Assembly: GCF_025972045.1 (NCBI RefSeq)
Contig: NZ_JAPDHX010000001.1
Span: forward strand, 848,787-912,786
Direction of reading: 5' to 3'
Length of the DNA: 64,000 nucleotides
Source: Micropruina sonneratiae
Lineage (GTDB): Bacteria; Actinomycetota; Actinomycetes; Propionibacteriales; Propionibacteriaceae
The notes beneath the pieces were generated by a model that saw only the letters and a list, made by a program, of their open reading frames with translations, did not search any database and was not told the DNA's origin. A program made the position numbers and the translations under genes. Shown piece after piece: positions 1-64,000 of this stretch (position 1 is the stretch's first letter; every line of letters begins with the position of its first letter).

Positions 1-672
1 CAGGCCGGACGCGATCGCCGCCAGGATGGGCACCGGGTCGATCGTGACGTGCGGGTAGGCGCCGTGGCCGCCATGTCCGCGCAGCACGATGTCGAAGGCG
101 TCCGCGGCGGCGTTGACGCCGCCGATCCCGCTGCTCACCAGGCCGGCCGGCACCCGCGGCTGCACGTGCGCGCCGATCACCGAACGGATCTCCTGCGCCT
201 CCAGGACGCCGCTGTCCAGCACGTCGGGAGCACCTGACGGCTGGCACTCCTCACGGGGCTGGAACAGCCCCACCAGGCCGGTGGGAAGCTCGACGGTCTC
301 GGCGGCCTTCAGCAGCGCCCACACCGCGGCCATGTGGACGTCGTGGCCGCAGGCGTGCATGGCGCCGTTGGTGGCGGCCCAGTCGACCCCGGTCTCCTCG
401 CGGATCGGCAGGGCGTCGAGCTCGGAGCGGATCGCGACAGCGGGGCCGTCGGGACCCAGCCGGGTCCAGAAGCCGGTGCCCGCGACCGGGGTGGTGCGGC
501 GTCCGAGCGCGGCGCTGAGCAGGTCGGCTGTCGGTTGCTCGTGCCCGCCCACGTACGGCTCGGCGTGGATGGCCCGCCGCAGCGCCTGCGCCTGGGGGAG
601 CACCTCGTCGATCCCGGCCAGCAGCTTCTCGATCAGGGCGAAGGCGTGGGGATCGGGCCAGGCTGAGGTCAC
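1..672 (-). CDS. M20-family amidohydrolase, partial (C-terminus beyond window start)
   Basis: The gene reads leftwards off the window edge, so only the first ~224 residues are present. They match the M20 amidohydrolases (hippurate hydrolase, IAA-amino-acid hydrolase, AmhX-like), which remove acyl groups from amino acids or peptides using a Zn/Mn centre. Visible marks are SELDALPI, then NGAMHACGHDVHMAA carrying the metal-binding Cys/His pair, an FQPREE segment with the catalytic Glu region, and GHGGHGAYPH. The start is taken as GTG at 672; a TAGACT -10-like hexamer lies 8 nt before it, which fits leaderless initiation. The substrate cannot be inferred. It stands alone, with ~100 bp separating it from the methyltransferase gene behind it. 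Confidence 0.85.
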   Translation of the reverse strand, partial: MTSAWPDPHAFALIEKLLAGIDEVLPQAQALRRAIHAEPYVGGHEQPTADLLSAALGRRTTPVAGTGFWTRLGPDGPAVAIRSELDALPIREETGVDWAATNGAMHACGHDVHMAAVWALLKAAETVELPTGLVGLFQPREECQPSGAPDVLDSGVLEAQEIRSVIGAHVQPRVPAGLVSSGIGGVNAAADAFDIVLRGHGGHGAYPHVTIDPVPILAAIASGL

Positions 673-769
673 GAGGGGCGAGTCTACGGCGTCGGCGCGA
701 CGGCCGGGCGACGCGACCGGCCCGCGGAGCCGCCAGCGCCGCGACGTCTGCCGCGGGCCGGCCCGATGC

Positions 770-1579
770 TCACGCCTTGACGAACACGTCCAGCCGGATC
801 GACAGGGTCACCCGCTCGGCCGCACGGGCCGGCGGAGGTGCGTGGAAGGCGTTCGGGCCCATGCCGATCAGGTCGTCGATCATCGCCGGCTGCAGCGTCG
901 CCACCGTGTCGTGGGTCGTCGACGCTCGGTGCCGCAACCGCGCGCCGAGGGTGTCCAGCAGCCGGTCGTGCTTGTCGAGCTCGATGCCGAGCAGGCCGTA
1001 GTCCCGGCGCAGTTCGGCCAGGTGCCGGGCGCTTGGGGTGACCACCAGCACCCGGCCGGTGGGTGCGAGCACCCGGGCGAACTCGTCGGCGTTGCGGGGA
1101 GCGAACACGCACAGCAGCACCTCGACCGCGGCGTCCAGCACCGGCAGACCCCGCCACACGTCGGCCACCACCGACGCGATCCGGGGGTGGGCGCGGGCCG
1201 CCCGCCTCGCTGCCGCCCGGGACACGTCCAGCGCCAGGCCGCGGGCCGTCGGACGTCGCTCGACCAGGCCGGCCAGGTAGTGCCCGGTGCCGGCGCCCAC
1301 CTCCAGCACGGTGCCCCCCTCGGCCGGCCCGGCCGCGTCGTCGAGGGCCTGCTCGACGAACCCGAACAGCCCGGAGTCCTGTACCCGTGCGCGGGCGTCC
1401 AGCATCGCGGCGGTGTCGGCGTTGGCCGGTTCCGGTCCGCCGGCGAGGTTCAGGTAGCCCTGCTTGGCGACGTCGAAACTGTGCCCGACCGGGCAGTGCC
1501 AGGCGCGGCCGTGCGCAGCCAGGGGGCCGCCGCAGTGCGGGCAGGCCAGGAGTCCCTGCGCGACCTGCAGGCCGCTCAC
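770..1579 (-). CDS. RlmA-family 23S rRNA (guanine-N1)-methyltransferase
   Basis: 269 residues. The N-terminus has a zinc-binding knuckle, CPHCGG followed by WHCPVGHSFD (Cys13, Cys16, Cys29, His33), and then GYLNL, the signature of RlmA/TlrB-type enzymes. These methylate N1 of a guanine in 23S rRNA helix 35. A Rossmann SAM-binding motif VLEVGAGTGHYL sits near residues 91-102, followed by LALDVS. The start is GTG at 1579; it overlaps the stop of the upstream SDR gene as GTGA, which implies translational coupling. Whether it is RlmA(I) or RlmA(II)-like, and whether it affects macrolide response, cannot be decided from sequence alone. Confidence 0.8.
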   Translation of the reverse strand: MSGLQVAQGLLACPHCGGPLAAHGRAWHCPVGHSFDVAKQGYLNLAGGPEPANADTAAMLDARARVQDSGLFGFVEQALDDAAGPAEGGTVLEVGAGTGHYLAGLVERRPTARGLALDVSRAAARRAARAHPRIASVVADVWRGLPVLDAAVEVLLCVFAPRNADEFARVLAPTGRVLVVTPSARHLAELRRDYGLLGIELDKHDRLLDTLGARLRHRASTTHDTVATLQPAMIDDLIGMGPNAFHAPPPARAAERVTLSIRLDVFVKA

Positions 1580-2334
1580 AGCGATCGCAGGACGCCGCCG
1601 TCGATCGCGACCAGAGACCCGGTCACGTAGGACGCCGCCGGTGACAGCAGGAAGGCGGCCACCTTCGCGAACTCGGCCGGCTCGCCGAACCGGCGCAGCG
1701 CGATGGACGCCTCGGCGGACGCCCGGGCGCCGGCGGCGTCCTCGGTGGCCGCGTGCAGGGTCTGCAGGCGTTCGGTGAGGATCGACCCCGGCATCACCCC
1801 GACCACCCGGCTGCCCTGGGGTCCGATCTCGTCGGCGAGTTGCTTCACCAGGACCGCCAGACCCGGCCGCAGGCCGTTGCTGATCGCCATGCCGGACAGC
1901 GGGGCCTTGGCCGAGGTGGAGAGCACCAGGGCCAAGCTGACGGGCCCGGTCGCGGTGCCGATCACCGCCCGCGCCACCCTCAGGCCGGCCAGGAAGACCG
2001 CCTCGAACGCGTCCCGCCACTGCTCGTCGGTGTTGTCCAGGACGCCGCCGCGGGGCGGCCCGCCGACGCTGATCAGCGCCCCGTCGAGGCGTCCGAAGGT
2101 GCGCACGGCGAGGTCGGCGGCGGCCTGTGCGGTGCCGGGGTCGGCCAGGTCGGCGGCCAGCGCGACTGCGTTGGCGGCCCCCAGGTCGTCGACCACGTCG
2201 CTCAGCACGTCGCCCCGGCGGGCCACCAGCACCACGCGGGCGCCCTCGGCCACCAGCACGTCGGCGGTCGCCCGGCCGAGCCCCGCGCTGGCGGCGGTGA
2301 CCACGAAGACCCGGTCGGTCAGTCCCAGTTCCAT
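1576..2334 (-). CDS. Short-chain dehydrogenase/reductase
   Basis: 252 residues of a classical SDR fold. The nucleotide-binding motif is VVTAASAGLGRATADVL near the N-terminus (TAxxxGxG variant). The usual YxxxK pair is not obvious: the segment after LSTSAKAPLSG reads MAISNGLRPGLAVLVKQ, so the catalytic Tyr appears to be Met/Ser-replaced, as in 'atypical' SDRs. The C-terminus SYVTGSLVAIDGG is typical. The ATG at 2334 follows a TAGGGT hexamer (2341-2346) by 6 nt, so it is probably leaderless. It is followed directly by the rRNA methyltransferase gene. Substrate unknown; activity as an oxidoreductase is uncertain given the missing Tyr. Confidence 0.75.
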   Translation of the reverse strand: MELGLTDRVFVVTAASAGLGRATADVLVAEGARVVLVARRGDVLSDVVDDLGAANAVALAADLADPGTAQAAADLAVRTFGRLDGALISVGGPPRGGVLDNTDEQWRDAFEAVFLAGLRVARAVIGTATGPVSLALVLSTSAKAPLSGMAISNGLRPGLAVLVKQLADEIGPQGSRVVGVMPGSILTERLQTLHAATEDAAGARASAEASIALRRFGEPAEFAKVAAFLLSPAASYVTGSLVAIDGGVLRSL

Positions 2335-2343
2335 GGCGAAACC

Positions 2344-3171
2344 CTAGTGCTGGACCGTCCCCTGGTGGGTCTCATCGGGGGCCGGCGCCGTCGTCGCCGC
2401 CTTCGCTGCCCTGGCCCGGGCCAGCCGACGGTCGCGCAGGTCGCCGCGGATCAGCACCACGAGGCCGAATCCGGCGATCGCCGCGAACGCGAACCACTGC
2501 AGCGCGTAGGAGAAGTGGTTCCCCTCGGACAGTTCGGGCGGCTGCACCGGCACCAGGGCGTCGGTCGGGGCGGGGGTCGTGCTGATGGCTCCGATGTACC
2601 CGTTGACCAACGGGTAGCCCAGGGTGGACGCCACCGCGTCGGAGTTGATCAGCCGCATCGAGCCCTCGATCGGGGTGGTGGCGTTGCTGTCGCCCTGCTC
2701 GTTGCGGTGTACGTACCCGACGATGGTCACCTCGCCCGAGGGCGGCTCGGGGGCGGTCCGCGGGAAGTCCTGATCGGCGGGACGCTCGGCGAACCCCCTG
2801 CTCACCAGCACGTTGCCCGCATCGGTGCGCAGCGGGGTGACGATCTCCCAGCCGGTGCTGCCGGCGTTGCTGCGGTACCGCACCACGTAGGAGTGCGCGG
2901 GGTCGAAGGTGCCGGTCACCGTGACCCGCTGCCAGGCGTCGGCGTCGGTCAGCTCGCGGTTGAACACGGTGCGCCAGTCGACCACCGGTGCGTTCTCGTG
3001 GGCCACGACGATGCCGTTGCTGTCCCGGCGCTGCTCCAGCCGGTCCAGCTGCCAGCGGCCCAGGTTGACGAAGGCCACCGCCAGGCAGGCCACGGCCAGC
3101 CCCATCGCCAGCCAGCGCAGCCACAGCCGGCGTCCGGACGGTGCGGAGCCCATCGTGCCCAGCCCCGACAC
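2344..3171 (-). CDS. SURF1-family cytochrome oxidase biogenesis protein
   Basis: About 275 residues with the SURF1 layout: a transmembrane helix near the N-terminus (LAMGLAVACLAVAFVNLGRWQ, leading into the conserved GxWQ), a large extracytoplasmic domain with VTVTGTFD and VLVSRGF, then a second helix (ALQWFAFAAIAGFGLVVLI) preceded by the conserved HFSYALQWF. SURF1 helps assemble haem a/copper centres of aa3-type cytochrome oxidase. The start is GTG at 3171 because GGAGG lies just upstream inside the end of the preceding gene; ATG at 3153 is the alternative. It lies one base beyond the DUF3099 stop, so the two genes are co-transcribed. Confidence 0.85.
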   Translation of the reverse strand: MSGLGTMGSAPSGRRLWLRWLAMGLAVACLAVAFVNLGRWQLDRLEQRRDSNGIVVAHENAPVVDWRTVFNRELTDADAWQRVTVTGTFDPAHSYVVRYRSNAGSTGWEIVTPLRTDAGNVLVSRGFAERPADQDFPRTAPEPPSGEVTIVGYVHRNEQGDSNATTPIEGSMRLINSDAVASTLGYPLVNGYIGAISTTPAPTDALVPVQPPELSEGNHFSYALQWFAFAAIAGFGLVVLIRGDLRDRRLARARAAKAATTAPAPDETHQGTVQH

Positions 3172-3172
3172 G

Positions 3173-3496
3173 TCAGTCCTCCACCGAGCCGGGGACGATG
3201 CCGCCGGCGGCCAGCGCCGGGCGGTCGGGCGCCTCGTCGTCGGACGCGGGCGGGTCCTGGCGCAGGTCGACGGCGTTGGCGAGCATGACCGCCATCGGCG
3301 GGATGACCGCGGCCCCGATGAACGACACCCAGTTCCACGGGTGCGGCGCCACCACGCCGCCCAGGAAGCACGCCACGCGGACGGCCATCGTCCACAGGTA
3401 GCGCTTGTTGCGGGCGTCGGCGTCCAGTGAGCGGGCACGCCTGGCGGTAGTGATGACGGCGCCCCGGACGGAGCCACGAGCCTTCGCCCGCGTCAC
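3173..3496 (-). CDS. DUF3099 small membrane protein
   Basis: 107 residues with two predicted membrane helices (WTMAVRVACFLGGVV and WVSFIGAAVIPPMAVMLANAV) separated by a short HPWNW turn. This matches DUF3099, a small actinobacterial membrane family with no assigned function, frequently found beside SURF1. The start codon lies close to the divergent fabG promoter. The N-terminus is basic (RAKARGSVRG) and the C-terminus acidic, which suggests the N-terminus is cytoplasmic. It forms a two-gene unit with the SURF1 gene. Confidence 0.75.
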   Translation of the reverse strand: MTRAKARGSVRGAVITTARRARSLDADARNKRYLWTMAVRVACFLGGVVAPHPWNWVSFIGAAVIPPMAVMLANAVDLRQDPPASDDEAPDRPALAAGGIVPGSVED

Positions 3497-3584
3497 CTCC
3501 GACTCCTAGTCAACCGGCCGACGCCCACGCAGACACTGTATGTCCTCCTGCCGCCGGCGAAGCTCCTGGGCTAGGTTGTGCACC

Positions 3585-4310
3585 GTGACGGACACCGAGG
3601 ACTCCGCCGGCCGCAGCGCCGTGGTCACCGGCGGCAACAAGGGCATCGGGGCCGCGATCGTCGCGGCCCTGCTGGCGCAGGGCCACCGGGTGGCCAGCTT
3701 CTCGCGGGGCGGCGACGCGCCCGAGGGTGCGCTCGGCATCGCCTGCGACGTGACGGACGCCGACGCGGTCGAGGCAGCGTTCAAGGCGGCCGAGGAGGCC
3801 CACGGGCCGACCGAGATCCTGGTCGCCAACTCCGGCGTCACCAAGGACACGCTGATCCTGCGGATGAACGACGCCGAGTGGGACCTGGTGCTGGAGACCA
3901 ATCTCAAGGGCGCCTTCCGCTGCGCCAAGCGGGCCAGCCGCTCGATGCTGCGCCGGCGGTGGGGGCGGATCATCTTCACCGGGTCGGTGGTCGGGCTGTA
4001 CGGCTCGCCCGGGCAGGTGAACTATTCGGCGTCCAAGGCGGCCCTGGTGGGCGTGGCCCGCTCGCTCACCCGTGAGATCGGCGGCCGCAACATCACCGCC
4101 AACGTGGTGGCACCCGGCTTCATCGAGACCGACATGACCGCGGTGTTGCCCGAGGAGGTGGTGGCCGGCTACCAGGCGTCCATCCCCGCCGGACGGCTCG
4201 GCCAGGTCCGCGAGGTGGCGGCCACCGTCGCCTTCCTGGCCGGAGAGGACGCCGGGTACATCTCCGGCGCCGTGATCCCGGTCGACGGCGGCCTCGGCAT
4301 GGGCCACTGA
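3585..4310 (+). CDS. fabG: 3-oxoacyl-ACP reductase (FabG/MabA type)
   Basis: 241 residues. It is an NADPH-dependent beta-ketoacyl-ACP reductase of type II fatty acid synthesis. The cofactor motif is TGGNKGIGAA, the structural NSGVT motif follows, the catalytic Ser is in FTGSVVG, and Tyr/Lys lie in YSASKAALVG; the C-terminus is the tetramer-forming ISGAVIPVDGG. The start GTG (3585) is preceded by TAGGTT (3572-3577) at 7 nt, so the message is probably leaderless; an upstream in-frame ATG is not supported. fabI follows 17 bp later with an AAGGAGA ribosome site, giving the fabG-fabI (mabA-inhA) pair characteristic of actinobacteria. Confidence 0.95.
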   Translation: MTDTEDSAGRSAVVTGGNKGIGAAIVAALLAQGHRVASFSRGGDAPEGALGIACDVTDADAVEAAFKAAEEAHGPTEILVANSGVTKDTLILRMNDAEWDLVLETNLKGAFRCAKRASRSMLRRRWGRIIFTGSVVGLYGSPGQVNYSASKAALVGVARSLTREIGGRNITANVVAPGFIETDMTAVLPEEVVAGYQASIPAGRLGQVREVAATVAFLAGEDAGYISGAVIPVDGGLGMGH

Positions 4311-4327
4311 CACAAGGAGACAGAGCT

Positions 4328-5098
4328 ATGGGAATCCTCGAGGGCAAGAACATCCTGGTCGCCGGGGTGACGATGAACACCTCGATCGCCTACCGGGTCG
4401 CCGAGATCGCGCAGCGCGAGGGCGCCACCGTGCTGGTGTCCAACTTCGGCCGGGCGCTCAGCCTGACCCGGCGGATCATCAAACGGCTCGACCCAGAGCC
4501 CCCGCTGCTCGAACTCGACGTCACCAGCGAGGAGCATCTGGCGGGGCTGGCGGACGCCGTGCGCGAGCACGTCGACCACCTCGACGGCGTCGTCCACTCG
4601 ATCGCGTTCGCCAACCCGGAGACGGCACTGGGCGGAAAGTTCCTGACCACCCCGGCCGAGGACGTGAAGACCGCCGTGCACGTGTCGGCCTATTCGCTGG
4701 TGTCGCTGGCGATGGCCTGCAAGCCGCTGCTCGGCCCCGGTTCGTCGGTGGTCGGGCTGACCTTCGACGCCCGCCAGTCGTGGCCCACCTACGACTGGAT
4801 GGGGGTGGCCAAGTCGGCGCTGGAGAGCGCGTCGCGCTACCTGGCCCGCTACCTCGGCCCGGACGGCATCCGCAGCAACGTGGTGGCAGCCGGCCCGCTG
4901 GAGACGATCGCCAAGAAGGCCATCCCGGGCGCCGAGTCGTTCAACGAGATCTGGGCGCAGCGCGCCCCGCTGGGCTGGGATCCCCGTGACCTGGACCCGA
5001 CCGCCAAGGCGGTCGTGGCCCTGTTGTCAGACTGGTTCCCCGCCACCACCGGCGAGATGGTGCACGTCGACGGCGGCCTGCACTCCACCGGCGCCTGA
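4328..5098 (+). CDS. fabI: NADH-dependent enoyl-ACP reductase (FabI/InhA type)
   Basis: 256 residues. It reduces trans-2-enoyl-ACP, the last step of the fatty acid elongation cycle. The N-terminus has the FabI-type nucleotide motif VAGVTMNTSIAYRVAE. The catalytic Tyr and Lys are in YDWMGVAKSAL (Tyr-x6-Lys, the FabI/InhA spacing), and the substrate-loop region is NVVAAGPLETIAKKA. The length and the fabG neighbour match mycobacterial inhA. The ribosome site AAGGAGA lies 6 nt before the ATG. Confidence 0.95.
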   Translation: MGILEGKNILVAGVTMNTSIAYRVAEIAQREGATVLVSNFGRALSLTRRIIKRLDPEPPLLELDVTSEEHLAGLADAVREHVDHLDGVVHSIAFANPETALGGKFLTTPAEDVKTAVHVSAYSLVSLAMACKPLLGPGSSVVGLTFDARQSWPTYDWMGVAKSALESASRYLARYLGPDGIRSNVVAAGPLETIAKKAIPGAESFNEIWAQRAPLGWDPRDLDPTAKAVVALLSDWFPATTGEMVHVDGGLHSTGA

Positions 5099-5172
5099 CC
5101 CGCCGCCGCACAGGGGGCGGCGCCGCGCGTCCGGGACGACTCCGACGCGCCCGAGCCGGTAGGTTGGCGGGC

Positions 5173-5958
5173 ATGGCGGTTGTGGCTGAGTTGGCGGGCG
5201 TCTCGATCGTGCGCGGAGGGGCCACCCTGCTCGACGGCGTCGACTGGCGCGTGGACGAGACCGACCGTTGGGTGATCATCGGCCCCAACGGCGCAGGCAA
5301 GACCACGCTGCTGCAGATCCTGGCCGCCCAGCTGCACCCGTCGTCCGGAATGGCCGAGGTGCTCGGCGAGGTGCTGGGGGCGGTGGACGTCTTCGAGCTG
5401 CGGCCGCGCATCGGGGTGACCTCGGCGGCGCTGGCCGACCGCATCCCGCGCAGCGAGCGGGTGGCGGACGTGGTGGTCTCGGCCGCCTACGCGGTGATGG
5501 GGCGGTGGCGGGAGAGCTACGAGCAGGCCGACTTCGAGCGAGCGGTCTCATTGATGAACCAGTTGCGGGTGGGGCACCTGGCCTACCGCACCTTCGGCAC
5601 CCTGTCCGAAGGGGAGCGCAAGCGGGTGCAGATCGCCCGGGCGCTGATGACCGACCCGGAGCTGCTGCTGCTCGACGAGCCGGCCGCCGGCCTCGACCTG
5701 GCCGGCCGCGAGTCGCTGGTCAGCACGCTGGGCGAGTTGTGCAGCGATCCGGACGCCCCGGCGACCGTGCTGGTCACCCACCACGTCGAGGAGATCCCGG
5801 CCGGGATCACCCACGCCCTGCTGCTCAAGCAGGGCCGCGTGCTGCACGCCGGGCCCATCGACGAGGTGCTGACCGCCGAGAAGCTCAGTGAGACGTTCGA
5901 ATTCGGTCTCGAGGTATCCCGCATCAACGGCCGGTGGAGTGCCCGCGCCCGGGCATGA
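5173..5958 (+). CDS. ABC transporter ATP-binding protein (stand-alone)
   Basis: 261 residues, one ABC domain. Walker A is GPNGAGKTT (near residue 38), the signature is [15 protein letters not shown], Walker B is [12 protein letters not shown], and the His switch is in [10 protein letters not shown]. The gene has no adjacent permease, so its partner is unknown. Similar stand-alone proteins occur in actinobacteria and resemble YlmA/ModF-like ATPases. The ATG at 5173 follows TAGGTT (5160-5165) by 7 nt, favouring leaderless initiation from this codon over the upstream ATG at 5164. Confidence 0.85.
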
Positions 5959-5965
5959 TGGAGGC

Positions 5966-6418
5966 ATGGTGCAGTGGCTGGGGGAGAACTGGTGGGCGAT
6001 CTGGCTGATCGTGGCCACCCTTCTGGCCGTGTCCGAGAGCCTGACGCTTGATTTCACGCTGCTGATGCTGGCCGCCGGCGCGCTGGCCGGCGCCGGCGCG
6101 GCGCTGCTGTTCCCCGGGCTCGTGCTGGTGCAGGTGCTGATCGCAGTGGCGGTCGCCTTCGCGCTGCTGTTCCTGCTCCGTCCCACCCTGCTCGACAAGG
6201 TGCGATCCGCCCCGGGCTACCGTTCGTCGCTGCAACGTATGGTGGGCAGCACCGGACGTGCGCTCACCGCGATCAGCGGCGAGGTCGGCGAGGTCAAGGT
6301 CAACGGTGACGTGTGGCAGGCCCGCAGCCTGAACGACATCCCGATCGAGGCGGGCGCACCGGTGGAGATCTACGAAGTCGACGGCACGACCGTCATCGTC
6401 TACCCCAAGGAGCTGTGA
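5966..6418 (+). CDS. NfeD-like membrane protein
   Basis: 150 residues. Two to three hydrophobic helices fill the first ~80 residues (WWAIWLIVATLLAVSESL, LAAGALAGAGAALLFPG, VLIAVAVAFALLFLLRP). A C-terminal OB-fold domain follows, with the NfeD hallmarks MVGSTGRALTAI and VNGDVWQARS. NfeD proteins partner SPFH/stomatin proteins in membrane microdomains, and the very next gene is such a protein, 5 bp away. The ATG at 5966 has GGAGG immediately upstream and overlaps nothing; it starts 7 bp after the ABC gene stop. Confidence 0.85.
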   Translation: MVQWLGENWWAIWLIVATLLAVSESLTLDFTLLMLAAGALAGAGAALLFPGLVLVQVLIAVAVAFALLFLLRPTLLDKVRSAPGYRSSLQRMVGSTGRALTAISGEVGEVKVNGDVWQARSLNDIPIEAGAPVEIYEVDGTTVIVYPKEL

Positions 6419-6423
6419 CCACC

Positions 6424-7644
6424 ATGGAGTACATCCTCCCGATCATCATCGTGGTGCTGGCGGTGGCGCTGCTCACCCAGGCGCTCAAGGTGGTCCGGCA
6501 GCAGCAGGTGGGCATCGTGGAGCGGCTGGGCAAGTTCCGCCGCACCCTCGACCCGGGTCCGCACCTGCTGGTCCCGCTGATCGACAACGTCCGCTACACG
6601 ATGGACATGCGCGAGGCCGTCGTGCCGTTCCCGCCGCAGGGCGTGATCACCGAGGACAACCTGATGGTGAGCATCGACTCGGTCATCTACTTCCAGGTCG
6701 TCGACCCCGTCCGGGCCGCGTACGAGGCGCAGAACTACATCCAGGCGATAGAGCAGCTGACGATGACCACGCTGCGCAACATCATCGGCGGGCTCGACCT
6801 GGAGCAGACGCTGACCAGCCGCGAGGAGATCAACCAGAAGCTGCGCGCCGTGCTGGACGACGCCACCGGCAAGTGGGGGATCAAGGTCAACCGCGTCGAG
6901 CTGCGGTCCATCGAACCGCCGGCCACCATCCGCGACGCGATGGAGAAGGGCGCCCGCGCCGAGCGCGACAAGCGGGCCCAGATCCTGCTGGCCGAGGGCC
7001 AGCGGCAGTCGCAGATCCTGTCGGCCTCCGGTGACCGGGAGTCGTCGATCCTGCGCGCCCAGGGCGACCGGGAGTCGCAGGTGCTGCGGGCGCAGGCCGA
7101 CCGCCAGGCGCAGATGCTGCGCGCCGAGGGCGAGGCGCAGGCCATCACCACCGTGTTCGGGGCCATCCACGCCGGCAAGCCCGACCAGTCGCTGCTGGCC
7201 TACCAGTACCTGCAGATGCTGCCGAACCTGGCGCGCGGCGACGCCAACAAGGTGTGGATCGTGCCCTCGGAGCTGAACGACGCGCTGAAGGGGCTGGGCA
7301 AGGCGGCCGGCGACCTGCTCGCCGGCGGCGGCGGTTACGGCGAGCCCGAAGCGGGCGAGTTCAAGGCGCCCGAGAAGGTCGACGTCTTCGCCGAGATCGA
7401 GCAGCAGAAGATCGAGGCCGAGGGCGAGGCCGGACGCGCCGTCGAGCAGGCGATCGCCGAGGCTCAGCAGATGGAGCAATCCCGCGCCGCGCGCCGGGCC
7501 AGCATCAACCCGCCCGCCCAGCTGGACGCCCCGGCGTCCGAGCCGGCGCAGCCCGGTCCCGACTTCCAGCAGGGCACTCCGCCCCTACCGGACGCCGCGC
7601 CGGACCAGGCGGCCGAGGCGCCGCTGCACCAGCCGGAGCAGTGA
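6424..7644 (+). CDS. SPFH/band 7 (stomatin/QmcA-like) membrane protein
   Basis: 406 residues: one N-terminal membrane helix (ILPIIIVVLAVALLTQAL), then the band-7 domain (VGIVERLGKFRRTLDPGPH, YFQVVDPVRAAY), then a long coiled coil of charged repeats (ESSILRAQGDRESQVLRAQ and similar, residues ~185-240), and an acidic, Pro-rich tail. Stomatin-like proteins oligomerise on the inner face of the membrane and, with NfeD, scaffold membrane-protein quality control. It is co-transcribed with the NfeD gene just upstream. The tail beyond ~300 is low-complexity and probably disordered. Confidence 0.88.
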   Translation: MEYILPIIIVVLAVALLTQALKVVRQQQVGIVERLGKFRRTLDPGPHLLVPLIDNVRYTMDMREAVVPFPPQGVITEDNLMVSIDSVIYFQVVDPVRAAYEAQNYIQAIEQLTMTTLRNIIGGLDLEQTLTSREEINQKLRAVLDDATGKWGIKVNRVELRSIEPPATIRDAMEKGARAERDKRAQILLAEGQRQSQILSASGDRESSILRAQGDRESQVLRAQADRQAQMLRAEGEAQAITTVFGAIHAGKPDQSLLAYQYLQMLPNLARGDANKVWIVPSELNDALKGLGKAAGDLLAGGGGYGEPEAGEFKAPEKVDVFAEIEQQKIEAEGEAGRAVEQAIAEAQQMEQSRAARRASINPPAQLDAPASEPAQPGPDFQQGTPPLPDAAPDQAAEAPLHQPEQ

Positions 7645-7661
7645 GCCCGTCCGGACGTCGC

Positions 7662-8630
7662 TCAGCCGGCGTCCGGCACCTGCTTGGCGTAGCGGGAGGC
7701 GAGCGAGCCACAGGCCATCAACTGGGCCTGGTGGAAGATCATCAGCGGCAGCACCAGCAGGCCGATCGGCGAGCCGGCGAACAGCACGTTCGCCATCGGC
7801 AACCCCGTGGCCAATGACTTCTTGGTGCCGCAGAACTGAATGGCGATGACGTCGGCACGGTCGAAGCCGAGCCGCACCGCCAGCCAGTGGCTGAACCACA
7901 GCATCCCCGCCAGTACCACCAGGCACACGCCCAGCAGCACGAGCAGGTCGGTGATGCTGACCTGCTGCCACATGTGCTCGCGCATGCCGGCCGAGAAGGC
8001 CGAGTACACCACCAGCACCACGACGCCCTGGTCGAACAGCTTCAGCCTGGGGTGTGCTGCGACCCAGTCGGCCGTCCAGCGCCGGGAGAGCTGGCCGAGA
8101 ATGAACGGCACGAGCAGCTGTCCGATGATGTCCAGGGTCGACGACGGGTCGATCGCGATCCCGCCCGAGGTGGTCAATAACGCCCAGCACAGCAGCGGGG
8201 TGAGGAAGACGCCCAGCATGTTGGACGCCGAGGCGCTGACGATCGCGCCCGCCACGTTGCCCTTTGCGATGGAGGTGAAGTTGATGGAGGACTGCACGGT
8301 CGAGGGCAGCAGCGTGAGGTAGAGCACGCCGGCGTAGAGGCTGGGGCTGAGCAGCCACGGCGACAGCACCTGCAGCGACCAGCCGATCAGCGGGAACAGC
8401 AGGTAGGTGAGGGCAAGGATGGTCAGGTGCAGCCGCCAGTGCTTCAACCCGGCCAGCGCCTGCTCGGGTTTGAGCCGGACGCCGTAGACGAAGAACAGCA
8501 CGGCGACCGCGACCTTGGTCGCCCAGGCGACCACGTCGACCATCACGCCCTGCGCGGGCAGCAGGCTGGCGACGACGGCCGCCGTCACGATGGCCAGCAG
8601 GAAGCGGTCGATGCGTTTCAGCCAGCCCAT
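7662..8630 (-). CDS. Bile acid:sodium symporter (BASS) family transporter
   Basis: 322 residues with nine to ten predicted helices. It fits the SBF-like/YfeH group, with the conserved TLLPSTVQSSINFTSIAKGN and QFCGTKKSLATGLPMAN segments. These are sodium-coupled organic anion carriers; the substrate is unknown. The ATG at 8630 follows TAGGGT by 7 nt, which supports leaderless initiation; a GTG at 8639 would overlap that hexamer. The gene converges on the SPFH gene, leaving a 17-bp gap. Confidence 0.85.
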   Translation of the reverse strand: MGWLKRIDRFLLAIVTAAVVASLLPAQGVMVDVVAWATKVAVAVLFFVYGVRLKPEQALAGLKHWRLHLTILALTYLLFPLIGWSLQVLSPWLLSPSLYAGVLYLTLLPSTVQSSINFTSIAKGNVAGAIVSASASNMLGVFLTPLLCWALLTTSGGIAIDPSSTLDIIGQLLVPFILGQLSRRWTADWVAAHPRLKLFDQGVVVLVVYSAFSAGMREHMWQQVSITDLLVLLGVCLVVLAGMLWFSHWLAVRLGFDRADVIAIQFCGTKKSLATGLPMANVLFAGSPIGLLVLPLMIFHQAQLMACGSLASRYAKQVPDAG

Positions 8631-8686
8631 GGGCGACACCCTAGTGCGGCCCCTCCGGGCCGCCCGGTCTGCGCCAGACTGTGACT

Positions 8687-9484
8687 GTGCCCCAGGTGAT
8701 CGACGTCGAGGACCCGAGCGATCCGCGGCTGGCCGACTACGTCGCGCTGCGGGACGCCGCGCTGCGCCGACACCTGGAATCCGAGCGCGGCCTGTTCATC
8801 GCCGAGGGCGAGAAGGTGATCCGCCGGGCGATCGAGGCCGGCTACCGACCGCGGTCGTTCCTGCTCGCACCCCGCTGGCTGGCGTCGCTGGCGGACGTGA
8901 TCGGTGAGGTCCCGGTCTACCGCGTCAGCGAGGCCACCGCCGAGGCGGTCAGCGGCTTCCACGTCCATCGGGGGGCGCTGGCGTCGGTCCACCGCGAGAC
9001 CCGGCACCGGGTGGCCGACCTGCTCGGCGCGCGCAGGCTGATGGTCTGCGAGGACGTCGTCGACCACACCAACGTGGGGGCGATCCTGCGCAATGCGGCC
9101 GGACTCGGCTGGGACGGGGTGCTGCTTGCTCCGCGGTGCGCCGACCCGCTGTACCGGCGGGCGATCAAGACCTCGATGGGGGCGGTGTTCTCGCTGCCGT
9201 GGGCGCGGCTCGACGACTGGGCCGGTGCGGTGCCTGTGCTGCAGGCGTCCGGCTTCACGGTGGTGGCGCTCGCCCTGGCCGAAGGCGCGCTCGAACTGGA
9301 CGCCGTGGCGGCGGCCCTGAGCCCCGACGCAAAGGTGGCGGTGCTGCTCGGGACGGAGGGCGCCGGGCTGTCGCAGCGGTGGATCGGGGCGGCGGACGCG
9401 GTGGCGAGGATCCCGATGCGCCGGGGGATCGACTCGCTGAACGTGGCGGCGGCCAGCGCGATCGCCGGGTACGTGCTTCGCTGA
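8687..9484 (+). CDS. SpoU/TrmH-family RNA 2'-O-methyltransferase
   Basis: About 265 residues. The N-terminal substrate-binding part has ESERGLFIAEGEKVIRRAI. The C-terminal knotted SPOUT domain carries the three family motifs: NVGAILRNAAGLG, LLGTEGAGL and IPMRRGIDSLNVAAASAI. Members ribose-methylate rRNA or tRNA. The specific target is not readable, although similar actinobacterial proteins are usually named rRNA methyltransferases. The start is uncertain between GTG 8681 and GTG 8687; the latter is 6 nt after CAGACT, a weak -10, and is preferred. Confidence 0.85.
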   Translation: MPQVIDVEDPSDPRLADYVALRDAALRRHLESERGLFIAEGEKVIRRAIEAGYRPRSFLLAPRWLASLADVIGEVPVYRVSEATAEAVSGFHVHRGALASVHRETRHRVADLLGARRLMVCEDVVDHTNVGAILRNAAGLGWDGVLLAPRCADPLYRRAIKTSMGAVFSLPWARLDDWAGAVPVLQASGFTVVALALAEGALELDAVAAALSPDAKVAVLLGTEGAGLSQRWIGAADAVARIPMRRGIDSLNVAAASAIAGYVLR

Positions 9485-9521
9485 CGGCGCAAGCGTCGGT
9501 GGCCCTGCCTAGGCTGCTGCC

Positions 9522-10403
9522 ATGAGGTGGAGCACTGACCTGGCCGATCAGTTGCGCTTCTACTGGGAGGTGCACCTGTGGCCGCGACTGGCCGGCCTCA
9601 CCGATGAGGAGTACCTGTGGCGGCCGGTCGGCGACGCGTGGAGCGTCGGGCCGGACGCCGCGGGCCGGTGGCGGGCCGAGGGCGGTAGCCCCGCGCCGCC
9701 GACGCCACCGGTCACCACCATCGCATGGCGGCTCGACCACATCGGCCGGGAGGTGCTCGGTACCCGAGCGCGGTCGTTGTTCGGCGGCTCCCCGCTGGCC
9801 GATGCGGCGGACGCCGACATGTACGACGGGCGGCACTGGCCCGAGCCCGTCCCCCGCGACGCGGCAGGGGCGCTGGCCATGCTCGAACAGGCCTACACCG
9901 CCTGGACGACCGGCGTGGACGGCCTCGACGATGAGGCGATGTGCAGGCCGCTGGGCCGCCGGGGCGGCCCCTACGCCGAGGACTCCTACGCCCGGCTGGT
10001 GCTGCACGCCAACCGCGAGGTGATGGCGCACGGCGCCGAGATCTGCCTGTTGCGCGACCTGTACCGAGGCCGGAAACTCGACGCCGACCCGTTGACCCGT
10101 GCCGTGGTGGCGGGCGACGTCGCGGCTGTACGCGAGCTGGGCGTCGACGGCCCCCGTCCCGGGCTGGCCGCCGAGGCGGCCGGGCGCGGCCACTGGGCTG
10201 TGGTGCGGGCCCTGGTGGCAGGCGGTGCCGACCCTGAGGGCGCGCTGCACTACGCGTGCGCGGCCGGCGAGGGTGAGCTGGCCGACGTTCTGGTCGCGCA
10301 CGGCGCCCGGCTCGACGCCCTGGACCCCTCGTTCGGTCAGACGCCGTCGGGCAGGGCGGACTTCTGCGGCCACCACGAGCTGGCCCGACGCCTGCAACCC
10401 TGA
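9522..10403 (+). CDS. DinB-like domain protein with C-terminal ankyrin-type repeats
   Basis: 293 residues. Residues 1-190 look like the DinB/YfiT four-helix fold, with a His in WRLDHIGREVL and another in LVLHANREVMAHG that could bind metal. Residues ~195-290 read as ankyrin-type repeats: LTRAVVAGDVAAVRELGV, AAGRGHWAVVRALVAGGADP, HYACAAGEGELADVLVAHGA. The combination of a metal-dependent thiol-transferase-like fold with protein-binding repeats is unusual. The ATG at 9522 follows TAGGCT (9510-9515) by 6 nt, so it is probably leaderless. It is a single-gene unit of unknown role. Confidence 0.75.
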   Translation: MRWSTDLADQLRFYWEVHLWPRLAGLTDEEYLWRPVGDAWSVGPDAAGRWRAEGGSPAPPTPPVTTIAWRLDHIGREVLGTRARSLFGGSPLADAADADMYDGRHWPEPVPRDAAGALAMLEQAYTAWTTGVDGLDDEAMCRPLGRRGGPYAEDSYARLVLHANREVMAHGAEICLLRDLYRGRKLDADPLTRAVVAGDVAAVRELGVDGPRPGLAAEAAGRGHWAVVRALVAGGADPEGALHYACAAGEGELADVLVAHGARLDALDPSFGQTPSGRADFCGHHELARRLQP

Positions 10404-10456
10404 TCCGCCGGGTGTGCGGATGCCCGCGGTCGATGCCGGGCCGTTACGTTGGTGGC

Positions 10457-11881
10457 ATGACCTTGCCACGCAGTACTCCGTCGGCCCAGGGCGTCGACGC
10501 GACCGGACTACTCGCCCTGCTCGACGCCCTCGAGACGCCGGGGCACGGTACGCACTCGTTGATGGTGGCCCGGCACGGCCAGGTGATCGCCGAGGGCTGG
10601 TGGGCGCCCTACCGCCACGATCGGGTGCACCTGGGCTACTCGCTGAGCAAGTCGTTCACCGCCACGGTGCTCGGCGGCCTGGTCGGCCAGGGCCTGATCG
10701 ATCTGGACGCCCCCGTGCTGTCCTACCTGGTCGACGACCTGGGCACCCTGCACGAGAAGTGGCAACGGGTGACGGTCCGCAACTGCATCACGATGACGGT
10801 CGGCCACAGCACGGAGGCGTGGGACTGGCGAGGCGAGAACCTGCCGCCGGTCGGCGGTCCCGACGACGCCGACCCGCTGCTGCCGCAGATCCTGGCCAAG
10901 GTGCCCGACGGCGAGCCCGGCCGGGTGTGGGCCTACAACCAGGTCGCCACCTATCTCGTGGCACAGGCGATCGCCGCCGTCACCGGTGAGCCGTTGACGA
11001 CGCACGTCCGGCGGCTGCTGCTGGAACCCTTCGGTGGGCTGCCTGGGCGGGCCCAGCGCACCCTGCAGGGCCGCGACCTGGGATTCAGCGGTCTACACGT
11101 CACCACGCCGGCGATCCTCGCGCTGGCCCAGAGTTGGCTGGACGGCGGCCGCTGGCAGGGCGTCGACCTGGTCCCCGCCGGCTACGCCGCGCAGGCGCCC
11201 CGGCCGACGCCGGCGTCCCTGGCCGCGGCCGAGACCGGCGACTGGGGCTACGGGTACGGCTGTTCGTTCTGGAACGCCAGCCACGGCTATCGGGGCGACG
11301 GTGCCTACGGGCAGTACGCCATCGTGCTGCCCGAGCACGACGTGGCGGTCGCCATCACCTCCGAGGTCGAGGACATGCAGCACACCCTGGACCTGCTCTG
11401 GACCCACCTGCTGCCGGCCGTGGACGCCGACGTCGACCCGGCGTCCGACGAGGTGCTGGCACGCAGGCTCACCGACTTGGGGCATCCGCCGTTGACCGGG
11501 GAGCAACCCGGGGTGGCCACCCGCGCGGCCAGGCATCCCGACTCGCAGCTGCCGCCCGAATACGCGACGGTGTCGGTGGAGGTGACCGATGGCGGCCACC
11601 AGTTGCTCCGCTTCGACCACCCGACCGGCGACCTGGCGACCCTGGTCGGCAACGGTCAGTGGTTGGAGTCGGCCTGGCCCACGCCGTTCGGCGTCGACTT
11701 GCCCATCGCGGCCAGCGGGGGGTGGCGCGGCGGCGCGTTCACCGCGGAATTGCGAGTCGTGGAGACCCCGCACACCATCCGGTTGGTGGTGCAGCCGGAC
11801 GCCGGCACGGCCCGGCTGGACTGGCGGCTGGTGCCGCTGACCGGGCCGGATCCGCTGCTGGCGGCGTCCCACCCGTTCTGA
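10457..11881 (+). CDS. Serine hydrolase, beta-lactamase class C-like
   Basis: 474 residues. The nucleophile motif SLSK (Ser-x-x-Lys) is in GYSLSKSFTATVLGGLV near residue 60. A YNQVATYLVAQAI segment sits where the second motif (YxN) is expected, and GYGCSFWN..GYRGDGAYGQY lies near the third motif. This matches the penicillin-binding/beta-lactamase-like esterases, which act on esters, D-amino peptides or other small substrates. About 150 extra residues at the C-terminus form a separate beta-rich domain. There is no signal peptide, so it is cytoplasmic. The ATG at 10457 follows TACGTT (10445-10450) by 6 nt and is probably leaderless. Confidence 0.8.
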   Translation: MTLPRSTPSAQGVDATGLLALLDALETPGHGTHSLMVARHGQVIAEGWWAPYRHDRVHLGYSLSKSFTATVLGGLVGQGLIDLDAPVLSYLVDDLGTLHEKWQRVTVRNCITMTVGHSTEAWDWRGENLPPVGGPDDADPLLPQILAKVPDGEPGRVWAYNQVATYLVAQAIAAVTGEPLTTHVRRLLLEPFGGLPGRAQRTLQGRDLGFSGLHVTTPAILALAQSWLDGGRWQGVDLVPAGYAAQAPRPTPASLAAAETGDWGYGYGCSFWNASHGYRGDGAYGQYAIVLPEHDVAVAITSEVEDMQHTLDLLWTHLLPAVDADVDPASDEVLARRLTDLGHPPLTGEQPGVATRAARHPDSQLPPEYATVSVEVTDGGHQLLRFDHPTGDLATLVGNGQWLESAWPTPFGVDLPIAASGGWRGGAFTAELRVVETPHTIRLVVQPDAGTARLDWRLVPLTGPDPLLAASHPF

Positions 11882-11895
11882 GCCCGCACTCCGGT

Positions 11896-11987
11896 GATCT
11901 CGGCCTCCGGCGGTGGCGGCCGAGATCCCGGTGCAAGCCCGGGATGACGGTGGCGGGTTCGTCATCCAGGGCTCGACCCGGGATCTC
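11896..11987. repeat. Intergenic palindromic (REP-like) element
   Basis: Two interlocking inverted repeats fill the gap between converging genes. GATCTCGGCC (11896-11905) pairs with GGCCGAGATC (11918-11927). A larger hairpin pairs GAGATCCCGG (11922-11931) with CCGGGATCTC (11978-11987), with near-perfect inner pairing of GCCCGGGATGACG with CGTCATCCAGGGC. The GAGATCCCGG/GGATGACG wording resembles dispersed palindromes seen between genes in many high-GC genomes. It may also serve as a two-way terminator for the hydrolase and YbjN genes. Confidence 0.6.
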
Positions 11988-11996
11988 TGCGGTGCC

Positions 11997-12476
11997 TTAC
12001 TCGCTGCCGAGCCGGAACCAGCCCGAGGATTCGGGGAAGGTCTCGGTCAGGAACTCGTAGAACTGTCCCGAGGTGCCGACCATGCACCGCACCTGTTGGC
12101 GCAGGAAGTCGTCGCTCACCCCGGTTTCGATGTCGATCACCAGGTCACCGAAGACACCCAGCTGCTCCTCGCCGCGGACCACGCTGGCCTTGGGCCAGAA
12201 GTGGTCGCGGTTCCACGAGTTGAGCGCCTCGACCATGAAGTCGTAGCTCTCGATCGGCGGGCGCACATCCCACATCGAACGCATCGCCATCAGGTCGTTG
12301 TTGTTGCCCTCGACCAGGAACCAGACCCGCATGTTCTCCCAGTCGGCGAACCGGTCCCCGTCGTCGTCGAGGGCGAAGTTGATCTCCAGGCTCGTCAACA
12401 CCGCGTCCCACCGCTCCTTGGTGAACGGTTCCGGCTTTTCGGGCTGCCCCGTGGAGCCCCAGTTGAACATCGTCAT
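11997..12476 (-). CDS. YbjN-domain protein
   Basis: 159 residues, acidic and soluble. It has the YbjN/type III chaperone-like fold marks ('VLTSLEINFALDDDGDRFA', then 'MRVWFLVEGNNNDLM'). YbjN-type proteins are small chaperone-like modulators without a defined biochemical activity in actinobacteria. The ATG overlaps the stop of the peptide deformylase gene as ATGA, so the two are translationally coupled; GAAAGGAG-like bases upstream lie inside def. The pairing with def may mean a role close to the ribosome, but this is inference only. Confidence 0.7.
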   Translation of the reverse strand: MTMFNWGSTGQPEKPEPFTKERWDAVLTSLEINFALDDDGDRFADWENMRVWFLVEGNNNDLMAMRSMWDVRPPIESYDFMVEALNSWNRDHFWPKASVVRGEEQLGVFGDLVIDIETGVSDDFLRQQVRCMVGTSGQFYEFLTETFPESSGWFRLGSE

Positions 12477-13084
12477 GCGTTCTCCTTTCGCGGCGGCTGC
12501 TCGTCCGCCGAGGTCCGGCGCGGGGTCACCGGCCAGTCGTCCGGGTAGAGATGGTCCAGCTCCGCCTGCTGGCGCGACAGCAGCCGGCGGGCACGGGTGG
12601 AGAGACGGTCGCCGAAGACGGTGCCGCCGAGGTGGTCGGTCTCGTGCTGCAGGCAGCGGGCCAGCAGGCCCGTGCCCTCGATCCGGACCGGGTTGCCGTC
12701 GGCGTCCTGCCCCTCGCACACGGCCGTGTTCGGCCGGGCGAGCACCTGGTAGGCGCCCGGGAAGGACAGGCAGCCCTCTTCGGCGGACTCCAGTTCACGG
12801 TCCCTCGTCTCGGGGACCGTGACCACCGGGTTGCAAACCACGCCGGAATGCAGCACGTCGTCGGCGTCGGGGCACTCGAACACGAAGACCGCCAGGTCGA
12901 GGCCGACCTGGGTGGCGGCCAGGCCGACGCCCTGCGCGGCCTCCATGGTGGCGAACATGTCCCTGACCAGGGTGTGCAGGTCGTCGTCGAAGTCGGTCAC
13001 CGGCCTCGTCCGGTTGTGCATCACCGGTTCGCCCCAACGGGTGATCGGCAGCACCGTGCCGCCGCTGGTCAGATCGTCGCTCAT
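12473..13084 (-). CDS. def: Peptide deformylase
   Basis: 203 residues. It removes the formyl group from the initiator Met of new proteins. All three family motifs are present: GVGLAATQVG (motif I), EEGCLSFPG with the metal-binding Cys (motif II) and QHETDHLGG with the HExxH metal ligands and catalytic Glu (motif III). The length is normal for actinobacterial Def. The ribosome site AAAGGCGG lies 5-6 nt before the ATG. It heads a two-gene unit with the YbjN gene and diverges from the xerC-like gene. Confidence 0.95.
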   Translation of the reverse strand: MSDDLTSGGTVLPITRWGEPVMHNRTRPVTDFDDDLHTLVRDMFATMEAAQGVGLAATQVGLDLAVFVFECPDADDVLHSGVVCNPVVTVPETRDRELESAEEGCLSFPGAYQVLARPNTAVCEGQDADGNPVRIEGTGLLARCLQHETDHLGGTVFGDRLSTRARRLLSRQQAELDHLYPDDWPVTPRRTSADEQPPRKENA

Positions 13085-13161
13085 GTCCGCCTTTCGCTAC
13101 AGACTTGCCATGCTAGTGGTGCTGCCGGGCCGACGGTTGCCCGCGTCGTAGGCTGCCGGAC

Positions 13162-14076
13162 ATGGACACCAGCCTGGTGCGGGAGTGGGAGCGGCAGCTG
13201 CGGCTGGGCCGCAACGCGTCGCCCCACACGGTGCGTGCCTACACCGGCGACCTGCTGCACCTGGCCGACTACCTCGACCGGACCGGGTCCGGTGAGCTGG
13301 CCGACGTCGACCTGCGCGTCCTGCGGCGGTGGCTGGCGGGCATGCACGCGGCCGGCGCCGAGCGCGCCACCATGCAACGCCGTGCCGCCGCGGCCCGGGT
13401 GTTCTTCGCCTGGGCCCACGAGACCGGACGCCTGGCGTCCGACCCGGCGGCCGGGCTGCGCTCACCGCGGGTGGACCGGACCCTGCCACCCACGCTGGCC
13501 GTCGACCAGGCCCGCCGCGTGCTGGAGTCACTGGCCTCGACGGCGGCCGCCGTCGAGGACGCCGACGCCCGGGCGGCCGCGTTGCGCGACGTGGCCATCG
13601 TGGAGGTGCTCTACGCCAGCGGCGTCCGGGTCTCCGAACTGTGCGGGCTGGACGTCGCGTCGCTCGACACCGACCGCGGCACCCTGCGGGTGCGTGGCAA
13701 GGGTGACAAGGAGCGCAGTGCGCCCCTGGGGGAGCCGGCCGTGCGCGCCCTCGACGGCTGGCTGGCGGTGCGCCACCTGCTGGCCGGGCCGAACGCCGGC
13801 GACGCGGTTTTCGTCGGCGACCGCGGTGGCCGCATCGATCCGCGGGTGGTGCGGCGGATCGTGCACCGGGCCCTGGCGCAGGTGCCGGACGCCCCCGACC
13901 TCGGCCCGCACGGGCTGCGCCACGCGATGGCCACCCATCTGCTCGAGGGCGGGGCCGACCTGCGCAGCGTGCAGGAGATCCTCGGTCACGCCTCGGTGGC
14001 GACCACCCAGATCTACACCCACGTGACCACGGAGCGGCTGCGCACCGCCTACACCCAGGCCCATCCACGGGCTTAG
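13162..14076 (+). CDS. xerC: Tyrosine recombinase XerC
   Basis: 304 residues. It acts with XerD at dif to resolve chromosome dimers. An N-terminal SAM-like DNA-binding domain (residues 1-95) is followed by the catalytic domain with a full set of residues: Arg in GVRVSELCGL, Lys in GKGDKERSAPL, His/Arg in HGLRHAMATHLLEGG, His in LGHASVATTQ and the nucleophile Tyr in IYTHV. The location just before rpsB, with an M23 peptidase between, is the usual place for actinobacterial xerC. The ATG follows TAGGCT (13149-13154) by 7 nt and is leaderless. It is a useful intact comparison for the degenerate recombinase at 42.0-42.6 kb. Confidence 0.92.
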   Translation: MDTSLVREWERQLRLGRNASPHTVRAYTGDLLHLADYLDRTGSGELADVDLRVLRRWLAGMHAAGAERATMQRRAAAARVFFAWAHETGRLASDPAAGLRSPRVDRTLPPTLAVDQARRVLESLASTAAAVEDADARAAALRDVAIVEVLYASGVRVSELCGLDVASLDTDRGTLRVRGKGDKERSAPLGEPAVRALDGWLAVRHLLAGPNAGDAVFVGDRGGRIDPRVVRRIVHRALAQVPDAPDLGPHGLRHAMATHLLEGGADLRSVQEILGHASVATTQIYTHVTTERLRTAYTQAHPRA

Positions 14077-14132
14077 CCCCTGCCAGTGGGCCCTCCGCCG
14101 ACCGGGCGGCGACCTGGCGCAGCGGCCGGTCG

Positions 14133-15062
14133 TCACAACAGCCCGGCCGGATCGACGAGCCGTCCGTTCAGCTTCGTCGTCAGGTGCAGGTGGCAGCCGG
14201 TCGACCAGCCCGTGCTGCCCACCAGTCCGACGACCTGGCCTTGTTCCACCCGCTCGCCCTCGTGCACCCCGTAGCGCCGCAGCGCGTGCAGATAGTGCGT
14301 GGTCAACCCGCCGGCGTGAGCGATCACCAGCCGGTGACCGCCCGAGGAGTCGTAGGAGACCGAGACGACCACGCCGTCGGCCGCGGCGCGGATCGGTGTG
14401 CCGCACGAGGCGCGCAGGTCGACGCCCTCATGCATCCGCCATTCGTGGAAGATCGGGTGGAACCGCAGCCCGTATGGACCGGTGATCGGCCCGCCGACCG
14501 GGTTGAGCAGCACCCCCGACCCGGAGGCCTCGAAGCCGCCGGCGGCGAGCACCGCACGCCGTTGGGCGGCCAGTTTTGCCGCCAGGGCCACCGCGGAGGC
14601 GGGCAGCAGCCGCACCGCCGTCACCTCGTCGAGCGGATCGAGATACTCCTCGCCCCGTTTCAGGCCGAAGTGCAGGCAGCCGGCTGCGCAGTGCCCGGTC
14701 TGGACGGTGCCGATCACGTCACCGGCCGACACCGATTGGCCCGCCCGCACAGTCGGGGTGACCGGCTCGTAGGTGGTGCGCAACTCGCCGTGCAGGATCG
14801 CCACTACCCCCCGGCCGGCGATGGTGTGCGCCACGCCCACCACGCCCGAATCGGCCGCCCGCACCACGGAGCCGACCTCGGCGGCCAGGTCGACGCCGCG
14901 GTGCCCGGGCAGCCAGTCGTCGGCGGGCGGGTCGAAGCCCCGCACCACCGGGCCGGGCACCGGGCGCACCGACCCGAACGCCCGGCCCGTGGCGGCGGTG
15001 ACCAGCAGCAGCACGCACGACAGCGCCAGTGCCGTGCCCACCCGCATCACTGTGCGCACCAT
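14133..15062 (-). CDS. Secreted M23-family metallopeptidase (LytM domain)
   Basis: About 309 residues: an N-terminal signal/anchor (VGTALALSCVLLLVTAATGRAF) and then two LytM-like beta domains. The second has the conserved MHEGVDLRASCGTPIRAAADG and HYLHALRRYGV...CHLHLTTKLNG, where the final HxH appears as HLH. The first, PADDWLPGHRGVDLAAEVGS, looks like a partial copy. M23 enzymes cut peptide cross-links in cell wall or regulate amidases. The ATG at 15062 has GGAGGTGG 5 nt upstream and is preferred over the ATG at 15077. It faces away from rpsB across the repeat block. Confidence 0.82.
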   Translation of the reverse strand: MVRTVMRVGTALALSCVLLLVTAATGRAFGSVRPVPGPVVRGFDPPADDWLPGHRGVDLAAEVGSVVRAADSGVVGVAHTIAGRGVVAILHGELRTTYEPVTPTVRAGQSVSAGDVIGTVQTGHCAAGCLHFGLKRGEEYLDPLDEVTAVRLLPASAVALAAKLAAQRRAVLAAGGFEASGSGVLLNPVGGPITGPYGLRFHPIFHEWRMHEGVDLRASCGTPIRAAADGVVVSVSYDSSGGHRLVIAHAGGLTTHYLHALRRYGVHEGERVEQGQVVGLVGSTGWSTGCHLHLTTKLNGRLVDPAGLL

Positions 15063-15179
15063 GCCGACCACCTCCACCCATCACCTTGAGCACCAGCGGC
15101 TGAAAGTGTTCAAAATCGTGCCGACGGGTTGGGGTTGGGGCGCTTCACGGCCGCTCGGGGCTGCGTCCGCTCGGGCGAC

Positions 15180-15445
15180 CGTCGCGTCCTTTTTGGGGGT
15201 CCGCCGTTCTCTGCAACGCCGACTGTCCTCAGGGACGCCAACCGTTCTCTGCAACGCGTCCGTTCGGAGGTCTGCCGTTCTCTGCATCGCGTCCTTTTGG
15301 GGGTCCGCCGTTCTCTGCATCGCGTCCTTTTGGGGTCCGCCGTTCTCTGCAACGCCGACTGTTCTCGGGTACGCCGACCGTTCTCGTGTCGTAACACGAA
15401 AACAGCCACCGAAGGTGAGAGCAGTGGGCGTTGCAGAGAACGCAC
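15180..15445. repeat. Intergenic repeat block, family member 1 (upstream of rpsB)
   Basis: The core CCGTTCTCTGCA occurs five times on the plus strand, beginning at 15204, 15242, 15275, 15308 and 15340 (spacing 38, 33, 33 and 32 bp). It is embedded in degenerate ~33-bp units that also share GCGTCCTTTTGGGG. The last copy (15341-15361) is mirrored by an inverted copy at 15422-15442 with 20 of 21 bases matching, and a small palindrome CTCGTGT-cgta-ACACGAA (15382-15402) lies between them. The same ordered set of pieces recurs at 60.8-61.1 kb. No convincing protein reading frame crosses it. Confidence 0.8.
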
Positions 15446-15645
15446 CGGCGTGCCCGGGGCTCCCGGCGCCGGCACCGGGGCTCCCGCACCGGCGTAGCGG
15501 GGCTCCCGGCGCCAGCACCGGGGCGCCCTAGTACGCCCAGCACGCCCGCACCAGGTCCCCGGCACCCACGCACGAGAACGCCCAGCACCCACGCACCAGA
15601 AGCGCCCGCCACCCGCACACCAGAAGCTCCCGCCACCCGCGTCCG
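15446..15645. repeat. Low-complexity degenerate tandem repeats
   Basis: Very GC-rich sequence. First comes a GGGGCTCCCGGCGCC-like unit repeated about three times. A run of CGCACCAGAAGCGCCCGCCACC-related units then repeats three to four times at roughly 24-28 bp. Open frames run through it in several phases, as expected for such composition, and I do not accept any as a gene. It ends just before the rpsB promoter. Confidence 0.6.
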
Positions 15646-15651
15646 GGCGTT

Positions 15652-15681
15652 TCGACAACCTGTGAGCGGCCGTCGTAGAAT
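15652..15681 (+). promoter_or_regulatory. Candidate rpsB promoter with ~185-nt leader
   Basis: TCGACA (15652-15657) and TAGAAT (15676-15681) are separated by 18 bp, a good vegetative-type promoter. Transcription from here would give about 185 nt of untranslated leader before the rpsB ATG at 15873. The leader holds several GC-rich inverted repeats, for example GGCGCGC-GCAGC-GCGACCC-like pairing just before the AAAGGA ribosome site. Such a length is compatible with feedback control by S2, which is known for rpsB in other bacteria; here that is inference. Confidence 0.55.
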
Positions 15682-15872
15682 GCCCCTTAGCGACTCGGCA
15701 GATCCGGGTCGACTTCGCATGCACCTCGAACCGTCGCGCTCGACGGGTCGTGTCCGCGGTCCCCGGCACGGGGAGGAACACGACGGTCGCATCAGGCGGG
15801 CCGAAGGTATCGGCCCGAACAACCCACCGCGGGTTGGCGCGCGCAGCGCGACCCGCGCAGAAAGGACCGGCC

Positions 15873-16880
15873 ATGGCCGTCGTCACCACGCGTCAGCTGC
15901 TCGAGAGCGGTGTCCACTTCGGGCACCAGACCCGCCGCTGGAACCCGAAGATGAAGAAGTTCATCTTCGCCGAGCGCAACGGCATCTACATCATCGACCT
16001 GCAGCAGTCGCTCACCTACATCGACCAGGCGTACGCGTTCGTGCGCGACACTGTCGCCCGGGGCGGTCAGATCCTGTTCGTCGGCACCAAGAAGCAGGCC
16101 CAGGAGGCCATCGCCGAGCAGGCCACCCGGGTCGGGATGCCGTTCGTCAACCAGCGTTGGCTGGGCGGCATGCTCACCAACTTCGCCACCATCAGCAAGC
16201 GGATCGGCAAGATGAAGGAGCTCGAAGGCATCAACTTCGACGACGTCGCCGCCTCCGGCCTGACCAAGAAGGAACTGCTGCAGCAGCGCCGCAAGAAGGA
16301 CAAGCTGGCCAAGACCCTGTCCGGCATCCGCGACATGGGCAAGCTGCCGCAGGCCGTCTGGGTGGTCGACACCAAGAAGGAGCACCTCGCCATCGACGAG
16401 GCCCGCAAGCTGCGCATCCCGATCGTCGGCATCCTCGACACCAACTGCGACCCCGACGAGGTCGACTTCGCCATTCCGGGCAACGACGACGCGATCCGTT
16501 CCGTCGCCCTGCTGACCCGCGTGGTGGCGGACGCCGTCGCCGAGGGCCTGCTGGCCCGCAGCCGGTCCAACGCCGGCACCGGCGAAGAGGCCGAGCCGAT
16601 GGCCGACTGGGAGCGTGAGCTGCTCGGCGCCGCCGACGAGGCCGCCGCGCCCGCTCAGGCCGCCGCTCCGTCCGAGGCCGAGGCCGTCGAGGGCTCCGAC
16701 CTGCAGGCCGACCAGCTCGCGGACGCCGTGGAGGACGCCGTGACCGGCGCCGCCCAGGTCGACGTCGAGGCGGCCCAGGAGATCGAGGCCGCCGAGGTCG
16801 CCGCGGACGAGACCGTCGAGCCCGCTGTCGAGGCCGCGGCCGAGCCGGTCGCCGAGGCCGACGCCGCCCAGACCAAGTGA
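15873..16880 (+). CDS. rpsB: 30S ribosomal protein S2
   Basis: 335 residues, of which the first ~250 are canonical S2 ([64 protein letters not shown]). S2 binds late to the 30S head-platform junction. The last ~80 residues are an Ala/Glu/Val-rich acidic tail ending QTK, a common but variable extension in actinobacterial S2 and probably disordered. The ribosome site AAAGGA lies 6-7 nt before the ATG. It is followed by tsf 34 bp later with its own AAAGGAACC site. Confidence 0.97.
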
Positions 16881-16914
16881 CACCCACTCAGAACCAAAGG
16901 AACCAAGAGCAGAC

Positions 16915-17727
16915 ATGGCAATCACTGCCGCTGATGTGAAGAAGCTCCGCGACGCCACCGGCGCGGGGATGATGGACGCCAAGAAGGCGCTCACCGAGGC
17001 CGACGGCGACTTCGACGCCGCGGTCGAGATCCTTCGGGTGACCGGACAGGCGAAGCTGGCCAAGCGCTCAGACCGGGAGGCCTCCAACGGCCTGGTCGCC
17101 GCAGCCGGCAAGAGCGTCATCCAGCTCGGCGCCGAGACCGACTTCGTCGCCAAGAACGCCGAGTTCATCGCCCTGGCCGACGAGATCGCCCAGGCCGTCG
17201 AAGCCGCCGGGGCCAACGACGTGGCCGCTGCCAACGCCGTCGTGCTCGCCTCGGGCAGGACCGTCGGCGACGCCGTCGCCGAGCTGTCGGCCAAGATCGG
17301 CGAGAAGCTCGAGGTGGCCAACGCCGCCAGCTACGACGGCGACGTGACCATCTACCTGCACAAGCGGTCCTCGGACCTGCCGCCGCAGGTGGGCGTGATG
17401 GTCGAGTACGACGGCGGTGACGAGGAGTTCGTGCGTGGCATCGCCATGCAGATCGCCGCGATGTCGCCGCAGTACGTCACCCGCGAGGAGGTGCCGTCCG
17501 ACGTCCTCGACCACGAGCGTCACATCGCCGAGCTGACCGCCAAGGAGGAGGGCAAGCCCGAGAAGATCATCCCGCGCATCGTCGAGGGCCGCCTCGGTGG
17601 CTTCTTCAAGGACGTCGTGCTGCTCGAGCAGGCGTCGGTCTCCGACGACAAGAAGACCGTCGGCCAGCTGCTGAAGGAGAACGGTGTCACCGTCAAGCGC
17701 TTCGTGCGCTTCGCGGCCGGCGCCTGA
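16915..17727 (+). CDS. tsf: Elongation factor Ts
   Basis: 270 residues, the GDP/GTP exchange factor for EF-Tu. The N-terminal UBA-like domain is present (ADVKKLRDATGAGMMDAKKALTEA), including the invariant TGAGMMDxKKAL signature, followed by the two core subdomains (QLGAETDFVAKN; YLHKRS; GVMVEYDGGDEEFVRGIAMQIAAM). The length is as expected. It is co-transcribed with rpsB, the normal gene order. The ribosome site lies in AAAGGAACCAAGAGC upstream of the ATG. Confidence 0.97.
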   Translation: MAITAADVKKLRDATGAGMMDAKKALTEADGDFDAAVEILRVTGQAKLAKRSDREASNGLVAAAGKSVIQLGAETDFVAKNAEFIALADEIAQAVEAAGANDVAAANAVVLASGRTVGDAVAELSAKIGEKLEVANAASYDGDVTIYLHKRSSDLPPQVGVMVEYDGGDEEFVRGIAMQIAAMSPQYVTREEVPSDVLDHERHIAELTAKEEGKPEKIIPRIVEGRLGGFFKDVVLLEQASVSDDKKTVGQLLKENGVTVKRFVRFAAGA

Positions 17728-17816
17728 ACCGAGCGGCACCCGAGAACTAGAGTGACGTGCGCCGCGGGTTCCGACTCGTGGCGCACGGCGCTGTCAGCCC
17801 CCAGCCGAGGAGAACC

Positions 17817-18527
17817 ATGACCTACCACCGCATCATGCTCAAGCTGTCCGGGGAGATGTTCGGCGGCTCCCGCGGCATCGGGGTCGATCCCGATGTGGTC
17901 GCCAGCCTGGCCGGCCAGATCAAGGCGGTCGTCGACTCGGGCGTCCAGGTCGCGGTGGTGATCGGTGGGGGCAACTTCTTCCGAGGGGCGGAGCTTTCCG
18001 AGCGCGGCATGGATCGTGATCGCGCCGACTACATGGGCATGCTGGGCACGGTGATGAACTGCCTGGCCCTGCAGGACTTCTGTGAGAAGGCCGGCGTCCA
18101 GACCCGGGTGCAGACCGCCATCACGATGGGCCAGGTCGCCGAGCCGTACATTCCCCGGCGGGCGGAACGGCACCTGGAGAAGGGGCGCGTGGTGATCTTC
18201 GGTGCCGGCTCGGGCATGCCGTACTTCTCCACCGACACCGTCGCCGCCCAGCGCGCCCTGGAGATCGGCGCCGAGGTGCTGCTGATGGGCAAGCAGGGCA
18301 CCGACGGGGTCTACGACTCCGACCCGAAGAAGAACCCCGACGCCCGCCGCTTCACCGAACTCACCTACGACGACTACCTGGCCCGCGACCTGAAGGTCGC
18401 CGACGCCACCGCGATCAGCCTGGCCCGCGACAACGACCTGCCGATGGTCTTCTTCGACCTCGGGGTGGAGGGCAACATCCTGCGGGTGGTGCAGGGTGAG
18501 AAGATCGGAACCACCGTCCACGCCTGA
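17817..18527 (+). CDS. pyrH: Uridylate kinase
   Basis: 236 residues. It phosphorylates UMP to UDP and belongs to the amino-acid kinase fold: [10 protein letters not shown] at the N-terminus, [27 protein letters not shown] and [34 protein letters not shown]. The ATG at 17817 has GAGGAGAACC just upstream; the longer frame beginning at 17757 lacks similarity and is not used. A TAGAGT hexamer at 17749-17754 and a GTGCGCC/GGCGCAC hairpin in the gap may give pyrH a local promoter. It is the third gene of the rpsB-tsf-pyrH-frr set. Confidence 0.95.
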
Positions 18528-18554
18528 TCAACGCCAACCCCGGAAAGGATCACG

Positions 18555-19112
18555 ATGATCCCCGCCATCATCACCGACGCCGAACAGAAGATGAAGGGTG
18601 CCGTCGAGCACGCCCGCGAGGATTTCGCGGCGATCCGGACCGGACGCGCCCACCCGGCCATGTTCAACAAGCTGATGGTCGACTACTACGGTGCGCCGAC
18701 CCCGCTGCAGCAGCTGGCCACCTTCCAGGTGCCGGAGGCACGCACGGTGCTGATCAGCCCGTTCGACCGGTCCTCGATGGCCGGCATCGAGAAGGCGATC
18801 CGCGACTCCGACCTGGGCGTCAATCCGGCCAACGACGGCAACGTCATCCGCGTGGTGATGCCGCAGCTCTCCGAGGAGCGCCGCAAGGACTACATCAAGC
18901 TCGCACGCGGCAAGGCCGAGGAGGCCCGGGTGGCGGTGCGCAACATCCGCCGGCACGCCAACGACCAGGTGCACAAGCTGGTCAAGGACAAGGAGGTCGG
19001 CGAGGACGATGCCCGCGGCGCTGAGAAGCAGCTCGACGGCGTCACCCGCAAGTACGTCGACACCATCGATGAGCTGCTGAAGTCCAAGGAAGCGGAATTG
19101 CTGGCCGTCTGA
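18555..19112 (+). CDS. frr: Ribosome recycling factor
   Basis: 185 residues, all-helical stem plus a small beta domain. It splits post-termination ribosomes with EF-G. Typical segments are FAAIRTGRAHPAMFNKLMVDYYGAPTPL, ISPFDRSSMAGIEKAIRDSDLG and LSEERRKDYIKLARGKAEEARVAVRNIRR (long motifs, cited here only in part by family recognition). The ribosome site GGAAAGGATC lies before the ATG. The stop overlaps the cdsA start (TGATG), so the genes are translationally linked. Confidence 0.96.
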   Translation: MIPAIITDAEQKMKGAVEHAREDFAAIRTGRAHPAMFNKLMVDYYGAPTPLQQLATFQVPEARTVLISPFDRSSMAGIEKAIRDSDLGVNPANDGNVIRVVMPQLSEERRKDYIKLARGKAEEARVAVRNIRRHANDQVHKLVKDKEVGEDDARGAEKQLDGVTRKYVDTIDELLKSKEAELLAV

Positions 19113-19990
19113 TGGCGGGCGAGCAGGAGGCACCGGCAACTGATCAGGTGGTGAAGTCGCGCGCCGGGCGCGACCTCCCCGCCGCGATCGCGGTGGGGCT
19201 CGGCCTGGCCGCCGCCGTGGTGCTCACCCTGCTCTACTGGCACTGGGGTTTCGTCCTGCTCGTCACCGCGATGCTCACCCTCGGCACCGTCGAACTCCAC
19301 GACGCGCTGAAGCGGATCGGGATGAACTCGGCCATCATCCCGATCGTGGCGGGCACGGTCGCGGTGATCTGCGGCTCCTACGCAGCCGCCACCATGCCGC
19401 AGGGGGCACTGCCGTGGCATTCGGTGCTGCTCGGATTCCTCGGCGCCACCGTGCTGGCCGCGCTGATCTGGCGGATGCCGGCGGGCGCCGCCGGCTACGT
19501 CAAGGACGCCGCGGCGAGCCTGTTCACCATCGGCTACATCCCGCTGCTGGGCTCGTTCACCGGCCTCATCCTGGCCTCACCCAACGGGTCGGCGAAGATG
19601 GCGGTCACGCTGCTGATCGTGATGGGCACCGACACCGGCGGCTACGCGGTGGGCGCGCGCCTGGGCAAGCACCCGATGGCGCCGCAGATCAGCCCGAAGA
19701 AGACCTGGGAGGGCCTGGCCGGCTCGGTCGGCCTGGCCGGCGCGGTGGCCGTCCCGCTCACCGTGTGGTGGCTCGGCTCCACCTGGTGGGTGGGGCTGCT
19801 GCTGGCCGTCTGCATCGTGGCCGCCGGGACCTGCGGCGACCTGATCGAGTCGCTGGTCAAACGCGATGTCGGCATCAAGGACATGTCGTCGTTCCTGCCC
19901 GGCCACGGCGGGGCGATGGACCGGCTCGACTCGATCCTGGTTGCCGGGCCGGTGGCCTGGCTGATCATGTTCCTGCTGATCCCCAACTGA
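19112..19990 (+). CDS. cdsA: Phosphatidate cytidylyltransferase
   Basis: 292 residues with about seven to eight membrane helices. It makes CDP-diacylglycerol from phosphatidate and CTP, the branch point for phospholipids. The family signature near the C-terminus is intact: [16 protein letters not shown] followed by [14 protein letters not shown], and an upstream [12 protein letters not shown] motif is present. The position right after frr is standard. The ATG overlaps the frr stop by one base. Confidence 0.94.
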
Positions 19991-20016
19991 ACCGACCCCC
20001 GACCCACGAGGACGAG

Positions 20017-21258
20017 ATGACCGACCAGGCCGGCAACACCGGGGACGGGCTGCGGCCCGACGAGGTGAGCGCCTACGCCGCGCTGGAGGACCGGGTGCGC
20101 GCCGGAGCGACGATGCCGCTCACCATGGCGGCTCCGCGCCGCGGCAAGCCGCCGCGGCACTGGCTCGACCTCACCGCCGACGAACGCTCCGACGCCGTGG
20201 CCGAGCTGGGCCTGCCACGCTTCCGCGCCGACCAGATCAACCGACACCTGTTCGAGCACCTGGACGTCGACCCCTCCGGCTGGACCGACCTGCCGGCGGC
20301 GGCCCGCGGCAGGGTTGCCGAGGCGCTGCTGCCGCCGCTGCTGACCAACGTCCGTCCGCTCTCCTGCGACGGGGGCACCACACTGAAGACACTGTGGCGC
20401 CTGCACGACGGCTCGCTGATCGAGTCGGTGCTGATGCGTTACGGGGTGCCCGGCGTGCGGGCGTCCGGCTCGGGTCGCAACCGGGCGACCCTGTGCATCT
20501 CGTCGCAGGCCGGTTGCGGGATGGCCTGCCCGTTCTGCGCCACCGGCCAGGGTGGCCTGCAGCGCAACCTGTCGGCCGGCGAGATCCTCGCCCAGGTGAT
20601 CGCCGGCGCCCGCATCCTGCGCGACGGTGAGATCCCCGGCGGGCCGGGCCGGGTCAACAACATCGTCTTCATGGGCATGGGTGAACCGCTGGCCAACTTC
20701 AAGGCCGTGCAGGCCACCATCGGCACGCTCACCGCGCCCGCCCCGCACGGCCTCGGCATCAGCGCCCGCGGCATCACCGTCTCGACCGTGGGGCTGGTGC
20801 CCCGGATCAACGCGCTGGCCGACGCCGGCGTCCCGGTCACCCTGGCGGTCAGCCTGCACGCGCCGGACGACGAACTGCGCGACGAGCTGTGCCCAATCAA
20901 CACCCGCTGGAACGTGGCCGAGGTGGTCGAGGCCGCGCACCGCTATTTCCGGCTCACCGGGCGCCGGGTGTCGATCGAGTACGCGCTGATCCGTGACGTC
21001 AACGACCAGCCGCACCGCGCCGACCTGCTCGCCGACCTGCTGCGCCGCGACGGCGGCACCGGCTGGGTGCACGTCAACCTGATCCCGCTCAACCCGACTC
21101 CCGGGTCCAAGTGGACGGCGTCGCGGCGCCGCGACGAGGCCGCCTTCGTCGCGACCCTGGAGCGACGCGGGGTGACCGTGACCGTCCGCGACACCCGCGG
21201 CCGTGAGATCGACGGGGCCTGCGGCCAGCTCGCGGCCACGGAGCTGGCCCGCGCCTGA
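20017..21258 (+). CDS. rlmN: Dual-specificity RNA methyltransferase RlmN (radical SAM)
   Basis: 413 residues. It methylates C2 of A2503 in 23S rRNA and A37 in some tRNAs by radical SAM chemistry. The radical SAM cluster is [14 protein letters not shown] (CxxxCxxC), with the SAM-binding GMGEPLANF and the late Cys in DGACGQLA that forms the methyl-carrying residue. An N-terminal ~50-residue extension precedes the usual start of homology. The ATG at 20017 has GAGGACGAG directly before it; the frame extends much further upstream inside cdsA but without similarity. It closes the rpsB-rlmN run. Confidence 0.94.
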
Positions 21259-21367
21259 TCGCCGGACCGCCGGGCGTCCCGGACGGCTCCCGCGGCCCTC
21301 CAGGTTCCACCGGGCACAGCTTTCACAACCGTTGCCGCACTGCGACCCGACGGCGTTACCCTGAACC

Positions 21368-22939
21368 ATGCGCACGGTGGCCGGGAGACGACACACCGTG
21401 CGAGCTGCGCCCCACCTGAGCGACCTGACCGACGCGATCGTCGCCGAGCCGGACGCCGACGTCCGACGCATCCGCAGCCCGTTGGACGACAAGCCACTGG
21501 TCGACCTGCCCCTTTCCACCACCTCCGACGTCACCTGCGCGGTGCAGGTCGGACGGGCCGCGCAGCGGGCTTGGCAGGCGCTCAACCCGGGCCGCCGGGC
21601 CGCGATCGTGCTCGACTTCCACGACCGGCTGCTGGCCGGTCAGGACGAGCTGCTCGACCTCATCCAGCGGGAGACCGGCAAGACCCGGGCCAACGCCTTC
21701 GAGGAGATCGCCGAGGTTGCCAACGTGGCGCGGCACTACGCCCGGCGGGCCGCCTCGCTGCTCGCCCCCCGCCGCCGGCGCGGCGCGCTGCCGATGCTGG
21801 CCACCGCCACCCAGACCCGGCAGCCCCGTGGGGTGGTCGGCATCGTCACGCCCTGGAACTATCCGTTCGCCCTGACCCTCGGTGAGGCCACGGCGGCCCT
21901 GCTGGCCGGCAACGCGGTGCTGCTGCGCCCCGACCCGCGCACCAGCCTGTCGGCGTTATGGGGGCTGCGCCAGCTCCGCGAAGCGGGCCTGCCGCCCGGC
22001 GTCCTGCAGGTGGTGACCGGTGACGGAGACCCGATCGGTGAGGCGGTGATCCGTTGCACCGACTACGTCAGCTTCACCGGCTCGACCCGCACGGGGCGGA
22101 TGGTGGCGCTGCTGGCCGCGCACCGGCTGATCGGCTGCCACCTCGAACTCGGCGGCAAGAACGCCCTCTACGTGCGCGCCGACGCTAACCTGGACGCCGC
22201 GGTCAGGATCGCCCTCAGCAGCGCGTTCGCCGGGGCCGGCCAGGTCTGTGTGCACACCGAGCGGTTGCTGCTGCACGCCGACATCGCCGAGCAGTTCCTG
22301 GCTGCCTTCCTGCCCGCGGTGCGCCGGCTGCGGCTCGGCGTCGGACTCGGCTACGGCTACGACATGGGCTCCCTGATCGGCGCCGATCAGTTGCAGCGGG
22401 TGGTGGCCCACGTCGACGACGCGCGCCGGCACGGCGCCAGGGTGCTGACCGGTGGCCGGGCCAGGCCCGACATCGGGCCCTGGGTCTACGAGCCGACGGT
22501 GCTCGAGGGTGTCACCGCGGCGATGGAGGTCCGCGACGCCGAGACGTTCGGGCCGGTGCTCAGCGTCTACCGGGTCGACGACGACGACGCGGCGGTCCGC
22601 CTGGTCAACGACTCCGACTACGGCCTGCACGCCACCATCGTTACCGGCGACCGCGCCGCCGCCCGCACCCTGGCGCCGCGGCTGCGGACCGGCACCGTCA
22701 GCATCAACGAGAGCTACCTGGCCTCGTGGGGTGCCACCGCCGCGGCCATGGGCGCCCGCGGCCTGTCCGGCACCGGCGGAAGGCACGGCACCGACGGGCT
22801 GCTGAAGTACACCGTCGTGCAGACCGTCGCCGAGCAGCGCGCCGGCACGCTCGGGGTGAGCGGTGAGAGCCGGCAGCGCTGGTTCGCCGCCGCCTTCAGC
22901 CGCTCGCTGAGGGCCGCCCGGCGGGCGCGGCTGAGCTGA
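21368..22939 (+). CDS. NAD(P)-dependent aldehyde dehydrogenase (succinate-semialdehyde dehydrogenase-like)
   Basis: 523 residues, ALDH superfamily. The cofactor region has TPWNYPFALTLGEATAALLAGN, then FTGSTRTGR; the general base Glu is in LELGGKN and the nucleophile Cys in GQVCVHTER. The C-terminal bridging motif FGPVLSVYR is present. It resembles the GabD2-type succinate-semialdehyde dehydrogenases of actinobacteria, but the exact substrate is not proven. The ATG follows TACCCT (21357-21362) by 5 nt, so it is probably leaderless. The 3' end overlaps the tail of the opposing LOG-family gene by about 44 bp. Confidence 0.85.
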   Translation: MRTVAGRRHTVRAAPHLSDLTDAIVAEPDADVRRIRSPLDDKPLVDLPLSTTSDVTCAVQVGRAAQRAWQALNPGRRAAIVLDFHDRLLAGQDELLDLIQRETGKTRANAFEEIAEVANVARHYARRAASLLAPRRRRGALPMLATATQTRQPRGVVGIVTPWNYPFALTLGEATAALLAGNAVLLRPDPRTSLSALWGLRQLREAGLPPGVLQVVTGDGDPIGEAVIRCTDYVSFTGSTRTGRMVALLAAHRLIGCHLELGGKNALYVRADANLDAAVRIALSSAFAGAGQVCVHTERLLLHADIAEQFLAAFLPAVRRLRLGVGLGYGYDMGSLIGADQLQRVVAHVDDARRHGARVLTGGRARPDIGPWVYEPTVLEGVTAAMEVRDAETFGPVLSVYRVDDDDAAVRLVNDSDYGLHATIVTGDRAAARTLAPRLRTGTVSINESYLASWGATAAAMGARGLSGTGGRHGTDGLLKYTVVQTVAEQRAGTLGVSGESRQRWFAAAFSRSLRAARRARLS

Positions 22940-24015
22940 GCAGCCCGGGCACCTCTAGGACCTCGCCGACCAGGTGGACGGTCGCCGAGCCGGCGTCCGC
23001 GGCCCAGCGAATGCAGCAACGGCCACACCGGCACCGTCTCGGTCCAGTACTCGGTGCCGACCAGCACCAGCGGGGTCAACGGCTCGCCGTCGGCCGCGTA
23101 GTAGTTCGGCGTGACCGCCTGGAACACCTCCTGCACCGTGCCGGCCGCGCCGGGCAGGTAGACGATGCCACCACGGCACAGCCGCAGCAGCGCGTCCTCA
23201 CGCAGTGCGTTGGTGAAGTACTTGGCGATGCCGGTGGCGAACAGGTTGGGCGGCTCGTGGCCGTAGAACCAGGTCGGGACGCCGATCGACAGCCGCTCGC
23301 AGGGGTACTGCCGGGTGACCGCCTGCGCCGAGCGGGCCCAGCCGGTGACGTCCTCGGCCCACGACGCGCCGGCGAGCAGCGCGTCGACGACCCCGTCGAG
23401 TTCGGACGCCGCTCCGCTGAACGCGGCGCCCAGATTCGCCGCCTCCATGGAGCCCGGCCCGCCGCCCGAGATCACCACGAAACCGGACGCCGCCAGCGCG
23501 TGACCCAGGGCCGCCGCAGCCCGGTAGGGTCCCGACCCGCGTGGTTCGGCGTGACCGCCCATGATGCCGACCAGCCGCGTCGGGGACAGCCCGCCGAGGC
23601 GCTGCTGCAGCGCCTCGGTCATCGCGTGGTCGTGCAGGGCGACCGCCAGGTCGGCGTCCAGCGCCCCGGGCCGCAACCGCCGCCGCGCCCAGCGGAAGAT
23701 CGCGGCGTCCACCGTGGCGGGGTAGCCCCCGGCGAGTCCCGCGTACAGGTCGTCGGGGGTGTAGAGCAGTGGCCGGTACGGGTCGAACGGCAGGTCGGGC
23801 AGCGTCGGGAAGACGAGCGCGCCGCGCCGGCCGAGCGCCGAGGCGTCCGCCGCCCGCAGGCCGCAGCCCAGGAACACCGCACCGGCCACCTCGACTCCCT
23901 GCAACTGGGCTGAGCGGCCGGTCAGGTCGACCGACTGGACGAACACCCCGGCCAGCGAACCCGAGCCGGCGAGATGGTCGTCGAACTCCGCCAGCGACTC
24001 CAGATCGATGCGCAC
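22896..24015 (-). CDS. LOG/lysine-decarboxylase-like Rossmann protein, frameshifted near its 3' end
   Basis: The frame encodes a Rossmann nucleotide-binding protein of the LOG-like family. It has VGIMGGHAEPRG (phosphate loop), VISGGGPGSMEAANLGAA and IVYLPGAAGTVQEVFQAV (the PGGxGTxxE equivalent), typical of enzymes splitting cytokinin- or nucleotide-type ribosides. After WPLLHSLG (around 23003-23005, a CCC run on the plus strand) the reading frame shifts. Dropping one base restores a normal ending that reads AADAGSATVHLVGEVLEV and stops at 22896; as written, the frame instead runs to 22714 through the antisense of the aldehyde dehydrogenase. The start is GTG at 24015, 7 nt after TAGCGT (leaderless). 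It may be a real mutation or a sequencing error. Confidence 0.72.
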
Positions 24016-24140
24016 GACCGCCACGCTAGTGGTGCGGCCGCCCGGCGGGCAGGGGAGCAGGCCCGGCCACGGGCCGACCCGCCGGCCCGTCTGGATCGGC
24101 TCGTACTAGCGTGGCCCCGCACGGTAAAGGAGACCCCGGC

Positions 24141-24677
24141 ATGCAGCACCACGTACCCCAGCCCCACCCGGACCGGATGACCCCCTTCGCGGGCGGTGCG
24201 ATCGTGGCGGCGGTGCGCCCCGGCGGCGACCCGTTGCTGCCGCTGACGGCGGCGGACTTCGCCCGCACCACGCGCGGGCGGCTCTACTTCGCCTACGTCG
24301 ACGAGCAGCGCTTCGTCGAGCAGGAGTTCCCCGACGGGACCGTGCAGCACAGTGACATCAACCCGGACTCCGACGACGAGGGCTGGCGCCGCACCGAGGC
24401 GACCCTGCTCGCCGAGCTGCGGGCGACGCTCACTAAGGGCCCGGCCTGGGAGTTCCGTTACCTCGCCGGCCGGCCCGACCGGTCGCTCACCCACCTCGCC
24501 AGGGCGGTCGACGCGGCGGTGATCATCGTCGGCGCCCACGCCCCCGAACGCAACGCGAAGGTCCGCGAGTTCCTCGACGGCAGCCTGTCGCTCAAGCTCG
24601 CCCAGCACCAGCACCGGCCGGTGCTCGCGGTGCCGCTCACCGTCGTCGACTGGAAGGCGCCGATGCCGTGGACTTGA
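24141..24677 (+). CDS. Universal stress protein-like protein
   Basis: 178 residues. The core is a USP-type alpha/beta fold: AIVAAVRPGGDPLL at the N-terminus and VIIVGAHAPERNAKVREFLDGSLSLKLAQ, where GxH...GS takes the place of the usual Gly-rich ATP-binding signature, then RPVLAVPL. USPs bind ATP or act as dimeric stress regulators; an ATP-binding role is uncertain given the altered motif. The ribosome site AAAGGAG lies 8 nt before the ATG. The 3' end overlaps the first crcB start by 10 bp, so the three genes form a unit. Confidence 0.72.
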   Translation: MQHHVPQPHPDRMTPFAGGAIVAAVRPGGDPLLPLTAADFARTTRGRLYFAYVDEQRFVEQEFPDGTVQHSDINPDSDDEGWRRTEATLLAELRATLTKGPAWEFRYLAGRPDRSLTHLARAVDAAVIIVGAHAPERNAKVREFLDGSLSLKLAQHQHRPVLAVPLTVVDWKAPMPWT

Positions 24678-25099
24678 CAGCCGCCGCCCGTCGGCTGCCC
24701 GGCGGGCGCTCCGCGGTGGTGCTGGTCGGCGGAACGATCGGCACCGCCTTCCGGGCAGCCCTGGAGGCCGCCTTCCCGGCCCAGCCGGGCGGCTGGCCGT
24801 GGGCCACCTTCCTGATCAACCTCAGCGGCGCCTTCCTGCTCGGCCTGCTGCTCGAGACGCTCAGCCGCCGCGGTCCCGACGTCGGCGTCCGGCAGTACCT
24901 CAGGCTCGGGGTGGGCACCGGCGTGATGGGCGGCTACACCACCTACAGCACGTTCGCGGTCGAAACGGTGCGGCTGCTCGAGCACGGCGCCGTCCTGGCC
25001 GCCCTCGGCTACGCCGTCGCCAGCGTGCTGCTCGGTCTGGCCGGCGCGCTGGGCGGGATGCTGTTGGCCGGACGCCTGGTGCGGAGGGCGACACCATGA
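24668..25099 (+). CDS. crcB: Fluoride exporter CrcB/Fluc, subunit 1
   Basis: 143 residues with four predicted membrane helices. The Fluc signature GTGVMGGYTTYSTFAVET contains the TTYSTF pore region, and FLINLSGAFLLGLL carries the conserved Asn. Fluc channels let fluoride leave the cell. The start is GTG, overlapping the stress-protein stop. A second, different crcB follows with ATGA overlap; paired genes typically make the antiparallel heterodimeric channel. No fluoride riboswitch is recognisable upstream. Confidence 0.88.
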   Translation: MDLTAAARRLPGGRSAVVLVGGTIGTAFRAALEAAFPAQPGGWPWATFLINLSGAFLLGLLLETLSRRGPDVGVRQYLRLGVGTGVMGGYTTYSTFAVETVRLLEHGAVLAALGYAVASVLLGLAGALGGMLLAGRLVRRATP

Positions 25100-25461
25100 T
25101 CGCCTTCCTGGTGGCCCTGGCCGGAGGTCTCGGGGCGGTGGCACGATTCCACAGCGACGCGGCGATCGCCCGGCTGCACAACCTGCGGATGCCGGTCGGC
25201 ACGCTCACCATCAACACCGCCGGCTCGGTCCTGCTCGGGCTGCTGACCGGGTGGCTCACCTTCAAGGCGGGCGCCCCCGACTGGGTGAGCGTGGCCGGCA
25301 CGGGCTTCTGCGGCGGCTTCACGACCTTCAGCACCGCCTGCGTCGAAGGGGTCCGATTGCTGCGGGCCGGGCGTCCGGTCGCGTCGCTCGTGCACGCCGC
25401 CGGCGGGTTGCTGGCCGGCCTCCTCGCGGCCGGCTTGGGCCTGTGGCTGATGTCGCTGTGA
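25096..25461 (+). CDS. crcB: Fluoride exporter CrcB/Fluc, subunit 2
   Basis: 121 residues, four membrane helices. It has TLTINTAGSVLLGLLTG with the pore Asn, and GTGFCGGFTTFSTACVEG, the Fluc signature with TTFST. It is shorter and more divergent than its upstream partner, as is usual for heterodimeric Fluc pairs. The ATG overlaps the previous stop as ATGA. The next gene, dxr, has its own promoter and begins 23 bp downstream. Confidence 0.88.
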   Translation: MIAFLVALAGGLGAVARFHSDAAIARLHNLRMPVGTLTINTAGSVLLGLLTGWLTFKAGAPDWVSVAGTGFCGGFTTFSTACVEGVRLLRAGRPVASLVHAAGGLLAGLLAAGLGLWLMSL

Positions 25462-25484
25462 CCGGCGCTGTGTAGCCTTGCCCG

Positions 25485-26642
25485 GTGCGTGACGTCGTCC
25501 TGCTCGGATCAACCGGATCGATCGGTACCCAGACCCTGGAGGTGATCGACGGCCACCGCGACCGTTTCCGGGTGGTGGGCCTGTCGTCGGGGGGTGGCAA
25601 CCTGGACGCCCTGATCGCCCAGGCGCACGACTTCACCCCGGACGTCGTCGCCGTCCCCACGCCCGCCGCCGCCGCGACGCTGGCCGGTCGGCTGCCCGCG
25701 CAGACGGCGGTCTGGTCGGGGCCGGACGCCTCCAGCCGCCTTGCCGCGCAGCCCTGTGACGTGGTGCTGAACGCGATCACCGGCGCGGCCGGCCTGGAGC
25801 CGACCCTGGCTGCGCTGCGGGCCGGCAACGCCCTCGCCCTGGCCAATAAGGAGTCGCTGGTCATCGGTGGCGAACTGGTCACGGCAGCGGCCGCACCCGG
25901 CCAGCTCATCGCGGTCGACTCGGAGCATTCGGCGTTCGCCCAGGCGCTGCGCGCGGGCCGTGCCGACGAGGTCGGCCGGCTGGTGCTGACCGCGTCCGGG
26001 GGGCCGTTTCGTGGACGGCGCCGCGACGAACTCGTCGACGTCACCCCCGAGCAGGCGCTGGCGCACCCCACCTGGACCATGGGCCGGATCATCACCATCA
26101 ACTCCGCCACCCTGGTCAACAAGGGCCTCGAGCTGCTCGAGGCGCACCTGCTCTACGGCGTCGACCTGGACGCCATCCAGGTCGTGGTGCATCCCACCTC
26201 GGCGGTGCACTCGATGGTCGAGTTCTGTGACGGCTCGACAATCGCCCAGTGCTCGCCGCCGGACATGAAGCTCCCCATCGCGCTCGCCCTGAACTGGCCG
26301 GAGCGGCTGCCGGGCGCCGTGCGCGGCTTCGACTGGAGCCGGCCGATCGACTGGCACTTCGAGCCGCTGGACGCCGACGCGTTCCCGGCCGTCGAACTGG
26401 CCCGCCGCTGCGGCCACGCCGGCGGCACCGCGCCGGCCGTCTACAACGCCGCCAACGAGGTCTGCGTGGACGCCTTCTGTGACGGACGCCTCGGCTTCAC
26501 CGGCATCGTCGACACGGTGGCGGCCGTCGTGGAGGAACACCTGGCCTCGTCGCCGCCGGCGGCGTTGTCCGTCGAAACCGTCCTGGCGGCCGACGCCTGG
26601 GGCCGGGCGCGGGCCGGCGAACTCGTCGGGGAGCTGGTATGA
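25485..26642 (+). CDS. dxr: 1-deoxy-D-xylulose 5-phosphate reductoisomerase
   Basis: 385 residues. It forms 2-C-methyl-D-erythritol 4-phosphate, the committed step of the MEP isoprenoid pathway. The NADPH motif is [15 protein letters not shown], the metal/substrate-binding segment is VDSEHSAF, the flexible loop has TASGGPFRG, and [12 protein letters not shown] and APPDMKLPI-like [16 protein letters not shown] follow. The GTG start at 25485 is 6 nt after TAGCCT (25473-25478) and therefore leaderless. The stop overlaps the next gene as ATGA. With ispG 3 kb downstream, this is the standard dxr-rip1-ispG actinobacterial cluster. Confidence 0.96.
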
Positions 26643-27922
26643 ACACCGTTGTCACGATCGTGTTCGCGATCGTCTTCTTCGGCTGCATCATGGTGTCGAT
26701 CGCGCTGCACGAGATCGGCCACATGGTGCCCGCCAAGGCGTTCGGCGTCCGGGTGCCGCAGTACTTCGTCGGTTTCGGCCCGACCATCTGGTCGACGGTG
26801 CGGGGTGAGACCGAGTACGGCGTGAAGTGGATCCCGTTGGGCGGCTTCGTCCGGCTGTTGGGCATGTATCCGCCGGCGCGCGCCGGCCGGGCCGGCAACC
26901 GCCTCACCAGATTCGCCGACGCCGCGCGCGAGTACGAATGGTCGGAGATCACCCCCACCGACGTGTCCGGCAACCGGTTGTTCTACCAGAAGAGGACCTG
27001 GCAGAAGCTCGTGGTGATGGCGGGCGGCCCGGCGATGAACGTGCTGATCGCCTTCGTGCTGTTCTGGTCGATCATCGGGCTGCACGGCACCTGGGTGCCG
27101 CAGCCGGTGGTAGCCGAGGTCCAGCCCTGCATCATCCGGGAGAACCAGCCGACCACCCAGTGCTTCGTCCCCGACACCCCGGCCGCCAAGTCCGGCATCC
27201 GTGCCGGCGACCGGATCGTCGAGTTCAACGGCGTCGCGATCACCGACTACGGCCAACTGGTCGACCTGATCCGGGCGAACCTGGACGGCCCGGCCCGGCT
27301 GGTGGTGGAACGCGACGGCGTCCGGGTGCCGCTCACCGAGGTCGACACGGTCGTCTCCGGCGTCCAGGACGAGCTCGACCCCAGCGTCCGCATCCCGGCC
27401 GGCTGGTTCGGCATCACGCCCACCTCCGAACTCGTCAAGGGCGGGCCGGTCGAGGTCGTGCAGCAGATGTGGACGATGACCGAGCAGAGCGTGGTGGCGA
27501 TCGCGAAGTTCCCGGTGAAGGTCTACAACGTGCTCGCCGACCTGGTTCAGGGCAAGCCACGCGACATCTACGGGCCGCTCAGCATCGTCGGTGCCAGCCG
27601 GGCGGCGGGCGAGGTGGTCGCCAGCGACGACCTGCAGGTCACCGACAAGCTGGTGCTGTTCGGGTCGCTGCTGGGGGCGATCAACCTGTTCCTGGCGTTG
27701 TTCAACTTCGTGCCGCTGCCCCCGCTGGACGGCGGACACATCGCCGGTGCGCTGTGGGAGGCGATCCGCCGCGGCTGGGCGAAGCTGTTCCGGCGTCCCG
27801 ATCCCGGTCACTTCGACACGGCGATGCTGCTGCCGGTCGCCTACGCGGTCGGCGGTTTCCTGATCCTCAGCGGAGTCGTGCTGATCGTCGCCGACGTCGT
27901 CAGCCCCATGCAGCTGTTCTGA
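26639..27922 (+). CDS. Site-2 zinc metalloprotease (RseP/Rip1 family)
   Basis: 427 residues. It is an intramembrane protease that cuts anti-sigma factors and other membrane proteins. The zinc motif [13 protein letters not shown] is in the first helix (HExxH), a second helix has [16 protein letters not shown], a PDZ domain spans roughly residues 180-260 ([19 protein letters not shown]), and the third zinc ligand is in [13 protein letters not shown]. The ATG overlaps the dxr stop. The gene order dxr-rip1-ispG is as in mycobacteria, where Rip1 controls envelope genes; that role here is by analogy. Confidence 0.93.
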
Positions 27923-29166
27923 TGCCGGCCCCGGTCACCTTGCTGGCCGTGGGTTCGCGCGGCGACGTGGAGCCCCTGGCGGTCGTGGCCGGCGAGCTCG
28001 CCCGGCGAGGTCGCAGCGCCACCGTGGTGGCCGTCGACGACTACGCCGACCTGGTGGCCGCCCACGGTGCCCGGTTCCGCGGGCTAGGGCCCGGCATGGC
28101 CGAGGTGACCCGGCTGGGCCGGAGCTGGCTCGGCGCCCTGGCCTTCCGGACGCCGCTGGCCCAGCCGGTGCTGCTGCGCAGGTGGCTGGGCGGGCTGGCC
28201 GCGACCATGGCCGACGCGCTGGAGGAGGTGCCGGCAGGCTCGACGGTGGTCACCGGGCTGGCGTCGGTGGACGCCGCCCTGGCCCTCGTCGAGGACCGCG
28301 GCTGCCGGATGGCCACCGTGCTGCACACCGCGGTGCTGCCGACCGCACGGCCCGAGAGCCACCTGGAGGGCCGCCGGTTCACCGGGTCACGGCTCGATGC
28401 CGGCTTCGTGCGCTGGTACTGGCGCACGACGTCCGGGCTCTCGCGGGTGGTGGCCCGCCGGTTCCGGCGCGGCGCGGGGCTGCGGCTGCCGGGCGACAGC
28501 GGGGTCGCCGCGGCGACCCTGGCGCACCCGATCTGGCTGGCCGCGGACGCCGCGCTCATCCCACCCGCCCCGGACTGGCCGGACGCGGTGGTCCAGGTCG
28601 GGGCGATCAGGCCACCGGCGGTGCCCGGATGGAGCCCGCCCCGGCCGCTGGCCGACTTCCTGTCCGGCGGCGAGCCGCCGGTGCAGGTCGGCCTGGGCAG
28701 CCTCAACGACGCGGGCGGCGAGCGTTGGCTCGAACTGATCGGCGAGGCGGCCCGGCTGTCCGGGCGACGGGTCGCCACCCCGGCCGTTCCGGGGCGGGGC
28801 GCCGAACTCGTCGGCGACCTGCTGTGCACCCACGGCGCGCTGCCGCACGACCAACTGTTCGGCCTGATGGCCGGTGTGGTGCATCACGCGGGTGCCGGGA
28901 CCACTGCGGCCGCGCTGCGCGCCGGGCTGCCGTCGGCGGCTGCACCGGCGGTGTTCGATCAGGCCTACCACGCCCGCCGGCTCGCGGCGCTCGGCGTCGG
29001 GCCCGAGCCGGTCGCGCTGCACCGGCTCGACGCCCGCGCCCTGGCTCGGCTGATCGCCGCGGTGGCGGGTGCCGGCCACCGGTCGAGGGCGGCCGAGGTC
29101 GGTGCGCTGTGCCGGGTCACCGACGGCACGGCCGGCGTGCTGGCCGAACTCGCCGCGCTGGGCTGA
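27922..29166 (+). CDS. GT1-type glycosyltransferase (UGT/sterol glucosyltransferase-like)
   Basis: 414 residues of GT-B fold. The N-terminus is LLAVGSRGDVEPLAVVAGEL, typical of the UGT/sterol glucosyltransferase clan. The C-terminal donor-binding part has VVHHAGAGTTAAALRAGLP, VFDQAYHARRLAALGVGP and VGLGSLND. Members move a sugar from a nucleotide donor to lipophilic or polyketide acceptors; the acceptor is unknown. The ATG overlaps the rip1 stop (TGATG). Its insertion between rip1 and ispG departs from the usual cluster and could link it to an isoprenoid or envelope lipid. Confidence 0.85.
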   Translation: MPAPVTLLAVGSRGDVEPLAVVAGELARRGRSATVVAVDDYADLVAAHGARFRGLGPGMAEVTRLGRSWLGALAFRTPLAQPVLLRRWLGGLAATMADALEEVPAGSTVVTGLASVDAALALVEDRGCRMATVLHTAVLPTARPESHLEGRRFTGSRLDAGFVRWYWRTTSGLSRVVARRFRRGAGLRLPGDSGVAAATLAHPIWLAADAALIPPAPDWPDAVVQVGAIRPPAVPGWSPPRPLADFLSGGEPPVQVGLGSLNDAGGERWLELIGEAARLSGRRVATPAVPGRGAELVGDLLCTHGALPHDQLFGLMAGVVHHAGAGTTAAALRAGLPSAAAPAVFDQAYHARRLAALGVGPEPVALHRLDARALARLIAAVAGAGHRSRAAEVGALCRVTDGTAGVLAELAALG

Positions 29167-29275
29167 CCGGCCGCACGCCCTGCCCGCACCACGCACCGGT
29201 GGAATCCGCGCCCGGCAGCGCACGGCCGCACTCCGCCGCGGTGACCCACCGCGCCGCACCGCCCGCGCCGGATGA

Positions 29276-29324
29276 GTAGGCTGTTCCACGGCGGTCTCAC
29301 CGACCGCCGCGAAACGAGGAGTTC
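29276..29324 (+). promoter_or_regulatory. Candidate ispG promoter and short structured leader
   Basis: TAGGCT (29276-29281) is a good -10, followed by a small hairpin GGCGGTC-tcacc-GACCGCC and then the ribosome site ACGAGGAG. The start codon lies ~38 nt beyond the likely start of transcription. The hairpin stands just before the ribosome site and leaves it open. Confidence 0.45.
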
Positions 29325-30476
29325 ATGACCGTCAATCTCGGGATGCCCGTCACGGCCCCGCCCGTGCTGGCCGCGCGCCGGCCGACCCGGCAGATCAAGG
29401 TCGGCAAGGTGCTCGTGGGGGGCGACGCACCGGTCTCGGTGCAGTCGATGACCACGACCAAGACCACCGACATCAACGGCACCCTGCAGCAGATCGCCGA
29501 ACTGACCGCCACCGGCTGCGACATCGTGCGCGTCGCGGTGCCCAGCCAGGACGACGCCGACGTGCTGCACATCATCGCCAAGAAGAGCCAGATCCCGGTC
29601 ATCGCCGACATCCACTTCCAACCCAAGTACGTGTTCGCCGCGATCGACGCCGGCTGTGCCGCCGTCCGGGTCAACCCCGGCAACATCCGTCAGTTCGACG
29701 ACCAGGTCAAGCAGATCGCCGCCGCCGCCACCGACGCGGGCGTCTCGATCAGGATCGGCGTCAACGCCGGCTCGCTGGACAAGCGGCTGCTGGAGAAGTA
29801 CGGCGCCCCGACCCCCGAGGCGCTGGTCGAGTCGGCGCTGTGGGAGGCGTCGCTGTTCGAGGAGCACGGTTTCCGCGACTTCAAGATCTCGGTCAAGCAC
29901 CACGACCCGGTCGTGATGGTGCGGGCTTATGAGTTGCTGTCGGACGCCTGCGACTACCCGCTGCACCTGGGGGTGACCGAGGCTGGGCCGTCCTTCCAGG
30001 GCACCATCAAGTCCGCGGTGGCCTTCGGTGCGTTGCTGAGCAAGGGCATCGGGGACACCATCCGGGTGTCGCTGTCGGCGCCGCCGGCCAAGGAGGTCAA
30101 GGTCGGCATCAAGATCCTGGAGTCGCTCAACCTGCGTCCCCGGCAGCTCGAGATCGTCTCCTGCCCCTCGTGCGGCCGCGCACAGGTCGACGTCTACACG
30201 CTCGCCGAGGAGGTCACCAAGGGTCTTGAGGGCCTGCAGGTGCCGCTGCGCGTGGCCGTGATGGGGTGCGTCGTGAACGGCCCGGGCGAGGCCCGCGAGG
30301 CCGACCTGGGTGTGGCGTCCGGCAACGGCAAGGGGCAGATCTTCGTCAAGGGCAAGGTGATCCGCACCGTCCCCGAGGACCAGATCGTCGAAACCCTGAT
30401 CGCCGAGGCGAACCGGCTGGCCGAGGAGACCCCCGAGGGTGCGCCCGAGGGGGCGCCCATGGTCTCGGTGAGCTGA
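29325..30476 (+). CDS. ispG: 4-hydroxy-3-methylbut-2-enyl-diphosphate synthase (IspG/GcpE)
   Basis: 383 residues. It converts MEcPP to HMBPP with a [4Fe-4S] cluster, the penultimate MEP-pathway step. The TIM-barrel half has [19 protein letters not shown] and [11 protein letters not shown]. The cluster-binding half has [11 protein letters not shown] (two Cys) and [10 protein letters not shown] (third Cys, then the Glu ligand). Length and domain order are normal. The ribosome site GAGGAG lies 6 nt before the ATG. A GNAT gene follows at 18 bp. Confidence 0.96.
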
Positions 30477-30493
30477 AACCCGGGAGCGTCACG

Positions 30494-31342
30494 ATGAAAC
30501 GCGCGCGGGCACTGGGCACGCGCGACGCCGGCCCCGTCCGCGAACTACTCGCGGCCGATCCGGTGGCGAACCTGTTCGTGGCGTCGCGCGTCGACGCGGG
30601 CGTGCTGTGGTCCGGCTCGCCCGCGACCCTGTACGGGTGGCCGGGCAACGCGCCGCGACACCTGCTGCACGCCGGGTCGAACCTGGTGCCCGTCCTCGGG
30701 CCCTGTGACGACGACGAACGCAACGCCGCCATCGACGCCTTCGCCGACGCCCTGGGACCGCACCGCTGGTGCCAGTCCATCGTCGGCCGCAGCGAGGCGG
30801 CGCTGGCCCTGCACGCGGTGCTGGCGGGCCGCGGCCGCAGCTACGCCGCACAGCGCGAGATCCGGCCCCGGCAGCCCCTGATGGTCGCCCGCGAGGTGCT
30901 CCCGCAGGCCACCGAGGCTCCGGTGCGCCGGATCACCATGGCCGAGTTCGATTCGTACCTGGCCGCCGCGGTCGCCATGTACACCGAGGAGGTCGGCGTC
31001 GACCCGACGATCGGCGGCGGCCGCAGCGGCTACCGGGCGCATTGCCAGGGGCTGGTCGAGTCGGGCCGGGCCTGGGGGGTGGTCGAGGACGGCACGGTGG
31101 TGTTCAAGGCCGACGTCGGGCTCTCCTGCGGCGGCATCGCGCAGGTGCAGGGCGTCTGGCTGGCGCCGCACCTGCGCGGCCGCGGGCTGGCCGCACCCGC
31201 AATGGCCGCCGCCACCCGCGGCATCCTGCGGCAGCACGACGTGGTGTCGCTCTACGTCAACGACTACAACGTGCGCGCGGTGCGGACATACCTGCGCACG
31301 GGTTTCGCTCACGCCGGCGAGTTCGCCACCGTGCTGTACTGA
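30494..31342 (+). CDS. GNAT-family N-acetyltransferase with DUF4081 N-domain
   Basis: 282 residues. The N-terminal half (VRELLAADPVANLFVASRVD; LYGWPG; LVPVLG) matches the DUF4081 module of actinobacterial acetyltransferases. The C-terminal GNAT half has the acetyl-CoA loop in VQGVWLAPHLRGRGLAAPAMAA (RGRGLA) and SLYVNDYNVRAVRTYLRTGF. Its acceptor is unknown. Such genes regularly follow ispG in actinobacteria. The ATG is at 30494, 18 bp after ispG, with GGGAG upstream. Confidence 0.85.
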   Translation: MKRARALGTRDAGPVRELLAADPVANLFVASRVDAGVLWSGSPATLYGWPGNAPRHLLHAGSNLVPVLGPCDDDERNAAIDAFADALGPHRWCQSIVGRSEAALALHAVLAGRGRSYAAQREIRPRQPLMVAREVLPQATEAPVRRITMAEFDSYLAAAVAMYTEEVGVDPTIGGGRSGYRAHCQGLVESGRAWGVVEDGTVVFKADVGLSCGGIAQVQGVWLAPHLRGRGLAAPAMAAATRGILRQHDVVSLYVNDYNVRAVRTYLRTGFAHAGEFATVLY

Positions 31343-31346
31343 GCGG

Positions 31347-32009
31347 GTGCATCTTCCCGGCGTCGACGACTGGACGCGTCCGCACCTGGCCAGCAGCGCG
31401 CTGGTGGTGATCGACGTGCAGGCCGACTTCCTGGACGGCGGCGCGGCCCCCATCGCCGGCACCAGCGCCGTGCTGCCCGCGCTGTCCGCCCTGGCCGAGG
31501 CCTTCCGGGACGCGGGGCGTCCGATCTTCCACGTGGTGCGGTTGTACGACGGCGGCGACGTCGACCTGGTGCGCCGCGCCGCCGTGGCGGCGGGCCGCGG
31601 CCCGGTGCCGCCGGGCGGTGACGGCGCCGAGGTGCCGGCCGAGCTGCTGGGCCGCCCGGTGCGGCTGGACGCCGAGGTGCTGCTCGCCGGCGGGGTGCAG
31701 GCGGTGGGCCCGGCCGAATGGCTGCTGTGGAAGCCGCGGTGGAGCGCCTTCCACCGCACCGACCTCGACGTGCGGCTGCGGCAACTCGGCGTGGACACCG
31801 TGGTGGTGGCGGGCTGCAACCTGCCGAACTGCCCCCGGGCGACCATCTTCGACGCCACGTCCCGCGACTACCGGGTGGTGATGGTGTCCGACGGGCTCTC
31901 CCGCGTCACCGCCGAACGCTGGCACGACCTGCTCGGTATCGGGGCCATCGGAGCCACCGCCTCGGAGATCGTCGATGAACTCGTACAACTCACTGAAGGG
32001 GCTGCATGA
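31347..32009 (+). CDS. Isochorismatase-like cysteine hydrolase
   Basis: 220 residues. The catalytic triad of the family is visible: Asp in VVIDVQADFL, Lys in LLWKPRWSAF and Cys in VVAGCNLPNCPRATIFDA. These enzymes hydrolyse isochorismate-like ethers or amides such as nicotinamide; the substrate is not known here. The GTG start lies 5 bp after the acetyltransferase stop. The stop overlaps the next gene as ATGA, so it is probably co-transcribed with the oxidoreductase that follows. Confidence 0.85.
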   Translation: MHLPGVDDWTRPHLASSALVVIDVQADFLDGGAAPIAGTSAVLPALSALAEAFRDAGRPIFHVVRLYDGGDVDLVRRAAVAAGRGPVPPGGDGAEVPAELLGRPVRLDAEVLLAGGVQAVGPAEWLLWKPRWSAFHRTDLDVRLRQLGVDTVVVAGCNLPNCPRATIFDATSRDYRVVMVSDGLSRVTAERWHDLLGIGAIGATASEIVDELVQLTEGAA

Positions 32010-32992
32010 GCGATCACCTGCGTTGGGGACTGCTGGGCGCGGGCGGAATCGCCGCCATCTTCACCGAGAACCTGCTCGCCGAGGGGATGACCGTCCAGGC
32101 GGTCGCGGCGCGCACCGGCGCGAAGGCGCAGCGGTTCGCCGACCGGTTCGGCATCGCGACCGCGCACGCCGGCTACGAGGCCCTCGTCGCCGACCCTGAC
32201 GTGGACGCCGTCTACGTCAACACCACCCACAACTTCCACGCCGAGCACGCGCTGCTGGCGATCGAGGCGGGCAAGCCGGTGCTGGTCGAGAAGCCGTTCA
32301 CCGTGACCGCCGGACAGGCCCGCACCGTGGCCGACGCGGCGCGGGCGCACGGCGTGTTCGCGCTCGAGGCGATGTGGGCCCGGTTCCTGCCCTCGACCGA
32401 CTTCGTCCGGGCCCGGATCGCCGACGGCTCGCTCGGTGAGGTGAAGGCGCTCGTCACCGACCACAGCCAGCTGCTCAACCCCGACCCGGCCGGCCGGCTG
32501 TTCAACCCGCTGCTGGCCGGTGGGGCGCTGCTCGACCTGGGCGTGTACAACGTCTCCTACGCGCTCGACCTGCTCGGCGTCCCCGACGAGATCGTCGCCC
32601 GCGGCACCCTCACCGCGACCGGCGTGGACGCCGAGGTCTCGTCGATCCTGACCCACGGGGCGGCGCGGTCCGAGGCGCACACCTCGATGATCACCGCCGG
32701 GCCCTGCCGGGGTGCGGTGATCGGCACCGAGGGGTGGCTCGACCTGGCCGGCTCGTTCTACAACTGGACGACGGTGCGGCTGCACCAGGGCCGCGGGAAC
32801 GAGCCCGTGCAGGTGTACGAGCCGCAGCGGACCTCGCGCGGCATGCACTTCCAGGCCCTCGAACTGGAACGTTGCGTGCGTGAGGGCCGCACCGAGAGCC
32901 CCCGGCACTCCCTCGACGACGCAATCGCCGTGATGGCCGTGCTGGACGAGCTGCGGCGCCAGGTCGGCTGTGTGTTGCCCGAGGACGGCTGA
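32006..32992 (+). CDS. Gfo/Idh/MocA-family oxidoreductase
   Basis: 328 residues. The N-terminal Rossmann domain has LLGAGGIAAIFTENLL, then the EKPFTV motif of the Gfo/Idh/MocA family, and a C-terminal alpha/beta substrate domain. These NAD(P)-dependent enzymes act on sugars, inositols or trans-dihydrodiols; no substrate can be assigned. It overlaps the isochorismatase-like gene by 4 bp. About 60 bp then separate it from a convergent membrane protein gene. Confidence 0.87.
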   Translation: MSDHLRWGLLGAGGIAAIFTENLLAEGMTVQAVAARTGAKAQRFADRFGIATAHAGYEALVADPDVDAVYVNTTHNFHAEHALLAIEAGKPVLVEKPFTVTAGQARTVADAARAHGVFALEAMWARFLPSTDFVRARIADGSLGEVKALVTDHSQLLNPDPAGRLFNPLLAGGALLDLGVYNVSYALDLLGVPDEIVARGTLTATGVDAEVSSILTHGAARSEAHTSMITAGPCRGAVIGTEGWLDLAGSFYNWTTVRLHQGRGNEPVQVYEPQRTSRGMHFQALELERCVREGRTESPRHSLDDAIAVMAVLDELRRQVGCVLPEDG

Positions 32993-33054
32993 GCAAACAG
33001 CGGCGGCCGGCTGGGCTGAGCCGGCAGCCCGGTCGTCCGAGCCGGCCAGCGCCA

Positions 33055-33768
33055 TCAGGCCGCGGTGCGACGCCACAGCCGGACGGCCAGCAGCAACGCG
33101 GCCAGCCCGACGGCGGCCCAGGTCGCGATGAACAGCGGCAGCGGCGCATAGTCGCGCAGAGCGAACATGGTGAAGTCGAGAGCGGCGTGGGCGCCCATCG
33201 CCAGCAGCAGATACCGCGTTCCCCTGCGATAGGCGAGCACGACGAGCAGCGCGAAGACCAGATGGCCGGCCATCGCGGGCAGCCGGTCGAGTCCCGTCCC
33301 GATGAACGCCCACGGGTCGGCGGCGCTCAGTTGGGAAACGGTCTCCGGCGGCAGCAGGGAAGGGGCCAGCAGCAGGCTGAGGGTGCCGATCAGGTACGGC
33401 AACCCGAACATGATCGCCTCGGTACCGCCGTGCCCGATGCCGGCGGCGATGGCGCCGTCGCCGTCGCGGTGCCGGCGTAGCGAGCCGATCCGGAACGACA
33501 GCCAGCGGGCCAGTTCCTCGCACACTCCGTAGGTCAGGGCGGTCAGCGCCAAGCCGGCCAGCGGCGGCAGCCCGAGCCTCGGGTACAGCAGGGTCACCAG
33601 GGGCACGTTGACCACCAGGTTCAGCAGATAGCAGCCGGCCGCGATCAGCGGCGCCGAGCCGGGCACCCGCCGGCGCCGGCACCACCAGATCGCCGCAACG
33701 ACGGGCAGCACCAGCATCAGGGCCAGTTCGATGATGATCGCGAGCAGCTGGGTGGTGGAAAGGGGCAT
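33055..33768 (-). CDS. YhfC-family intramembrane glutamic endopeptidase-like protein
   Basis: 237 residues, seven to eight membrane helices. The family's presumed active-site residues are visible: EELARW (Glu-Glu in a membrane-embedded motif), GHGGTEA and a His in GAHAALDF, all resembling the CAAX protease/ABI clan. YhfC proteins are predicted membrane proteases of unknown target. The ATG at 33768 is preceded on its strand by AAGGAACC. It is a single gene between unrelated neighbours. Confidence 0.75.
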   Translation of the reverse strand: MPLSTTQLLAIIIELALMLVLPVVAAIWWCRRRRVPGSAPLIAAGCYLLNLVVNVPLVTLLYPRLGLPPLAGLALTALTYGVCEELARWLSFRIGSLRRHRDGDGAIAAGIGHGGTEAIMFGLPYLIGTLSLLLAPSLLPPETVSQLSAADPWAFIGTGLDRLPAMAGHLVFALLVVLAYRRGTRYLLLAMGAHAALDFTMFALRDYAPLPLFIATWAAVGLAALLLAVRLWRRTAA

Positions 33769-33914
33769 GACGGTTCCTTCGCTGGGAGTGGGCCGCGTTC
33801 GGGCACGGCGGTGCCGGGTGATGGGCTGGGACGGGCCGAGGCCCGCAGGGGTGAGCGTGGGATCGGACTCCGAGAGGGCCCGACCGACGAAGGTTCAGTG
33901 GATCGGCGAAGGTG

Positions 33915-34220
33915 TCAGCCGGAGCCTTGGCCGGTGTAGCCGGCGGCGGCCTCGGCGAGGGAACGCAGGGCGTCGAGGTGGCCGCGGAATGCCGCCCGGC
34001 CCTGGTCGGTGAGCGAGTACCAGGTGCGTGGTCTCTTGCCCACGTGGCCCTTGGTGATCCTCAGATAGCCGACCGCCTCGAGCGCCGCGGCCTGCTTCGA
34101 CAGCGTCGAGTCGGAGGCTCCGATCGCATCGCGGACGAAGGCGAACTCGGCGCGGTCGAGGCTGACCAGGTAGGCCATGATCGAGAACCGTACGGAGGAG
34201 TGGAACTGCTCGTCGATCAT
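33915..34220 (-). CDS. Winged-helix transcriptional regulator
   Basis: 101 residues, a compact winged helix: SVRFSIMAYLVSLDRAEFAFVRDAIGASDSTLSKQAAALEAVG (recognition helix around DSTLSKQ), then the wing ITKGHVGKRPRTWYSLTDQG. It belongs to the small MarR/ArsR-like dimeric repressors paired with membrane proteins. The ATG overlaps the upstream membrane-protein stop as ATGA, so both are read from one promoter. A strong palindrome over that promoter (34654-34680) makes autorepression likely. Confidence 0.82.
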   Translation of the reverse strand: MIDEQFHSSVRFSIMAYLVSLDRAEFAFVRDAIGASDSTLSKQAAALEAVGYLRITKGHVGKRPRTWYSLTDQGRAAFRGHLDALRSLAEAAAGYTGQGSG

Positions 34221-34639
34221 GGTTCGAGCCTCGTCCGGCGTAGTACCGCCCGGGCGCCCATCAGGCAGGTGACAAGCATCGCGACGCCGCCGACCAGCCA
34301 CCACGGCCAGGCCAGTTCGTACGTGCTGCCGAGCACGACGGTGGCCATCCACACCAGCGTCCAGACCGCCATCACCCAGCCGTGGATCCGGGCGCCGCCA
34401 CGCACCATCGTCCGCTGCTTCGCCGCGTAGAGGCTGATCGCGAGGATCAGCACCGCCCACAGCCCGGTCAGCACGATCGTCCAGGCGAGCCCGTGCAGGA
34501 CGCCGAACGCCGGCGCGATCAGCAACGACGCGACGCCGAAGATGAGGTAGTAGCGAGCCAGCCAGCGCGCCGAGCGGTGGGCGCGTAGCGCCAGTTCGTC
34601 GGCCTGGGTGAGCGTGAGCTGGTAGTTCGTCGGTTCCAT
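34217..34639 (-). CDS. Four-helix membrane protein paired with HTH regulator
   Basis: 140 residues: a short cytoplasmic N-terminus, then four hydrophobic helices (LIFGVASLLIAPAFGVL, IVLTGLWAVLILAISLY, VMAVWTLVWMATVVLG, WLVGGVAMLVTCLMGAR). I do not recognise a named function. It is the first gene of a two-gene operon with a winged-helix regulator, so it may be the output or the signal-sensing partner of that repressor. TAGGTT (34646-34651, minus strand) lies 6 nt before the ATG, pointing to a leaderless message. Confidence 0.65.
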   Translation of the reverse strand: MEPTNYQLTLTQADELALRAHRSARWLARYYLIFGVASLLIAPAFGVLHGLAWTIVLTGLWAVLILAISLYAAKQRTMVRGGARIHGWVMAVWTLVWMATVVLGSTYELAWPWWLVGGVAMLVTCLMGARAVLRRTRLEP

Positions 34640-34645
34640 GTCCCC

Positions 34646-34684
34646 AACCTAGCAAGTACTTTCCAGTATGGAAAGTACTTTCCA
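34646..34684 (-). promoter_or_regulatory. Operator/promoter of the HTH-membrane protein operon
   Basis: The minus-strand -10 is TAGGTT (34646-34651). Over the -35 region lies a perfect 12-bp inverted repeat, AAGTACTTTCCA (34654-34665) and TGGAAAGTACTT (34669-34680), with a 3-bp centre. The right arm runs into a further direct copy of AAGTACTTTCCA (34673-34684). Position and symmetry fit binding of the dimeric regulator encoded in the same operon, which would block RNA polymerase. Confidence 0.7.
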
Positions 34685-34696
34685 CGCACGTGATTC

Positions 34697-35044
34697 CTAG
34701 GCGGTGTCGCCGATCACCAGGAGCAGCCCGCCCGCGGCGATCAGGATGAGCAACAGCACCATCAACGCGAACGCCCGGGCGTCCGGCAGCCGCCGACCCA
34801 CGAACAGCGCCCCCCGGGTGCTGACCAACCGGCGACCGTGGATGAACGTGATCGCCCCGGCGACCACGGCGCTGAGCGCCGCCAGGGTGTAGCCGATCCA
34901 GGGAGCGACCTCGATCACCAGCCGGGCGCTGACCAGGCTCGCGCCCAGGCCGGCCAGGTTGACCCGCTGCCAGGCCAGCGAGGTTCGCTCGACCTGCAGC
35001 CCGACGTCCCAGATCGCATCCTCGGGGTTATCGGAGGCCGACAT
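34697..35044 (-). CDS. DUF202 membrane protein
   Basis: 115 residues with three membrane helices; it matches the DUF202 family (LQVERTSLAWQRVNLAGLGASLVSARL carries the conserved ERTxLAWxRT-like motif). DUF202 proteins are small inner-membrane proteins, some shown elsewhere to be inhibited or induced under stress; the function here is unknown. The ATG overlaps the stop of a second DUF202 gene just upstream, so this is a tandem pair that may form a heterodimer. Confidence 0.78.
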   Translation of the reverse strand: MSASDNPEDAIWDVGLQVERTSLAWQRVNLAGLGASLVSARLVIEVAPWIGYTLAALSAVVAGAITFIHGRRLVSTRGALFVGRRLPDARAFALMVLLLILIAAGGLLLVIGDTA

Positions 35045-35421
35045 CAGCCGAGCAGGGTGATGGCGGTCAGGCCGGCGATGAGCAGCAGCACGACGGTGAG
35101 CATCGGCAGCACGGTCGGTCGCGGCAGCGCCGTGCCCAGCCGCATCGCACGCTCGTTGCGCGCCCAGCGGGTCAGCGCGGTGACGCCACAGACCACCCCG
35201 CACAGCAGCATCACCACCGCGGCCAGGGTGAAGCGGCGTCCGGTCTGCGGGGCGAAGTGGGAGAGGGCGGCGATGCCCAGTCCGGCGGTGACGAAGGCCA
35301 ACCCGGTGCGGACCCAGGCCAGGAACGTGCGTTCGTTGGCGAGGCTGAAGCGTGGGTCCGGATCGTCACCCCGGCCGTACACCCAGCCCGGCCATCGGGA
35401 ATCGCGCTGCTGTGCCGGCAT
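35044..35421 (-). CDS. DUF202 membrane protein (YidH-like)
   Basis: 125 residues, three helices. The DUF202 motif is clear: LANERTFLAWVRTGLAFVTAGLGIAAL (ANERTFLAWxRT). The C-terminus ends in another long helix. It is similar in plan to Escherichia coli YidH, while the downstream partner is more like YidG; such pairs are common. It is the leading gene of the two-gene unit, coupled to the next by ATGA overlap. Confidence 0.82.
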   Translation of the reverse strand: MPAQQRDSRWPGWVYGRGDDPDPRFSLANERTFLAWVRTGLAFVTAGLGIAALSHFAPQTGRRFTLAAVVMLLCGVVCGVTALTRWARNERAMRLGTALPRPTVLPMLTVVLLLIAGLTAITLLG

Positions 35422-35444
35422 GCGCCTGAGGATAGCCGCGTCGG

Positions 35445-35474
35445 TTCACCGGCGACCGCCCGGAACCGTACACT
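35445..35474 (+). promoter_or_regulatory. Candidate promoter for the Gln/Gly/Pro-rich membrane protein gene
   Basis: TTCACC (35445-35450) and TACACT (35469-35474) are 18 bp apart. The transcript would start about 23 nt before the ATG at 35503, leaving room for the GGGGGAAGGA ribosome site. Confidence 0.5.
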
Positions 35475-35502
35475 CTGCTGCACAGCGGGGGAAGGACATG
35501 CG

Positions 35503-37071
35503 ATGAGCCAGAACGGACCGTACGACGGCATGGGCAACGGCAACCAGCAGGGCCCGGTGCCCGGCGGCCAGGGTGGCGAGGGCGGCCAGTGGCCGGGGCA
35601 GTCGTCCGGCTACCCGCCGGCAGGTTCGTCCTTCCCCTCGGCGGGGACGCCGCAGGCTCCCGCCGGCTGGGACCAGCAGGGGCAACCTCCCGCCGCCGAC
35701 CAGGGCTGGCCGGCCCAGGGTGGGCAGGGCCAGCCGTCCGGACAGGGTTGGCAGGGCCAGCCGCCTGTCTATCCGTCGGCCGGGACGCCGCAGGGTCCGG
35801 CCCCCGACTGGGGTCAGCAGCCGTCCGGCCAGGGTTGGCAGGGCCAGCCCACCCAGCAGCAACCCGCCGCGCAGGGTTGGCAGGGCCAGCCCGGCGGCTA
35901 CGGTGACCAGCAGGGCTACAACCAGCAGGGCTACAACCAGCAGGGTTACGACCAGCAGGGCTACGGCGCCCCGCCGGCCGGCAACTACCCGGGCGGTCCC
36001 CAGCAGCCGTGGGGCTACCCGCCCGACGGGGGGCAGAACCAGCCCCGGCGCGGCAACAAGGCGGTGCTCGGGGTCGTCGGCGGCGTGGTCGGGCTGGCAC
36101 TGGTGGGCGGCACCGTCTGGGCCGTCAACAACCGCAACTCCGCCGATCCCACGCCCAGCGCCTCCCAGGTCTTCGTCCCCTCGGCCTCGGTGCCGAGCAA
36201 CTCGACCTCGGTGCCGCCGCCGACGGTCGCGACCGTGAAGGCGTCCGACGCGGTCACGGCGTACCTGCAGGCCCTCGCCATCGGCGACTCGATGGCTGCG
36301 TTGAGCCTGGCGGCCGTCGCGCCCGCCGGCGACACGACCTTCCTGGACAACAAGGTGCTGGCCACGACGACCCGGGGCAAGCTGACCGACATCCAGGTCG
36401 CCGAGGTGACCGACCCGAACGCCACCAGCGTCGACGCCAGCTACACACTCAACGGCAAGCAGGTCACCACCACCTTCGGGGTGACGAAGGTCGGTGACCA
36501 GTTCCGGCTCAACCAGGTGGCCGCCAGCGTGGACATCTCCCGGCTGCCCTCCCAGAAGGTCGCTGTCGCACTGGCGGGCGTGAAGCCGACGAGCACCGTG
36601 GTCAACCTCTTCCCGGGCGTGTACCGGGTGACGGCGGCCAACAAGTACTTCAGCTACGGCTCCACCACGATCAGCGTCACCGACCTTGAGGAACAGACCA
36701 CGGGGCAGGGCAAGGTGTCGATCAGTTCGTCGGGCAAGACCGCGGCGGTCAGGGCGGCGAAGGCAAAGTTCTCCGCCTGCCTGAAGAAGCACCAGGTGAA
36801 GCCCTCGGGCTGCGGGTTCGCGGTCCGGGTGCCGACCGGAGTGAAACTGCGCAGCAGCACGATCAAGTGGACGACGCGCAGCGCGATCAAGTGGAGCAAG
36901 GTGTCGCCGAAGCTCGTGGCCGCCAACGTGGTCGAGGCGAAGGCCAAGGGCAAGGTGCACTTCTACGCCCGCGACGCCCGGGTCTCGGGCCGCTACTGGT
37001 ACAAGGACGTCACGGTCACCGGCTTCATGGCCAAGATCTCCGGCTCGAAGGTGACCGTCTCGTTCTACTGA
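35503..37071 (+). CDS. Gln/Gly/Pro-rich single-pass membrane protein, function unknown
   Basis: 522 residues in three parts. Residues 1-185 are cytoplasmic low-complexity sequence rich in Gln, Gly, Pro and Tyr, with GQGWQGQP repeated several times and NQQGY/DQQGY four times. One membrane helix follows (AVLGVVGGVVGLALVGGTVWAV). The remaining ~300 residues are extracellular, with a Ser/Thr/Pro linker, a region like the DUF4878/NTF2-like fold and a basic C-terminus rich in Lys, Ser and Val. The low-complexity head resembles proline-rich scaffolding domains of actinobacterial cell-envelope proteins. I cannot assign a function. Confidence 0.75.
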   Translation: MSQNGPYDGMGNGNQQGPVPGGQGGEGGQWPGQSSGYPPAGSSFPSAGTPQAPAGWDQQGQPPAADQGWPAQGGQGQPSGQGWQGQPPVYPSAGTPQGPAPDWGQQPSGQGWQGQPTQQQPAAQGWQGQPGGYGDQQGYNQQGYNQQGYDQQGYGAPPAGNYPGGPQQPWGYPPDGGQNQPRRGNKAVLGVVGGVVGLALVGGTVWAVNNRNSADPTPSASQVFVPSASVPSNSTSVPPPTVATVKASDAVTAYLQALAIGDSMAALSLAAVAPAGDTTFLDNKVLATTTRGKLTDIQVAEVTDPNATSVDASYTLNGKQVTTTFGVTKVGDQFRLNQVAASVDISRLPSQKVAVALAGVKPTSTVVNLFPGVYRVTAANKYFSYGSTTISVTDLEEQTTGQGKVSISSSGKTAAVRAAKAKFSACLKKHQVKPSGCGFAVRVPTGVKLRSSTIKWTTRSAIKWSKVSPKLVAANVVEAKAKGKVHFYARDARVSGRYWYKDVTVTGFMAKISGSKVTVSFY

Positions 37072-37112
37072 CCCGCGATAGGGCTCCGGGGCGGACGGCG
37101 GGGCGCGGGCGG

Positions 37113-38975
37113 TCAGTCGTCGGGGCCCTCGTCGTGCAGCTGGTCGACGTAGCACCAACGCCAGTGCTCGCCGGGCTCGATCGAGCGCATCACCGGGTGA
37201 CCGGTGCGGCGGAAGTGCAGCGCGGCGTGCTTGCCGGGTGAGGAGTCGCAGCACGCCACGTGCCCGCAGGTCAGGCACATCCGCAACTCGACCGGTTCCT
37301 GGCCGAGCCGGACGCAGTCCGCGCACTCACCGTGGGCCTCGAAGTCGACCTCGGCCGGCACTTCCCCCAGGTGCACGCACGGCGCCTCGCCGGACGCCCG
37401 GGCCGGCGCCTCCCGCACCTCGCGTTCCCGGTCCTCGCGGGTGACCAGGGTGGCCTCCTCGACGTCGAGTTCGGTGAGCAGGGTGCTGAGCACCTCGTGG
37501 TCGGCGAAGCCCTTGTCGCGGATCTCCAGCAGCTTGCGCCGCTCGCCGGCCATCGCCGCCTGCCGCAGCCGGCGCTGAGCCATCGCGGTCGACTCGGCGC
37601 CGTCGCGGGAGCGCCCCAGCCGTTCCCACTGCAGGTCGATCCGGCGCCTGGCCATGTTCTTCATCCGGTCCACCAGTTCGGCGTCGTCGGGTCCCGCGGC
37701 CGTCTTGAGGGCGTCGATGCCGGCCGAGATCGAGCGTTGGGTGACCATCGCCTCCTGCAGGGCGTCCTCGCGCGGATCGGGCCCACGGACGCCGAGCCGG
37801 CGCGCCACCAACGGCAGGGTGAGCCCGTGGATCAGCAGCGTGCCCGCCACCGTGACCAGCGCGATCAGCAGCAGCACCGGCCGCAGCGGCGTCTCGGCCG
37901 GCAGGGTGAGCGCGGCCGCGAGGGTGACCACGCCCCGCATCCCCGCCCACGAGATGACCAGCCCCTCCTGCCACGACAGCGGCCGGTGTCGTGGGCTGAG
38001 CAGCGGCCGGATGGCCATCACGTACACGATCCGCAACCCGATGACGGACGTCAGCACGGCCAGCGCCACCAGGGCGATGCGGCCGTTGCTGACCGGGTCG
38101 TCGCCGGCGGCGGCGAGGATCTGGTGGGTCTGCAGCCCGATCAGCAGGAACACGGTGTGCTCCAGGATGAACTGCACGGTCGACCAGTTCATCCAGGTCG
38201 ACACCCGGGCCGGCGCGGATCGCACACGGGGCGTGGCGTGGCCGACGACCAGCCCCGCGACCACCACTGCCAGGACGCCCGAGGCGTGCACGCTCTCGGC
38301 CAGCGCCCAGGCGGCGAACGGGATCAGGAAGGTCAGCGTGGTGCTCGACGGGGTGTCGGTCAGCACCCGGAACAGCCAGATCGCGACCTTGGCGACGAGC
38401 AGCCCCGCCAGCGGCCCGACGACCACCGCCAGCGCGAGGTCGCTGCCGATGTCGGTGAAGGTCACCGAGGCGCCGAGGGCGGCGATCGCGGTGCGCAGGC
38501 TGACCAGCGCGGTGGCGTCGTTGAGCAGCGACTCGCCCTCGAGGATGGTCACCACCCGGCGCGGCAGTCCGGCCCGGCGGGCGACGGCGACGGCGGCGAC
38601 GGCGTCCGGCGGGGCGACGATCGCGCCGATCGCGAAGGCGGCGGCGAACGGCACCGGCAACAGCCCGGCGATGACGAAGGCGACGCCCAACGCGCAGAAC
38701 AGCACGAATCCGAACGACAGCCAGCCGATCGCGGCCAGGTTGGCCTTGAAGTCGACCAGTGAGGTGTTCACCGCCGCGGCGTACAGCAACGGGGGCAGCA
38801 GCCCGAACAGCACCAGCTCGGCCGACAGTTCGGGAATCTCGAACCACGGCTCGTAGGACACCGCGGCGCCCACCACGAGCAGCAGCAGCGGCGCCGGCAC
38901 CGGCAGCCGGCGGCACAGCGAGGTGACCAGCAGCACGGTGCTGACGCAGCCGACGACCAGCAGCAGAATCTCCAT
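37113..38975 (-). CDS. CPA1 Na+/H+ antiporter with C-terminal UBP-type zinc finger
   Basis: 620 residues. Residues 1-410 form a 12-helix cation/proton antiporter (NhaP/CPA1), with the ion-binding IVAPPDAVAAVAVARRAG (the Pro-Asp pair) and LEGESLLNDATALV. Residues 420-530 are a charged helical linker. From ~535 a Cys/His-rich module follows: CVHL, CADC, MCLTCGHVACCDSS, KHAALHF, TGHPV, WCYVDQ. This is the ubiquitin-hydrolase-type (UBP) zinc finger found in eukaryotic deubiquitinases. The ATG has GGAGGAGCC just upstream. It diverges from proS. The finger may bind a C-terminal peptide tail or regulate transport, which is inference. Confidence 0.88.
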   Translation of the reverse strand: MEILLLVVGCVSTVLLVTSLCRRLPVPAPLLLLVVGAAVSYEPWFEIPELSAELVLFGLLPPLLYAAAVNTSLVDFKANLAAIGWLSFGFVLFCALGVAFVIAGLLPVPFAAAFAIGAIVAPPDAVAAVAVARRAGLPRRVVTILEGESLLNDATALVSLRTAIAALGASVTFTDIGSDLALAVVVGPLAGLLVAKVAIWLFRVLTDTPSSTTLTFLIPFAAWALAESVHASGVLAVVVAGLVVGHATPRVRSAPARVSTWMNWSTVQFILEHTVFLLIGLQTHQILAAAGDDPVSNGRIALVALAVLTSVIGLRIVYVMAIRPLLSPRHRPLSWQEGLVISWAGMRGVVTLAAALTLPAETPLRPVLLLIALVTVAGTLLIHGLTLPLVARRLGVRGPDPREDALQEAMVTQRSISAGIDALKTAAGPDDAELVDRMKNMARRRIDLQWERLGRSRDGAESTAMAQRRLRQAAMAGERRKLLEIRDKGFADHEVLSTLLTELDVEEATLVTREDREREVREAPARASGEAPCVHLGEVPAEVDFEAHGECADCVRLGQEPVELRMCLTCGHVACCDSSPGKHAALHFRRTGHPVMRSIEPGEHWRWCYVDQLHDEGPDD

Positions 38976-39115
38976 GGCTCCTCCAACCCGAACCTTCGTG
39001 CGCTATCTCACCATGGCCGGCAAGCCGGGGCGGGAAATGGACGCCCAGCGCCAGCCACTAGGCTGACCCCTGCTCACCGGTCACCGTCCGGCGAGTGCGT
39101 CTGAGAGGGAAAGCG

Positions 39116-40873
39116 TTGATCACCCGCCTGTCGAAGTTGTTCGTCCGCACGCTGCGCGACGACCCGGCCGACGCCGAGGTCGCCAGCCACCGGTGGCTGG
39201 TCCGCGCCGGGTACATCCGGCGCGCCGCCCCGGGGATCTACAGCTGGCTGCCGCTGGGGCTGAAGGTGCTGGCCAAGGTCGAGGCCATCGTCCGGGAAGA
39301 GATGGACGCCATCGGCTCGCAGGAGGTGCGCTTCCCGGCGCTGCTGCCCCGCGAACCCTACGAGGCGACGAACCGGTGGACCGAGTACGGCCCGAACCTG
39401 TTCCGGCTGCGTGACCGCAAGGGCGGTGACTACCTACTCGGCCCGACCCACGAGGAGATGTTCACCCTGCTGGTGAAGGATCTGTACTCCTCGTACAAGG
39501 ACCTGCCGCTCAGCCTGTACCAGATTCAGACCAAGTACCGCGACGAGGCACGGCCGCGGGCGGGCATCCTGCGCGGCCGCGAGTTCGTGATGAAGGACAG
39601 CTACTCCTTCGACATCGACGATGCGGGCCTGGAGGCGTCCTATCAGCGCCACCGGGAGGCCTACATCGCGATCATGAACCGGCTCGGGCTGGAGTTCGTG
39701 ATCGTCCGGGCCACCTCGGGGGCGATGGGCGGTTCGGCCTCCGAGGAGTTCCTGGCCGTCGCCGACTCCGGCGAGGACACCTTCGTCCGCTCGCCCGGCG
39801 GCTACGCCGCCAACGTCGAGGCGGTGACGGTGCCCGCCCCCGAACCGGTCGACTTCTCCGGTATCGGGGCGCCGCGGCGGGTTCCGACCCCCGACACGCC
39901 CACCATCGCGACGCTGGTCGACCGGGTGAACGCCGACCATCCGCGTGACGACCGGCCCTGGCAGGCGTCCGACACGCTCAAGAACGTGGTGTTCACCCTG
40001 GTGCAGCCCGACGGCAAGCGCTCGATCGTGGCGATCGGGCTGCCGGGCGACCGCGACGTCGACACCAAGCGGCTCGAGGCGGCGGTCGCGCCGGCCGAGG
40101 TGCTGCCGTTCCTCGACGAGGACTTTGCCGCGAACCCGGCGCTGAAGAAGGGCTACATCGGCCCGGAGGCGCTGGGGGAGTCCTCGGCGAGCGGCGTGAC
40201 CTACCTGGTCGACCCCCGCGTGGTCACCGGCACCCGCTGGGTGACCGGGGCCAACGAGTACGGCGTCCACGTGATCGACCTGGTGGCCGGTCGCGACTTC
40301 ACCCCCGACGGGGTGATCGACGTGGCCGAGGTGCGTGAGGGCGACCCGGCGCCGGACGGCTCGGGCCCGCTGTCGCTGGCCCGCGGCATCGAGATGGGTC
40401 ACATCTTCCAGCTCGGCCGCAAGTACGCCGAAGCGTTGGGACTGAAGGTGCTCGATTCCAACGGGAAACTGGTGACGGTCACGATGGGCTCCTACGGGGT
40501 CGGGGTGTCCCGGGCCGTGGCGGCGGTGGCCGAGGCGCGCTCCGACGAGCGGGGCCTGAACTGGCCGCGCGAACTGGCACCCTTCGACGTCCAGATCGTG
40601 CCGGCCGGCAAGGACGCGGCGATGGCCGAGTACGCCGAGACGCTGGCGATGGAGCTGTCCGCAGCCGGATTCGACGTGCTGCTCGACGACCGCAAGGCCA
40701 GCCCGGGGGTGAAGTTCACCGACGCCGAGATCCTCGGCGTGCCGACCGCGGTGGTGGTGGGCCGCGGCCTGGCCGACGGCGTCGTCGAGGTGCGTGACCG
40801 GGCCACGGGCGAGCGTTCCGAGTTGGCCGCCGAGGGTGCCGCCGACGCGTTGATCGATCTGCTCCGCACCTGA
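39116..40873 (+). CDS. proS: Prolyl-tRNA synthetase (bacterial type)
   Basis: 585 residues. It is a class II synthetase with motif 1 around [20 protein letters not shown], motif 2 in [24 protein letters not shown], an inserted editing (INS/YbaK-like) domain in the middle (residues ~225-400, including [14 protein letters not shown]), motif 3 with [15 protein letters not shown], and an anticodon-binding domain at the end. A TTG at 39116 with GAGAGGGA 5 nt upstream is the best start; a GTG seven codons earlier lacks a site. TAGGCT at 39059-39064 is a likely -10. The stop overlaps the permease start (TGATG). Confidence 0.93.
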
Positions 40874-41670
40874 TGGTCACGGGCCTCGAGCTCCCGCTGC
40901 TCACCCTGGCCCTGCTGGTGCTGGCGTCCTTCGTCGCCGGCTGGGTGGACGCCGTGGTCGGCGGCGGGGGACTGATCCAGCTGCCGGCGCTGCTGATCGG
41001 GCTGCCCGCCGACACCCCGGTGGCCACCATCGCCGGCACCAACAAGGTGCCGTCGTTCCTGGGCACCGCCACCGCGGCGGCCACCTACCTGCGCTCGATC
41101 AGGGTCGACTGGACGCTGGCCTGGCCGTTGCTGGTGATGGCGGCGGTCGGCTCGTGGTGCGGTGCCCAGCTCACCCACTTCATGTCCCGCCAGCACTTCA
41201 CCCCGCTGGTGCTGTTCGCGGTGGTGACGGTCGGGGTGTACACGTGGCGGCGTCCGCAGTTGGGCCTGCACGGCCACGTCAAGCACACCGGCAACGACGC
41301 CCGGCTGCGGATGGCGGCCATCGGCGCGGTCGTCGGGCTGTGGGACGGCTTCATCGGGCCGGGCACCGGCACCTTCTTCGTCATCGCCCTGGTGTCGGTG
41401 ATCGGGCACGACTTCCTGGCGTCCAGCGCGCTGGCGAAGCTGGCGAACCTGACCACGAACGCGGCGGCGATCGTCGCGTTCGCGGTGACCGGGAACCTGC
41501 TGTGGGGGCTCGGGCTGCTGATGGGCGCGGCCAACCTGACCGGCGGCTTCCTGGGTGCCCGCACCGCCCTGGCCCAGGGCAACGCGTTCGTCCGGAAGGT
41601 CTTCCTGGCGGTGGTGTCGGCGCTGGCCCTCAAGCTGGCCTGGGACACCTGGTTCACCTACCTGGGCTGA
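40873..41670 (+). CDS. TauE/SafE (TSUP) family permease
   Basis: 265 residues, eight membrane helices in two repeats. The repeat signatures are GWVDAVVGGGGLIQLPALL and the second-half GLWDGFIGPGTGTFFVIAL, with a TNKVPSFLG motif. TSUP carriers move sulfite, sulfonates or other small anions; the substrate is unknown. The ATG overlaps the proS stop, so it is read from the proS promoter. A very strong hairpin 50 bp downstream (41722-41777) may end this transcript. Confidence 0.85.
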   Translation: MVTGLELPLLTLALLVLASFVAGWVDAVVGGGGLIQLPALLIGLPADTPVATIAGTNKVPSFLGTATAAATYLRSIRVDWTLAWPLLVMAAVGSWCGAQLTHFMSRQHFTPLVLFAVVTVGVYTWRRPQLGLHGHVKHTGNDARLRMAAIGAVVGLWDGFIGPGTGTFFVIALVSVIGHDFLASSALAKLANLTTNAAAIVAFAVTGNLLWGLGLLMGAANLTGGFLGARTALAQGNAFVRKVFLAVVSALALKLAWDTWFTYLG

Positions 41671-41721
41671 GCGTCCGGCCGACGCCGCCGGCCGCACGGC
41701 GCACGCCGCCCCACCTCGACG

Positions 41722-41777
41722 CTCGCCTAACCACCGAGCGCTCGCCAATGTTGGCGAGCGCTCGGTAGTCAGGCGAG
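41722..41777. terminator. Long nearly perfect palindrome, probable bidirectional terminator
   Basis: Outer arms CTCGCCT (41722-41728) and AGGCGAG (41771-41777), 5-nt unpaired sides, then a perfect 15-bp stem CCGAGCGCTCGCCAA (41734-41748) with TTGGCGAGCGCTCGG (41751-41765) around a 2-nt centre. No T-run follows. Each inner arm also contains the self-palindrome GAGCGCTC. It lies between the proS-permease unit and the riboswitch promoter, so it should insulate the riboswitch from read-through. A protein-binding role is also possible. Confidence 0.6.
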
Positions 41778-41811
41778 TGCGTGGAGGCGGGGGAAGGGCG
41801 AAGACAACCAA

Positions 41812-41837
41812 TTTGTGCTGGTCGACGTCGCTAGCCT
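41812..41837 (+). promoter_or_regulatory. Candidate promoter of the riboswitch transcript
   Basis: TAGCCT (41832-41837) is the -10 hexamer; the same hexamer serves dxr. TTTGTGC lies at 41812-41818, exactly 13 bp before it. The pduA promoter on the other strand has TTCGTGC, 13 bp, TAGCCT. Transcription would begin near 41844, right at the beginning of the cobalamin aptamer. A standard -35 with 17-bp spacing is absent, which suggests an activator is needed. Confidence 0.5.
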
Positions 41838-41843
41838 GGGACC

Positions 41844-42020
41844 ACAACAAGATCCGCTGGGCGGAGGGAAGCCGGTGAAAGACCGGCACTGACGCGCAAC
41901 CGTGAGTCGGCGTGGCCGACGAGTCGGAATGCTCCTCCCGGCGGTTAGGCCCTTGACCCGCTGTCGCGAGCGCACGGTAGGCGATCCGTCGTCCTTCGTG
42001 CATGCAGCAGAAGGACGACG
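41844..42020 (+). ncRNA. Cobalamin (B12) riboswitch
   Basis: The core matches the cobalamin aptamer closely: GGGAAGCCGGTGAAAGACC (41866-41884), GGCACTGACGCGCAACCGTGA (41884-41904, the CUGxCxCGCAACxGU block), then a GTCGGC/GCCGAC stem and the B12-box region GAGTCGGAATGCTCC (41921-41935) with CCCGGCGG. After the aptamer, a perfect 11-bp hairpin (41987-41997 with 42010-42020, 12-nt loop) contains the AAGGACG ribosome site of the next gene. This is the layout of a translation-blocking switch: with B12 bound the ribosome site would be hidden. The controlled gene is a degenerate tyrosine recombinase rather than a B12 gene. Confidence 0.9.
41987..42020 (+). promoter_or_regulatory. Ribosome-site-sequestering hairpin (riboswitch expression platform)
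   Basis: CGTCGTCCTTC (41987-41997) pairs perfectly with GAAGGACGACG (42010-42020). The second arm is the Shine-Dalgarno region, 3 nt before the ATG at 42024. The 12-nt loop GTGCATGCAGCA is available for the kissing contact that cobalamin switches use to sense ligand. Confidence 0.8.
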
Positions 42021-42023
42021 ACG

Positions 42024-42626
42024 ATGATCAGTCCGGTATCCACCCCTTCGCACCCACCGGCCCGCCTCTACGACCGCTTCCGGCGTCCGCTGCCTCCCCG
42101 CGCCGTCGCCGCGACCGCGCCCCCACCGGACGGTGGCATGCGCCCCTTCACCCCCGACGAGCTGGAGTGGGCGTGGGAGGCCTGGTGCGCGCAGTCGCCG
42201 GTGCTGGCCGACGCGCTGCTGGTGCTGGCGCGGACGGGGCTGCGCTGGGCGGAGTTGCGCGCGTTGCGGGTGGGCGACGTGGACGCGGACGTCGAGTCGG
42301 CCCTGGTGGCGCGCTCGGCGCCCGAACCGGAGCCGGCAGGGCCGCTGTCGCCCGACCGGGTGCGCCGGGTGCCGCTGGCGCCGCGGATCCGTGGGGCGGT
42401 CGCACGCGAGGTGGCCGGGCGGGACGCGGACGAACTCCTGTTCACCACCGCGCTGGGTGAGCAGTTGAACCGGACGCCGGTGCTGAGCCGGGTGCGCTGG
42501 TCGCAGACCGCCCGGGGCCGTCGGCTCACCGACCTGCGGCACACCGCGGCGTCGCTGTGGCTGGCCGAGGGCGTGGACGCGGCCACGGTCCGGCACTGGC
42601 TGGGGGAGCGCCGCCTCGCGGCCTAG
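42024..42626 (+). CDS. Degenerate tyrosine recombinase-like protein under B12 riboswitch control
   Basis: 200 residues. Only the catalytic-domain fold of a tyrosine recombinase is present: TGLRWAELRALRVGDVD (first Arg kept), a middle beta region, then LTDLRHTAASLWLAEGVDAA (second Arg kept, but the preceding His is Thr) and VRHWLGERRLAA, where the usual LGH is LGE and the protein stops before the nucleophile Tyr. The beta-hairpin Lys is also missing, and there is no N-terminal DNA-arm domain. It should therefore not cut DNA but could still bind it. The ATG lies within the riboswitch output region. The stop is 57 bp from the stop of convergent pduP. This could be a relic or a repurposed regulator. 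Confidence 0.75.
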   Translation: MISPVSTPSHPPARLYDRFRRPLPPRAVAATAPPPDGGMRPFTPDELEWAWEAWCAQSPVLADALLVLARTGLRWAELRALRVGDVDADVESALVARSAPEPEPAGPLSPDRVRRVPLAPRIRGAVAREVAGRDADELLFTTALGEQLNRTPVLSRVRWSQTARGRRLTDLRHTAASLWLAEGVDAATVRHWLGERRLAA

Positions 42627-42683
42627 GCACGCGAAGGGTCGCGGCCCGGCGGCGCACCCCGGCGAGCCCCGGCCCCTGTGCCG

Positions 42684-44093
42684 CTACCGGACGTTCAGGC
42701 CGCCCACCAGCACACACCGTCGGCTGCGGGCGAAGTTCTTCGCCGAGGTGAGGCCCTCACCGGTCGGGCCGGCGATGGTGAAGGTGCAGTACCCCTCGCC
42801 GCCGATACCGATGCCGGCGTAGGACGGTCCGTTCTTCACGAAGATCGTGGTCTGGATGCGCTTGGCGAGCTTGGTCAGGGCGTTCACGTCGGCCGAGTGC
42901 ATGATCGCGGTGTGCCGGTTGCCGTGCTCGGCGATCACCGCCTTGTCCATGCCCTCGGCCAGGTCCCTCACCCGCACGATCGGCAGCACGGGCATCATCA
43001 ACTCGACCCTGACGAACGGATGGTCGAACGGGACCTCGGCGATCACCAACCGGGTGCCGGCGGGGGCGTCCACGCCGATCGCCGCGAGGATGGCGGTGGC
43101 GTCCTTGCCCACCCAGTCGGTGACGGCGTGGCGTCCGTCGACCACCAGGTCGGCCAGCCGGGCGATCAGCGCGGCGTCGCGCAACTCGTAGGCGCCGTGC
43201 TTGAGCATCTCGAACTTGAGCAGGTCGGCGATCCCCGCGACGGCCAGCACCTCCTTCTCGGCGGTGCAGGGCAGATTGTTGTCGAAGCTGGCTCCGTCCA
43301 CGATGTCCTTGGCCGCCTTGACGATGTCGGCGGTCGTGTCCACCAGGGCGGGGGGATTGCCGGCGCCGGCGCCGATCGCCTTCTTGCCGCTGGTCAGCAC
43401 CGCCTTGACGATGCCCGGTCCGCCGGTGGCGACCAGCATGCGCACCAGCTTGTGGCCGATCATCGCGTTGGTGTTCTCGATCGAGGGCTCGGTGACGGTG
43501 GTGATCAGGTTCGGCGGCGCCCCCGCGTCGGCCAGCCCGCGGTTCAGCTCGCGGATCAGCCAGTGCGTCACCTTCGTCGCGCGCGGATGCGGGCTGAACA
43601 CCACCGCGTTGCCGGCGGCCAGCATGCCGATGGCGTTGTTGATCACCGTCTCGGTCGGATTGGTGGTCGGGGTGATCGCCCCGACCACGCCGTACGGCGA
43701 GATCTCCACGGTGGTGAGGCCGTCGTCGCCCGACCAGGCCTGCGTGATCAGGTCCTCGGTGCCGGGCGTGAAGGACGCCGCCGCCCGGTTCTTGGCGATC
43801 TTGTCGGCGACATTGCCCATGCCGGTCTCCTCGACCGTCGCCCGGGCCATGTGCTCGAGGTGCTCGGGCTTCAACGCCACGTCGCGGATGACCTGCACGA
43901 ACCGGGCGCGGTCCTTCAGCGAGCAGTCCAGGTAGGCGCGGTACGCGGCGTCCGCGGCGGTGACGGCGGCGTCCATACTGGCGAAGACGCCGTCACCCCC
44001 CGGGTCGGACGCCGGCGCGCCGGCCTGGGCAAGGGTCGCCTGCACCACCTGGGCGACGACCCGGCGGACGTCTTCGGGGCTGATCGTGGTCAT
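42684..44093 (-). CDS. pduP: CoA-acylating propionaldehyde dehydrogenase
   Basis: 469 residues. It oxidises propionaldehyde to propionyl-CoA with NAD+ inside the microcompartment. The nucleophile Cys is in NNLPCTAEKEVL, the cofactor-binding part has AITPTTNPTETVINNAIGMLAAGN and TGGPGIVKAVL. Residues 1-20 (TTISPEDVRRVVAQVVQATL) form an amphipathic helix followed by an Ala/Pro linker, as expected for the targeting peptide of Pdu enzymes. It is the last gene of the long minus-strand operon; the ATG overlaps the pduO stop as ATGA. Confidence 0.95.
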   Translation of the reverse strand: MTTISPEDVRRVVAQVVQATLAQAGAPASDPGGDGVFASMDAAVTAADAAYRAYLDCSLKDRARFVQVIRDVALKPEHLEHMARATVEETGMGNVADKIAKNRAAASFTPGTEDLITQAWSGDDGLTTVEISPYGVVGAITPTTNPTETVINNAIGMLAAGNAVVFSPHPRATKVTHWLIRELNRGLADAGAPPNLITTVTEPSIENTNAMIGHKLVRMLVATGGPGIVKAVLTSGKKAIGAGAGNPPALVDTTADIVKAAKDIVDGASFDNNLPCTAEKEVLAVAGIADLLKFEMLKHGAYELRDAALIARLADLVVDGRHAVTDWVGKDATAILAAIGVDAPAGTRLVIAEVPFDHPFVRVELMMPVLPIVRVRDLAEGMDKAVIAEHGNRHTAIMHSADVNALTKLAKRIQTTIFVKNGPSYAGIGIGGEGYCTFTIAGPTGEGLTSAKNFARSRRCVLVGGLNVR

Positions 44094-45088
44094 TGTTCCT
44101 CCAGTACCGACAGTGCATGGGTGACGATGTCGACGTCCTGTTCGACGGTGCCCCCGGAGACTCCGAGGCCGCCGGCGATCAGGCCGTCGACGAAGACCGG
44201 CAGCCCGCCCCCGAAAACGACCACCCGGCCGCCGTTGGAGTGCTGGATGCCGTGCAGCGCACCCGCCGGGGTCGACGGGTCCTTCAGCGCCGCGGTGGGC
44301 AGCTTGAACGCCGCCGACGTGAACGCCTTGTTGAGGGCGATGTCGATGCTGCCCAGCAGCGAATCCGCCATCCGGTGCAGCAGCAACGGGTGGCCGCCGG
44401 CGTCCACCGCGGCGAAGACGATCGGCACCCCCACCTCGAGGGCTCGCGCCTCCGCCGCCTCAGCGGCCCGCTTGGTCGCGGCCAGGTCGAAACGGGTCAC
44501 GCCGGCCACCGAGGGGTCGCCCAGTGCCCTGGCGACCGCCTGCCGGACCAGTTGCTCGATGCGGGACAGGTCGTAGCTGTGCTCGGCCAGCCTGGCCAGC
44601 GCGTACAGGGTGTCGGAGAGGCGGTTGAGGTAGGTGATCAGCTCGGGACGCACCGGCTCGGTCTGTGCCAGGGTGAGCACCCGCCGCTCGGCGCGCCGGG
44701 TCACCGTGCGGGCCCGGTGCAGCGCGGCCGACGGCTTGTCCCGGCCCGGCACCACGAACGCCCGCTGCGGCCCCGTCACCTCCAGGCACATGTCGATCAG
44801 GCCCTCCAACTCGGTGACGTCGGCGGCGTCGATCGTGTTGTCGAGGATGTCGCGACCGGCCTGATCGGAGGCGAGTTCGGCGGCCAGCACGAACAGTCTC
44901 TGCTGGATGCCGTGCAGCGTGTCCTTCACCACCTGGTCGGTGGCGATGGCCTTGGCCTCGCCGATCGAGGAGTTCGCCTCGTCGACGGTGCCGTACGCCT
45001 CGACGGCCGGGCTCTGCTTGGGCACCCGCGAACCGCCGAACAGGCCGGTCAGGCCGCGGTCGCCGGTGCGGGTGTAGACGTTGGGCAT
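44090..45088 (-). CDS. pduO: PduO-type ATP:cob(I)alamin adenosyltransferase with GlcG/HbpS-like C-domain
   Basis: 332 residues, two domains. Residues 1-185 are a PduO adenosyltransferase: YTRTGDRGLTGLFGG at the N-terminus, EAYGTVDEANSSIG, and the ATP/cobalamin-binding VVPGRDKPSAALHRARTVT with TRRAERR. Residues 195-332 are a GlcG/HbpS-like domain (DUF336; VPIVFAAVDAGGHPLLLHRM, GALHGIQ, GGLPVF), which in homologues binds haem or cobalamin. It makes adenosylcobalamin for the diol dehydratase. The ATG overlaps the pduN stop by one base. Confidence 0.95.
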   Translation of the reverse strand: MPNVYTRTGDRGLTGLFGGSRVPKQSPAVEAYGTVDEANSSIGEAKAIATDQVVKDTLHGIQQRLFVLAAELASDQAGRDILDNTIDAADVTELEGLIDMCLEVTGPQRAFVVPGRDKPSAALHRARTVTRRAERRVLTLAQTEPVRPELITYLNRLSDTLYALARLAEHSYDLSRIEQLVRQAVARALGDPSVAGVTRFDLAATKRAAEAAEARALEVGVPIVFAAVDAGGHPLLLHRMADSLLGSIDIALNKAFTSAAFKLPTAALKDPSTPAGALHGIQHSNGGRVVVFGGGLPVFVDGLIAGGLGVSGGTVEQDVDIVTHALSVLEEQ

Positions 45089-45360
45089 CAGGCCGGACCT
45101 ATCTCCACGGTGTCGACGATCCCGACGATGGTCAGGTCGATGGGGGCGTCCGGCCGGGTGGCGGCGAACCGTGCGGAGCTGCCGCCGGTGACGATCACCG
45201 TCTCGCCGACGCCGGCCCCGACGGTGTCGACCGCCACCGACGGGTTCGTCACGTACTCGCCCTCGACACCGATCCGGTGCACCACCAGCAGCTTGAAACC
45301 GACCAGCCGCTCGTCCTTGCTGGTCGAGACGACCGTGCCGCGCACCTTGGCCAGGAACAT
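45088..45360 (-). CDS. pduN: Microcompartment vertex protein (EutN/CcmL/PduN)
   Basis: 90 residues, the single-domain pentamer that caps shell vertices. It has LAKVRGTVVSTSKDERLVGFKLLVV at the N-terminus (MxxGxVVxTxKxxxLxGxKLLVV pattern), VAVDTVGAGVGETVIVTGGSSAR in the middle and DLTIVGIVDTVE at the end, all typical. Its stop touches the pduO start, and it follows the flavoprotein gene directly (1 bp gap). Confidence 0.94.
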   Translation of the reverse strand: MFLAKVRGTVVSTSKDERLVGFKLLVVHRIGVEGEYVTNPSVAVDTVGAGVGETVIVTGGSSARFAATRPDAPIDLTIVGIVDTVEIGPA

Positions 45361-45361
45361 G

Positions 45362-46225
45362 TCATACCTCCCGTGAGATTCGGATCGACCGGGCCGCGGC
45401 GAGGTCCTTCGCCATCGCGGTGACCAGGGTCGCCGCGCCCACCCGCAGCTGCGTGCCGGGCGGCAGCTGCTGGACGACCTGGTGGCTGACCAGACCGGCC
45501 CGGACGTCCTCGCCGGCGATGGTCGTCGATGCTGCCTCGCGCCCGGCCGGGCCTGCAGTGGCCGGCGGTGTGCCGGGCGTGGCGGACCGGTCGCTCCGCG
45601 CGCGCAGCCCGGCCAGCGAGGTGCCCAGGGCGGCCACCACCGGGGCGCGACGGGCGGCGTCGCGCCGGTCCCAGGCCGCCTGCGCGGTGCGGCACAGGGT
45701 GCCGGCCAGCGGCAGCCGGACGCCGAACGACGCCATCGTCGCCAGGTTGCCGCGCAGCAGGTCGGCGTAGGCGGGCGGCATGTTCGGGAACCACGAGATC
45801 TTGTCCGCGCCGTCCGGACAGACCGCGTTGCGGGCGGCGATCACCAGCTTGTTGCTCATGATGAACTCGCTGAACAGGTTGCTGCCGAGGCAGTCGGTGA
45901 CGCCGTGGGCGACCTTGGCGGCCAGGTTGGCGGTCAGCGTCGGAACGATCAGCAGATCGTGCTCCTCGACCATCCGGCGGCTCACCTCGCGCATCCCGAT
46001 GCCGGCGATCAGGTCCTGATCGAGCACCCGTTCGGCACTGGGCGTCAGCCGGTAGTCGAGCTGGCAGCCGGTGGCCTGCAGCCGCCTAAGGCTGGCCACC
46101 GCGTCCTCGAATCCGAGCAGGCCGCCGGCGAACAGCACCAGCGCGCGCCGCGGCGGCGGGACCAGCAACTCGGCCAGTGCCTCCACCACGAGCTCGCGGA
46201 CGCCGGCCGCGGTCGGCTCAGTCAT
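45362..46225 (-). CDS. Flavoprotein-like (HFCD/Pfam02441-type) microcompartment-associated protein
   Basis: 287 residues. The N-terminal two-thirds look like the flavin-binding HFCD fold: RRALVLFAGGLLGFEDAVASLRRL, LLIVPTLTANLAAKVAHG, and FIMSNKLVIAARNAVCPDGADK with the flavoprotein-type PTLTAN element. The C-terminal ~90 residues are Ala/Thr/Pro-rich then a short helical domain. Such genes occur in several microcompartment loci, where a role in cofactor recycling has been suggested but not shown; here it stands between eutJ-like and pduN, where PduM would sit in enterobacteria. Start uncertain; it overlaps the eutJ-like stop by 8 bp. Confidence 0.7.
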   Translation of the reverse strand: MTEPTAAGVRELVVEALAELLVPPPRRALVLFAGGLLGFEDAVASLRRLQATGCQLDYRLTPSAERVLDQDLIAGIGMREVSRRMVEEHDLLIVPTLTANLAAKVAHGVTDCLGSNLFSEFIMSNKLVIAARNAVCPDGADKISWFPNMPPAYADLLRGNLATMASFGVRLPLAGTLCRTAQAAWDRRDAARRAPVVAALGTSLAGLRARSDRSATPGTPPATAGPAGREAASTTIAGEDVRAGLVSHQVVQQLPPGTQLRVGAATLVTAMAKDLAAARSIRISREV

Positions 46226-47060
46226 CGCCCACCACCCGCATCGGAATGCCCAACGGGGTCACGAACAGCGGCTCGGCCGGCCTCACCACGGGCCTGCCCA
46301 GCCGGCCGGCGAACACGTCCGGGGCGTTGGGGAACGAGCTGGACCCGCCCACCAGGTAGACCAGGTCGACCTCGATCCCGGCCAGCGCGTCCGCCGCGAT
46401 GGACGCCATCTTCTCCAGGGTGGGCCGGATCACCCCGACCACGTCGTCGCGCCGGGCCGGGTCCTTCTTCATCGCCTCGGCGGCCTCGTACTCGATCCGG
46501 TAGGCGCCGGCCAGCACCAGGCTCATGTGGTGGCCCCCGGTCGCCTCGTCGACCGACAGCACCGTCCGGCCGCCCGACAGCACCGACACCCCGGTGGTGC
46601 CGTGGCCGATGTCGATCACGCAGCCGTCGCTGATGCCGAGTGCCCGGGCGGCCGCGACCGGCTCGTCCACCACCTCGTCGACGTCCAGGCCGGCGGCCCC
46701 GGCGACGTTGCGGAACACCCTGGTGTCGCCGTCGCTGATCCCCGGCGGAACGGAGACCGACGCCGAGGCGAACCGGTGCCCGAGCCGCGACTCGACGGCG
46801 TGGGTCAGCCGGCGCACCGCCGAGGTGGCGCCCGCCCAGTCGACCACGACGCCGTCACGCACGACCGTGGAGTGCGCCCAGTCACCGGCGACGGGACGGT
46901 TGGCGGCGTCCACCACCGATACGACGATGTTCGCCGTGCCCAGGTCGATGCCGAGCCGGGGTTCGCCCGCCGGTTCGTCGACCGCGCCCGAGCGCACCAG
47001 CTCCGCGAAGCGGCGAATGGCCGCCTCGGGAGCCTCGATGCCCTTGATCGCCGGGGTCAT
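46218..47060 (-). CDS. EutJ-like actin-fold chaperone
   Basis: 280 residues of the Hsp70/actin ATPase fold. The phosphate 1 motif is LGIDLGTANIVVSVVD, phosphate 2 is CVIDIGHGTTGVSVL, and the adenosine motif is VYLVGGSSSFPNAP; VDEPVAAARALGI precedes. It is the EutJ family of microcompartment loci, presumed chaperones for enzyme loading or assembly. An unexpected member of a pdu locus when PduM is missing. ATG at 47060 is used; a GTG four codons earlier overlaps the pduL stop as GTGA and is also possible. Confidence 0.82.
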   Translation of the reverse strand: MTPAIKGIEAPEAAIRRFAELVRSGAVDEPAGEPRLGIDLGTANIVVSVVDAANRPVAGDWAHSTVVRDGVVVDWAGATSAVRRLTHAVESRLGHRFASASVSVPPGISDGDTRVFRNVAGAAGLDVDEVVDEPVAAARALGISDGCVIDIGHGTTGVSVLSGGRTVLSVDEATGGHHMSLVLAGAYRIEYEAAEAMKKDPARRDDVVGVIRPTLEKMASIAADALAGIEVDLVYLVGGSSSFPNAPDVFAGRLGRPVVRPAEPLFVTPLGIPMRVVGDD

Positions 47061-47065
47061 GATGG

Positions 47066-47707
47066 TCACCGCCTGATCAGCGTCCCGTAGTCGCCGGTGT
47101 GCAGCCCCAGCGCGTTGGCCTCGTCGGTATCCAGGTGGATCTCGGGGATCCAGTCGTCCTTCAGCCGCACGATGAAGTTGTGCAGCACGCCGCCGCGCTC
47201 GCCGTCGAACCGCACCTGCACCCGGTCCTGGTCGGCCAGTCCCCACGCCTTGGCGTGCGCCGGGCCCATGTGGATGTGCCGGGCCGCGACGATCGCCGCA
47301 TGGTCGAGGTGGATCGTCCCACGCGGGCCCTCGATGTCGATCGGCCCCGCGGCGTCCAGGTGGCCCGACTGGGTCAGCGGTGCGTCGATGCCGAGGGCGA
47401 TCGCGTCGGTGCGGCTCAGCTCGACCTGCGACTTGGGCCGGCACGGGCCCATCGCCCGCACCCGGGCGAAGCTGGTCCGCGGCCCGTGCACCGCCACGAT
47501 CTGTTCGGCTGCGAAGTCCTGCGGTTGCCGCACGGGCCGGTACAGGGTCAGCTCGTCGAGGCCGAACAGGGTCTGCAGGTCGGCCCGGCTGAGGTGGACG
47601 TGCCGGTTCGACACACCCACCACGATCCGGTCGGACGCCTCGGCGAGGCGATGCAGGACGGCGCTGGTGATCTGGTCCACGAGTGCGGCCGTCTCGGACT
47701 CGCCCAC
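47066..47707 (-). CDS. pduL: Phosphate propanoyltransferase PduL
   Basis: 213 residues. It turns propionyl-CoA and phosphate into propionyl-phosphate, recycling CoA in the lumen. Two beta-barrel halves carry the zinc His residues: VGVSNRHVHLSRADLQTLFG (HxH) and AAIVAARHIHMGPAHAKAWGL (HxH). It has an amphipathic N-terminal helix (ETAALVDQITSAVLHRL) of the type that directs PduL into the compartment. It is separated from pduJ by 1 bp. Confidence 0.94.
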   Translation of the reverse strand: MGESETAALVDQITSAVLHRLAEASDRIVVGVSNRHVHLSRADLQTLFGLDELTLYRPVRQPQDFAAEQIVAVHGPRTSFARVRAMGPCRPKSQVELSRTDAIALGIDAPLTQSGHLDAAGPIDIEGPRGTIHLDHAAIVAARHIHMGPAHAKAWGLADQDRVQVRFDGERGGVLHNFIVRLKDDWIPEIHLDTDEANALGLHTGDYGTLIRR

Positions 47708-47708
47708 G

Positions 47709-47987
47709 TCACGCCTGCTTGGGCAGCAACTGCTCGACGTCGGTGTGGGGCCGGGGGATGACGTGCTTGCTCAGCACCTCCTCGCCGACCGCGGCCGCTG
47801 CCGCCGCGCCGGCGTCCACGGCGGCCTTGACCGCTCCGACGTCGCCCCGGACCAGCACGGTGACCAGGCCCGCGCCGACCTTCTGGTAGCCGACCAGGGT
47901 CACGTTCGCCGACTTCACCATGGCGTCCGCGGCCTCGACCGCCCCGACGTACCCCTTGGTCTCGACCATGCCGAGTGCCTCGCTCAT
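47709..47987 (-). CDS. pduJ: Shell hexamer protein (PduJ/PduA-type BMC-H)
   Basis: 92 residues, one BMC domain. It begins [21 protein letters not shown] and has the pore-loop [23 protein letters not shown], then [15 protein letters not shown], all standard for the main shell hexamer. It is nearly the same length and about four-fifths identical by eye to the PduA at 54.4-54.7 kb, so the two come from a duplication. The ATG has AAGGGAACAGAC upstream. Confidence 0.95.
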
Positions 47988-47999
47988 GTCTGTTCCCTT

Positions 48000-48464
48000 C
48001 TACTTCCTGCTGGACGTGGTGGCGCGCCGCCGGGTGGCGGGCGGTGTTGCTGGGTCGGAGGGCGCGGCGGACGGGCCTGCCGCAGGCTCGCCGGCGTCGG
48101 CCGGCTCGGGTGATGCCTCGTCGTCCGGAGCCTCCGCAGCCGGCGGCTCGGCCGGCTCGGGCGCCGGGGTCCGGTAGCCGACGGTCTCCGCGGTGTACAC
48201 CACCGGCGGCAACTGCGCCGAGGGCCGGGCGATCACCGAGGTGGCGAACACGGTGGTGATCTGGGCGGCGGCGGCCCGGGCCGCCGCGACCGCGGCCTGG
48301 ACGGCCGATACCTGGCCCTCGACCTTGACCGCGACCATGCCCATGCCGTCGGTGGTCTCGTAGCCGATCAGGCTCACGTCCGCGGTCTTGCAGGCCACGT
48401 CGGCGGCCGCGACCGCCGCGGGCAGGCCGAGCACCTCGATGGTGCCGAGGCTGAGTTGTGGCAT
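48000..48464 (-). CDS. pduK: Shell protein with C-terminal extension (PduK-like BMC-H)
   Basis: 154 residues. Residues 1-85 are a BMC domain (LGTIEVLGLPAAVAAADVAC, LIGYETTDGMGMVAVKVEGQVSAV, FATSVIARP). Residues ~90-154 are Pro/Ala/Glu-rich and finish in a basic stretch (ATRRRATTSSRK). PduK in Salmonella also has a C-terminal extension but with a Cys cluster; none is seen here. The tail could anchor cargo or link the shell to another structure. The ribosome site AAGGAGA lies before the ATG. Confidence 0.85.
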   Translation of the reverse strand: MPQLSLGTIEVLGLPAAVAAADVACKTADVSLIGYETTDGMGMVAVKVEGQVSAVQAAVAAARAAAAQITTVFATSVIARPSAQLPPVVYTAETVGYRTPAPEPAEPPAAEAPDDEASPEPADAGEPAAGPSAAPSDPATPPATRRRATTSSRK

Positions 48465-48494
48465 CTGGTTCTCCTTCGATCTGCGAGGTGCTGT

Positions 48495-48845
48495 TCAGAC
48501 GTTCAGTGGCATCCGCTTCACCAGCCGGGCGGCGTTTGCCCCGGCGGCGCGGTCGGTGGTCTCGGATTGGTTCAGCACGCTGACCAGGTACGGACGCCCC
48601 GGCGGCAGCTTCTCGGTGGTGGTGACCACCCAGTCGAGGCTGATCCCGATGCCGATCCCGAGCCGGGAGGCCAGGCTGGCGGCGTGGGCCAGTTGCAGCG
48701 GGTTCAGTTCGGCGTCCACGATCACCTCGACGGGGACGCCCTCCTCCTCGATGCCGTGCAGCACCTCGGCGATCCGGTCCCGGGGCAGCCGGTCGTTGAC
48801 CCGCAGCCCGATCCGGGGGCGTTCGGCGTCGCTGATCGGCCTCAT
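48495..48845 (-). CDS. pduH: Diol dehydratase reactivase, small subunit
   Basis: 116 residues. It resembles the beta subunit of diol dehydratase reactivase (DdrB/PduH), which together with PduG frees inactive cobalamin from PduCDE. Recognisable elements are GIEEEGVPVEVI, NPLQLAHAASLASRLGIGIGISLDW and RPYLVSVLNQSETTDRAAG. The ATG at 48845 overlaps the pduG stop as ATGA; a GTG five codons earlier is less likely. Confidence 0.9.
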   Translation of the reverse strand: MRPISDAERPRIGLRVNDRLPRDRIAEVLHGIEEEGVPVEVIVDAELNPLQLAHAASLASRLGIGIGISLDWVVTTTEKLPPGRPYLVSVLNQSETTDRAAGANAARLVKRMPLNV

Positions 48846-50656
48846 CGCGACCCCTCCCACGCCAGCACCAGTCCGGTCGCCACCGCGTTGCGCGGGCCCT
48901 GGGTGCCGCGGATGTTCGCCCTGCCGGCGACGACCCGGTACTCGGCGAGCGCCCTGGTGACCAGCTGCGGGATCTCGAAGTCGAGCGCCGAGCCGCCGAC
49001 CAGCACCACGTGCGCGATGTCGCGCACGCTCGCCGTCGGGCTGACCGCCCTCAGCGCCCGCAGCGCGTTGGTGACGAAGACCCGCTCCTTGGCCCGGATG
49101 CGGACCTGGCGGATCACCTCCAGGGGCTGCCGCAATGGCAGCGGGATCATCCCCTCGGGGTGCAGCACCACGGTCCTGGCGAAGGTGTGCGGCGGCAGCG
49201 GTTCGTCGAAGAACTGCACCGTGCCGTCCTCGTGGCGGATGTTGAACAGCGTCTCGACCCTGGCCAGCGGGTACCGCTTGACGTTCTCGGCGTCCTCGGA
49301 CGTCTCCAGGCCCAGCTCGGACTGGATCAGCAGGGTGACCATGTTGCCTGCGCCGGCGAGGTGGATGGAGCGGGGCTGCTGCCCGGCCCGCAGCACCGCG
49401 GCGTCGGTCGATCCGGCACCCATGTCGAGGATCGCGATCGGCACCGACGAGCCCGGCGTGGTCAGCGCCCCCCGGACGGCCATGTCGGCCTCGACCCCGC
49501 CGACCTCGACGGCGATGCCGAGCTGCTCGGTCATCTCGGTCGCGATCCGCTGCATCTGCAGCTTGTCGGCGCGCACCATGGCGGCGATGCCGACGGCGGC
49601 CTCGAGATGGAACTCACCGGCGAGTCCGCCGGTGACCGCCTGCGGCACCTGGGTGTCGACGGCCAGCAGGTCGGTGACCTCGATCCCCCCCGGATCGCGG
49701 TCGGTGAGCCGGCCCATCACCACCCGGACCTTCTCCATCATGCCGCCGACGTTGGTGCCGGGCTCACCCTTGATGTTGCGAATCTCTCCGACGCTGCCGG
49801 CGACCCGCATGATCTCCTCGGCGCCCAGGTCGACGTCGACCTCGGCGCTCCGTTCGCCGACGAACTGCAGCGAGCCGGACGGGATGCGTCGCTCGGTGAC
49901 GTCGCCGGCGGGGGTCTTGATGACGACCGCCGAACGGTTGCCGACCAGTGAGCGGGCCATCGGCACGACCGAGGCCGTCTCGTCGGGATCGAGGCCGAAG
50001 AGGGTGGCGATGCCGTAGGGGTTGGCCAGGGTCTCGATGATCCGCCCCACGTCGGCCACCTCGATCGCGGCCGGCATCCCGATCGGCACCTTGTCGATCA
50101 GCGCCACCTCGTCGACGATCGGCACCTTGCGGGTGAGCCGGTTGTGCACCAGCACGCCGTCGTCGCGCTGCAGGATCACCCCCGTGATGTCGAGCCGCTC
50201 GGACGCCGCGTTGATCGCCGCAGCCACCTGCTCGAAGCCGTGGCCGCGGTCGGCGACCACCACGTAGGGGGTGCCGGGGGAGAGCCGGGGCAGGTCGTCG
50301 ACCGGCACCGTGGTGCCGACCCCGATGCCCAGGCCGCCGGGCGTGGTGGGGTTGTGCCCGATCATCGTCGACTCGGTGATGACGGTTTCGGAGATCGTCT
50401 CCATCGCGACATCGCCGATCACCGGGGCGGCCTCGTTGATCCGGATCAGGCCGAGGTCGGCCAGCGGGCGGCCGGCGGCGTCCAGCGCCTGGGTGAGGGC
50501 GGCGAACACGCCCTGGGTGTTCTGGGCGGTGCCCTTGATGCCCGTCGTCGGCACGATCGACGACGCGACGAACGCCGGGGCGGCGCCCGCGGACGCCTCC
50601 GCGAGCGCCACCTCGGTGGTCGCGTTGCCGATGTCGATGCCGGCGATCAGGGTCAT
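48842..50656 (-). CDS. pduG: Diol dehydratase reactivase, large subunit
   Basis: 604 residues of the DdrA/PduG family, an actin-like ATPase that swaps damaged cobalamin out of the dehydratase. The N-terminus is IAGIDIGNATTEVALAEA (phosphate 1), the middle has GIGVGTTVPVDDLP and EVTDLLAVDTQVPQAVTGGL, and phosphate 2 is AILDMGAGSTDAAVL; HVVLVGGSALDFEIPQLV is near the end. Full length. Its neighbours pduE and pduH are the expected ones. Confidence 0.95.
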   Translation of the reverse strand: MTLIAGIDIGNATTEVALAEASAGAAPAFVASSIVPTTGIKGTAQNTQGVFAALTQALDAAGRPLADLGLIRINEAAPVIGDVAMETISETVITESTMIGHNPTTPGGLGIGVGTTVPVDDLPRLSPGTPYVVVADRGHGFEQVAAAINAASERLDITGVILQRDDGVLVHNRLTRKVPIVDEVALIDKVPIGMPAAIEVADVGRIIETLANPYGIATLFGLDPDETASVVPMARSLVGNRSAVVIKTPAGDVTERRIPSGSLQFVGERSAEVDVDLGAEEIMRVAGSVGEIRNIKGEPGTNVGGMMEKVRVVMGRLTDRDPGGIEVTDLLAVDTQVPQAVTGGLAGEFHLEAAVGIAAMVRADKLQMQRIATEMTEQLGIAVEVGGVEADMAVRGALTTPGSSVPIAILDMGAGSTDAAVLRAGQQPRSIHLAGAGNMVTLLIQSELGLETSEDAENVKRYPLARVETLFNIRHEDGTVQFFDEPLPPHTFARTVVLHPEGMIPLPLRQPLEVIRQVRIRAKERVFVTNALRALRAVSPTASVRDIAHVVLVGGSALDFEIPQLVTRALAEYRVVAGRANIRGTQGPRNAVATGLVLAWEGSR

Positions 50657-50669
50657 GACGGCACGGGCC

Positions 50670-51215
50670 TCAGTCGGTCTTCAGCCGGCCGCGCTTCTCG
50701 TACACGTCGGCGGCTTCCCGGATGAAGGCGGCGTTGATCGGGCAGCCGTACTTCGATTCCAGGCCGTCGGCGATGCCGTACAGCTCGGCCTTGGTCGAGC
50801 GGTAGGGCCGCAGCGCGTTGTAGACCTGGAGCAGTTCGTCGTCCGGCACCTTGATCAGCTCGGAGGCCCGGCGCATGTTGCGGGCGAGGCTGTCGCGGCC
50901 CACCGATTCGGCCACCTGGGCCTGCAGTTCGAGGGTCTCGGGCGCGATCCGGAAGTCGTCGGCGACGAGTTGGCCCGACTTCACCTGCTCGAGGGTGAAG
51001 TCGCGCAGCACCTTGCCGGTGTTCGACTTGATCCGGTCGGGCATCTTCTCGCCCAACGGGTAGTCGCCGGCGTCGGCCCGGCCCGCAGCGGACGAGCCGT
51101 TCGCGGCGGACGAGCCGTTCGCGGCGGCCGGCTTCTTGGCGAAGGTCACCTGGTCCTTGCCGAGGTTGGCCATCACCTCCGCCATGATTTGGCGGATCAG
51201 CTCTTCGGATTCCAT
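50670..51215 (-). CDS. pduE: Propanediol dehydratase, small subunit
   Basis: 181 residues, the gamma subunit of the B12-dependent diol dehydratase. The core has DYPLGEKMPDRIKSNTGK, LRDFTLEQVKSGQLVADDFR and SKYGCPINAAFIREAADVYEKRGRL. The first ~20 residues (ESEELIRQIMAEVMANLGK) form an amphipathic helix followed by an Ala/Asn/Ser linker with two ANGSSA copies, like a targeting peptide. AGGAGA lies 7 nt before the ATG. The 11-bp gap to pduD is typical of the operon. Confidence 0.95.
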   Translation of the reverse strand: MESEELIRQIMAEVMANLGKDQVTFAKKPAAANGSSAANGSSAAGRADAGDYPLGEKMPDRIKSNTGKVLRDFTLEQVKSGQLVADDFRIAPETLELQAQVAESVGRDSLARNMRRASELIKVPDDELLQVYNALRPYRSTKAELYGIADGLESKYGCPINAAFIREAADVYEKRGRLKTD

Positions 51216-51226
51216 CTCAGTCTCTC

Positions 51227-51898
51227 CTACCGGTACTCGACCCGAAGGGCCTGGGTCTTCTTGGCCGCGTCGCACAGCTGGGTTTCCTTGATGTGCCACA
51301 GCGCCGCGATCGCCTGGTACTTGGGGCGGGCCATCTGGTCGTTGCGCACCGGCACCGGGGACGGCGACTCGCCCTTGGCGTACTTGGCCGCGTTCTTGCC
51401 GATCGCCCGGAAGGTGTCCAGGTCGATCAGCGGGGCCTGGCTGAACAGCTCCAGGTTCGACAGCGGCGGCAGGTCCTTCTGGTGGATCACCGTCGTGCCG
51501 CGCGACTGGATACCGATCCCGATGCCCGACCCCGACAGCTTCGCCGCCTCGTGGGCGATGAAGCCGACATCGGCGGTCCGGAACACCCGGATGAACCGGT
51601 AGGACAGGCCCTCCTCCTCGATGCCTGCGCACAACTCGCGCAGCACGTCACCGTGGTCGAGGTCGATCAGGGTGCTGGTCATCCGGCCGCCGAACCCCGG
51701 CGCCAGGGCGATCACCACCTCACGCGGGTTGATGCCCCGCTCGGCCGGGCCGTCCTCGCTGATTCGCAGCGAACCGGACGCCGAGCTGACGCTGGGTGCG
51801 GTCGCGACGGCCGTGCCACCCCGGGGGGCACCACCGGCGAACTCGTTGACGACCTCCTCGATGATGCTGCGCAGGGTTTTCTCGTCCATGACTGTCAT
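51227..51898 (-). CDS. pduD: Propanediol dehydratase, medium subunit
   Basis: 223 residues, the beta subunit of diol dehydratase. It has REVVIALAPGFGGRMTSTLIDLDHGDVLREL near the start of the fold, GIEEEGLSYRFIRVFRTADVGF, and GSGIGIGIQSRGTTVIHQKDLPPL, which lies at the cobalamin interface. The N-terminus (TVMDEKTLRSIIEEVVNEF) is a predicted targeting helix. ATG at 51898 is chosen because GAGGAG stands 6-7 nt upstream; a GTG at 51916 would overlap pduC and lacks a site. Confidence 0.95.
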   Translation of the reverse strand: MTVMDEKTLRSIIEEVVNEFAGGAPRGGTAVATAPSVSSASGSLRISEDGPAERGINPREVVIALAPGFGGRMTSTLIDLDHGDVLRELCAGIEEEGLSYRFIRVFRTADVGFIAHEAAKLSGSGIGIGIQSRGTTVIHQKDLPPLSNLELFSQAPLIDLDTFRAIGKNAAKYAKGESPSPVPVRNDQMARPKYQAIAALWHIKETQLCDAAKKTQALRVEYR

Positions 51899-51908
51899 CG
51901 CCGTCTCC

Positions 51909-53570
51909 TCAGACACTCTCGGGGCTGATCGCCTGCCGGATGGCCTGCAGTTGCGCCCACTTCTCGTCGCTGATCTGGTACCCGGTCTGCGGCCCGCGGT
52001 AGTCGTTGGGCTCGTTGACCGCGCTGATCACGGCGAAGTCGCCGGTGAGGATCGCCGAGGTGTGCAGGTAGTCACCCGCGACGCGCTGCTTGAGCATTCC
52101 GAACACCGATTTGGCGACATCGTCGTAACCGGCCCGGGCCAGTGCCTTCACGATGTCGACGCCGGTGAGCCCGCGTTTGAGCAGGTCCTCGGCGGCCTTC
52201 AGGTCCTCCACCACGTTGCGGTCCGGCATGTCCTGCGAGCCTCGCGCGTAGGTGGCCGCTTCCACCTCGGCGTCGGTCACCTCGGTCAGGCCGAGTTCGC
52301 GGAACAGCGCCTGGATCACCTTGGCCGCCTTGTTGCGGGCCGCCACCACGTCGTCCTCCAGCACCGGCACCAGCCCGCCGTCGACCTTCAGGTCGCGCTG
52401 AATGATCACCCAGTCGTCGTAGTCGTCGGCGTCCCAGTTCGAACCGGCGAACATGTTGTCGTAGTTGGGCGTGGCCGAGTAGCCGGAGCAGATGAAGTCG
52501 GTGCCGGGCACGAACTGCATCAGCGACCGGGCGACCCGGCGCAGGTCGGAGTGGGTGAACGTCTGGTCGTTGGACGACGCACACTCCAGATCGAGGGCGG
52601 TCGCGATCAGGTTCTCGGCGAGGATGGCCCGGATGCCGCCGGGCACCGCCGCGGGGACGCCGACGCAGGAGACCGATCCGTTCTGGATGCCCTGCGAGCC
52701 GGCCGCCTTGGTGATGTAGAGGCAGCGGGCCTCCAGGTACAGCATCGACTTGCCCTCGGCGTAGCCCATCTGCACCTCGGAGCCGGTGCCCGAGGTGAAC
52801 CGCATCTTCAGGCCACGAGACGCGTAGCAGGAGGCCAGGAAGGCCTTCGACCACGGAGTGTCGTCACCGTCCATGAACACCGGCTCGGTGCCGTAGACCG
52901 ACACCGTCTCGGCGTAGGCGGTGAAGCCGCGCATGCCGAGGTTGAGCTCGGTGGCCTCCTCCACCGCGCACTGGGTGAGGATGCCGGGACGTCCGACCTG
53001 GGCGCCGACCATCAGTGCGATGGCATTGAACGGTGCGTACCGGGCGATACCGACGGTGGTCTCCAGCTCGGCGAACCCACGCAGTGCAGCCTCGGCCGCA
53101 TCGGCCGCGATCTGCACCATGTTGTCCTTGAGGTTGGTGACGTGGGCCTGGTTCGCGGGCGACTTGCGGGCCCGCATCTTGGTCACCGCCATCATCATCT
53201 CGAGCACGGTCATCGTTCCGACGACCTCGGTGATCTTGGCCGGGGTCATCGCGGTGGTCAGTGCGACGACCTCGGCGCGCGGCACGTTGAAGTCGACCAG
53301 CTTGCGGGCCAACTCGAGCGAATCCGTCGCGCAGACCCGTTCGGCGTTGTCGAGCCGGATGCCGTAGTCGGCGATGAACGTGTCGATCATGTCGAAGTCG
53401 GCCCGCTTCTTGCCGTCCAGTTCGGTGACGACGCCGCCCTCGATCCTGATCGACGGCTTGGGGTCGTTGGGGCTGTTCATGGCGATCAGGCCCACCTCGG
53501 GCCATTCGGTCACGTAGCCGTCCTGGCTGACCGGACGGGCGTCCAGTGCCTCGAAACGCTTGCTTCTCAC
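51909..53570 (-). CDS. pduC: Propanediol dehydratase, large subunit
   Basis: 553 residues, the catalytic alpha subunit (TIM barrel). It is highly similar in wording to Klebsiella/Salmonella PduC: MRSKRFEALDARPVSQDGYV at the start, QAHVTNLKDN (Gln and His that bind substrate), ETTVGIARYAPFNAIALMVG (Glu170 equivalent), GSVSCVGVPAAVPGGI, SSNDQTFTHSDLRR (Asp335/Gln336 equivalents) and YSATPNYDNMF. It dehydrates 1,2-propanediol to propionaldehyde through adenosylcobalamin radicals; glycerol may also be used. The start is GTG at 53570. Confidence 0.97.
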   Translation of the reverse strand: MRSKRFEALDARPVSQDGYVTEWPEVGLIAMNSPNDPKPSIRIEGGVVTELDGKKRADFDMIDTFIADYGIRLDNAERVCATDSLELARKLVDFNVPRAEVVALTTAMTPAKITEVVGTMTVLEMMMAVTKMRARKSPANQAHVTNLKDNMVQIAADAAEAALRGFAELETTVGIARYAPFNAIALMVGAQVGRPGILTQCAVEEATELNLGMRGFTAYAETVSVYGTEPVFMDGDDTPWSKAFLASCYASRGLKMRFTSGTGSEVQMGYAEGKSMLYLEARCLYITKAAGSQGIQNGSVSCVGVPAAVPGGIRAILAENLIATALDLECASSNDQTFTHSDLRRVARSLMQFVPGTDFICSGYSATPNYDNMFAGSNWDADDYDDWVIIQRDLKVDGGLVPVLEDDVVAARNKAAKVIQALFRELGLTEVTDAEVEAATYARGSQDMPDRNVVEDLKAAEDLLKRGLTGVDIVKALARAGYDDVAKSVFGMLKQRVAGDYLHTSAILTGDFAVISAVNEPNDYRGPQTGYQISDEKWAQLQAIRQAISPESV

Positions 53571-53585
53571 GGAGTCGCCCCGATC

Positions 53586-54383
53586 TCAGATGTAGGGGGT
53601 GGTGGTGGATTCGGGGAAGTCGCCCAGGGCGGCGAGCAGTCCGCGGCCCACCTCGCGGGCGGCGATGATGGCCTGCCGGACCGCGCCGGAGTCACCGCTG
53701 AAGAACGAGATGACCTCGTTGGAGTAGCTGGTGCCGGCGGCCGGGCTGGCGTAGCCCACCACGTCGATGGTGGACGCCTTCACCGCGGTGTCGGCCAGCA
53801 CGACGCCGATCGCGGCCGGAGCCCCGACGGTGATGCCGAAGGCCTTGCCCAGGGGAGCGTTGAACGCCTTGTTGAGGGCGTGGCTGGCGCGGGCGGTGTA
53901 CTGGAACTCCAGGTGGCCCGCGTCGTTGCCGTAGACGTCGCCGAAGGTGCGGTCCAGCTCGGCCAGGGTGACCTCGACGGCCCGGCGGGCGTCGGAGACG
54001 TCCTCGGCGCCGAACACGATCAGCGAGCCGTGCCCGGCCCCGCCCTTGGTATCGCGGGGCAGCTCGATGGTGAGCACTTCGGTGTTGGTCGCCTTGACCG
54101 CCTCGTCGGCGGCGAAGATGTGCGGGCCGGCTCCGGTGCGGGCGCCGACGATGCCGATCGAGCGGTACTTGGCGTCGATCTTCATCAGCTCGTGGATCTG
54201 CGGGTCGACGTTGGCGATGACCAGGCCGATCGTGTCGCCCAGCGCGTTGGTTCCGACGAACTCGGTGCTGGCGGGACGCGCGCCCGAGGCGGTCGGGGCC
54301 GGGGCCGGGGCGGCGGACGCCGGGGCGTCCAGCTTCTTCATCACCGCGGACATGATCTGGTTGACCAGTTCTTCAGTAGCCAT
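53586..54383 (-). CDS. pduB: Shell trimer protein PduB (tandem BMC)
   Basis: 265 residues with two BMC domains: NALGDTIGLVIANVDPQIHE and VGARTGAGPHIFAADEAVK in the first half, FGITVGAPAAIGVVLADTAVKASTIDVVGYASPA in the second. The N-terminal extension (ATEELVNQIMSAVMKKLDAP) followed by a Pro/Ala linker matches the PduB-specific segment that ties the enzymatic core to the shell in Salmonella. Its helix is similar to those on PduD and PduE. It is 9 bp from pduA and 15 bp from pduC. Confidence 0.95.
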   Translation of the reverse strand: MATEELVNQIMSAVMKKLDAPASAAPAPAPTASGARPASTEFVGTNALGDTIGLVIANVDPQIHELMKIDAKYRSIGIVGARTGAGPHIFAADEAVKATNTEVLTIELPRDTKGGAGHGSLIVFGAEDVSDARRAVEVTLAELDRTFGDVYGNDAGHLEFQYTARASHALNKAFNAPLGKAFGITVGAPAAIGVVLADTAVKASTIDVVGYASPAAGTSYSNEVISFFSGDSGAVRQAIIAAREVGRGLLAALGDFPESTTTPYI

Positions 54384-54392
54384 GGGTCAGCC

Positions 54393-54671
54393 TCACTTCG
54401 CGGCGGACGGGAGGATCTTCTCCACGTCGTTGTGCGGACGCGGAATGACGTGCACCGAGACCAGCTCGCCGATGTTCTGCGCGGCGACCGCGCCGGCGTC
54501 GGTGGCGGCCTTGACGGCGCCGACGTCGCCGCGCACCAGCACGGTGACCAGGCCCGAACCGACTCGTTGGCTTCCGATCAGGATCACGTTGGCCGACTTC
54601 ACCATCGCGTCGGCGGCTTCAACGGCGGCGACGAAACCCTTCGTCTCCACCATCCCGAGGGCTTCTTGCAT
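54393..54671 (-). CDS. pduA: Shell hexamer protein PduA
   Basis: 92 residues, one BMC domain. It begins [20 protein letters not shown], with pore region [23 protein letters not shown] and [15 protein letters not shown] at the C-terminus. It is the first gene of the minus-strand operon. The ATG at 54671 has AAGGAG 6-7 nt upstream. The much longer frame extending to 55358 has no similarity outside this stretch. It faces pduU across the control region. Confidence 0.95.
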
Positions 54672-54733
54672 TACGGACTCCTTCGTTGGGATCTCCGGCC
54701 GCCGGCTGCCTTGCCGGACGGGTTCCGAGGCCG

Positions 54734-54759
54734 AGGCTAGGCCGGGTGGTGCGCACGAA
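54734..54759 (-). promoter_or_regulatory. Candidate promoter of the pduA-pduP operon
   Basis: Read on the minus strand: TTCGTGC (54759-54753), 13 bp, then TAGCCT (54739-54734). Transcription would start near 54727, giving a 56-nt leader before pduA. There is no proper -35 hexamer at 17 bp, consistent with a promoter needing an activator such as PocR. The same TTYGTGC-N13-TAGCCT pattern precedes the cobalamin riboswitch. Confidence 0.55.
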
Positions 54760-54813
54760 AACGGCTCGCCGGGGCCACTTTCCGGTGGGCTTGCGGCCGC
54801 CTTGCTCGACCGT

Positions 54814-54845
54814 TTCGTGCAACTCGGGAACCGATTCGTGCAACT
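54814..54845 (+). promoter_or_regulatory. Direct-repeat operator, candidate PocR site
   Basis: TTCGTGCAACT occurs twice, at 54814-54824 and 54835-54845, start to start 21 bp, which is two turns of the helix. Each copy is preceded by CCGTT/CCGAT, so the match extends outwards. Direct repeats spaced in this way are the usual targets of AraC-family activators, and the locus has one (PocR). An inverted TTCGTGC also overlaps the pduA promoter at 54753-54759. Confidence 0.65.
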
Positions 54846-54867
54846 GAGCACAGGACGCTCCGATCGC

Positions 54868-54896
54868 TTGCCGACGGGGCGGCGCGGGGTCAGGAT
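54868..54896 (+). promoter_or_regulatory. Candidate pduU-pduV promoter
   Basis: TTGCCG (54868-54873) and CAGGAT (54891-54896) lie exactly 17 bp apart, downstream of the direct-repeat operator. Transcription would start near 54903, a few bases before the GAGGTGAGG ribosome site of pduU. The repeats would then stand at about -58 to -89, a normal place for an AraC-type activator. Confidence 0.45.
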
Positions 54897-54917
54897 GGCG
54901 GCGAGGTGAGGCAGCCG

Positions 54918-55271
54918 ATGGCGGACGCGATGGTGGACAAGCAGCGGATCATTCAGGAGTTCGTGCCGGGCAAGCAGGTGACGCTGGCCCACGTGGTGGC
55001 GAACCCGGACGCGCGGCTGTACCCGAAGATCGGCCTGCCGCCGGAGGGTGGTGCGATCGGGGTGATGACGATCACGCCGAGCGAGGCCTCGATCATCGCC
55101 GCCGACATCGCTACCAAGGCCGCGGACGTCGAACTGGGCTTCGTCGACCGGTTCTCCGGTTCCCTGGTGGTGCTCGGTCGGCTCACCGACGTCGAGTCGG
55201 CGGTCGAGAACGTGGTGGCGATCCTGTGCGGTGAGCTCGGGTTCGCGAGGCCGCCGATGACCCGTACCTGA
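54918..55271 (+). CDS. pduU: Circularly permuted shell hexamer PduU/EutS
   Basis: 117 residues. It matches PduU/EutS, a permuted BMC domain that makes a beta-barrel-capped hexamer: [22 protein letters not shown] at the N-terminus, [40 protein letters not shown] and [24 protein letters not shown] at 54918 is used because GAGGTGAGG stands 6 nt upstream; a GTG at 54906 falls inside that site. It is followed by pduV 7 bp later. Divergent from the main pdu operon. Confidence 0.92.
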
Positions 55272-55278
55272 GGCCGGG

Positions 55279-55704
55279 GTGAAGCGGATCCTGCTGGTCG
55301 GCAGCGTCGGCTGCGGCAAGACCACCCTGCTGCAGGCGCTGCACGGCGCCGCCCTCAACTACTCCAAGACCGAGACGATCTACACCGACGGCACGGTGAT
55401 GGACACGCCGGGGGAGTACCTGGAGCTGCCGTACTTCAAGCACGCCCTGCGGCTGGCTTCCTACGAGGTCGAACTGGTGGTGCTGCTCGCCTCGGCGACA
55501 GTGGCCGAGTTGAAGTTCCCACCCGGCTTCACCACCTTCTTCATGCCTCCCAGCATCGGGGTGGTGACCAAGACCGACATCGCGTCCCCGGGCCAGATCG
55601 ACACCGCCGGCGACCACCTGCGGCTCGCCGGCGTCGGCGAGGTGCTGCAGGTGTCCGCAGTCACCGGCGCCGGCCTGGACGCCCTGCGCGAACGGCTCGC
55701 CTGA
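55279..55704 (+). CDS. pduV: EutP/PduV-type small GTPase-like protein
   Basis: 141 residues. A P-loop [10 protein letters not shown] at residue ~8, switch-region [17 protein letters not shown] (DTPGE is the family's mark), [11 protein letters not shown] near the NKxD position (TKTD) and [16 protein letters not shown] at the end. PduV/EutP are Ras-like NTPases proposed to link compartments to the cell's filaments or to act as kinases; the role is not settled. The GTG start at 55279 is 7 bp after pduU. Its stop converges on pduQ across 73 bp. Confidence 0.9.
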
Positions 55705-55777
55705 CGAGGCAGGCTGCTCGAGCCCGTGGAACCCCGGGCACGCCCCGTCCCGTCGTCCAGCGAACGCCGGAATCGCG

Positions 55778-56905
55778 TTACGCGACCTGGCGCAGGATCC
55801 CCGCCAGTTCGGCCTCCGACGGCTGCACCGGGTTGCCGGCGGTACAGAAGTCGACCCGGGCGGCGGCCGCGAGATCGGGCACGGCGGCCAGGAAGTCCGC
55901 GCTGGCGACCCCGGCCGCAGACACCGTCGCCGGCATCGACAACTCGTTGCGCAACCGCTCCACCCACCCGATCAGGGCCCGCACCAGGTTCCGGTCGCCG
56001 GACGCCGTGAGCCCCAGCGCCCGGGCCAACGCCGCGTAGCGCCGCGCGACCGGGCCTGGGTCACCGGGACGCCAGCCCAGGTCGCCGGCGTTGAAGTTGA
56101 TCACCGTGGGCAGCAGGATGCCGTTCAGCCGGCCGTGCGCGATCGGGAAGGCGCTGCCGATGGAGTGCGACAGTCCGTGCACGATGCCCAGCCCCGCGTT
56201 CTGGAAGGCGATCCCGGCCATGCAGGCCGCCGCATGCTGGTGCTCGCGGGCCACGGCGTCCGAACCGTCGCGGAAACACACCGGAAGATGCTCGCCTGCC
56301 AGCCGCAACGCCTTCTCGGCCAGTGCGTCGGAGAAGTCGTTGCAGCCGGTGGCGACGTAGGCCTCGATGGCGTGGCTTACGGCGTCCATGCCCGAGTCGG
56401 CGGTCAGCTTGGGAGGCGCGGTCAGCACCGCCTCGGGGTCGAGGATGGCCAACTCGGGAAGCATGTCGGCCGAGCTCAACGGCAGTTTGCGACCGTCGGC
56501 GCGGGTGACCACCGCGAAGGAGGTCACTTCCGAGCCGGAGCCGGACGTGGTCGGAATGACGGTCAGCCCCGCCGGCAGGTCGCGGCCCTGTTCGAGGGCC
56601 AGCTTGCGGACCGTCTTGGCGGTGTCGATGGGCGACCCACCGCCGAGCGCGACGATGCCCTCGGGTCCGAACTCGAGGAAGGCGGCCAGCCCGGCGCCGA
56701 CCGCGGCGGTGTCGGGGTTGGGCCGGACGCGGTCGAACACGGCGACCTCGGCGCCGCGCAGGGCCTCCTTGACCCGGCCGAACAGGGGAGTGGTCGCCAG
56801 GAAGGCGTCGGTGACGATCAGCACGCGCCGGCCGTCCAGGGTGGACAGTTCGTCCAGCGAGTCAGGCCCGTAGCGCAGTGTGGTCGTGAGTTGGAAGCGG
56901 TACAT
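55778..56905 (-). CDS. pduQ: Iron-containing propanol dehydrogenase
   Basis: 375 residues. It is a group III Fe-alcohol dehydrogenase: GGGSPIDTAKTVRKLA binds NAD, VIPTTSGSGSEVTSFAVV follows, and the Fe ligands are in DAVSHAIEAYV (Asp..His) and NAGLGIVHGLSHSIGSAF..AHG (His, His). It reduces propionaldehyde to 1-propanol and regenerates NAD+ for PduP. The ATG at 56905 lies within the end of pocR with GGGAGA 8 nt upstream; a GTG at 56923 is the other option. Both genes are co-transcribed. Confidence 0.9.
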   Translation of the reverse strand: MYRFQLTTTLRYGPDSLDELSTLDGRRVLIVTDAFLATTPLFGRVKEALRGAEVAVFDRVRPNPDTAAVGAGLAAFLEFGPEGIVALGGGSPIDTAKTVRKLALEQGRDLPAGLTVIPTTSGSGSEVTSFAVVTRADGRKLPLSSADMLPELAILDPEAVLTAPPKLTADSGMDAVSHAIEAYVATGCNDFSDALAEKALRLAGEHLPVCFRDGSDAVAREHQHAAACMAGIAFQNAGLGIVHGLSHSIGSAFPIAHGRLNGILLPTVINFNAGDLGWRPGDPGPVARRYAALARALGLTASGDRNLVRALIGWVERLRNELSMPATVSAAGVASADFLAAVPDLAAAARVDFCTAGNPVQPSEAELAGILRQVA

Positions 56906-58169
56906 CGGCGGGTCTCCCGTCACGCGCGGAACACTGGCGCCGGTACTCGCTGGGCGACATTCCGGTGTGCGCCCGGAACACCCTGGAGAAGTAGTTGACC
57001 TGCTTGAAGTCGAGGTCGGCCGCGATCCTCTGCACCGGCGTTTCGGTGCACGCTAACAACAGCCGCGCCCGGGCGATCCGCCAGGCCGTCACATACGACA
57101 CGAATGTGTAGCCGGTGACCGATTTGAACAACTTCGACAGGTGGCCGGGGGAGAAGTGGGTGGCGGCGGCCGCCTCGGTCAGCGACAGGGCGCGGTTGGG
57201 GTGCCGGGCGATCGTGTTCAGCAGGTCACGCAGGTCGCGCCGTCGGGCCGGATGCGAGCGCATCACCTCGTCGAGGATCATGCCCAGCGTCCGCTCGAGG
57301 TAGAGCTGGACCTGGTAGCGGTTGGTCGAGGCGGTGCGCCGGTCACGGTGTCGCTGCACCACCCCAGTCAGGTGCGGCGCCAGCCGGGGGGTCAGCTCGC
57401 GCGCCACCCCGAGCAGCCCGTCCTCCAGCTCGACCAGGGCCTCGGCCACCCCGGCCGGGTCGCGGTAGGCGGCGTCCAGTCGCCGGCTGACCAGGCCGTA
57501 GGCCGTGGCCAGATCCTCGGCGCCCAGCGCCTCGCGCAGTCTCGGCAGGGCCGCTTCGGGCTCGGCGGCGGGCGCCGGCGCAATCGCGGGCTCGGCGACG
57601 ATCGACAGCAGCCGGGTCTGGCGAACGGGCGGCCGGGCGGGGATCGGCAGCACCGTGACCGATCGGTGCCGGACGCCGTCGATGCCGGCTGCCAGCCCGA
57701 GCAGGGTCGTGGCGGCGGCCCGGATCTTGCGCCGGCTCAGCGTGGGCACCTGGTCGTACAGCACCGTCAACTGTCGATCGCCGCGCCACGACGACCCGTG
57801 GCTGAGGAAGTCGGGTTGTTCGGTCTCGGGGACGCGGACCTGGCCGCACAGGATGGCGCCCACGTAGCTGTCGCCGTCGGTGATCGGGACGCCGAAATCG
57901 ACCAGCCCCGAATGGCAGCGGTAGACGACCGGGGAGCCTTCGATCATCGACTGCAGGCCGCCGTGGGCGTCGCAGCCGTGGCACATCCGGCTGCGCACCG
58001 GGTCGGAGCGGGTGAGCCTGCAGAAGTCGGTGAAGGCGACCGTCTGGGTGACCGGGGTGCCGCGCGGGTCGACGGCGACGGTCGCCAACCCGGTCGCCTC
58101 GGAGAAGTCCTCCAGAACCTGTTCGAGGTGCTCCAGATCGAGCGCCGCACCCATGCCCCGTTGCGCCAT
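56862..58169 (-). CDS. pocR: AraC-family regulator with PocR sensory domain
   Basis: 435 residues. Residues ~10-150 are a PocR domain (LEQVLEDFSEATGLATVAVD, FCRLTRSDPVRSRMCHGCDAHGG, FGVPITDGDSYVGAILCGQVR), with the Cys residues (RMCHGCDAHG) that mark this ligand-binding module. Residues ~200-310 are helical. The last ~100 residues carry two AraC helix-turn-helix motifs (LSLTEAAAATHFSPGHLSKLFK; VQRIAADLDFKQVNYFSRVFR; GMSPSEYRR). PocR activates pdu (and often cob) genes on propanediol in enterobacteria. A TACGCT -10 lies at 58199-58204; GGAGG precedes the ATG. Confidence 0.92.
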   Translation of the reverse strand: MAQRGMGAALDLEHLEQVLEDFSEATGLATVAVDPRGTPVTQTVAFTDFCRLTRSDPVRSRMCHGCDAHGGLQSMIEGSPVVYRCHSGLVDFGVPITDGDSYVGAILCGQVRVPETEQPDFLSHGSSWRGDRQLTVLYDQVPTLSRRKIRAAATTLLGLAAGIDGVRHRSVTVLPIPARPPVRQTRLLSIVAEPAIAPAPAAEPEAALPRLREALGAEDLATAYGLVSRRLDAAYRDPAGVAEALVELEDGLLGVARELTPRLAPHLTGVVQRHRDRRTASTNRYQVQLYLERTLGMILDEVMRSHPARRRDLRDLLNTIARHPNRALSLTEAAAATHFSPGHLSKLFKSVTGYTFVSYVTAWRIARARLLLACTETPVQRIAADLDFKQVNYFSRVFRAHTGMSPSEYRRQCSARDGRPADVPLPTHDHTALRA

Positions 58170-58296
58170 TGCTGCCTCCGGTGTGGAACTGCTTTTGAGC
58201 GTAGCCCATCGTCGCGCGCCGAGGAACGCCGGGTGTTGGGCCCGCTCACCGGATCGGGGCTGCCGTCGCCGGGGCGGACGGGCCGGTCGCGGGCGC

Positions 58297-59235
58297 CTAG
58301 CCGGGCCAGCCCGGCCAGCGCAGCGCCGACCCGCCGAAACGGACCAGCGCGGCGTTCGCAGCCGCCAGCGCGTCGACGCCGAGCCTGCGTTCGGTGGCCG
58401 CCGCCGTACCGGCGAGCCAGGCGCCGAGCAGCGGCAGCGCCGTGCCCTCGGTGGTGGCGGCGAGTTGCCGCGCCGCGGCGGCGTCGCGCGCCGGGCGCAG
58501 GTCGTAGCCGATCGGCGGGGGGCTCGGGGTCACGCTCGGTGCGGCGACGAGGAGGGCGGCCCGCAGCGCCCGCCAGGCGTCCAGCCGGCCGCGCAGGGCG
58601 GAGCCGTCGGCGTCCGACAGTCGGCGGGCGGCGAGCGCCAGTTCATAGCTGTAGGCGGCCTGCTCGGTCAGGGCCAGGATCGTCGCCGCCGACGTGGCCG
58701 TCAGGTCGGGGGTGAGGTCGCTGCCGTCGTCGCCGAGCGCCGCCATGCCGGTGGGCAGCACACCCGCCATCGTGCCGCTGAACGCGGACAGCGACGCCCA
58801 CAGCAGGGCCGCGGGGCCGGACGCCGAGCGGGCCGAGGCGGCGTGGGCGTCGGCCAGGGTGGCCAGCCGGGTGGTCAACGCCGTGGTCGTCGCGGCGGCG
58901 GTTCGTTGGCCCGGGGCGGTGACGCCGGGCGGTGCGGCGGTGGAGACCTGGCGCCGGGCCGGGTCGGCCGACGAAAGCACGGCGACGTGCAGGTCGGTCG
59001 CGGCGGCGAACCAGTCCAGGGTGGCCACCCGGCGCTCGCTCAGCTTCCACTTCACGGCGTTGTTGCTCAGGTGCCGGGCCAGCGCCGCGGTCGCGGCGAC
59101 GCGTCCGACCACCCCGTCCGCCACCTCGACCGGCAGCGGCGTCGGCGACGTCCACGGCAACCAGTCGACGGTCTCGGCGGTGCAGCCGGCCAGCGCGACA
59201 GCGCCACCCAACAGCAGCAGCCGGCGTCCGATCAC
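58297..59235 (-). CDS. Lipoprotein with C-terminal DUF4439 (ferritin-like) domain
   Basis: 312 residues. Residues 1-18 form a lipoprotein signal (RRLLLLGGAVALAGC, lipobox LAGC with Cys18). The C-terminal third (TSAATILALTEQAAYSYELALAARRL...LGAWLAGTAAATERRLG) fits DUF4439, a ferritin-like four-helix module typical of actinobacterial lipoproteins. The middle is Ala/Thr-rich helix. The GTG at 59235 follows TACCGT by 6 nt, so it is leaderless. Such genes usually flank rimP in actinobacteria, as here, divergent with 83 bp between. Confidence 0.78.
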   Translation of the reverse strand: MIGRRLLLLGGAVALAGCTAETVDWLPWTSPTPLPVEVADGVVGRVAATAALARHLSNNAVKWKLSERRVATLDWFAAATDLHVAVLSSADPARRQVSTAAPPGVTAPGQRTAAATTTALTTRLATLADAHAASARSASGPAALLWASLSAFSGTMAGVLPTGMAALGDDGSDLTPDLTATSAATILALTEQAAYSYELALAARRLSDADGSALRGRLDAWRALRAALLVAAPSVTPSPPPIGYDLRPARDAAAARQLAATTEGTALPLLGAWLAGTAAATERRLGVDALAAANAALVRFGGSALRWPGWPG

Positions 59236-59317
59236 GGCCCGACGGTACCGGGTAAACTTCCTGTCCAGCCCGTAGGGCCCGACAACTGCACCGAAAAACC
59301 GGATCGAGGAGGACGCG

Positions 59318-59794
59318 ATGGATCCAGCAACCATCACCGAGTTGGTGGCTCCGGCGGTCGCCGCCTGCGGTCTGGAGGTCGACCGGGTCGAAGTCGTCCC
59401 GGCCGGCAAGCGCAGGGTGGTGCGCATCTACCTCGATGGTGACGGGCCCAGGGGCAGGGGGCCGTCGCTCGACGAGATCGCCGAAGCGACCCGTGAGATC
59501 TCCCGGGTGCTCGACGACGCGCCGGCGATGGGCCACGGCTCGTGGACGCTGGAGGTGTCCTCGCGCGGGGTCAGCCGGCCGCTCACCGAGCTCAAGCACT
59601 TCCGCCGCAACACCGGACGCCTGGTGACCCTCACCGGCGACGAGGGCGAGATCACCGGCCGGATCACCGCCACCGGCGACGACACCATCACGCTCGACGT
59701 GGCGGGCGCGGCACGCACGATGCCGCTGGCAGCCATCGGCCGGGCCGTGGTCCAGGTGGAGTTGAACCGCAGCATCGACGACGACGAGGAGTGA
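59318..59794 (+). CDS. rimP: Ribosome maturation factor RimP
   Basis: 158 residues. RimP helps assemble 30S subunits. It has [35 protein letters not shown], the conserved [17 protein letters not shown], and [34 protein letters not shown] precedes the ATG. nusA follows after 1 bp. This is the standard rimP-nusA order. Confidence 0.94.
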
Positions 59795-59795
59795 C

Positions 59796-60764
59796 ATGGA
59801 CATCGACATGGAGGCACTGCGCGCCCTGGAGCGCGACCGCGAGATCCCGATGGACGTGCTGATCGGTGCGCTCGAGGACGCGATGCTGAACGCGTACGAG
59901 AAGACCGACAACGCCGTGCCCGGTTCGCGGGTCGAGGTCGACCGCAAGACCGGACGGGTCACCGTCTTCGCCCCGGAACGCGACGAAGAGGGCGAGAAGA
60001 TCGGTGAGTACGACGACACCCCCGCCGGCTTCGGCCGGGTCGCCGCCACGACGGCGCGCCAGGTGATCTACCAGCGCATCCGGCAGGCCGAGGACGACCA
60101 GAAGTACGGCCACTTCTCCGCCGTCGAGGGCGACATCGTGGTGGGCGTGGTGCAGCAGGACCGCGACTCGCGCACCGTCCGGGTCGACCTGGGCAGCATC
60201 GAGGCGATCATGCCGCTGGCCGAGCAGGTGCCCGGCGAGGACTACTCCCACGGCCGGCGGCTGCGGGTGTACGTGGTGTCGGTGCGGCGGGAGCTGCGCG
60301 GGCCGCAGGTGGTCGTCTCGCGGACCCATCCGAACCTGGTGCAGAAGCTGTTCAAGCTCGAGGTGCCCGAGATCGAGCAGGGCGTGGTCGAGATCAAGGC
60401 GATCGCTCGCGAGGCCGGCCACCGCACCAAGATCGCCGTGCTGTCGAACAATCCGGACGTGTCGGCCAAGGGCGCCTGCATCGGACCGATGGGGCAGCGC
60501 GTCCGGGCGATCATGCACGAGCTCAACGAGGAGAAGATCGACATCATCGACTACTCCGCCGACCCCGCGAAGTTCGTCAAGGAGGCGTTGTCGCCGGCGA
60601 AGGTGTCACAGGTGATCGTCACCGACGCCACCGCGCGAGCCGCGCGGGCCATCGTGCCCGACTACCAGTTGTCACTGGCGATCGGACGCGAGGGCCAGAA
60701 CGCCCGCCTGGCCGCCCGGCTGACCGGCTGGCGCATCGACATACGCCCCGACACCCAGGCCTGA
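59796..60764 (+). CDS. nusA: Transcription termination/antitermination protein NusA (short form)
   Basis: 322 residues. N-terminal RNA polymerase-binding domain, then S1 ([21 protein letters not shown]), KH1 and KH2 ([51 protein letters not shown]). The acidic C-terminal repeats of the E. coli protein are missing, as in other actinobacteria. After its stop the expected ylxR and infB genes do not follow; instead there is a repeat block of ~300 bp and an unrelated minus-strand gene. Confidence 0.95.
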
Positions 60765-60836
60765 CGCGGCCTCGCCGGTCGAGTCGGTCGGTTCCTCGGC
60801 CGGCAGGGCCCCGGTCGCCTCAGTCGGGGGCCGTCG

Positions 60837-61068
60837 GTTCTCTGCAACGCCGACTACTCGCACCTACGCCGGCTACTTTCGTGTCACAACACGAGAGCAG
60901 TCGGCGTTCCCGAAAGTAGTGGGTGTTGTCGAGAACGGGCCCGGGAATCCCGGGCACCTTACACGGGAGCAGTGGGCGTTGATGAGAACGGGCCCCCCTG
61001 AATCCCAGGAACACCCCGCGGGAGCAGTCGGCGTTCCCGAAAGCAGTGGGTGTTGCTGAGAACGGGCC
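60837..61068. repeat. Intergenic repeat block, family member 2 (downstream of nusA)
   Basis: This has the same building blocks as the block upstream of rpsB. GTTCTCTGCAACGCCGACT (60837-60855) is followed by a CGTGT-caca-ACACG palindrome (~60880-60893). Several plus-strand copies of GAGCAGTSGGCGTT then end in GAGAACGGGC: around 60895-60941, 60966-60992 and 61020-61067. Two copies have an inner variant CCCGAAAGYAGTGGGTGTTG. No gene is apparent from 60765 to 61168. Confidence 0.78.
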
Positions 61069-61168
61069 CTGAACCGCAGGTCACCCCTAAGCGGAGTCGA
61101 CTCTCGACCACGCTCGACCACGTGGCGTACGAGAACTCGATCAAACGCCGGACCGGCGTGGACGACGT

Positions 61169-61202
61169 CCGGCCCCTCACCCGGGGGATGGTGAGGGGCC
61201 GG
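61169..61202. terminator. Strong hairpin, probable terminator
   Basis: CCGGCCCCTCACC (61169-61181) pairs perfectly with GGTGAGGGGCCGG (61190-61202) around an 8-nt loop. It stands 80 bp beyond the stop of the minus-strand gene at 61284 and could end its transcript; a T-run is lacking, as is common in actinobacteria. Confidence 0.55.
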
Positions 61203-61283
61203 AGGTGGAGCCCGCCGGGGGCGGCTTCGGCGAGCGACCGCCGGGGGGATGGCTGGTCGTCACGCTGCCGACGGGAGTCTGGG

Positions 61284-61850
61284 TCAGGCGCTGGCGCTCG
61301 CGCTTGGTTGCGGGGCCTGTGAGGCGTCCCCGCTGGGCTGGTCGGTCTGTTGCTCGGAGCGGACCTCTTCGATCGCCTTGGCAACGGTGTCCTCGTCCAG
61401 GCCGAGCGCCTCGGCCAGCGACTTGGCCAGCTGGTCGTCCATGCCGGAGCCGCCCCCACCGGGACCGCCGCCGCCGTTGGGCCCGCCGCCGTTGCTGGGC
61501 GCCCCGCTGGGCATCGCTCCGGACGATGCGCCGTCGCTCGGCATCGCGCGACCGCTGGCGTCGCCACTGGGCCGGTTCGCCTGCATGGCCTGCTGCAGCG
61601 CCTCGGTCACCTTGTCCTCGTCGACCCCCAGCTTTTCGGCCAACGCCTTGGCGAAGTTGCTCATGTTGCCCATGCCGCCGCCACGGCCCTCGCCGCCGGG
61701 CCCTTCGCCCTGGCCGCTGCCCTGGCTCGGCTGGGCCTGGGCCTGGGTGGTGGTCGCGGCTCCGCTGAAGGCGTAGCCGACGCCGAAGGCGGCGCCGATA
61801 CCGATCACCGCCGAGCCGATGGCGAGGCCGGTCTTCTGCTTGCTGTTCAT
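61284..61850 (-). CDS. Secreted or membrane-anchored protein with duplicated helical motif, unknown function
   Basis: 188 residues. A signal or anchor helix lies at residues 5-30 (TGLAIGSAVIGIGAAFGVGYAF). Glu/Gln/Gly-rich sequence follows, then two copies of one motif: FAKALAEKLGVDEDKVTEAL (~66-85) and LAKSLAEALGLDEDTVAKAI (~141-160), separated by a Gly/Pro/Ser/Asn-rich linker. The motif (AKxLAExLGxDEDxVxxAxxE) resembles the DUF2680/YckD-type helical repeat. No function can be assigned. ATG at 61850; its own hairpin terminator lies downstream. Confidence 0.65.
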   Translation of the reverse strand: MNSKQKTGLAIGSAVIGIGAAFGVGYAFSGAATTTQAQAQPSQGSGQGEGPGGEGRGGGMGNMSNFAKALAEKLGVDEDKVTEALQQAMQANRPSGDASGRAMPSDGASSGAMPSGAPSNGGGPNGGGGPGGGGSGMDDQLAKSLAEALGLDEDTVAKAIEEVRSEQQTDQPSGDASQAPQPSASASA

Positions 61851-62017
61851 CTGTGCTGGAGTCTCCCGTGCCGATCTCGGTTCGTTGTGCTGACAACCAG
61901 TGAGCCGGACGCCGCTGGCACGGTCCTGATCGGTGGCTGTGGGTGTGCTGTGGGTCGTCTTCCGGCCTGACCGGTCAATTCGGACCGTGGGGACTCGGTG
62001 GGCAGCTATGGAACCCG

Positions 62018-62043
62018 AGAACAGTCGGCGTTGCTGAGAACGG
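62018..62043 (+). repeat. Single dispersed copy of the intergenic repeat
   Basis: AGAACAGTCGGCGTTGCTGAGAACGG matches the units at 15.4 kb and 60.9-61.1 kb (consensus AGTSGGCGTTG-NN-GAGAACG). It lies in the 279-bp gap between two divergent genes. Confidence 0.65.
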
Positions 62044-62129
62044 ACGCCCCGGACGCGACAGAAGGGTCGTGTTCCGGTGGTGGGGCTGAACGACATTCGG
62101 CCGCGGGGGCGGGCGACTACCCTGAGCGG

Positions 62130-62732
62130 GTGCCTTCCGAGAACAGCAGACCCCGCCGTCCGGCCTTCCGTGACCCGGCCATGCTCGAGCTGATGGGCGT
62201 GGGCAGCGACCCGATCGCCCAGCTGCACGCCGCCCACGAGACCGCCGCTGTCCTGCTGCGCACCGGCCGGGCGGCCGACGATCCGGCGGTGACCAGGCGG
62301 TTGGTCGACCTGGTGGACGAGATCGGGCTGTCGACGTTGGCCGATCTGTGGTCGTCGCGCCCGCCGCGCTCGCTGCCCGGTGCGTTGTGGCGGCTGTACT
62401 TCCTGCGCGAGTGGATGCGCACCGACGCCCCCGGCGTGGCGCGCAGCTACGCCGCCGGCGTCCGGTTCACCGAACCCAACCACGTGGTGGCGGGCATCGA
62501 TCCGCCCCGGCCCGACGACGTCCGCCGGGTCGCCGACGACATTCTGCGCGGCGCCTTTACCGGCGACTTCGCCGTCGCCCTCGAGCGGGCCGCGGCTTTC
62601 TGCCTGGTGGCCTCCGCCGGCGGTGCCGACCTGGAGGGCTCCGAATGGCTGCTGCGGTCGCAGCGGCTGCAGCAGATGGCGTCCGACCTGACCGCGTGCG
62701 CGGGGCTGTGGCGGGCCGGCACCCTGCAGTGA
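62130..62732 (+). CDS. Conserved-looking protein of unknown function
   Basis: 200 residues, soluble and largely helical; I do not recognise its family. It starts PSENSRPRRPAFRDPAMLEL, has a helical core (HAAHETAAVLLRTGRAAD, RLVDLVDEIGLSTLADLW, ALWRLYFLREWMR) and ends LQQMASDLTACAGLWRAGTL. The GTG at 62130 follows TACCCT (62118-62123) by 6 nt and is leaderless. Codon use is like its neighbours, so it is probably a real gene. Confidence 0.7.
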   Translation: MPSENSRPRRPAFRDPAMLELMGVGSDPIAQLHAAHETAAVLLRTGRAADDPAVTRRLVDLVDEIGLSTLADLWSSRPPRSLPGALWRLYFLREWMRTDAPGVARSYAAGVRFTEPNHVVAGIDPPRPDDVRRVADDILRGAFTGDFAVALERAAAFCLVASAGGADLEGSEWLLRSQRLQQMASDLTACAGLWRAGTLQ

Positions 62733-62780
62733 ATCAGGCGGAGGGTCGTCCCGGACCCGTCGCGGTGCGGGCCGGCCGGA

Positions 62781-63501
62781 TCATCGTGGGGCTTGGCCGA
62801 GCGGCTTGACGGCCCTGATGAAGGCGCTGGCCAGCGCGCCATCGAGGGCGTCCACGGCGTCCGCCACCGTACGTCCCGCCGGCAGTTCGTCGCGCAGCGG
62901 TTCGGCCAGTTCGGCTAGCTCGTCGCGGTCGTAGCGCCGCGTGATCTGCACGTCGGGTGCCCCGAAGCCGGCCGAGACGAGCTTGTCGCGGTAGTCGGTG
63001 ACGGTGAGCGCCGACGACGCACCCCGTCCACAACCCCGCCACCCGCACCCATTGCGGTGCCAGTTCGCGCAGCAGGACGACGTCGGCCGCGGCGAACCGG
63101 CCGTCGGGCCGCAGTACCCGGAACGCCTCGGCGAGCACGGCGTCCTTGTCGGTGGACACGGCCAGGCTGAGCAATTCGTCGGTGGCGTCGACCCCATAGG
63201 CGATGCCGCCCGGAGCGACGCGACGCGCCGACAGCAGGACGTCCAGCCCGCCGCCCGAACCGAGGTCGAGCACGTCGTCGCCGGGGTTGAGGTCGATCAG
63301 GGCGGTCGGGTTGCCGCAGCCGAGCGAGGCTGCGGCGGCGCCGGCCAGCGGCGCTTCGACGGCTGTGTACAGGTCGCGGGTGATCCGGTCGCAGCTGCCG
63401 CCGCAGCACGCGCCGTCGGTGCTGTCGGCGAGTCCCACCAGGCGCTGTGCGGACGTCGCGAACCTCTCGTGAACGGCCTGGGGGAGGTCGGCTGCGTCCA
63501 T
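62781..63501 (-). pseudogene. arsM: Decayed arsenite methyltransferase (arsM)
   Basis: The sequence is clearly ArsM-like. CCGGSC near residue 33 and the SAM motif DDVLDLGSGGGLDVLL are intact. Then GVDATDELLSLA joins straight to VSTDKDAVLAEAFRVLRP; about 40 residues including the catalytic-Cys segment (usually NCVINLS) are missing. Further on, after LWTGCVVGA (around 63008-63011), the frame is lost; a net restoration of two bases brings back LTVTDYRDKLVSAGFGAPD and a normal end at 62781. A non-functional relic. The original would have started at ATG 63501 with AGGAGA upstream. Confidence 0.8.
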
Positions 63502-63510
63502 GGCGTCTCC

Positions 63511-63532
63511 TGATTCGATCAGTCTGGAATCA
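63511..63532. promoter_or_regulatory. Inverted repeat between arsM and arsR relics
   Basis: TGATTC (63511-63516) and GAATCA (63527-63532), 10 bp apart, lie between the two divergent ars relics, where an ArsR dimer would bind. Its low G+C compared with the surroundings and its symmetry support an old operator. Confidence 0.4.
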
Positions 63533-63590
63533 AGAGGTTGGCACGTAATTCGGCCAGGTCGGCCTCGGCGTCATCGGTCACGATAGAGGC

Positions 63591-63901
63591 ATGACGATCG
63601 AGGTGGACGCCTGCTGTCCCGGGCAGGGATCGACCGGTGAACCGGCCCCCGACGACCTGGCCGCCGGCTTCAAGGCGCTCGGCGATCCGGTGCGGGTGCG
63701 GCTGTACGCGCTGATCGCCGCACGCGACGAGATCTGTGTGTGCGAGCTCACGCCGCAGTTCGAGCAGTCCACGTCATCACCCATCACCTCAAGGTGTTGC
63801 GCGAGGCAGGACTGGGTCGCGCCCAGCGCCGCGGGACGTGGGTGTACCACGCCTCCGTGCCGGACGCCGTGGCGCGGCTGGGAGCGTTCCTCACCGCCTG
63901 A
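63591..63901 (+). pseudogene. arsR: Frameshifted ArsR-family repressor
   Basis: The first half is a normal ArsR start: FKALGDPVRVRLYALIAARDEICVCELTPQFEQS, with the CVCEL metal-binding Cys pair. After FEQST the frame goes wrong; inserting one base in the ACx codon around 63770 gives STVITHHLKVLREAGLGRAQ and RRGTWVYHASVPDAVARLGAF, an ordinary recognition helix and wing, ending at TGA 63899-63901. So the gene is one base short. Both divergent ars genes here are damaged, arguing for loss of the system rather than chance error. Confidence 0.78.
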
Positions 63902-63942
63902 TCGGCTGAGCGTCCGCAGGGCGCCGCTTCGATCGCGCAACG

Positions 63943-64000
63943 CTCGAGCCGGGCCGGATTTGGGTTCTGGGTGGGACGGCCTATAGTTGGCGGTCGGTGT
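63943..64000 (+). promoter_or_regulatory. Candidate promoter at window end
   Basis: TATAGT (63981-63986) follows a GGGTTCTGGGTGGGACGGCC spacer; a TTTGGG-like -35 lies about 17-20 bp before it. Its AT-rich -10 stands out in this genome and may serve a gene beyond the window. Confidence 0.35.

Follow-up and report, generated by a model that had tools for sequence, protein, structure and literature searches.

The window (the whole stretch of DNA analysed, 64,000 nucleotides of the Micropruina sonneratiae genome) carries on its forward strand a cobalamin riboswitch and, directly behind it, a short gene derived from a recombinase. This gene runs tail to tail into the last gene of a pdu operon, which is encoded on the opposite strand. 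The features concerned are the following.

41832..41837, plus strand: possible -10 box TAGCCT, directly 5' of the riboswitch (from the sequence)
41840..41990, plus strand: cobalamin (AdoCbl) riboswitch, aptamer and 3' kissing-loop domain (RF01482, 49.2 bits; model R1, 135.7 bits)
41957..41984, plus strand: stem-loop resembling P13; its 3' strand is a possible competitor for the anti-Shine-Dalgarno (alignment to the RF01482 3' stem, and folds; limits set by reading the sequence)
41987..41997, plus strand: anti-Shine-Dalgarno strand (11-bp pairing with 42010-42020)
42010..42020, plus strand: Shine-Dalgarno strand GAAGGACGACG, directly 5' of the start codon (sequence and folds)
42024..42626, plus strand: riboswitch-controlled ORF of 200 aa, recombinase-derived, without the Tyr and the HxxR His
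42684..44093, minus strand: pduP-type aldehyde dehydrogenase, last gene of the pdu operon, tail to tail with the ORF (Pfam Aldedh)
44090..45088, minus strand: PduO-type cobalamin adenosyltransferase fused to an HbpS-like domain (Pfam Cob_adeno_trans)
51909..53570, minus strand: ORF with homologues in 46 of 198 genomes, by gene order probably PduC, the large subunit of B12-dependent diol dehydratase
56862..58169, minus strand: PocR-AraC regulator of the pdu locus (Pfam PocR, E 3e-41, and HTH_18)

The riboswitch was detected with the Rfam model of AdoCbl riboswitches, RF01482, which matched positions 41840-41990 of the plus strand with an E-value of 8.8e-8 over the 1,041 bases searched. The match covers the full model (positions 1-149 of 149) and includes the conserved core. 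Cut-offs are 50 bits for RF01482 and 31.5 bits for RF00174, both families of clan CL00101, and the window riboswitch lies just below each of them (49.2 and 28.7 bits respectively); a scan of the whole window at gathering thresholds gave no match. In the M. sonneratiae genome, RF00174 detects 8 sites at E ≤ 10, 3 of which are above the cut-off. Judging from the sequence, we conclude that 41840-41990 is a genuine cobalamin riboswitch. No sigma-70 consensus promoter pair was found by a promoter scan of the plus strand around the leader.

The start codon of the ORF is located 34 bases 3' of the end of the RF01482 match, and the ORF is the sole candidate gene 3' of the riboswitch on the plus strand before the convergent pduP-type gene, from which it is separated by 57 nt. 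By Pfam (PF00589, E 1.4e-9), its residues 58-194 correspond to part of the catalytic domain of a tyrosine recombinase. In the pdu locus itself, Pfam identifies the cobalamin adenosyltransferase (PduO), three BMC proteins, an Fe-ADH and the PocR-AraC regulator. An earlier note on this DNA had read the aptamer core as that of a cobalamin riboswitch, the 200-residue recombinase-like protein as the only gene it could control, and the neighbourhood as a B12-dependent propanediol locus. All three claims are borne out, the first by a covariance match that is significant in context though under the Rfam cut-off.

A palindrome of about 80 bases (41710-41791) is found between the TauE-like gene and the riboswitch. 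It was considered as a recombinase site and rejected, since about 20 copies are dispersed in the genome (41 half-sites with at most 3 mismatches, versus 2 control matches). It is therefore not specific to the locus, and resembles a palindromic repeat scattered over the genome. Some miRNA families also matched this palindrome, each with a score under its cut-off.

Homologues of the ORF were searched in 198 genomes of the Propionibacteriaceae, 84 of which had some integrase match at E ≤ 0.001. The riboswitch-ORF pair was found in nine of the 198, spread over three genera: the window genome and genomes G117, G118, G119, G120, G142, G148, G154 and G156. An exact-pattern scan of named genomes returned seven records, namely Propionibacterium cyclohexanicum (G119), P. 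australiense (G118), P. acidifaciens (G117), two Propionicimonas MAGs (G154 and G156) and two further actinobacterial MAGs (G142 and G148). No P. freudenreichii record was among these seven. G120 is probably this species: it falls in the same genus group as the named Propionibacterium species, and its pdu genes have no pocR next to them, as in strain DSM 20271 according to excerpts of PMC8149966.

The eight homologues end, like the window protein, before the catalytic tyrosine. A cobalamin riboswitch match was found 5' of all 8 truncated homologues, versus 0 of 11 intact-type loci (at one of these, L019, the contig is too short to judge). Four of the eight sister copies are clearly above a cut-off (G119 with 50.8 bits for RF01482; G154, G142 and G120 with 39.8, 39.2 and 35.9 bits for RF00174), and two others (G148, 50; G117, 31.5) are exactly at it as far as the printed digits show. 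The last two are under the RF01482 cut-off of 50, G156 with 48.6 bits and G118, the weakest, with 33.8 bits (E 0.021). By eye, all nine leaders have a TANNNT hexamer at the position of the possible -10 box of the window, and a purine-rich stretch similar to that of the window precedes the start codon in the 8 others.

A home-made covariance model, R1, was trained on the nine leaders. In the 198 genomes it scored them at 116.8-143.3 bits, and the next match at 84.6 bits; the scores of the nine are circular because all of them trained the model, which is not the case of the gap beneath them. This search used strict filters and scored 17 candidates per genome, so that weak copies could be missed. 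Among 391 genomes drawn from the order, 11 matches passed E 1e-13. Seven belong to the nine, G154 and G156 being absent from this result list, presumably because they were not drawn; the four others (G121, G153, G355 and G381) score 82.8-86.8 bits. At 21 of the next-best R1 sites, G121 and G153 included, we read by eye one downstream ORF each, chosen by base composition. None looked recombinase-like: many resemble secreted repeat proteins, and the others include ECF-type transporter proteins, a permease of FecCD/BtuC type and a glutaredoxin similar to NrdH. Among the 198 family genomes, this riboswitch subtype was found only before the disarmed-recombinase gene.

We now turn to the protein. 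When 33 sequences were placed on a tree, the nine truncated proteins grouped in a single clade (100/99), whose position within the intact relatives, mostly tRNA-linked integrases without the switch, rests on weaker branches (82/82 and 83/92). The catalytic tyrosine, present in 10 of 10 intact relatives, is found in none of the nine. The histidine of the HxxR motif is kept in 2 (the window protein has a Thr) and that of box III in 3, against 10 of 10 intact relatives in both cases. Two invariant lysines of the beta-hairpin are missing from all nine; one of them is presumably the catalytic lysine of the recombinase family. The box-I arginine is present in all nine and the box-II arginine in eight, G120 having lost it. 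None of the nine thus has the full set expected of an active tyrosine recombinase, i.e. the Tyr nucleophile together with the HxxR His and the beta-hairpin Lys. As for the remainder of the sequence, 37 of the 53 positions invariant in nine full-length relatives are retained in at least 8 of the 9 proteins. Loss is concentrated on catalytic positions and, as far as residues can tell, the nine proteins are disarmed rather than merely decayed.

The AlphaFold2 model of the window protein (pLDDT 89) gave 40 PDB matches at E ≤ 0.001, the best being Tn1549 integrase and XerA. The 50 best matches listed are all tyrosine-recombinase entries, and the predicted fold is that of the catalytic domain. The N-terminal region covering the core-binding part is present in four proteins (G119, G117, G156 and G118, 278-299 aa) and lacking in the five others, window protein included (180-224 aa), which weakens the case for a DNA-binding role. 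Pfam, run on three of the longer proteins, recognizes a SAM-like integrase domain in G119 and G117, G156 being below match. On the tree, G156 is placed among the copies without the N-terminal region, implying that the core-binding part was lost repeatedly.

Such repeated losses would suit a decaying relic, i.e. an old integrase gene that acquired a riboswitch and is now being lost, and so would the fast evolution of the ORF. For the ORF, dN/dS amounts to 0.27 in the closest pair and to 0.38-0.55 among the window and group g23 members, where that of pduP, in the same comparisons, is lower (0.21-0.30). Compared with the window, the ORF has a dN/dS of 0.42-0.79 (eight genomes) and pduP of 0.22-0.38 (six genomes). 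Values for the ORF reach 1.02 between groups g20 and g23, and lie between 0.55 and 0.79 for G120 against all partners, indicating that constraint is weaker, or saturated, over that distance. The G120 copy is also the most eroded one, with its box-II Arg gone and PF00589 under cut-off. Yet in all 36 pairs, amino-acid changes are fewer than in each of 500 randomisations (pairs are non-independent, and the alignment was made on proteins). Moreover, the pair arose once and was then inherited by, or spread to, three genera, with an open frame and a riboswitch in nine genomes out of nine, and the losses bear on catalytic positions. All in all, we consider decay improbable.

A relic confined to the window genome had been one of the two readings of the earlier note, the other being a new regulator tied to B12. 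The former is rejected, because the pair exists in eight further genomes (nine of 198 in total, over three genera), its protein bears marks of purifying selection, and catalytic residues have been lost specifically. The latter is, from sequence, the most likely reading of the disarmed protein. What that note would have taken as refutation was not observed: the covariance match is significant in context, none of the nine leaders precedes a B12 gene, and the ORF is conserved. We also considered a riboswitch formerly serving a B12 gene at the window site: no trace of it was found, in a search that covered the 3' side of pduP in 19 of the 51 pduP-positive genomes without the pair. The existence of a conserved unit made of a riboswitch and a disarmed recombinase is well supported.

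How might the switch operate? In the window, the Shine-Dalgarno (SD) and anti-SD strands form a hairpin of 11 bp (-23.8 kcal/mol, z -4.85). This hairpin forms in all nine leaders when the part 3' of P13 is folded alone. When the whole 3' domain is folded, it is the best fold in four (window, G117, G118 and G120), another structure being preferred in the five others. Compared with shuffled sequences, z ranges from -4.85 to -2.53 in seven leaders, and is -1.38 in G156 and -1.62 in G154. One pair of the hairpin, examined by eye, differs on both sides, being A-U in G117 and G118 and G-C in most others. Removing the P13 strand clearly increased the masking of the SD in G156, G154 and G119 (SD paired at 0.11-0.32 in the free domain versus 0.66-0.92), increased it slightly in G148, G142 and G118, and left it unchanged in the window, G117 and G120. 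The window hairpin is so stable in silico that it masks the SD with or without P13, and switching was not reproduced there.

In G156, G154 and G119, the SD stays mostly accessible as long as the P13 strand can pair, and becomes masked once this strand is removed, which is the order expected of an OFF switch. An OFF design is therefore plausible, on the basis of these predicted folds, for the riboswitch family of the nine leaders. With the opposite sign, B12 would turn the gene on, and the protein would activate pdu or signal the presence of the cofactor. This would tie the gene to B12-dependent catabolism equally well, and the order of states is unreadable from sequence alone. Besides the folding order of the three leaders, it has against it that other cobalamin riboswitches of the family precede, by eye, uptake-type and NrdH-type genes, a sensible place for OFF switches. 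We hold a switch of opposite sign to be very improbable.

We then compared the distribution of the pair with that of pdu genes. A pduC gene was detected in 46 of the 198 family genomes and in 8 of the 9 with the pair (hypergeometric P 3.8e-5, uncorrected for kinship). In these eight genomes the ORF points at a pdu or eut-pdu cluster, and upstream neighbours vary. In six, ORF and pduP converge at distances under 600 bp, the gaps measuring 57 (window), 21 (G148), 74 (G142), 145 (G156), 546 (G154) and 213 nt (G120). In G117, a permease gene separates ORF and pduP, 4.4 kb apart; in G118, the distance is 10.9 kb and the interval contains a eut cluster, that is another B12-dependent microcompartment pathway. 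The five other genomes of the window's genus have neither pdu nor the ORF. Compared with the g23 holders, the window pduC is about 91% identical, versus 77-78% for prolyl-tRNA synthetase, a contrast which may reflect rate differences alone; horizontal transfer of pdu and ORF into the window's genus may also be its source.

Several genes were noticed around the pair in individual genomes. The eut cluster of P. australiense (L092, 5706-16236) comprises EutA, EutB, EutC, an aldehyde dehydrogenase, two BMC proteins, EutQ, EutH and a transporter. A small ORF with a GIY-YIG domain is located between ORF and pduP in G154 (L046, 10345-10680), and a PemK/MazF-like toxin gene lies directly 5' of the riboswitch in G148 (L043, 9019-9549); G142 has a homologue of this toxin gene in the corresponding position. 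In P. cyclohexanicum (L047), the gene directly 3' of the ORF is RecO.

The convergent arrangement raises the possibility that the protein is incidental. The transcript made when B12 is scarce would continue past the ORF, enter the convergent pdu operon from its 3' end, and silence it by antisense RNA or polymerase collision. Known antisense-acting riboswitches are indeed placed at the 3' end of, and convergent with, their target operon or gene, as far as can be judged from excerpts of PMC9943018 and, for AspocR, PMC8079631. The six genomes with gaps of 21-546 nt have this geometry, and no terminator-like site was found between ORF and pduP in the window, a search in which a terminator without T-run would be missed. 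However, a hairpin able to mask the SD, as found in nine leaders of nine, would be pointless for an untranslated RNA; selection at the codon level argues against a dispensable protein; and pduP is remote in two genomes (G117 and G118), while none was detected in G119. An exclusively antisense action is therefore quite improbable in our view.

The pair and pdu are not strictly associated. Among the 46 pduC-positive genomes, 38 had no pair in the searches made (some genomes are incomplete), so that pdu does not need the pair. Conversely, P. cyclohexanicum gave no pduC or pduP match, and has kept riboswitch and ORF. A pduP gene is present in 59 of the 198 genomes, 51 of which are without the pair. 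In 19 of these 51, the 3' side of pduP was searched and contained neither a riboswitch (best 17.0 bits, E 0.17, where G118's own copy scored 135.9 bits) nor an ORF homologue better than E 2.1, a result that is partial for those of the 19 contigs that end within a few kb. A PocR is encoded in the pdu locus of the window, G148, G154, G117 (in part) and G118.

These exceptions leave room for a pair that is controlled by B12 and directed at something else: another target linked to B12 supply, or an attachment site to be shielded from intact integrases of the same family, its adjacency to pdu being due to joint inheritance. The pair without pdu in P. cyclohexanicum and the many pdu genomes without the pair would fit such a target, as would the position of intact-type relatives, which are adjacent to tRNA-Ala(CGC) or tRNA-Thr(CGT) in 9 of 11 loci. 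It accounts poorly for the eight pdu genomes where the ORF is aimed at a pdu or eut-pdu cluster despite differing upstream neighbours, and no link between B12 shortage and defence against integrases was observed. We regard a target outside pdu as rather unlikely.

Our leading hypothesis, held at somewhat less than even confidence, is that of a translational OFF switch, responding to B12, on a non-cutting, recombinase-derived regulator of B12-dependent catabolism. Binding of AdoCbl would stabilise the aptamer and the kissing stem; the anti-SD, thus available, would mask the SD, and the protein would consequently be made only when B12 is short. The disarmed protein could then bind DNA without cutting it, by analogy with MrpR of phage SPbeta, and lower the expression of the adjoining B12-dependent operon. 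The diol dehydratase and the microcompartment would thus not be built in the absence of their cofactor. An antisense effect on the convergent pdu operon may act in addition; alone, it would be insufficient because it leaves the conserved protein and the SD hairpin unexplained. In this scheme the target, the sign of the regulation and the DNA binding of the disarmed protein are all inferred. A regulator of pdu has against it the 38 pduC genomes without the pair and P. cyclohexanicum, the PocR already encoded in five of the loci, the five proteins without core-binding part, the eroded G120 copy and the dN/dS reaching 1.02. The same holds for the window SD, masked in silico with or without P13, for the alternative 3' fold of five leaders, and for the MrpR structure 8A0A, which is absent among the 50 fold-search matches listed.

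A broader reading, put forward more tentatively still, is that the Propionibacteriaceae acquired, in a single event, an integrase of phage or ICE type, which came under the control of a B12 riboswitch and lost its catalytic function. It would have founded a new family of proteins regulating microcompartment operons under B12 starvation, the protein counterpart of Listeria AspocR and EutX. If true, vitamin riboswitches tuning B12-dependent catabolism would be joined with dead recombinases reused as DNA-binding regulators. In the parts of open-licence papers covered by our literature search, no cobalamin riboswitch before a recombinase-like gene was recognisable. If G120 is, as is probable, P. 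freudenreichii, the pair also provides this food-grade B12 producer with a candidate regulator for its pdu locus 2, where a regulator is missing; excerpts of PMC8149966 describe no annotated regulator near that locus.

Among known systems, Rli55/EutX is an ANTAR-decoy RNA controlling EutV. As here, a B12 riboswitch controls the regulator of a B12-dependent microcompartment pathway, but the output is a decoy RNA there and a protein in the present case. Excerpts of PMC8079631 name Rli55 and describe B12 riboswitches of Listeria as acting through the AspocR and Rli55 RNAs. In AspocR/Rli39 of L. monocytogenes, a B12 riboswitch likewise lies beside pdu regulation, and full AspocR output is obtained without B12 (PMC8079631, same excerpts). 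AspocR is however an antisense RNA to pocR, controlled by transcription termination, whereas the window pair has a conserved protein, a likely SD-masking platform, and a location at the pduP end of the operon.

For the protein, the closest parallel is MrpR (YopR), the master repressor of phage SPbeta, which according to excerpts of PMC10516654 has a tyrosine-recombinase fold, binds DNA and is devoid of recombinase activity. What is shared is the fold class with lost activity. The two differ in what was lost: MrpR keeps the Tyr, the Lys and the CB domain, and lacks the box-I Arg and the His residues, while the nine riboswitch-controlled proteins have lost Tyr, Lys and mostly His, keep the box-I and, with one exception, box-II Arg, and are often without CB. 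The nearest relatives are ten intact integrases (L015, L016, L018-L021, L023-L025 and L027), which share 45-50% identity with the window ORF along the aligned stretch. Unlike the disarmed proteins, all ten have the Tyr and His residues, and a tRNA gene is adjoining in 8 of 10; no riboswitch match was found 5' of them, L019 excepted for the reason given above.

The pair, most often located at the end of the genes for B12-dependent propanediol breakdown, suggests an unrecognised B12-controlled regulator in propionic-acid bacteria. Its aptamer belongs to the same clan as the sense cobalamin riboswitches, whose published representatives in P. freudenreichii precede cbiL, cbiB and mutA (excerpts of PMC5644110). 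The other copies read here by eye precede transporter-, NrdH- and surface-protein-like genes and, unlike the nine leaders, none precedes a recombinase-like gene. Many cobalamin riboswitches of the family (L105-L125) are followed, by eye, by genes for secreted repeat proteins, possibly B12-binding surface proteins.
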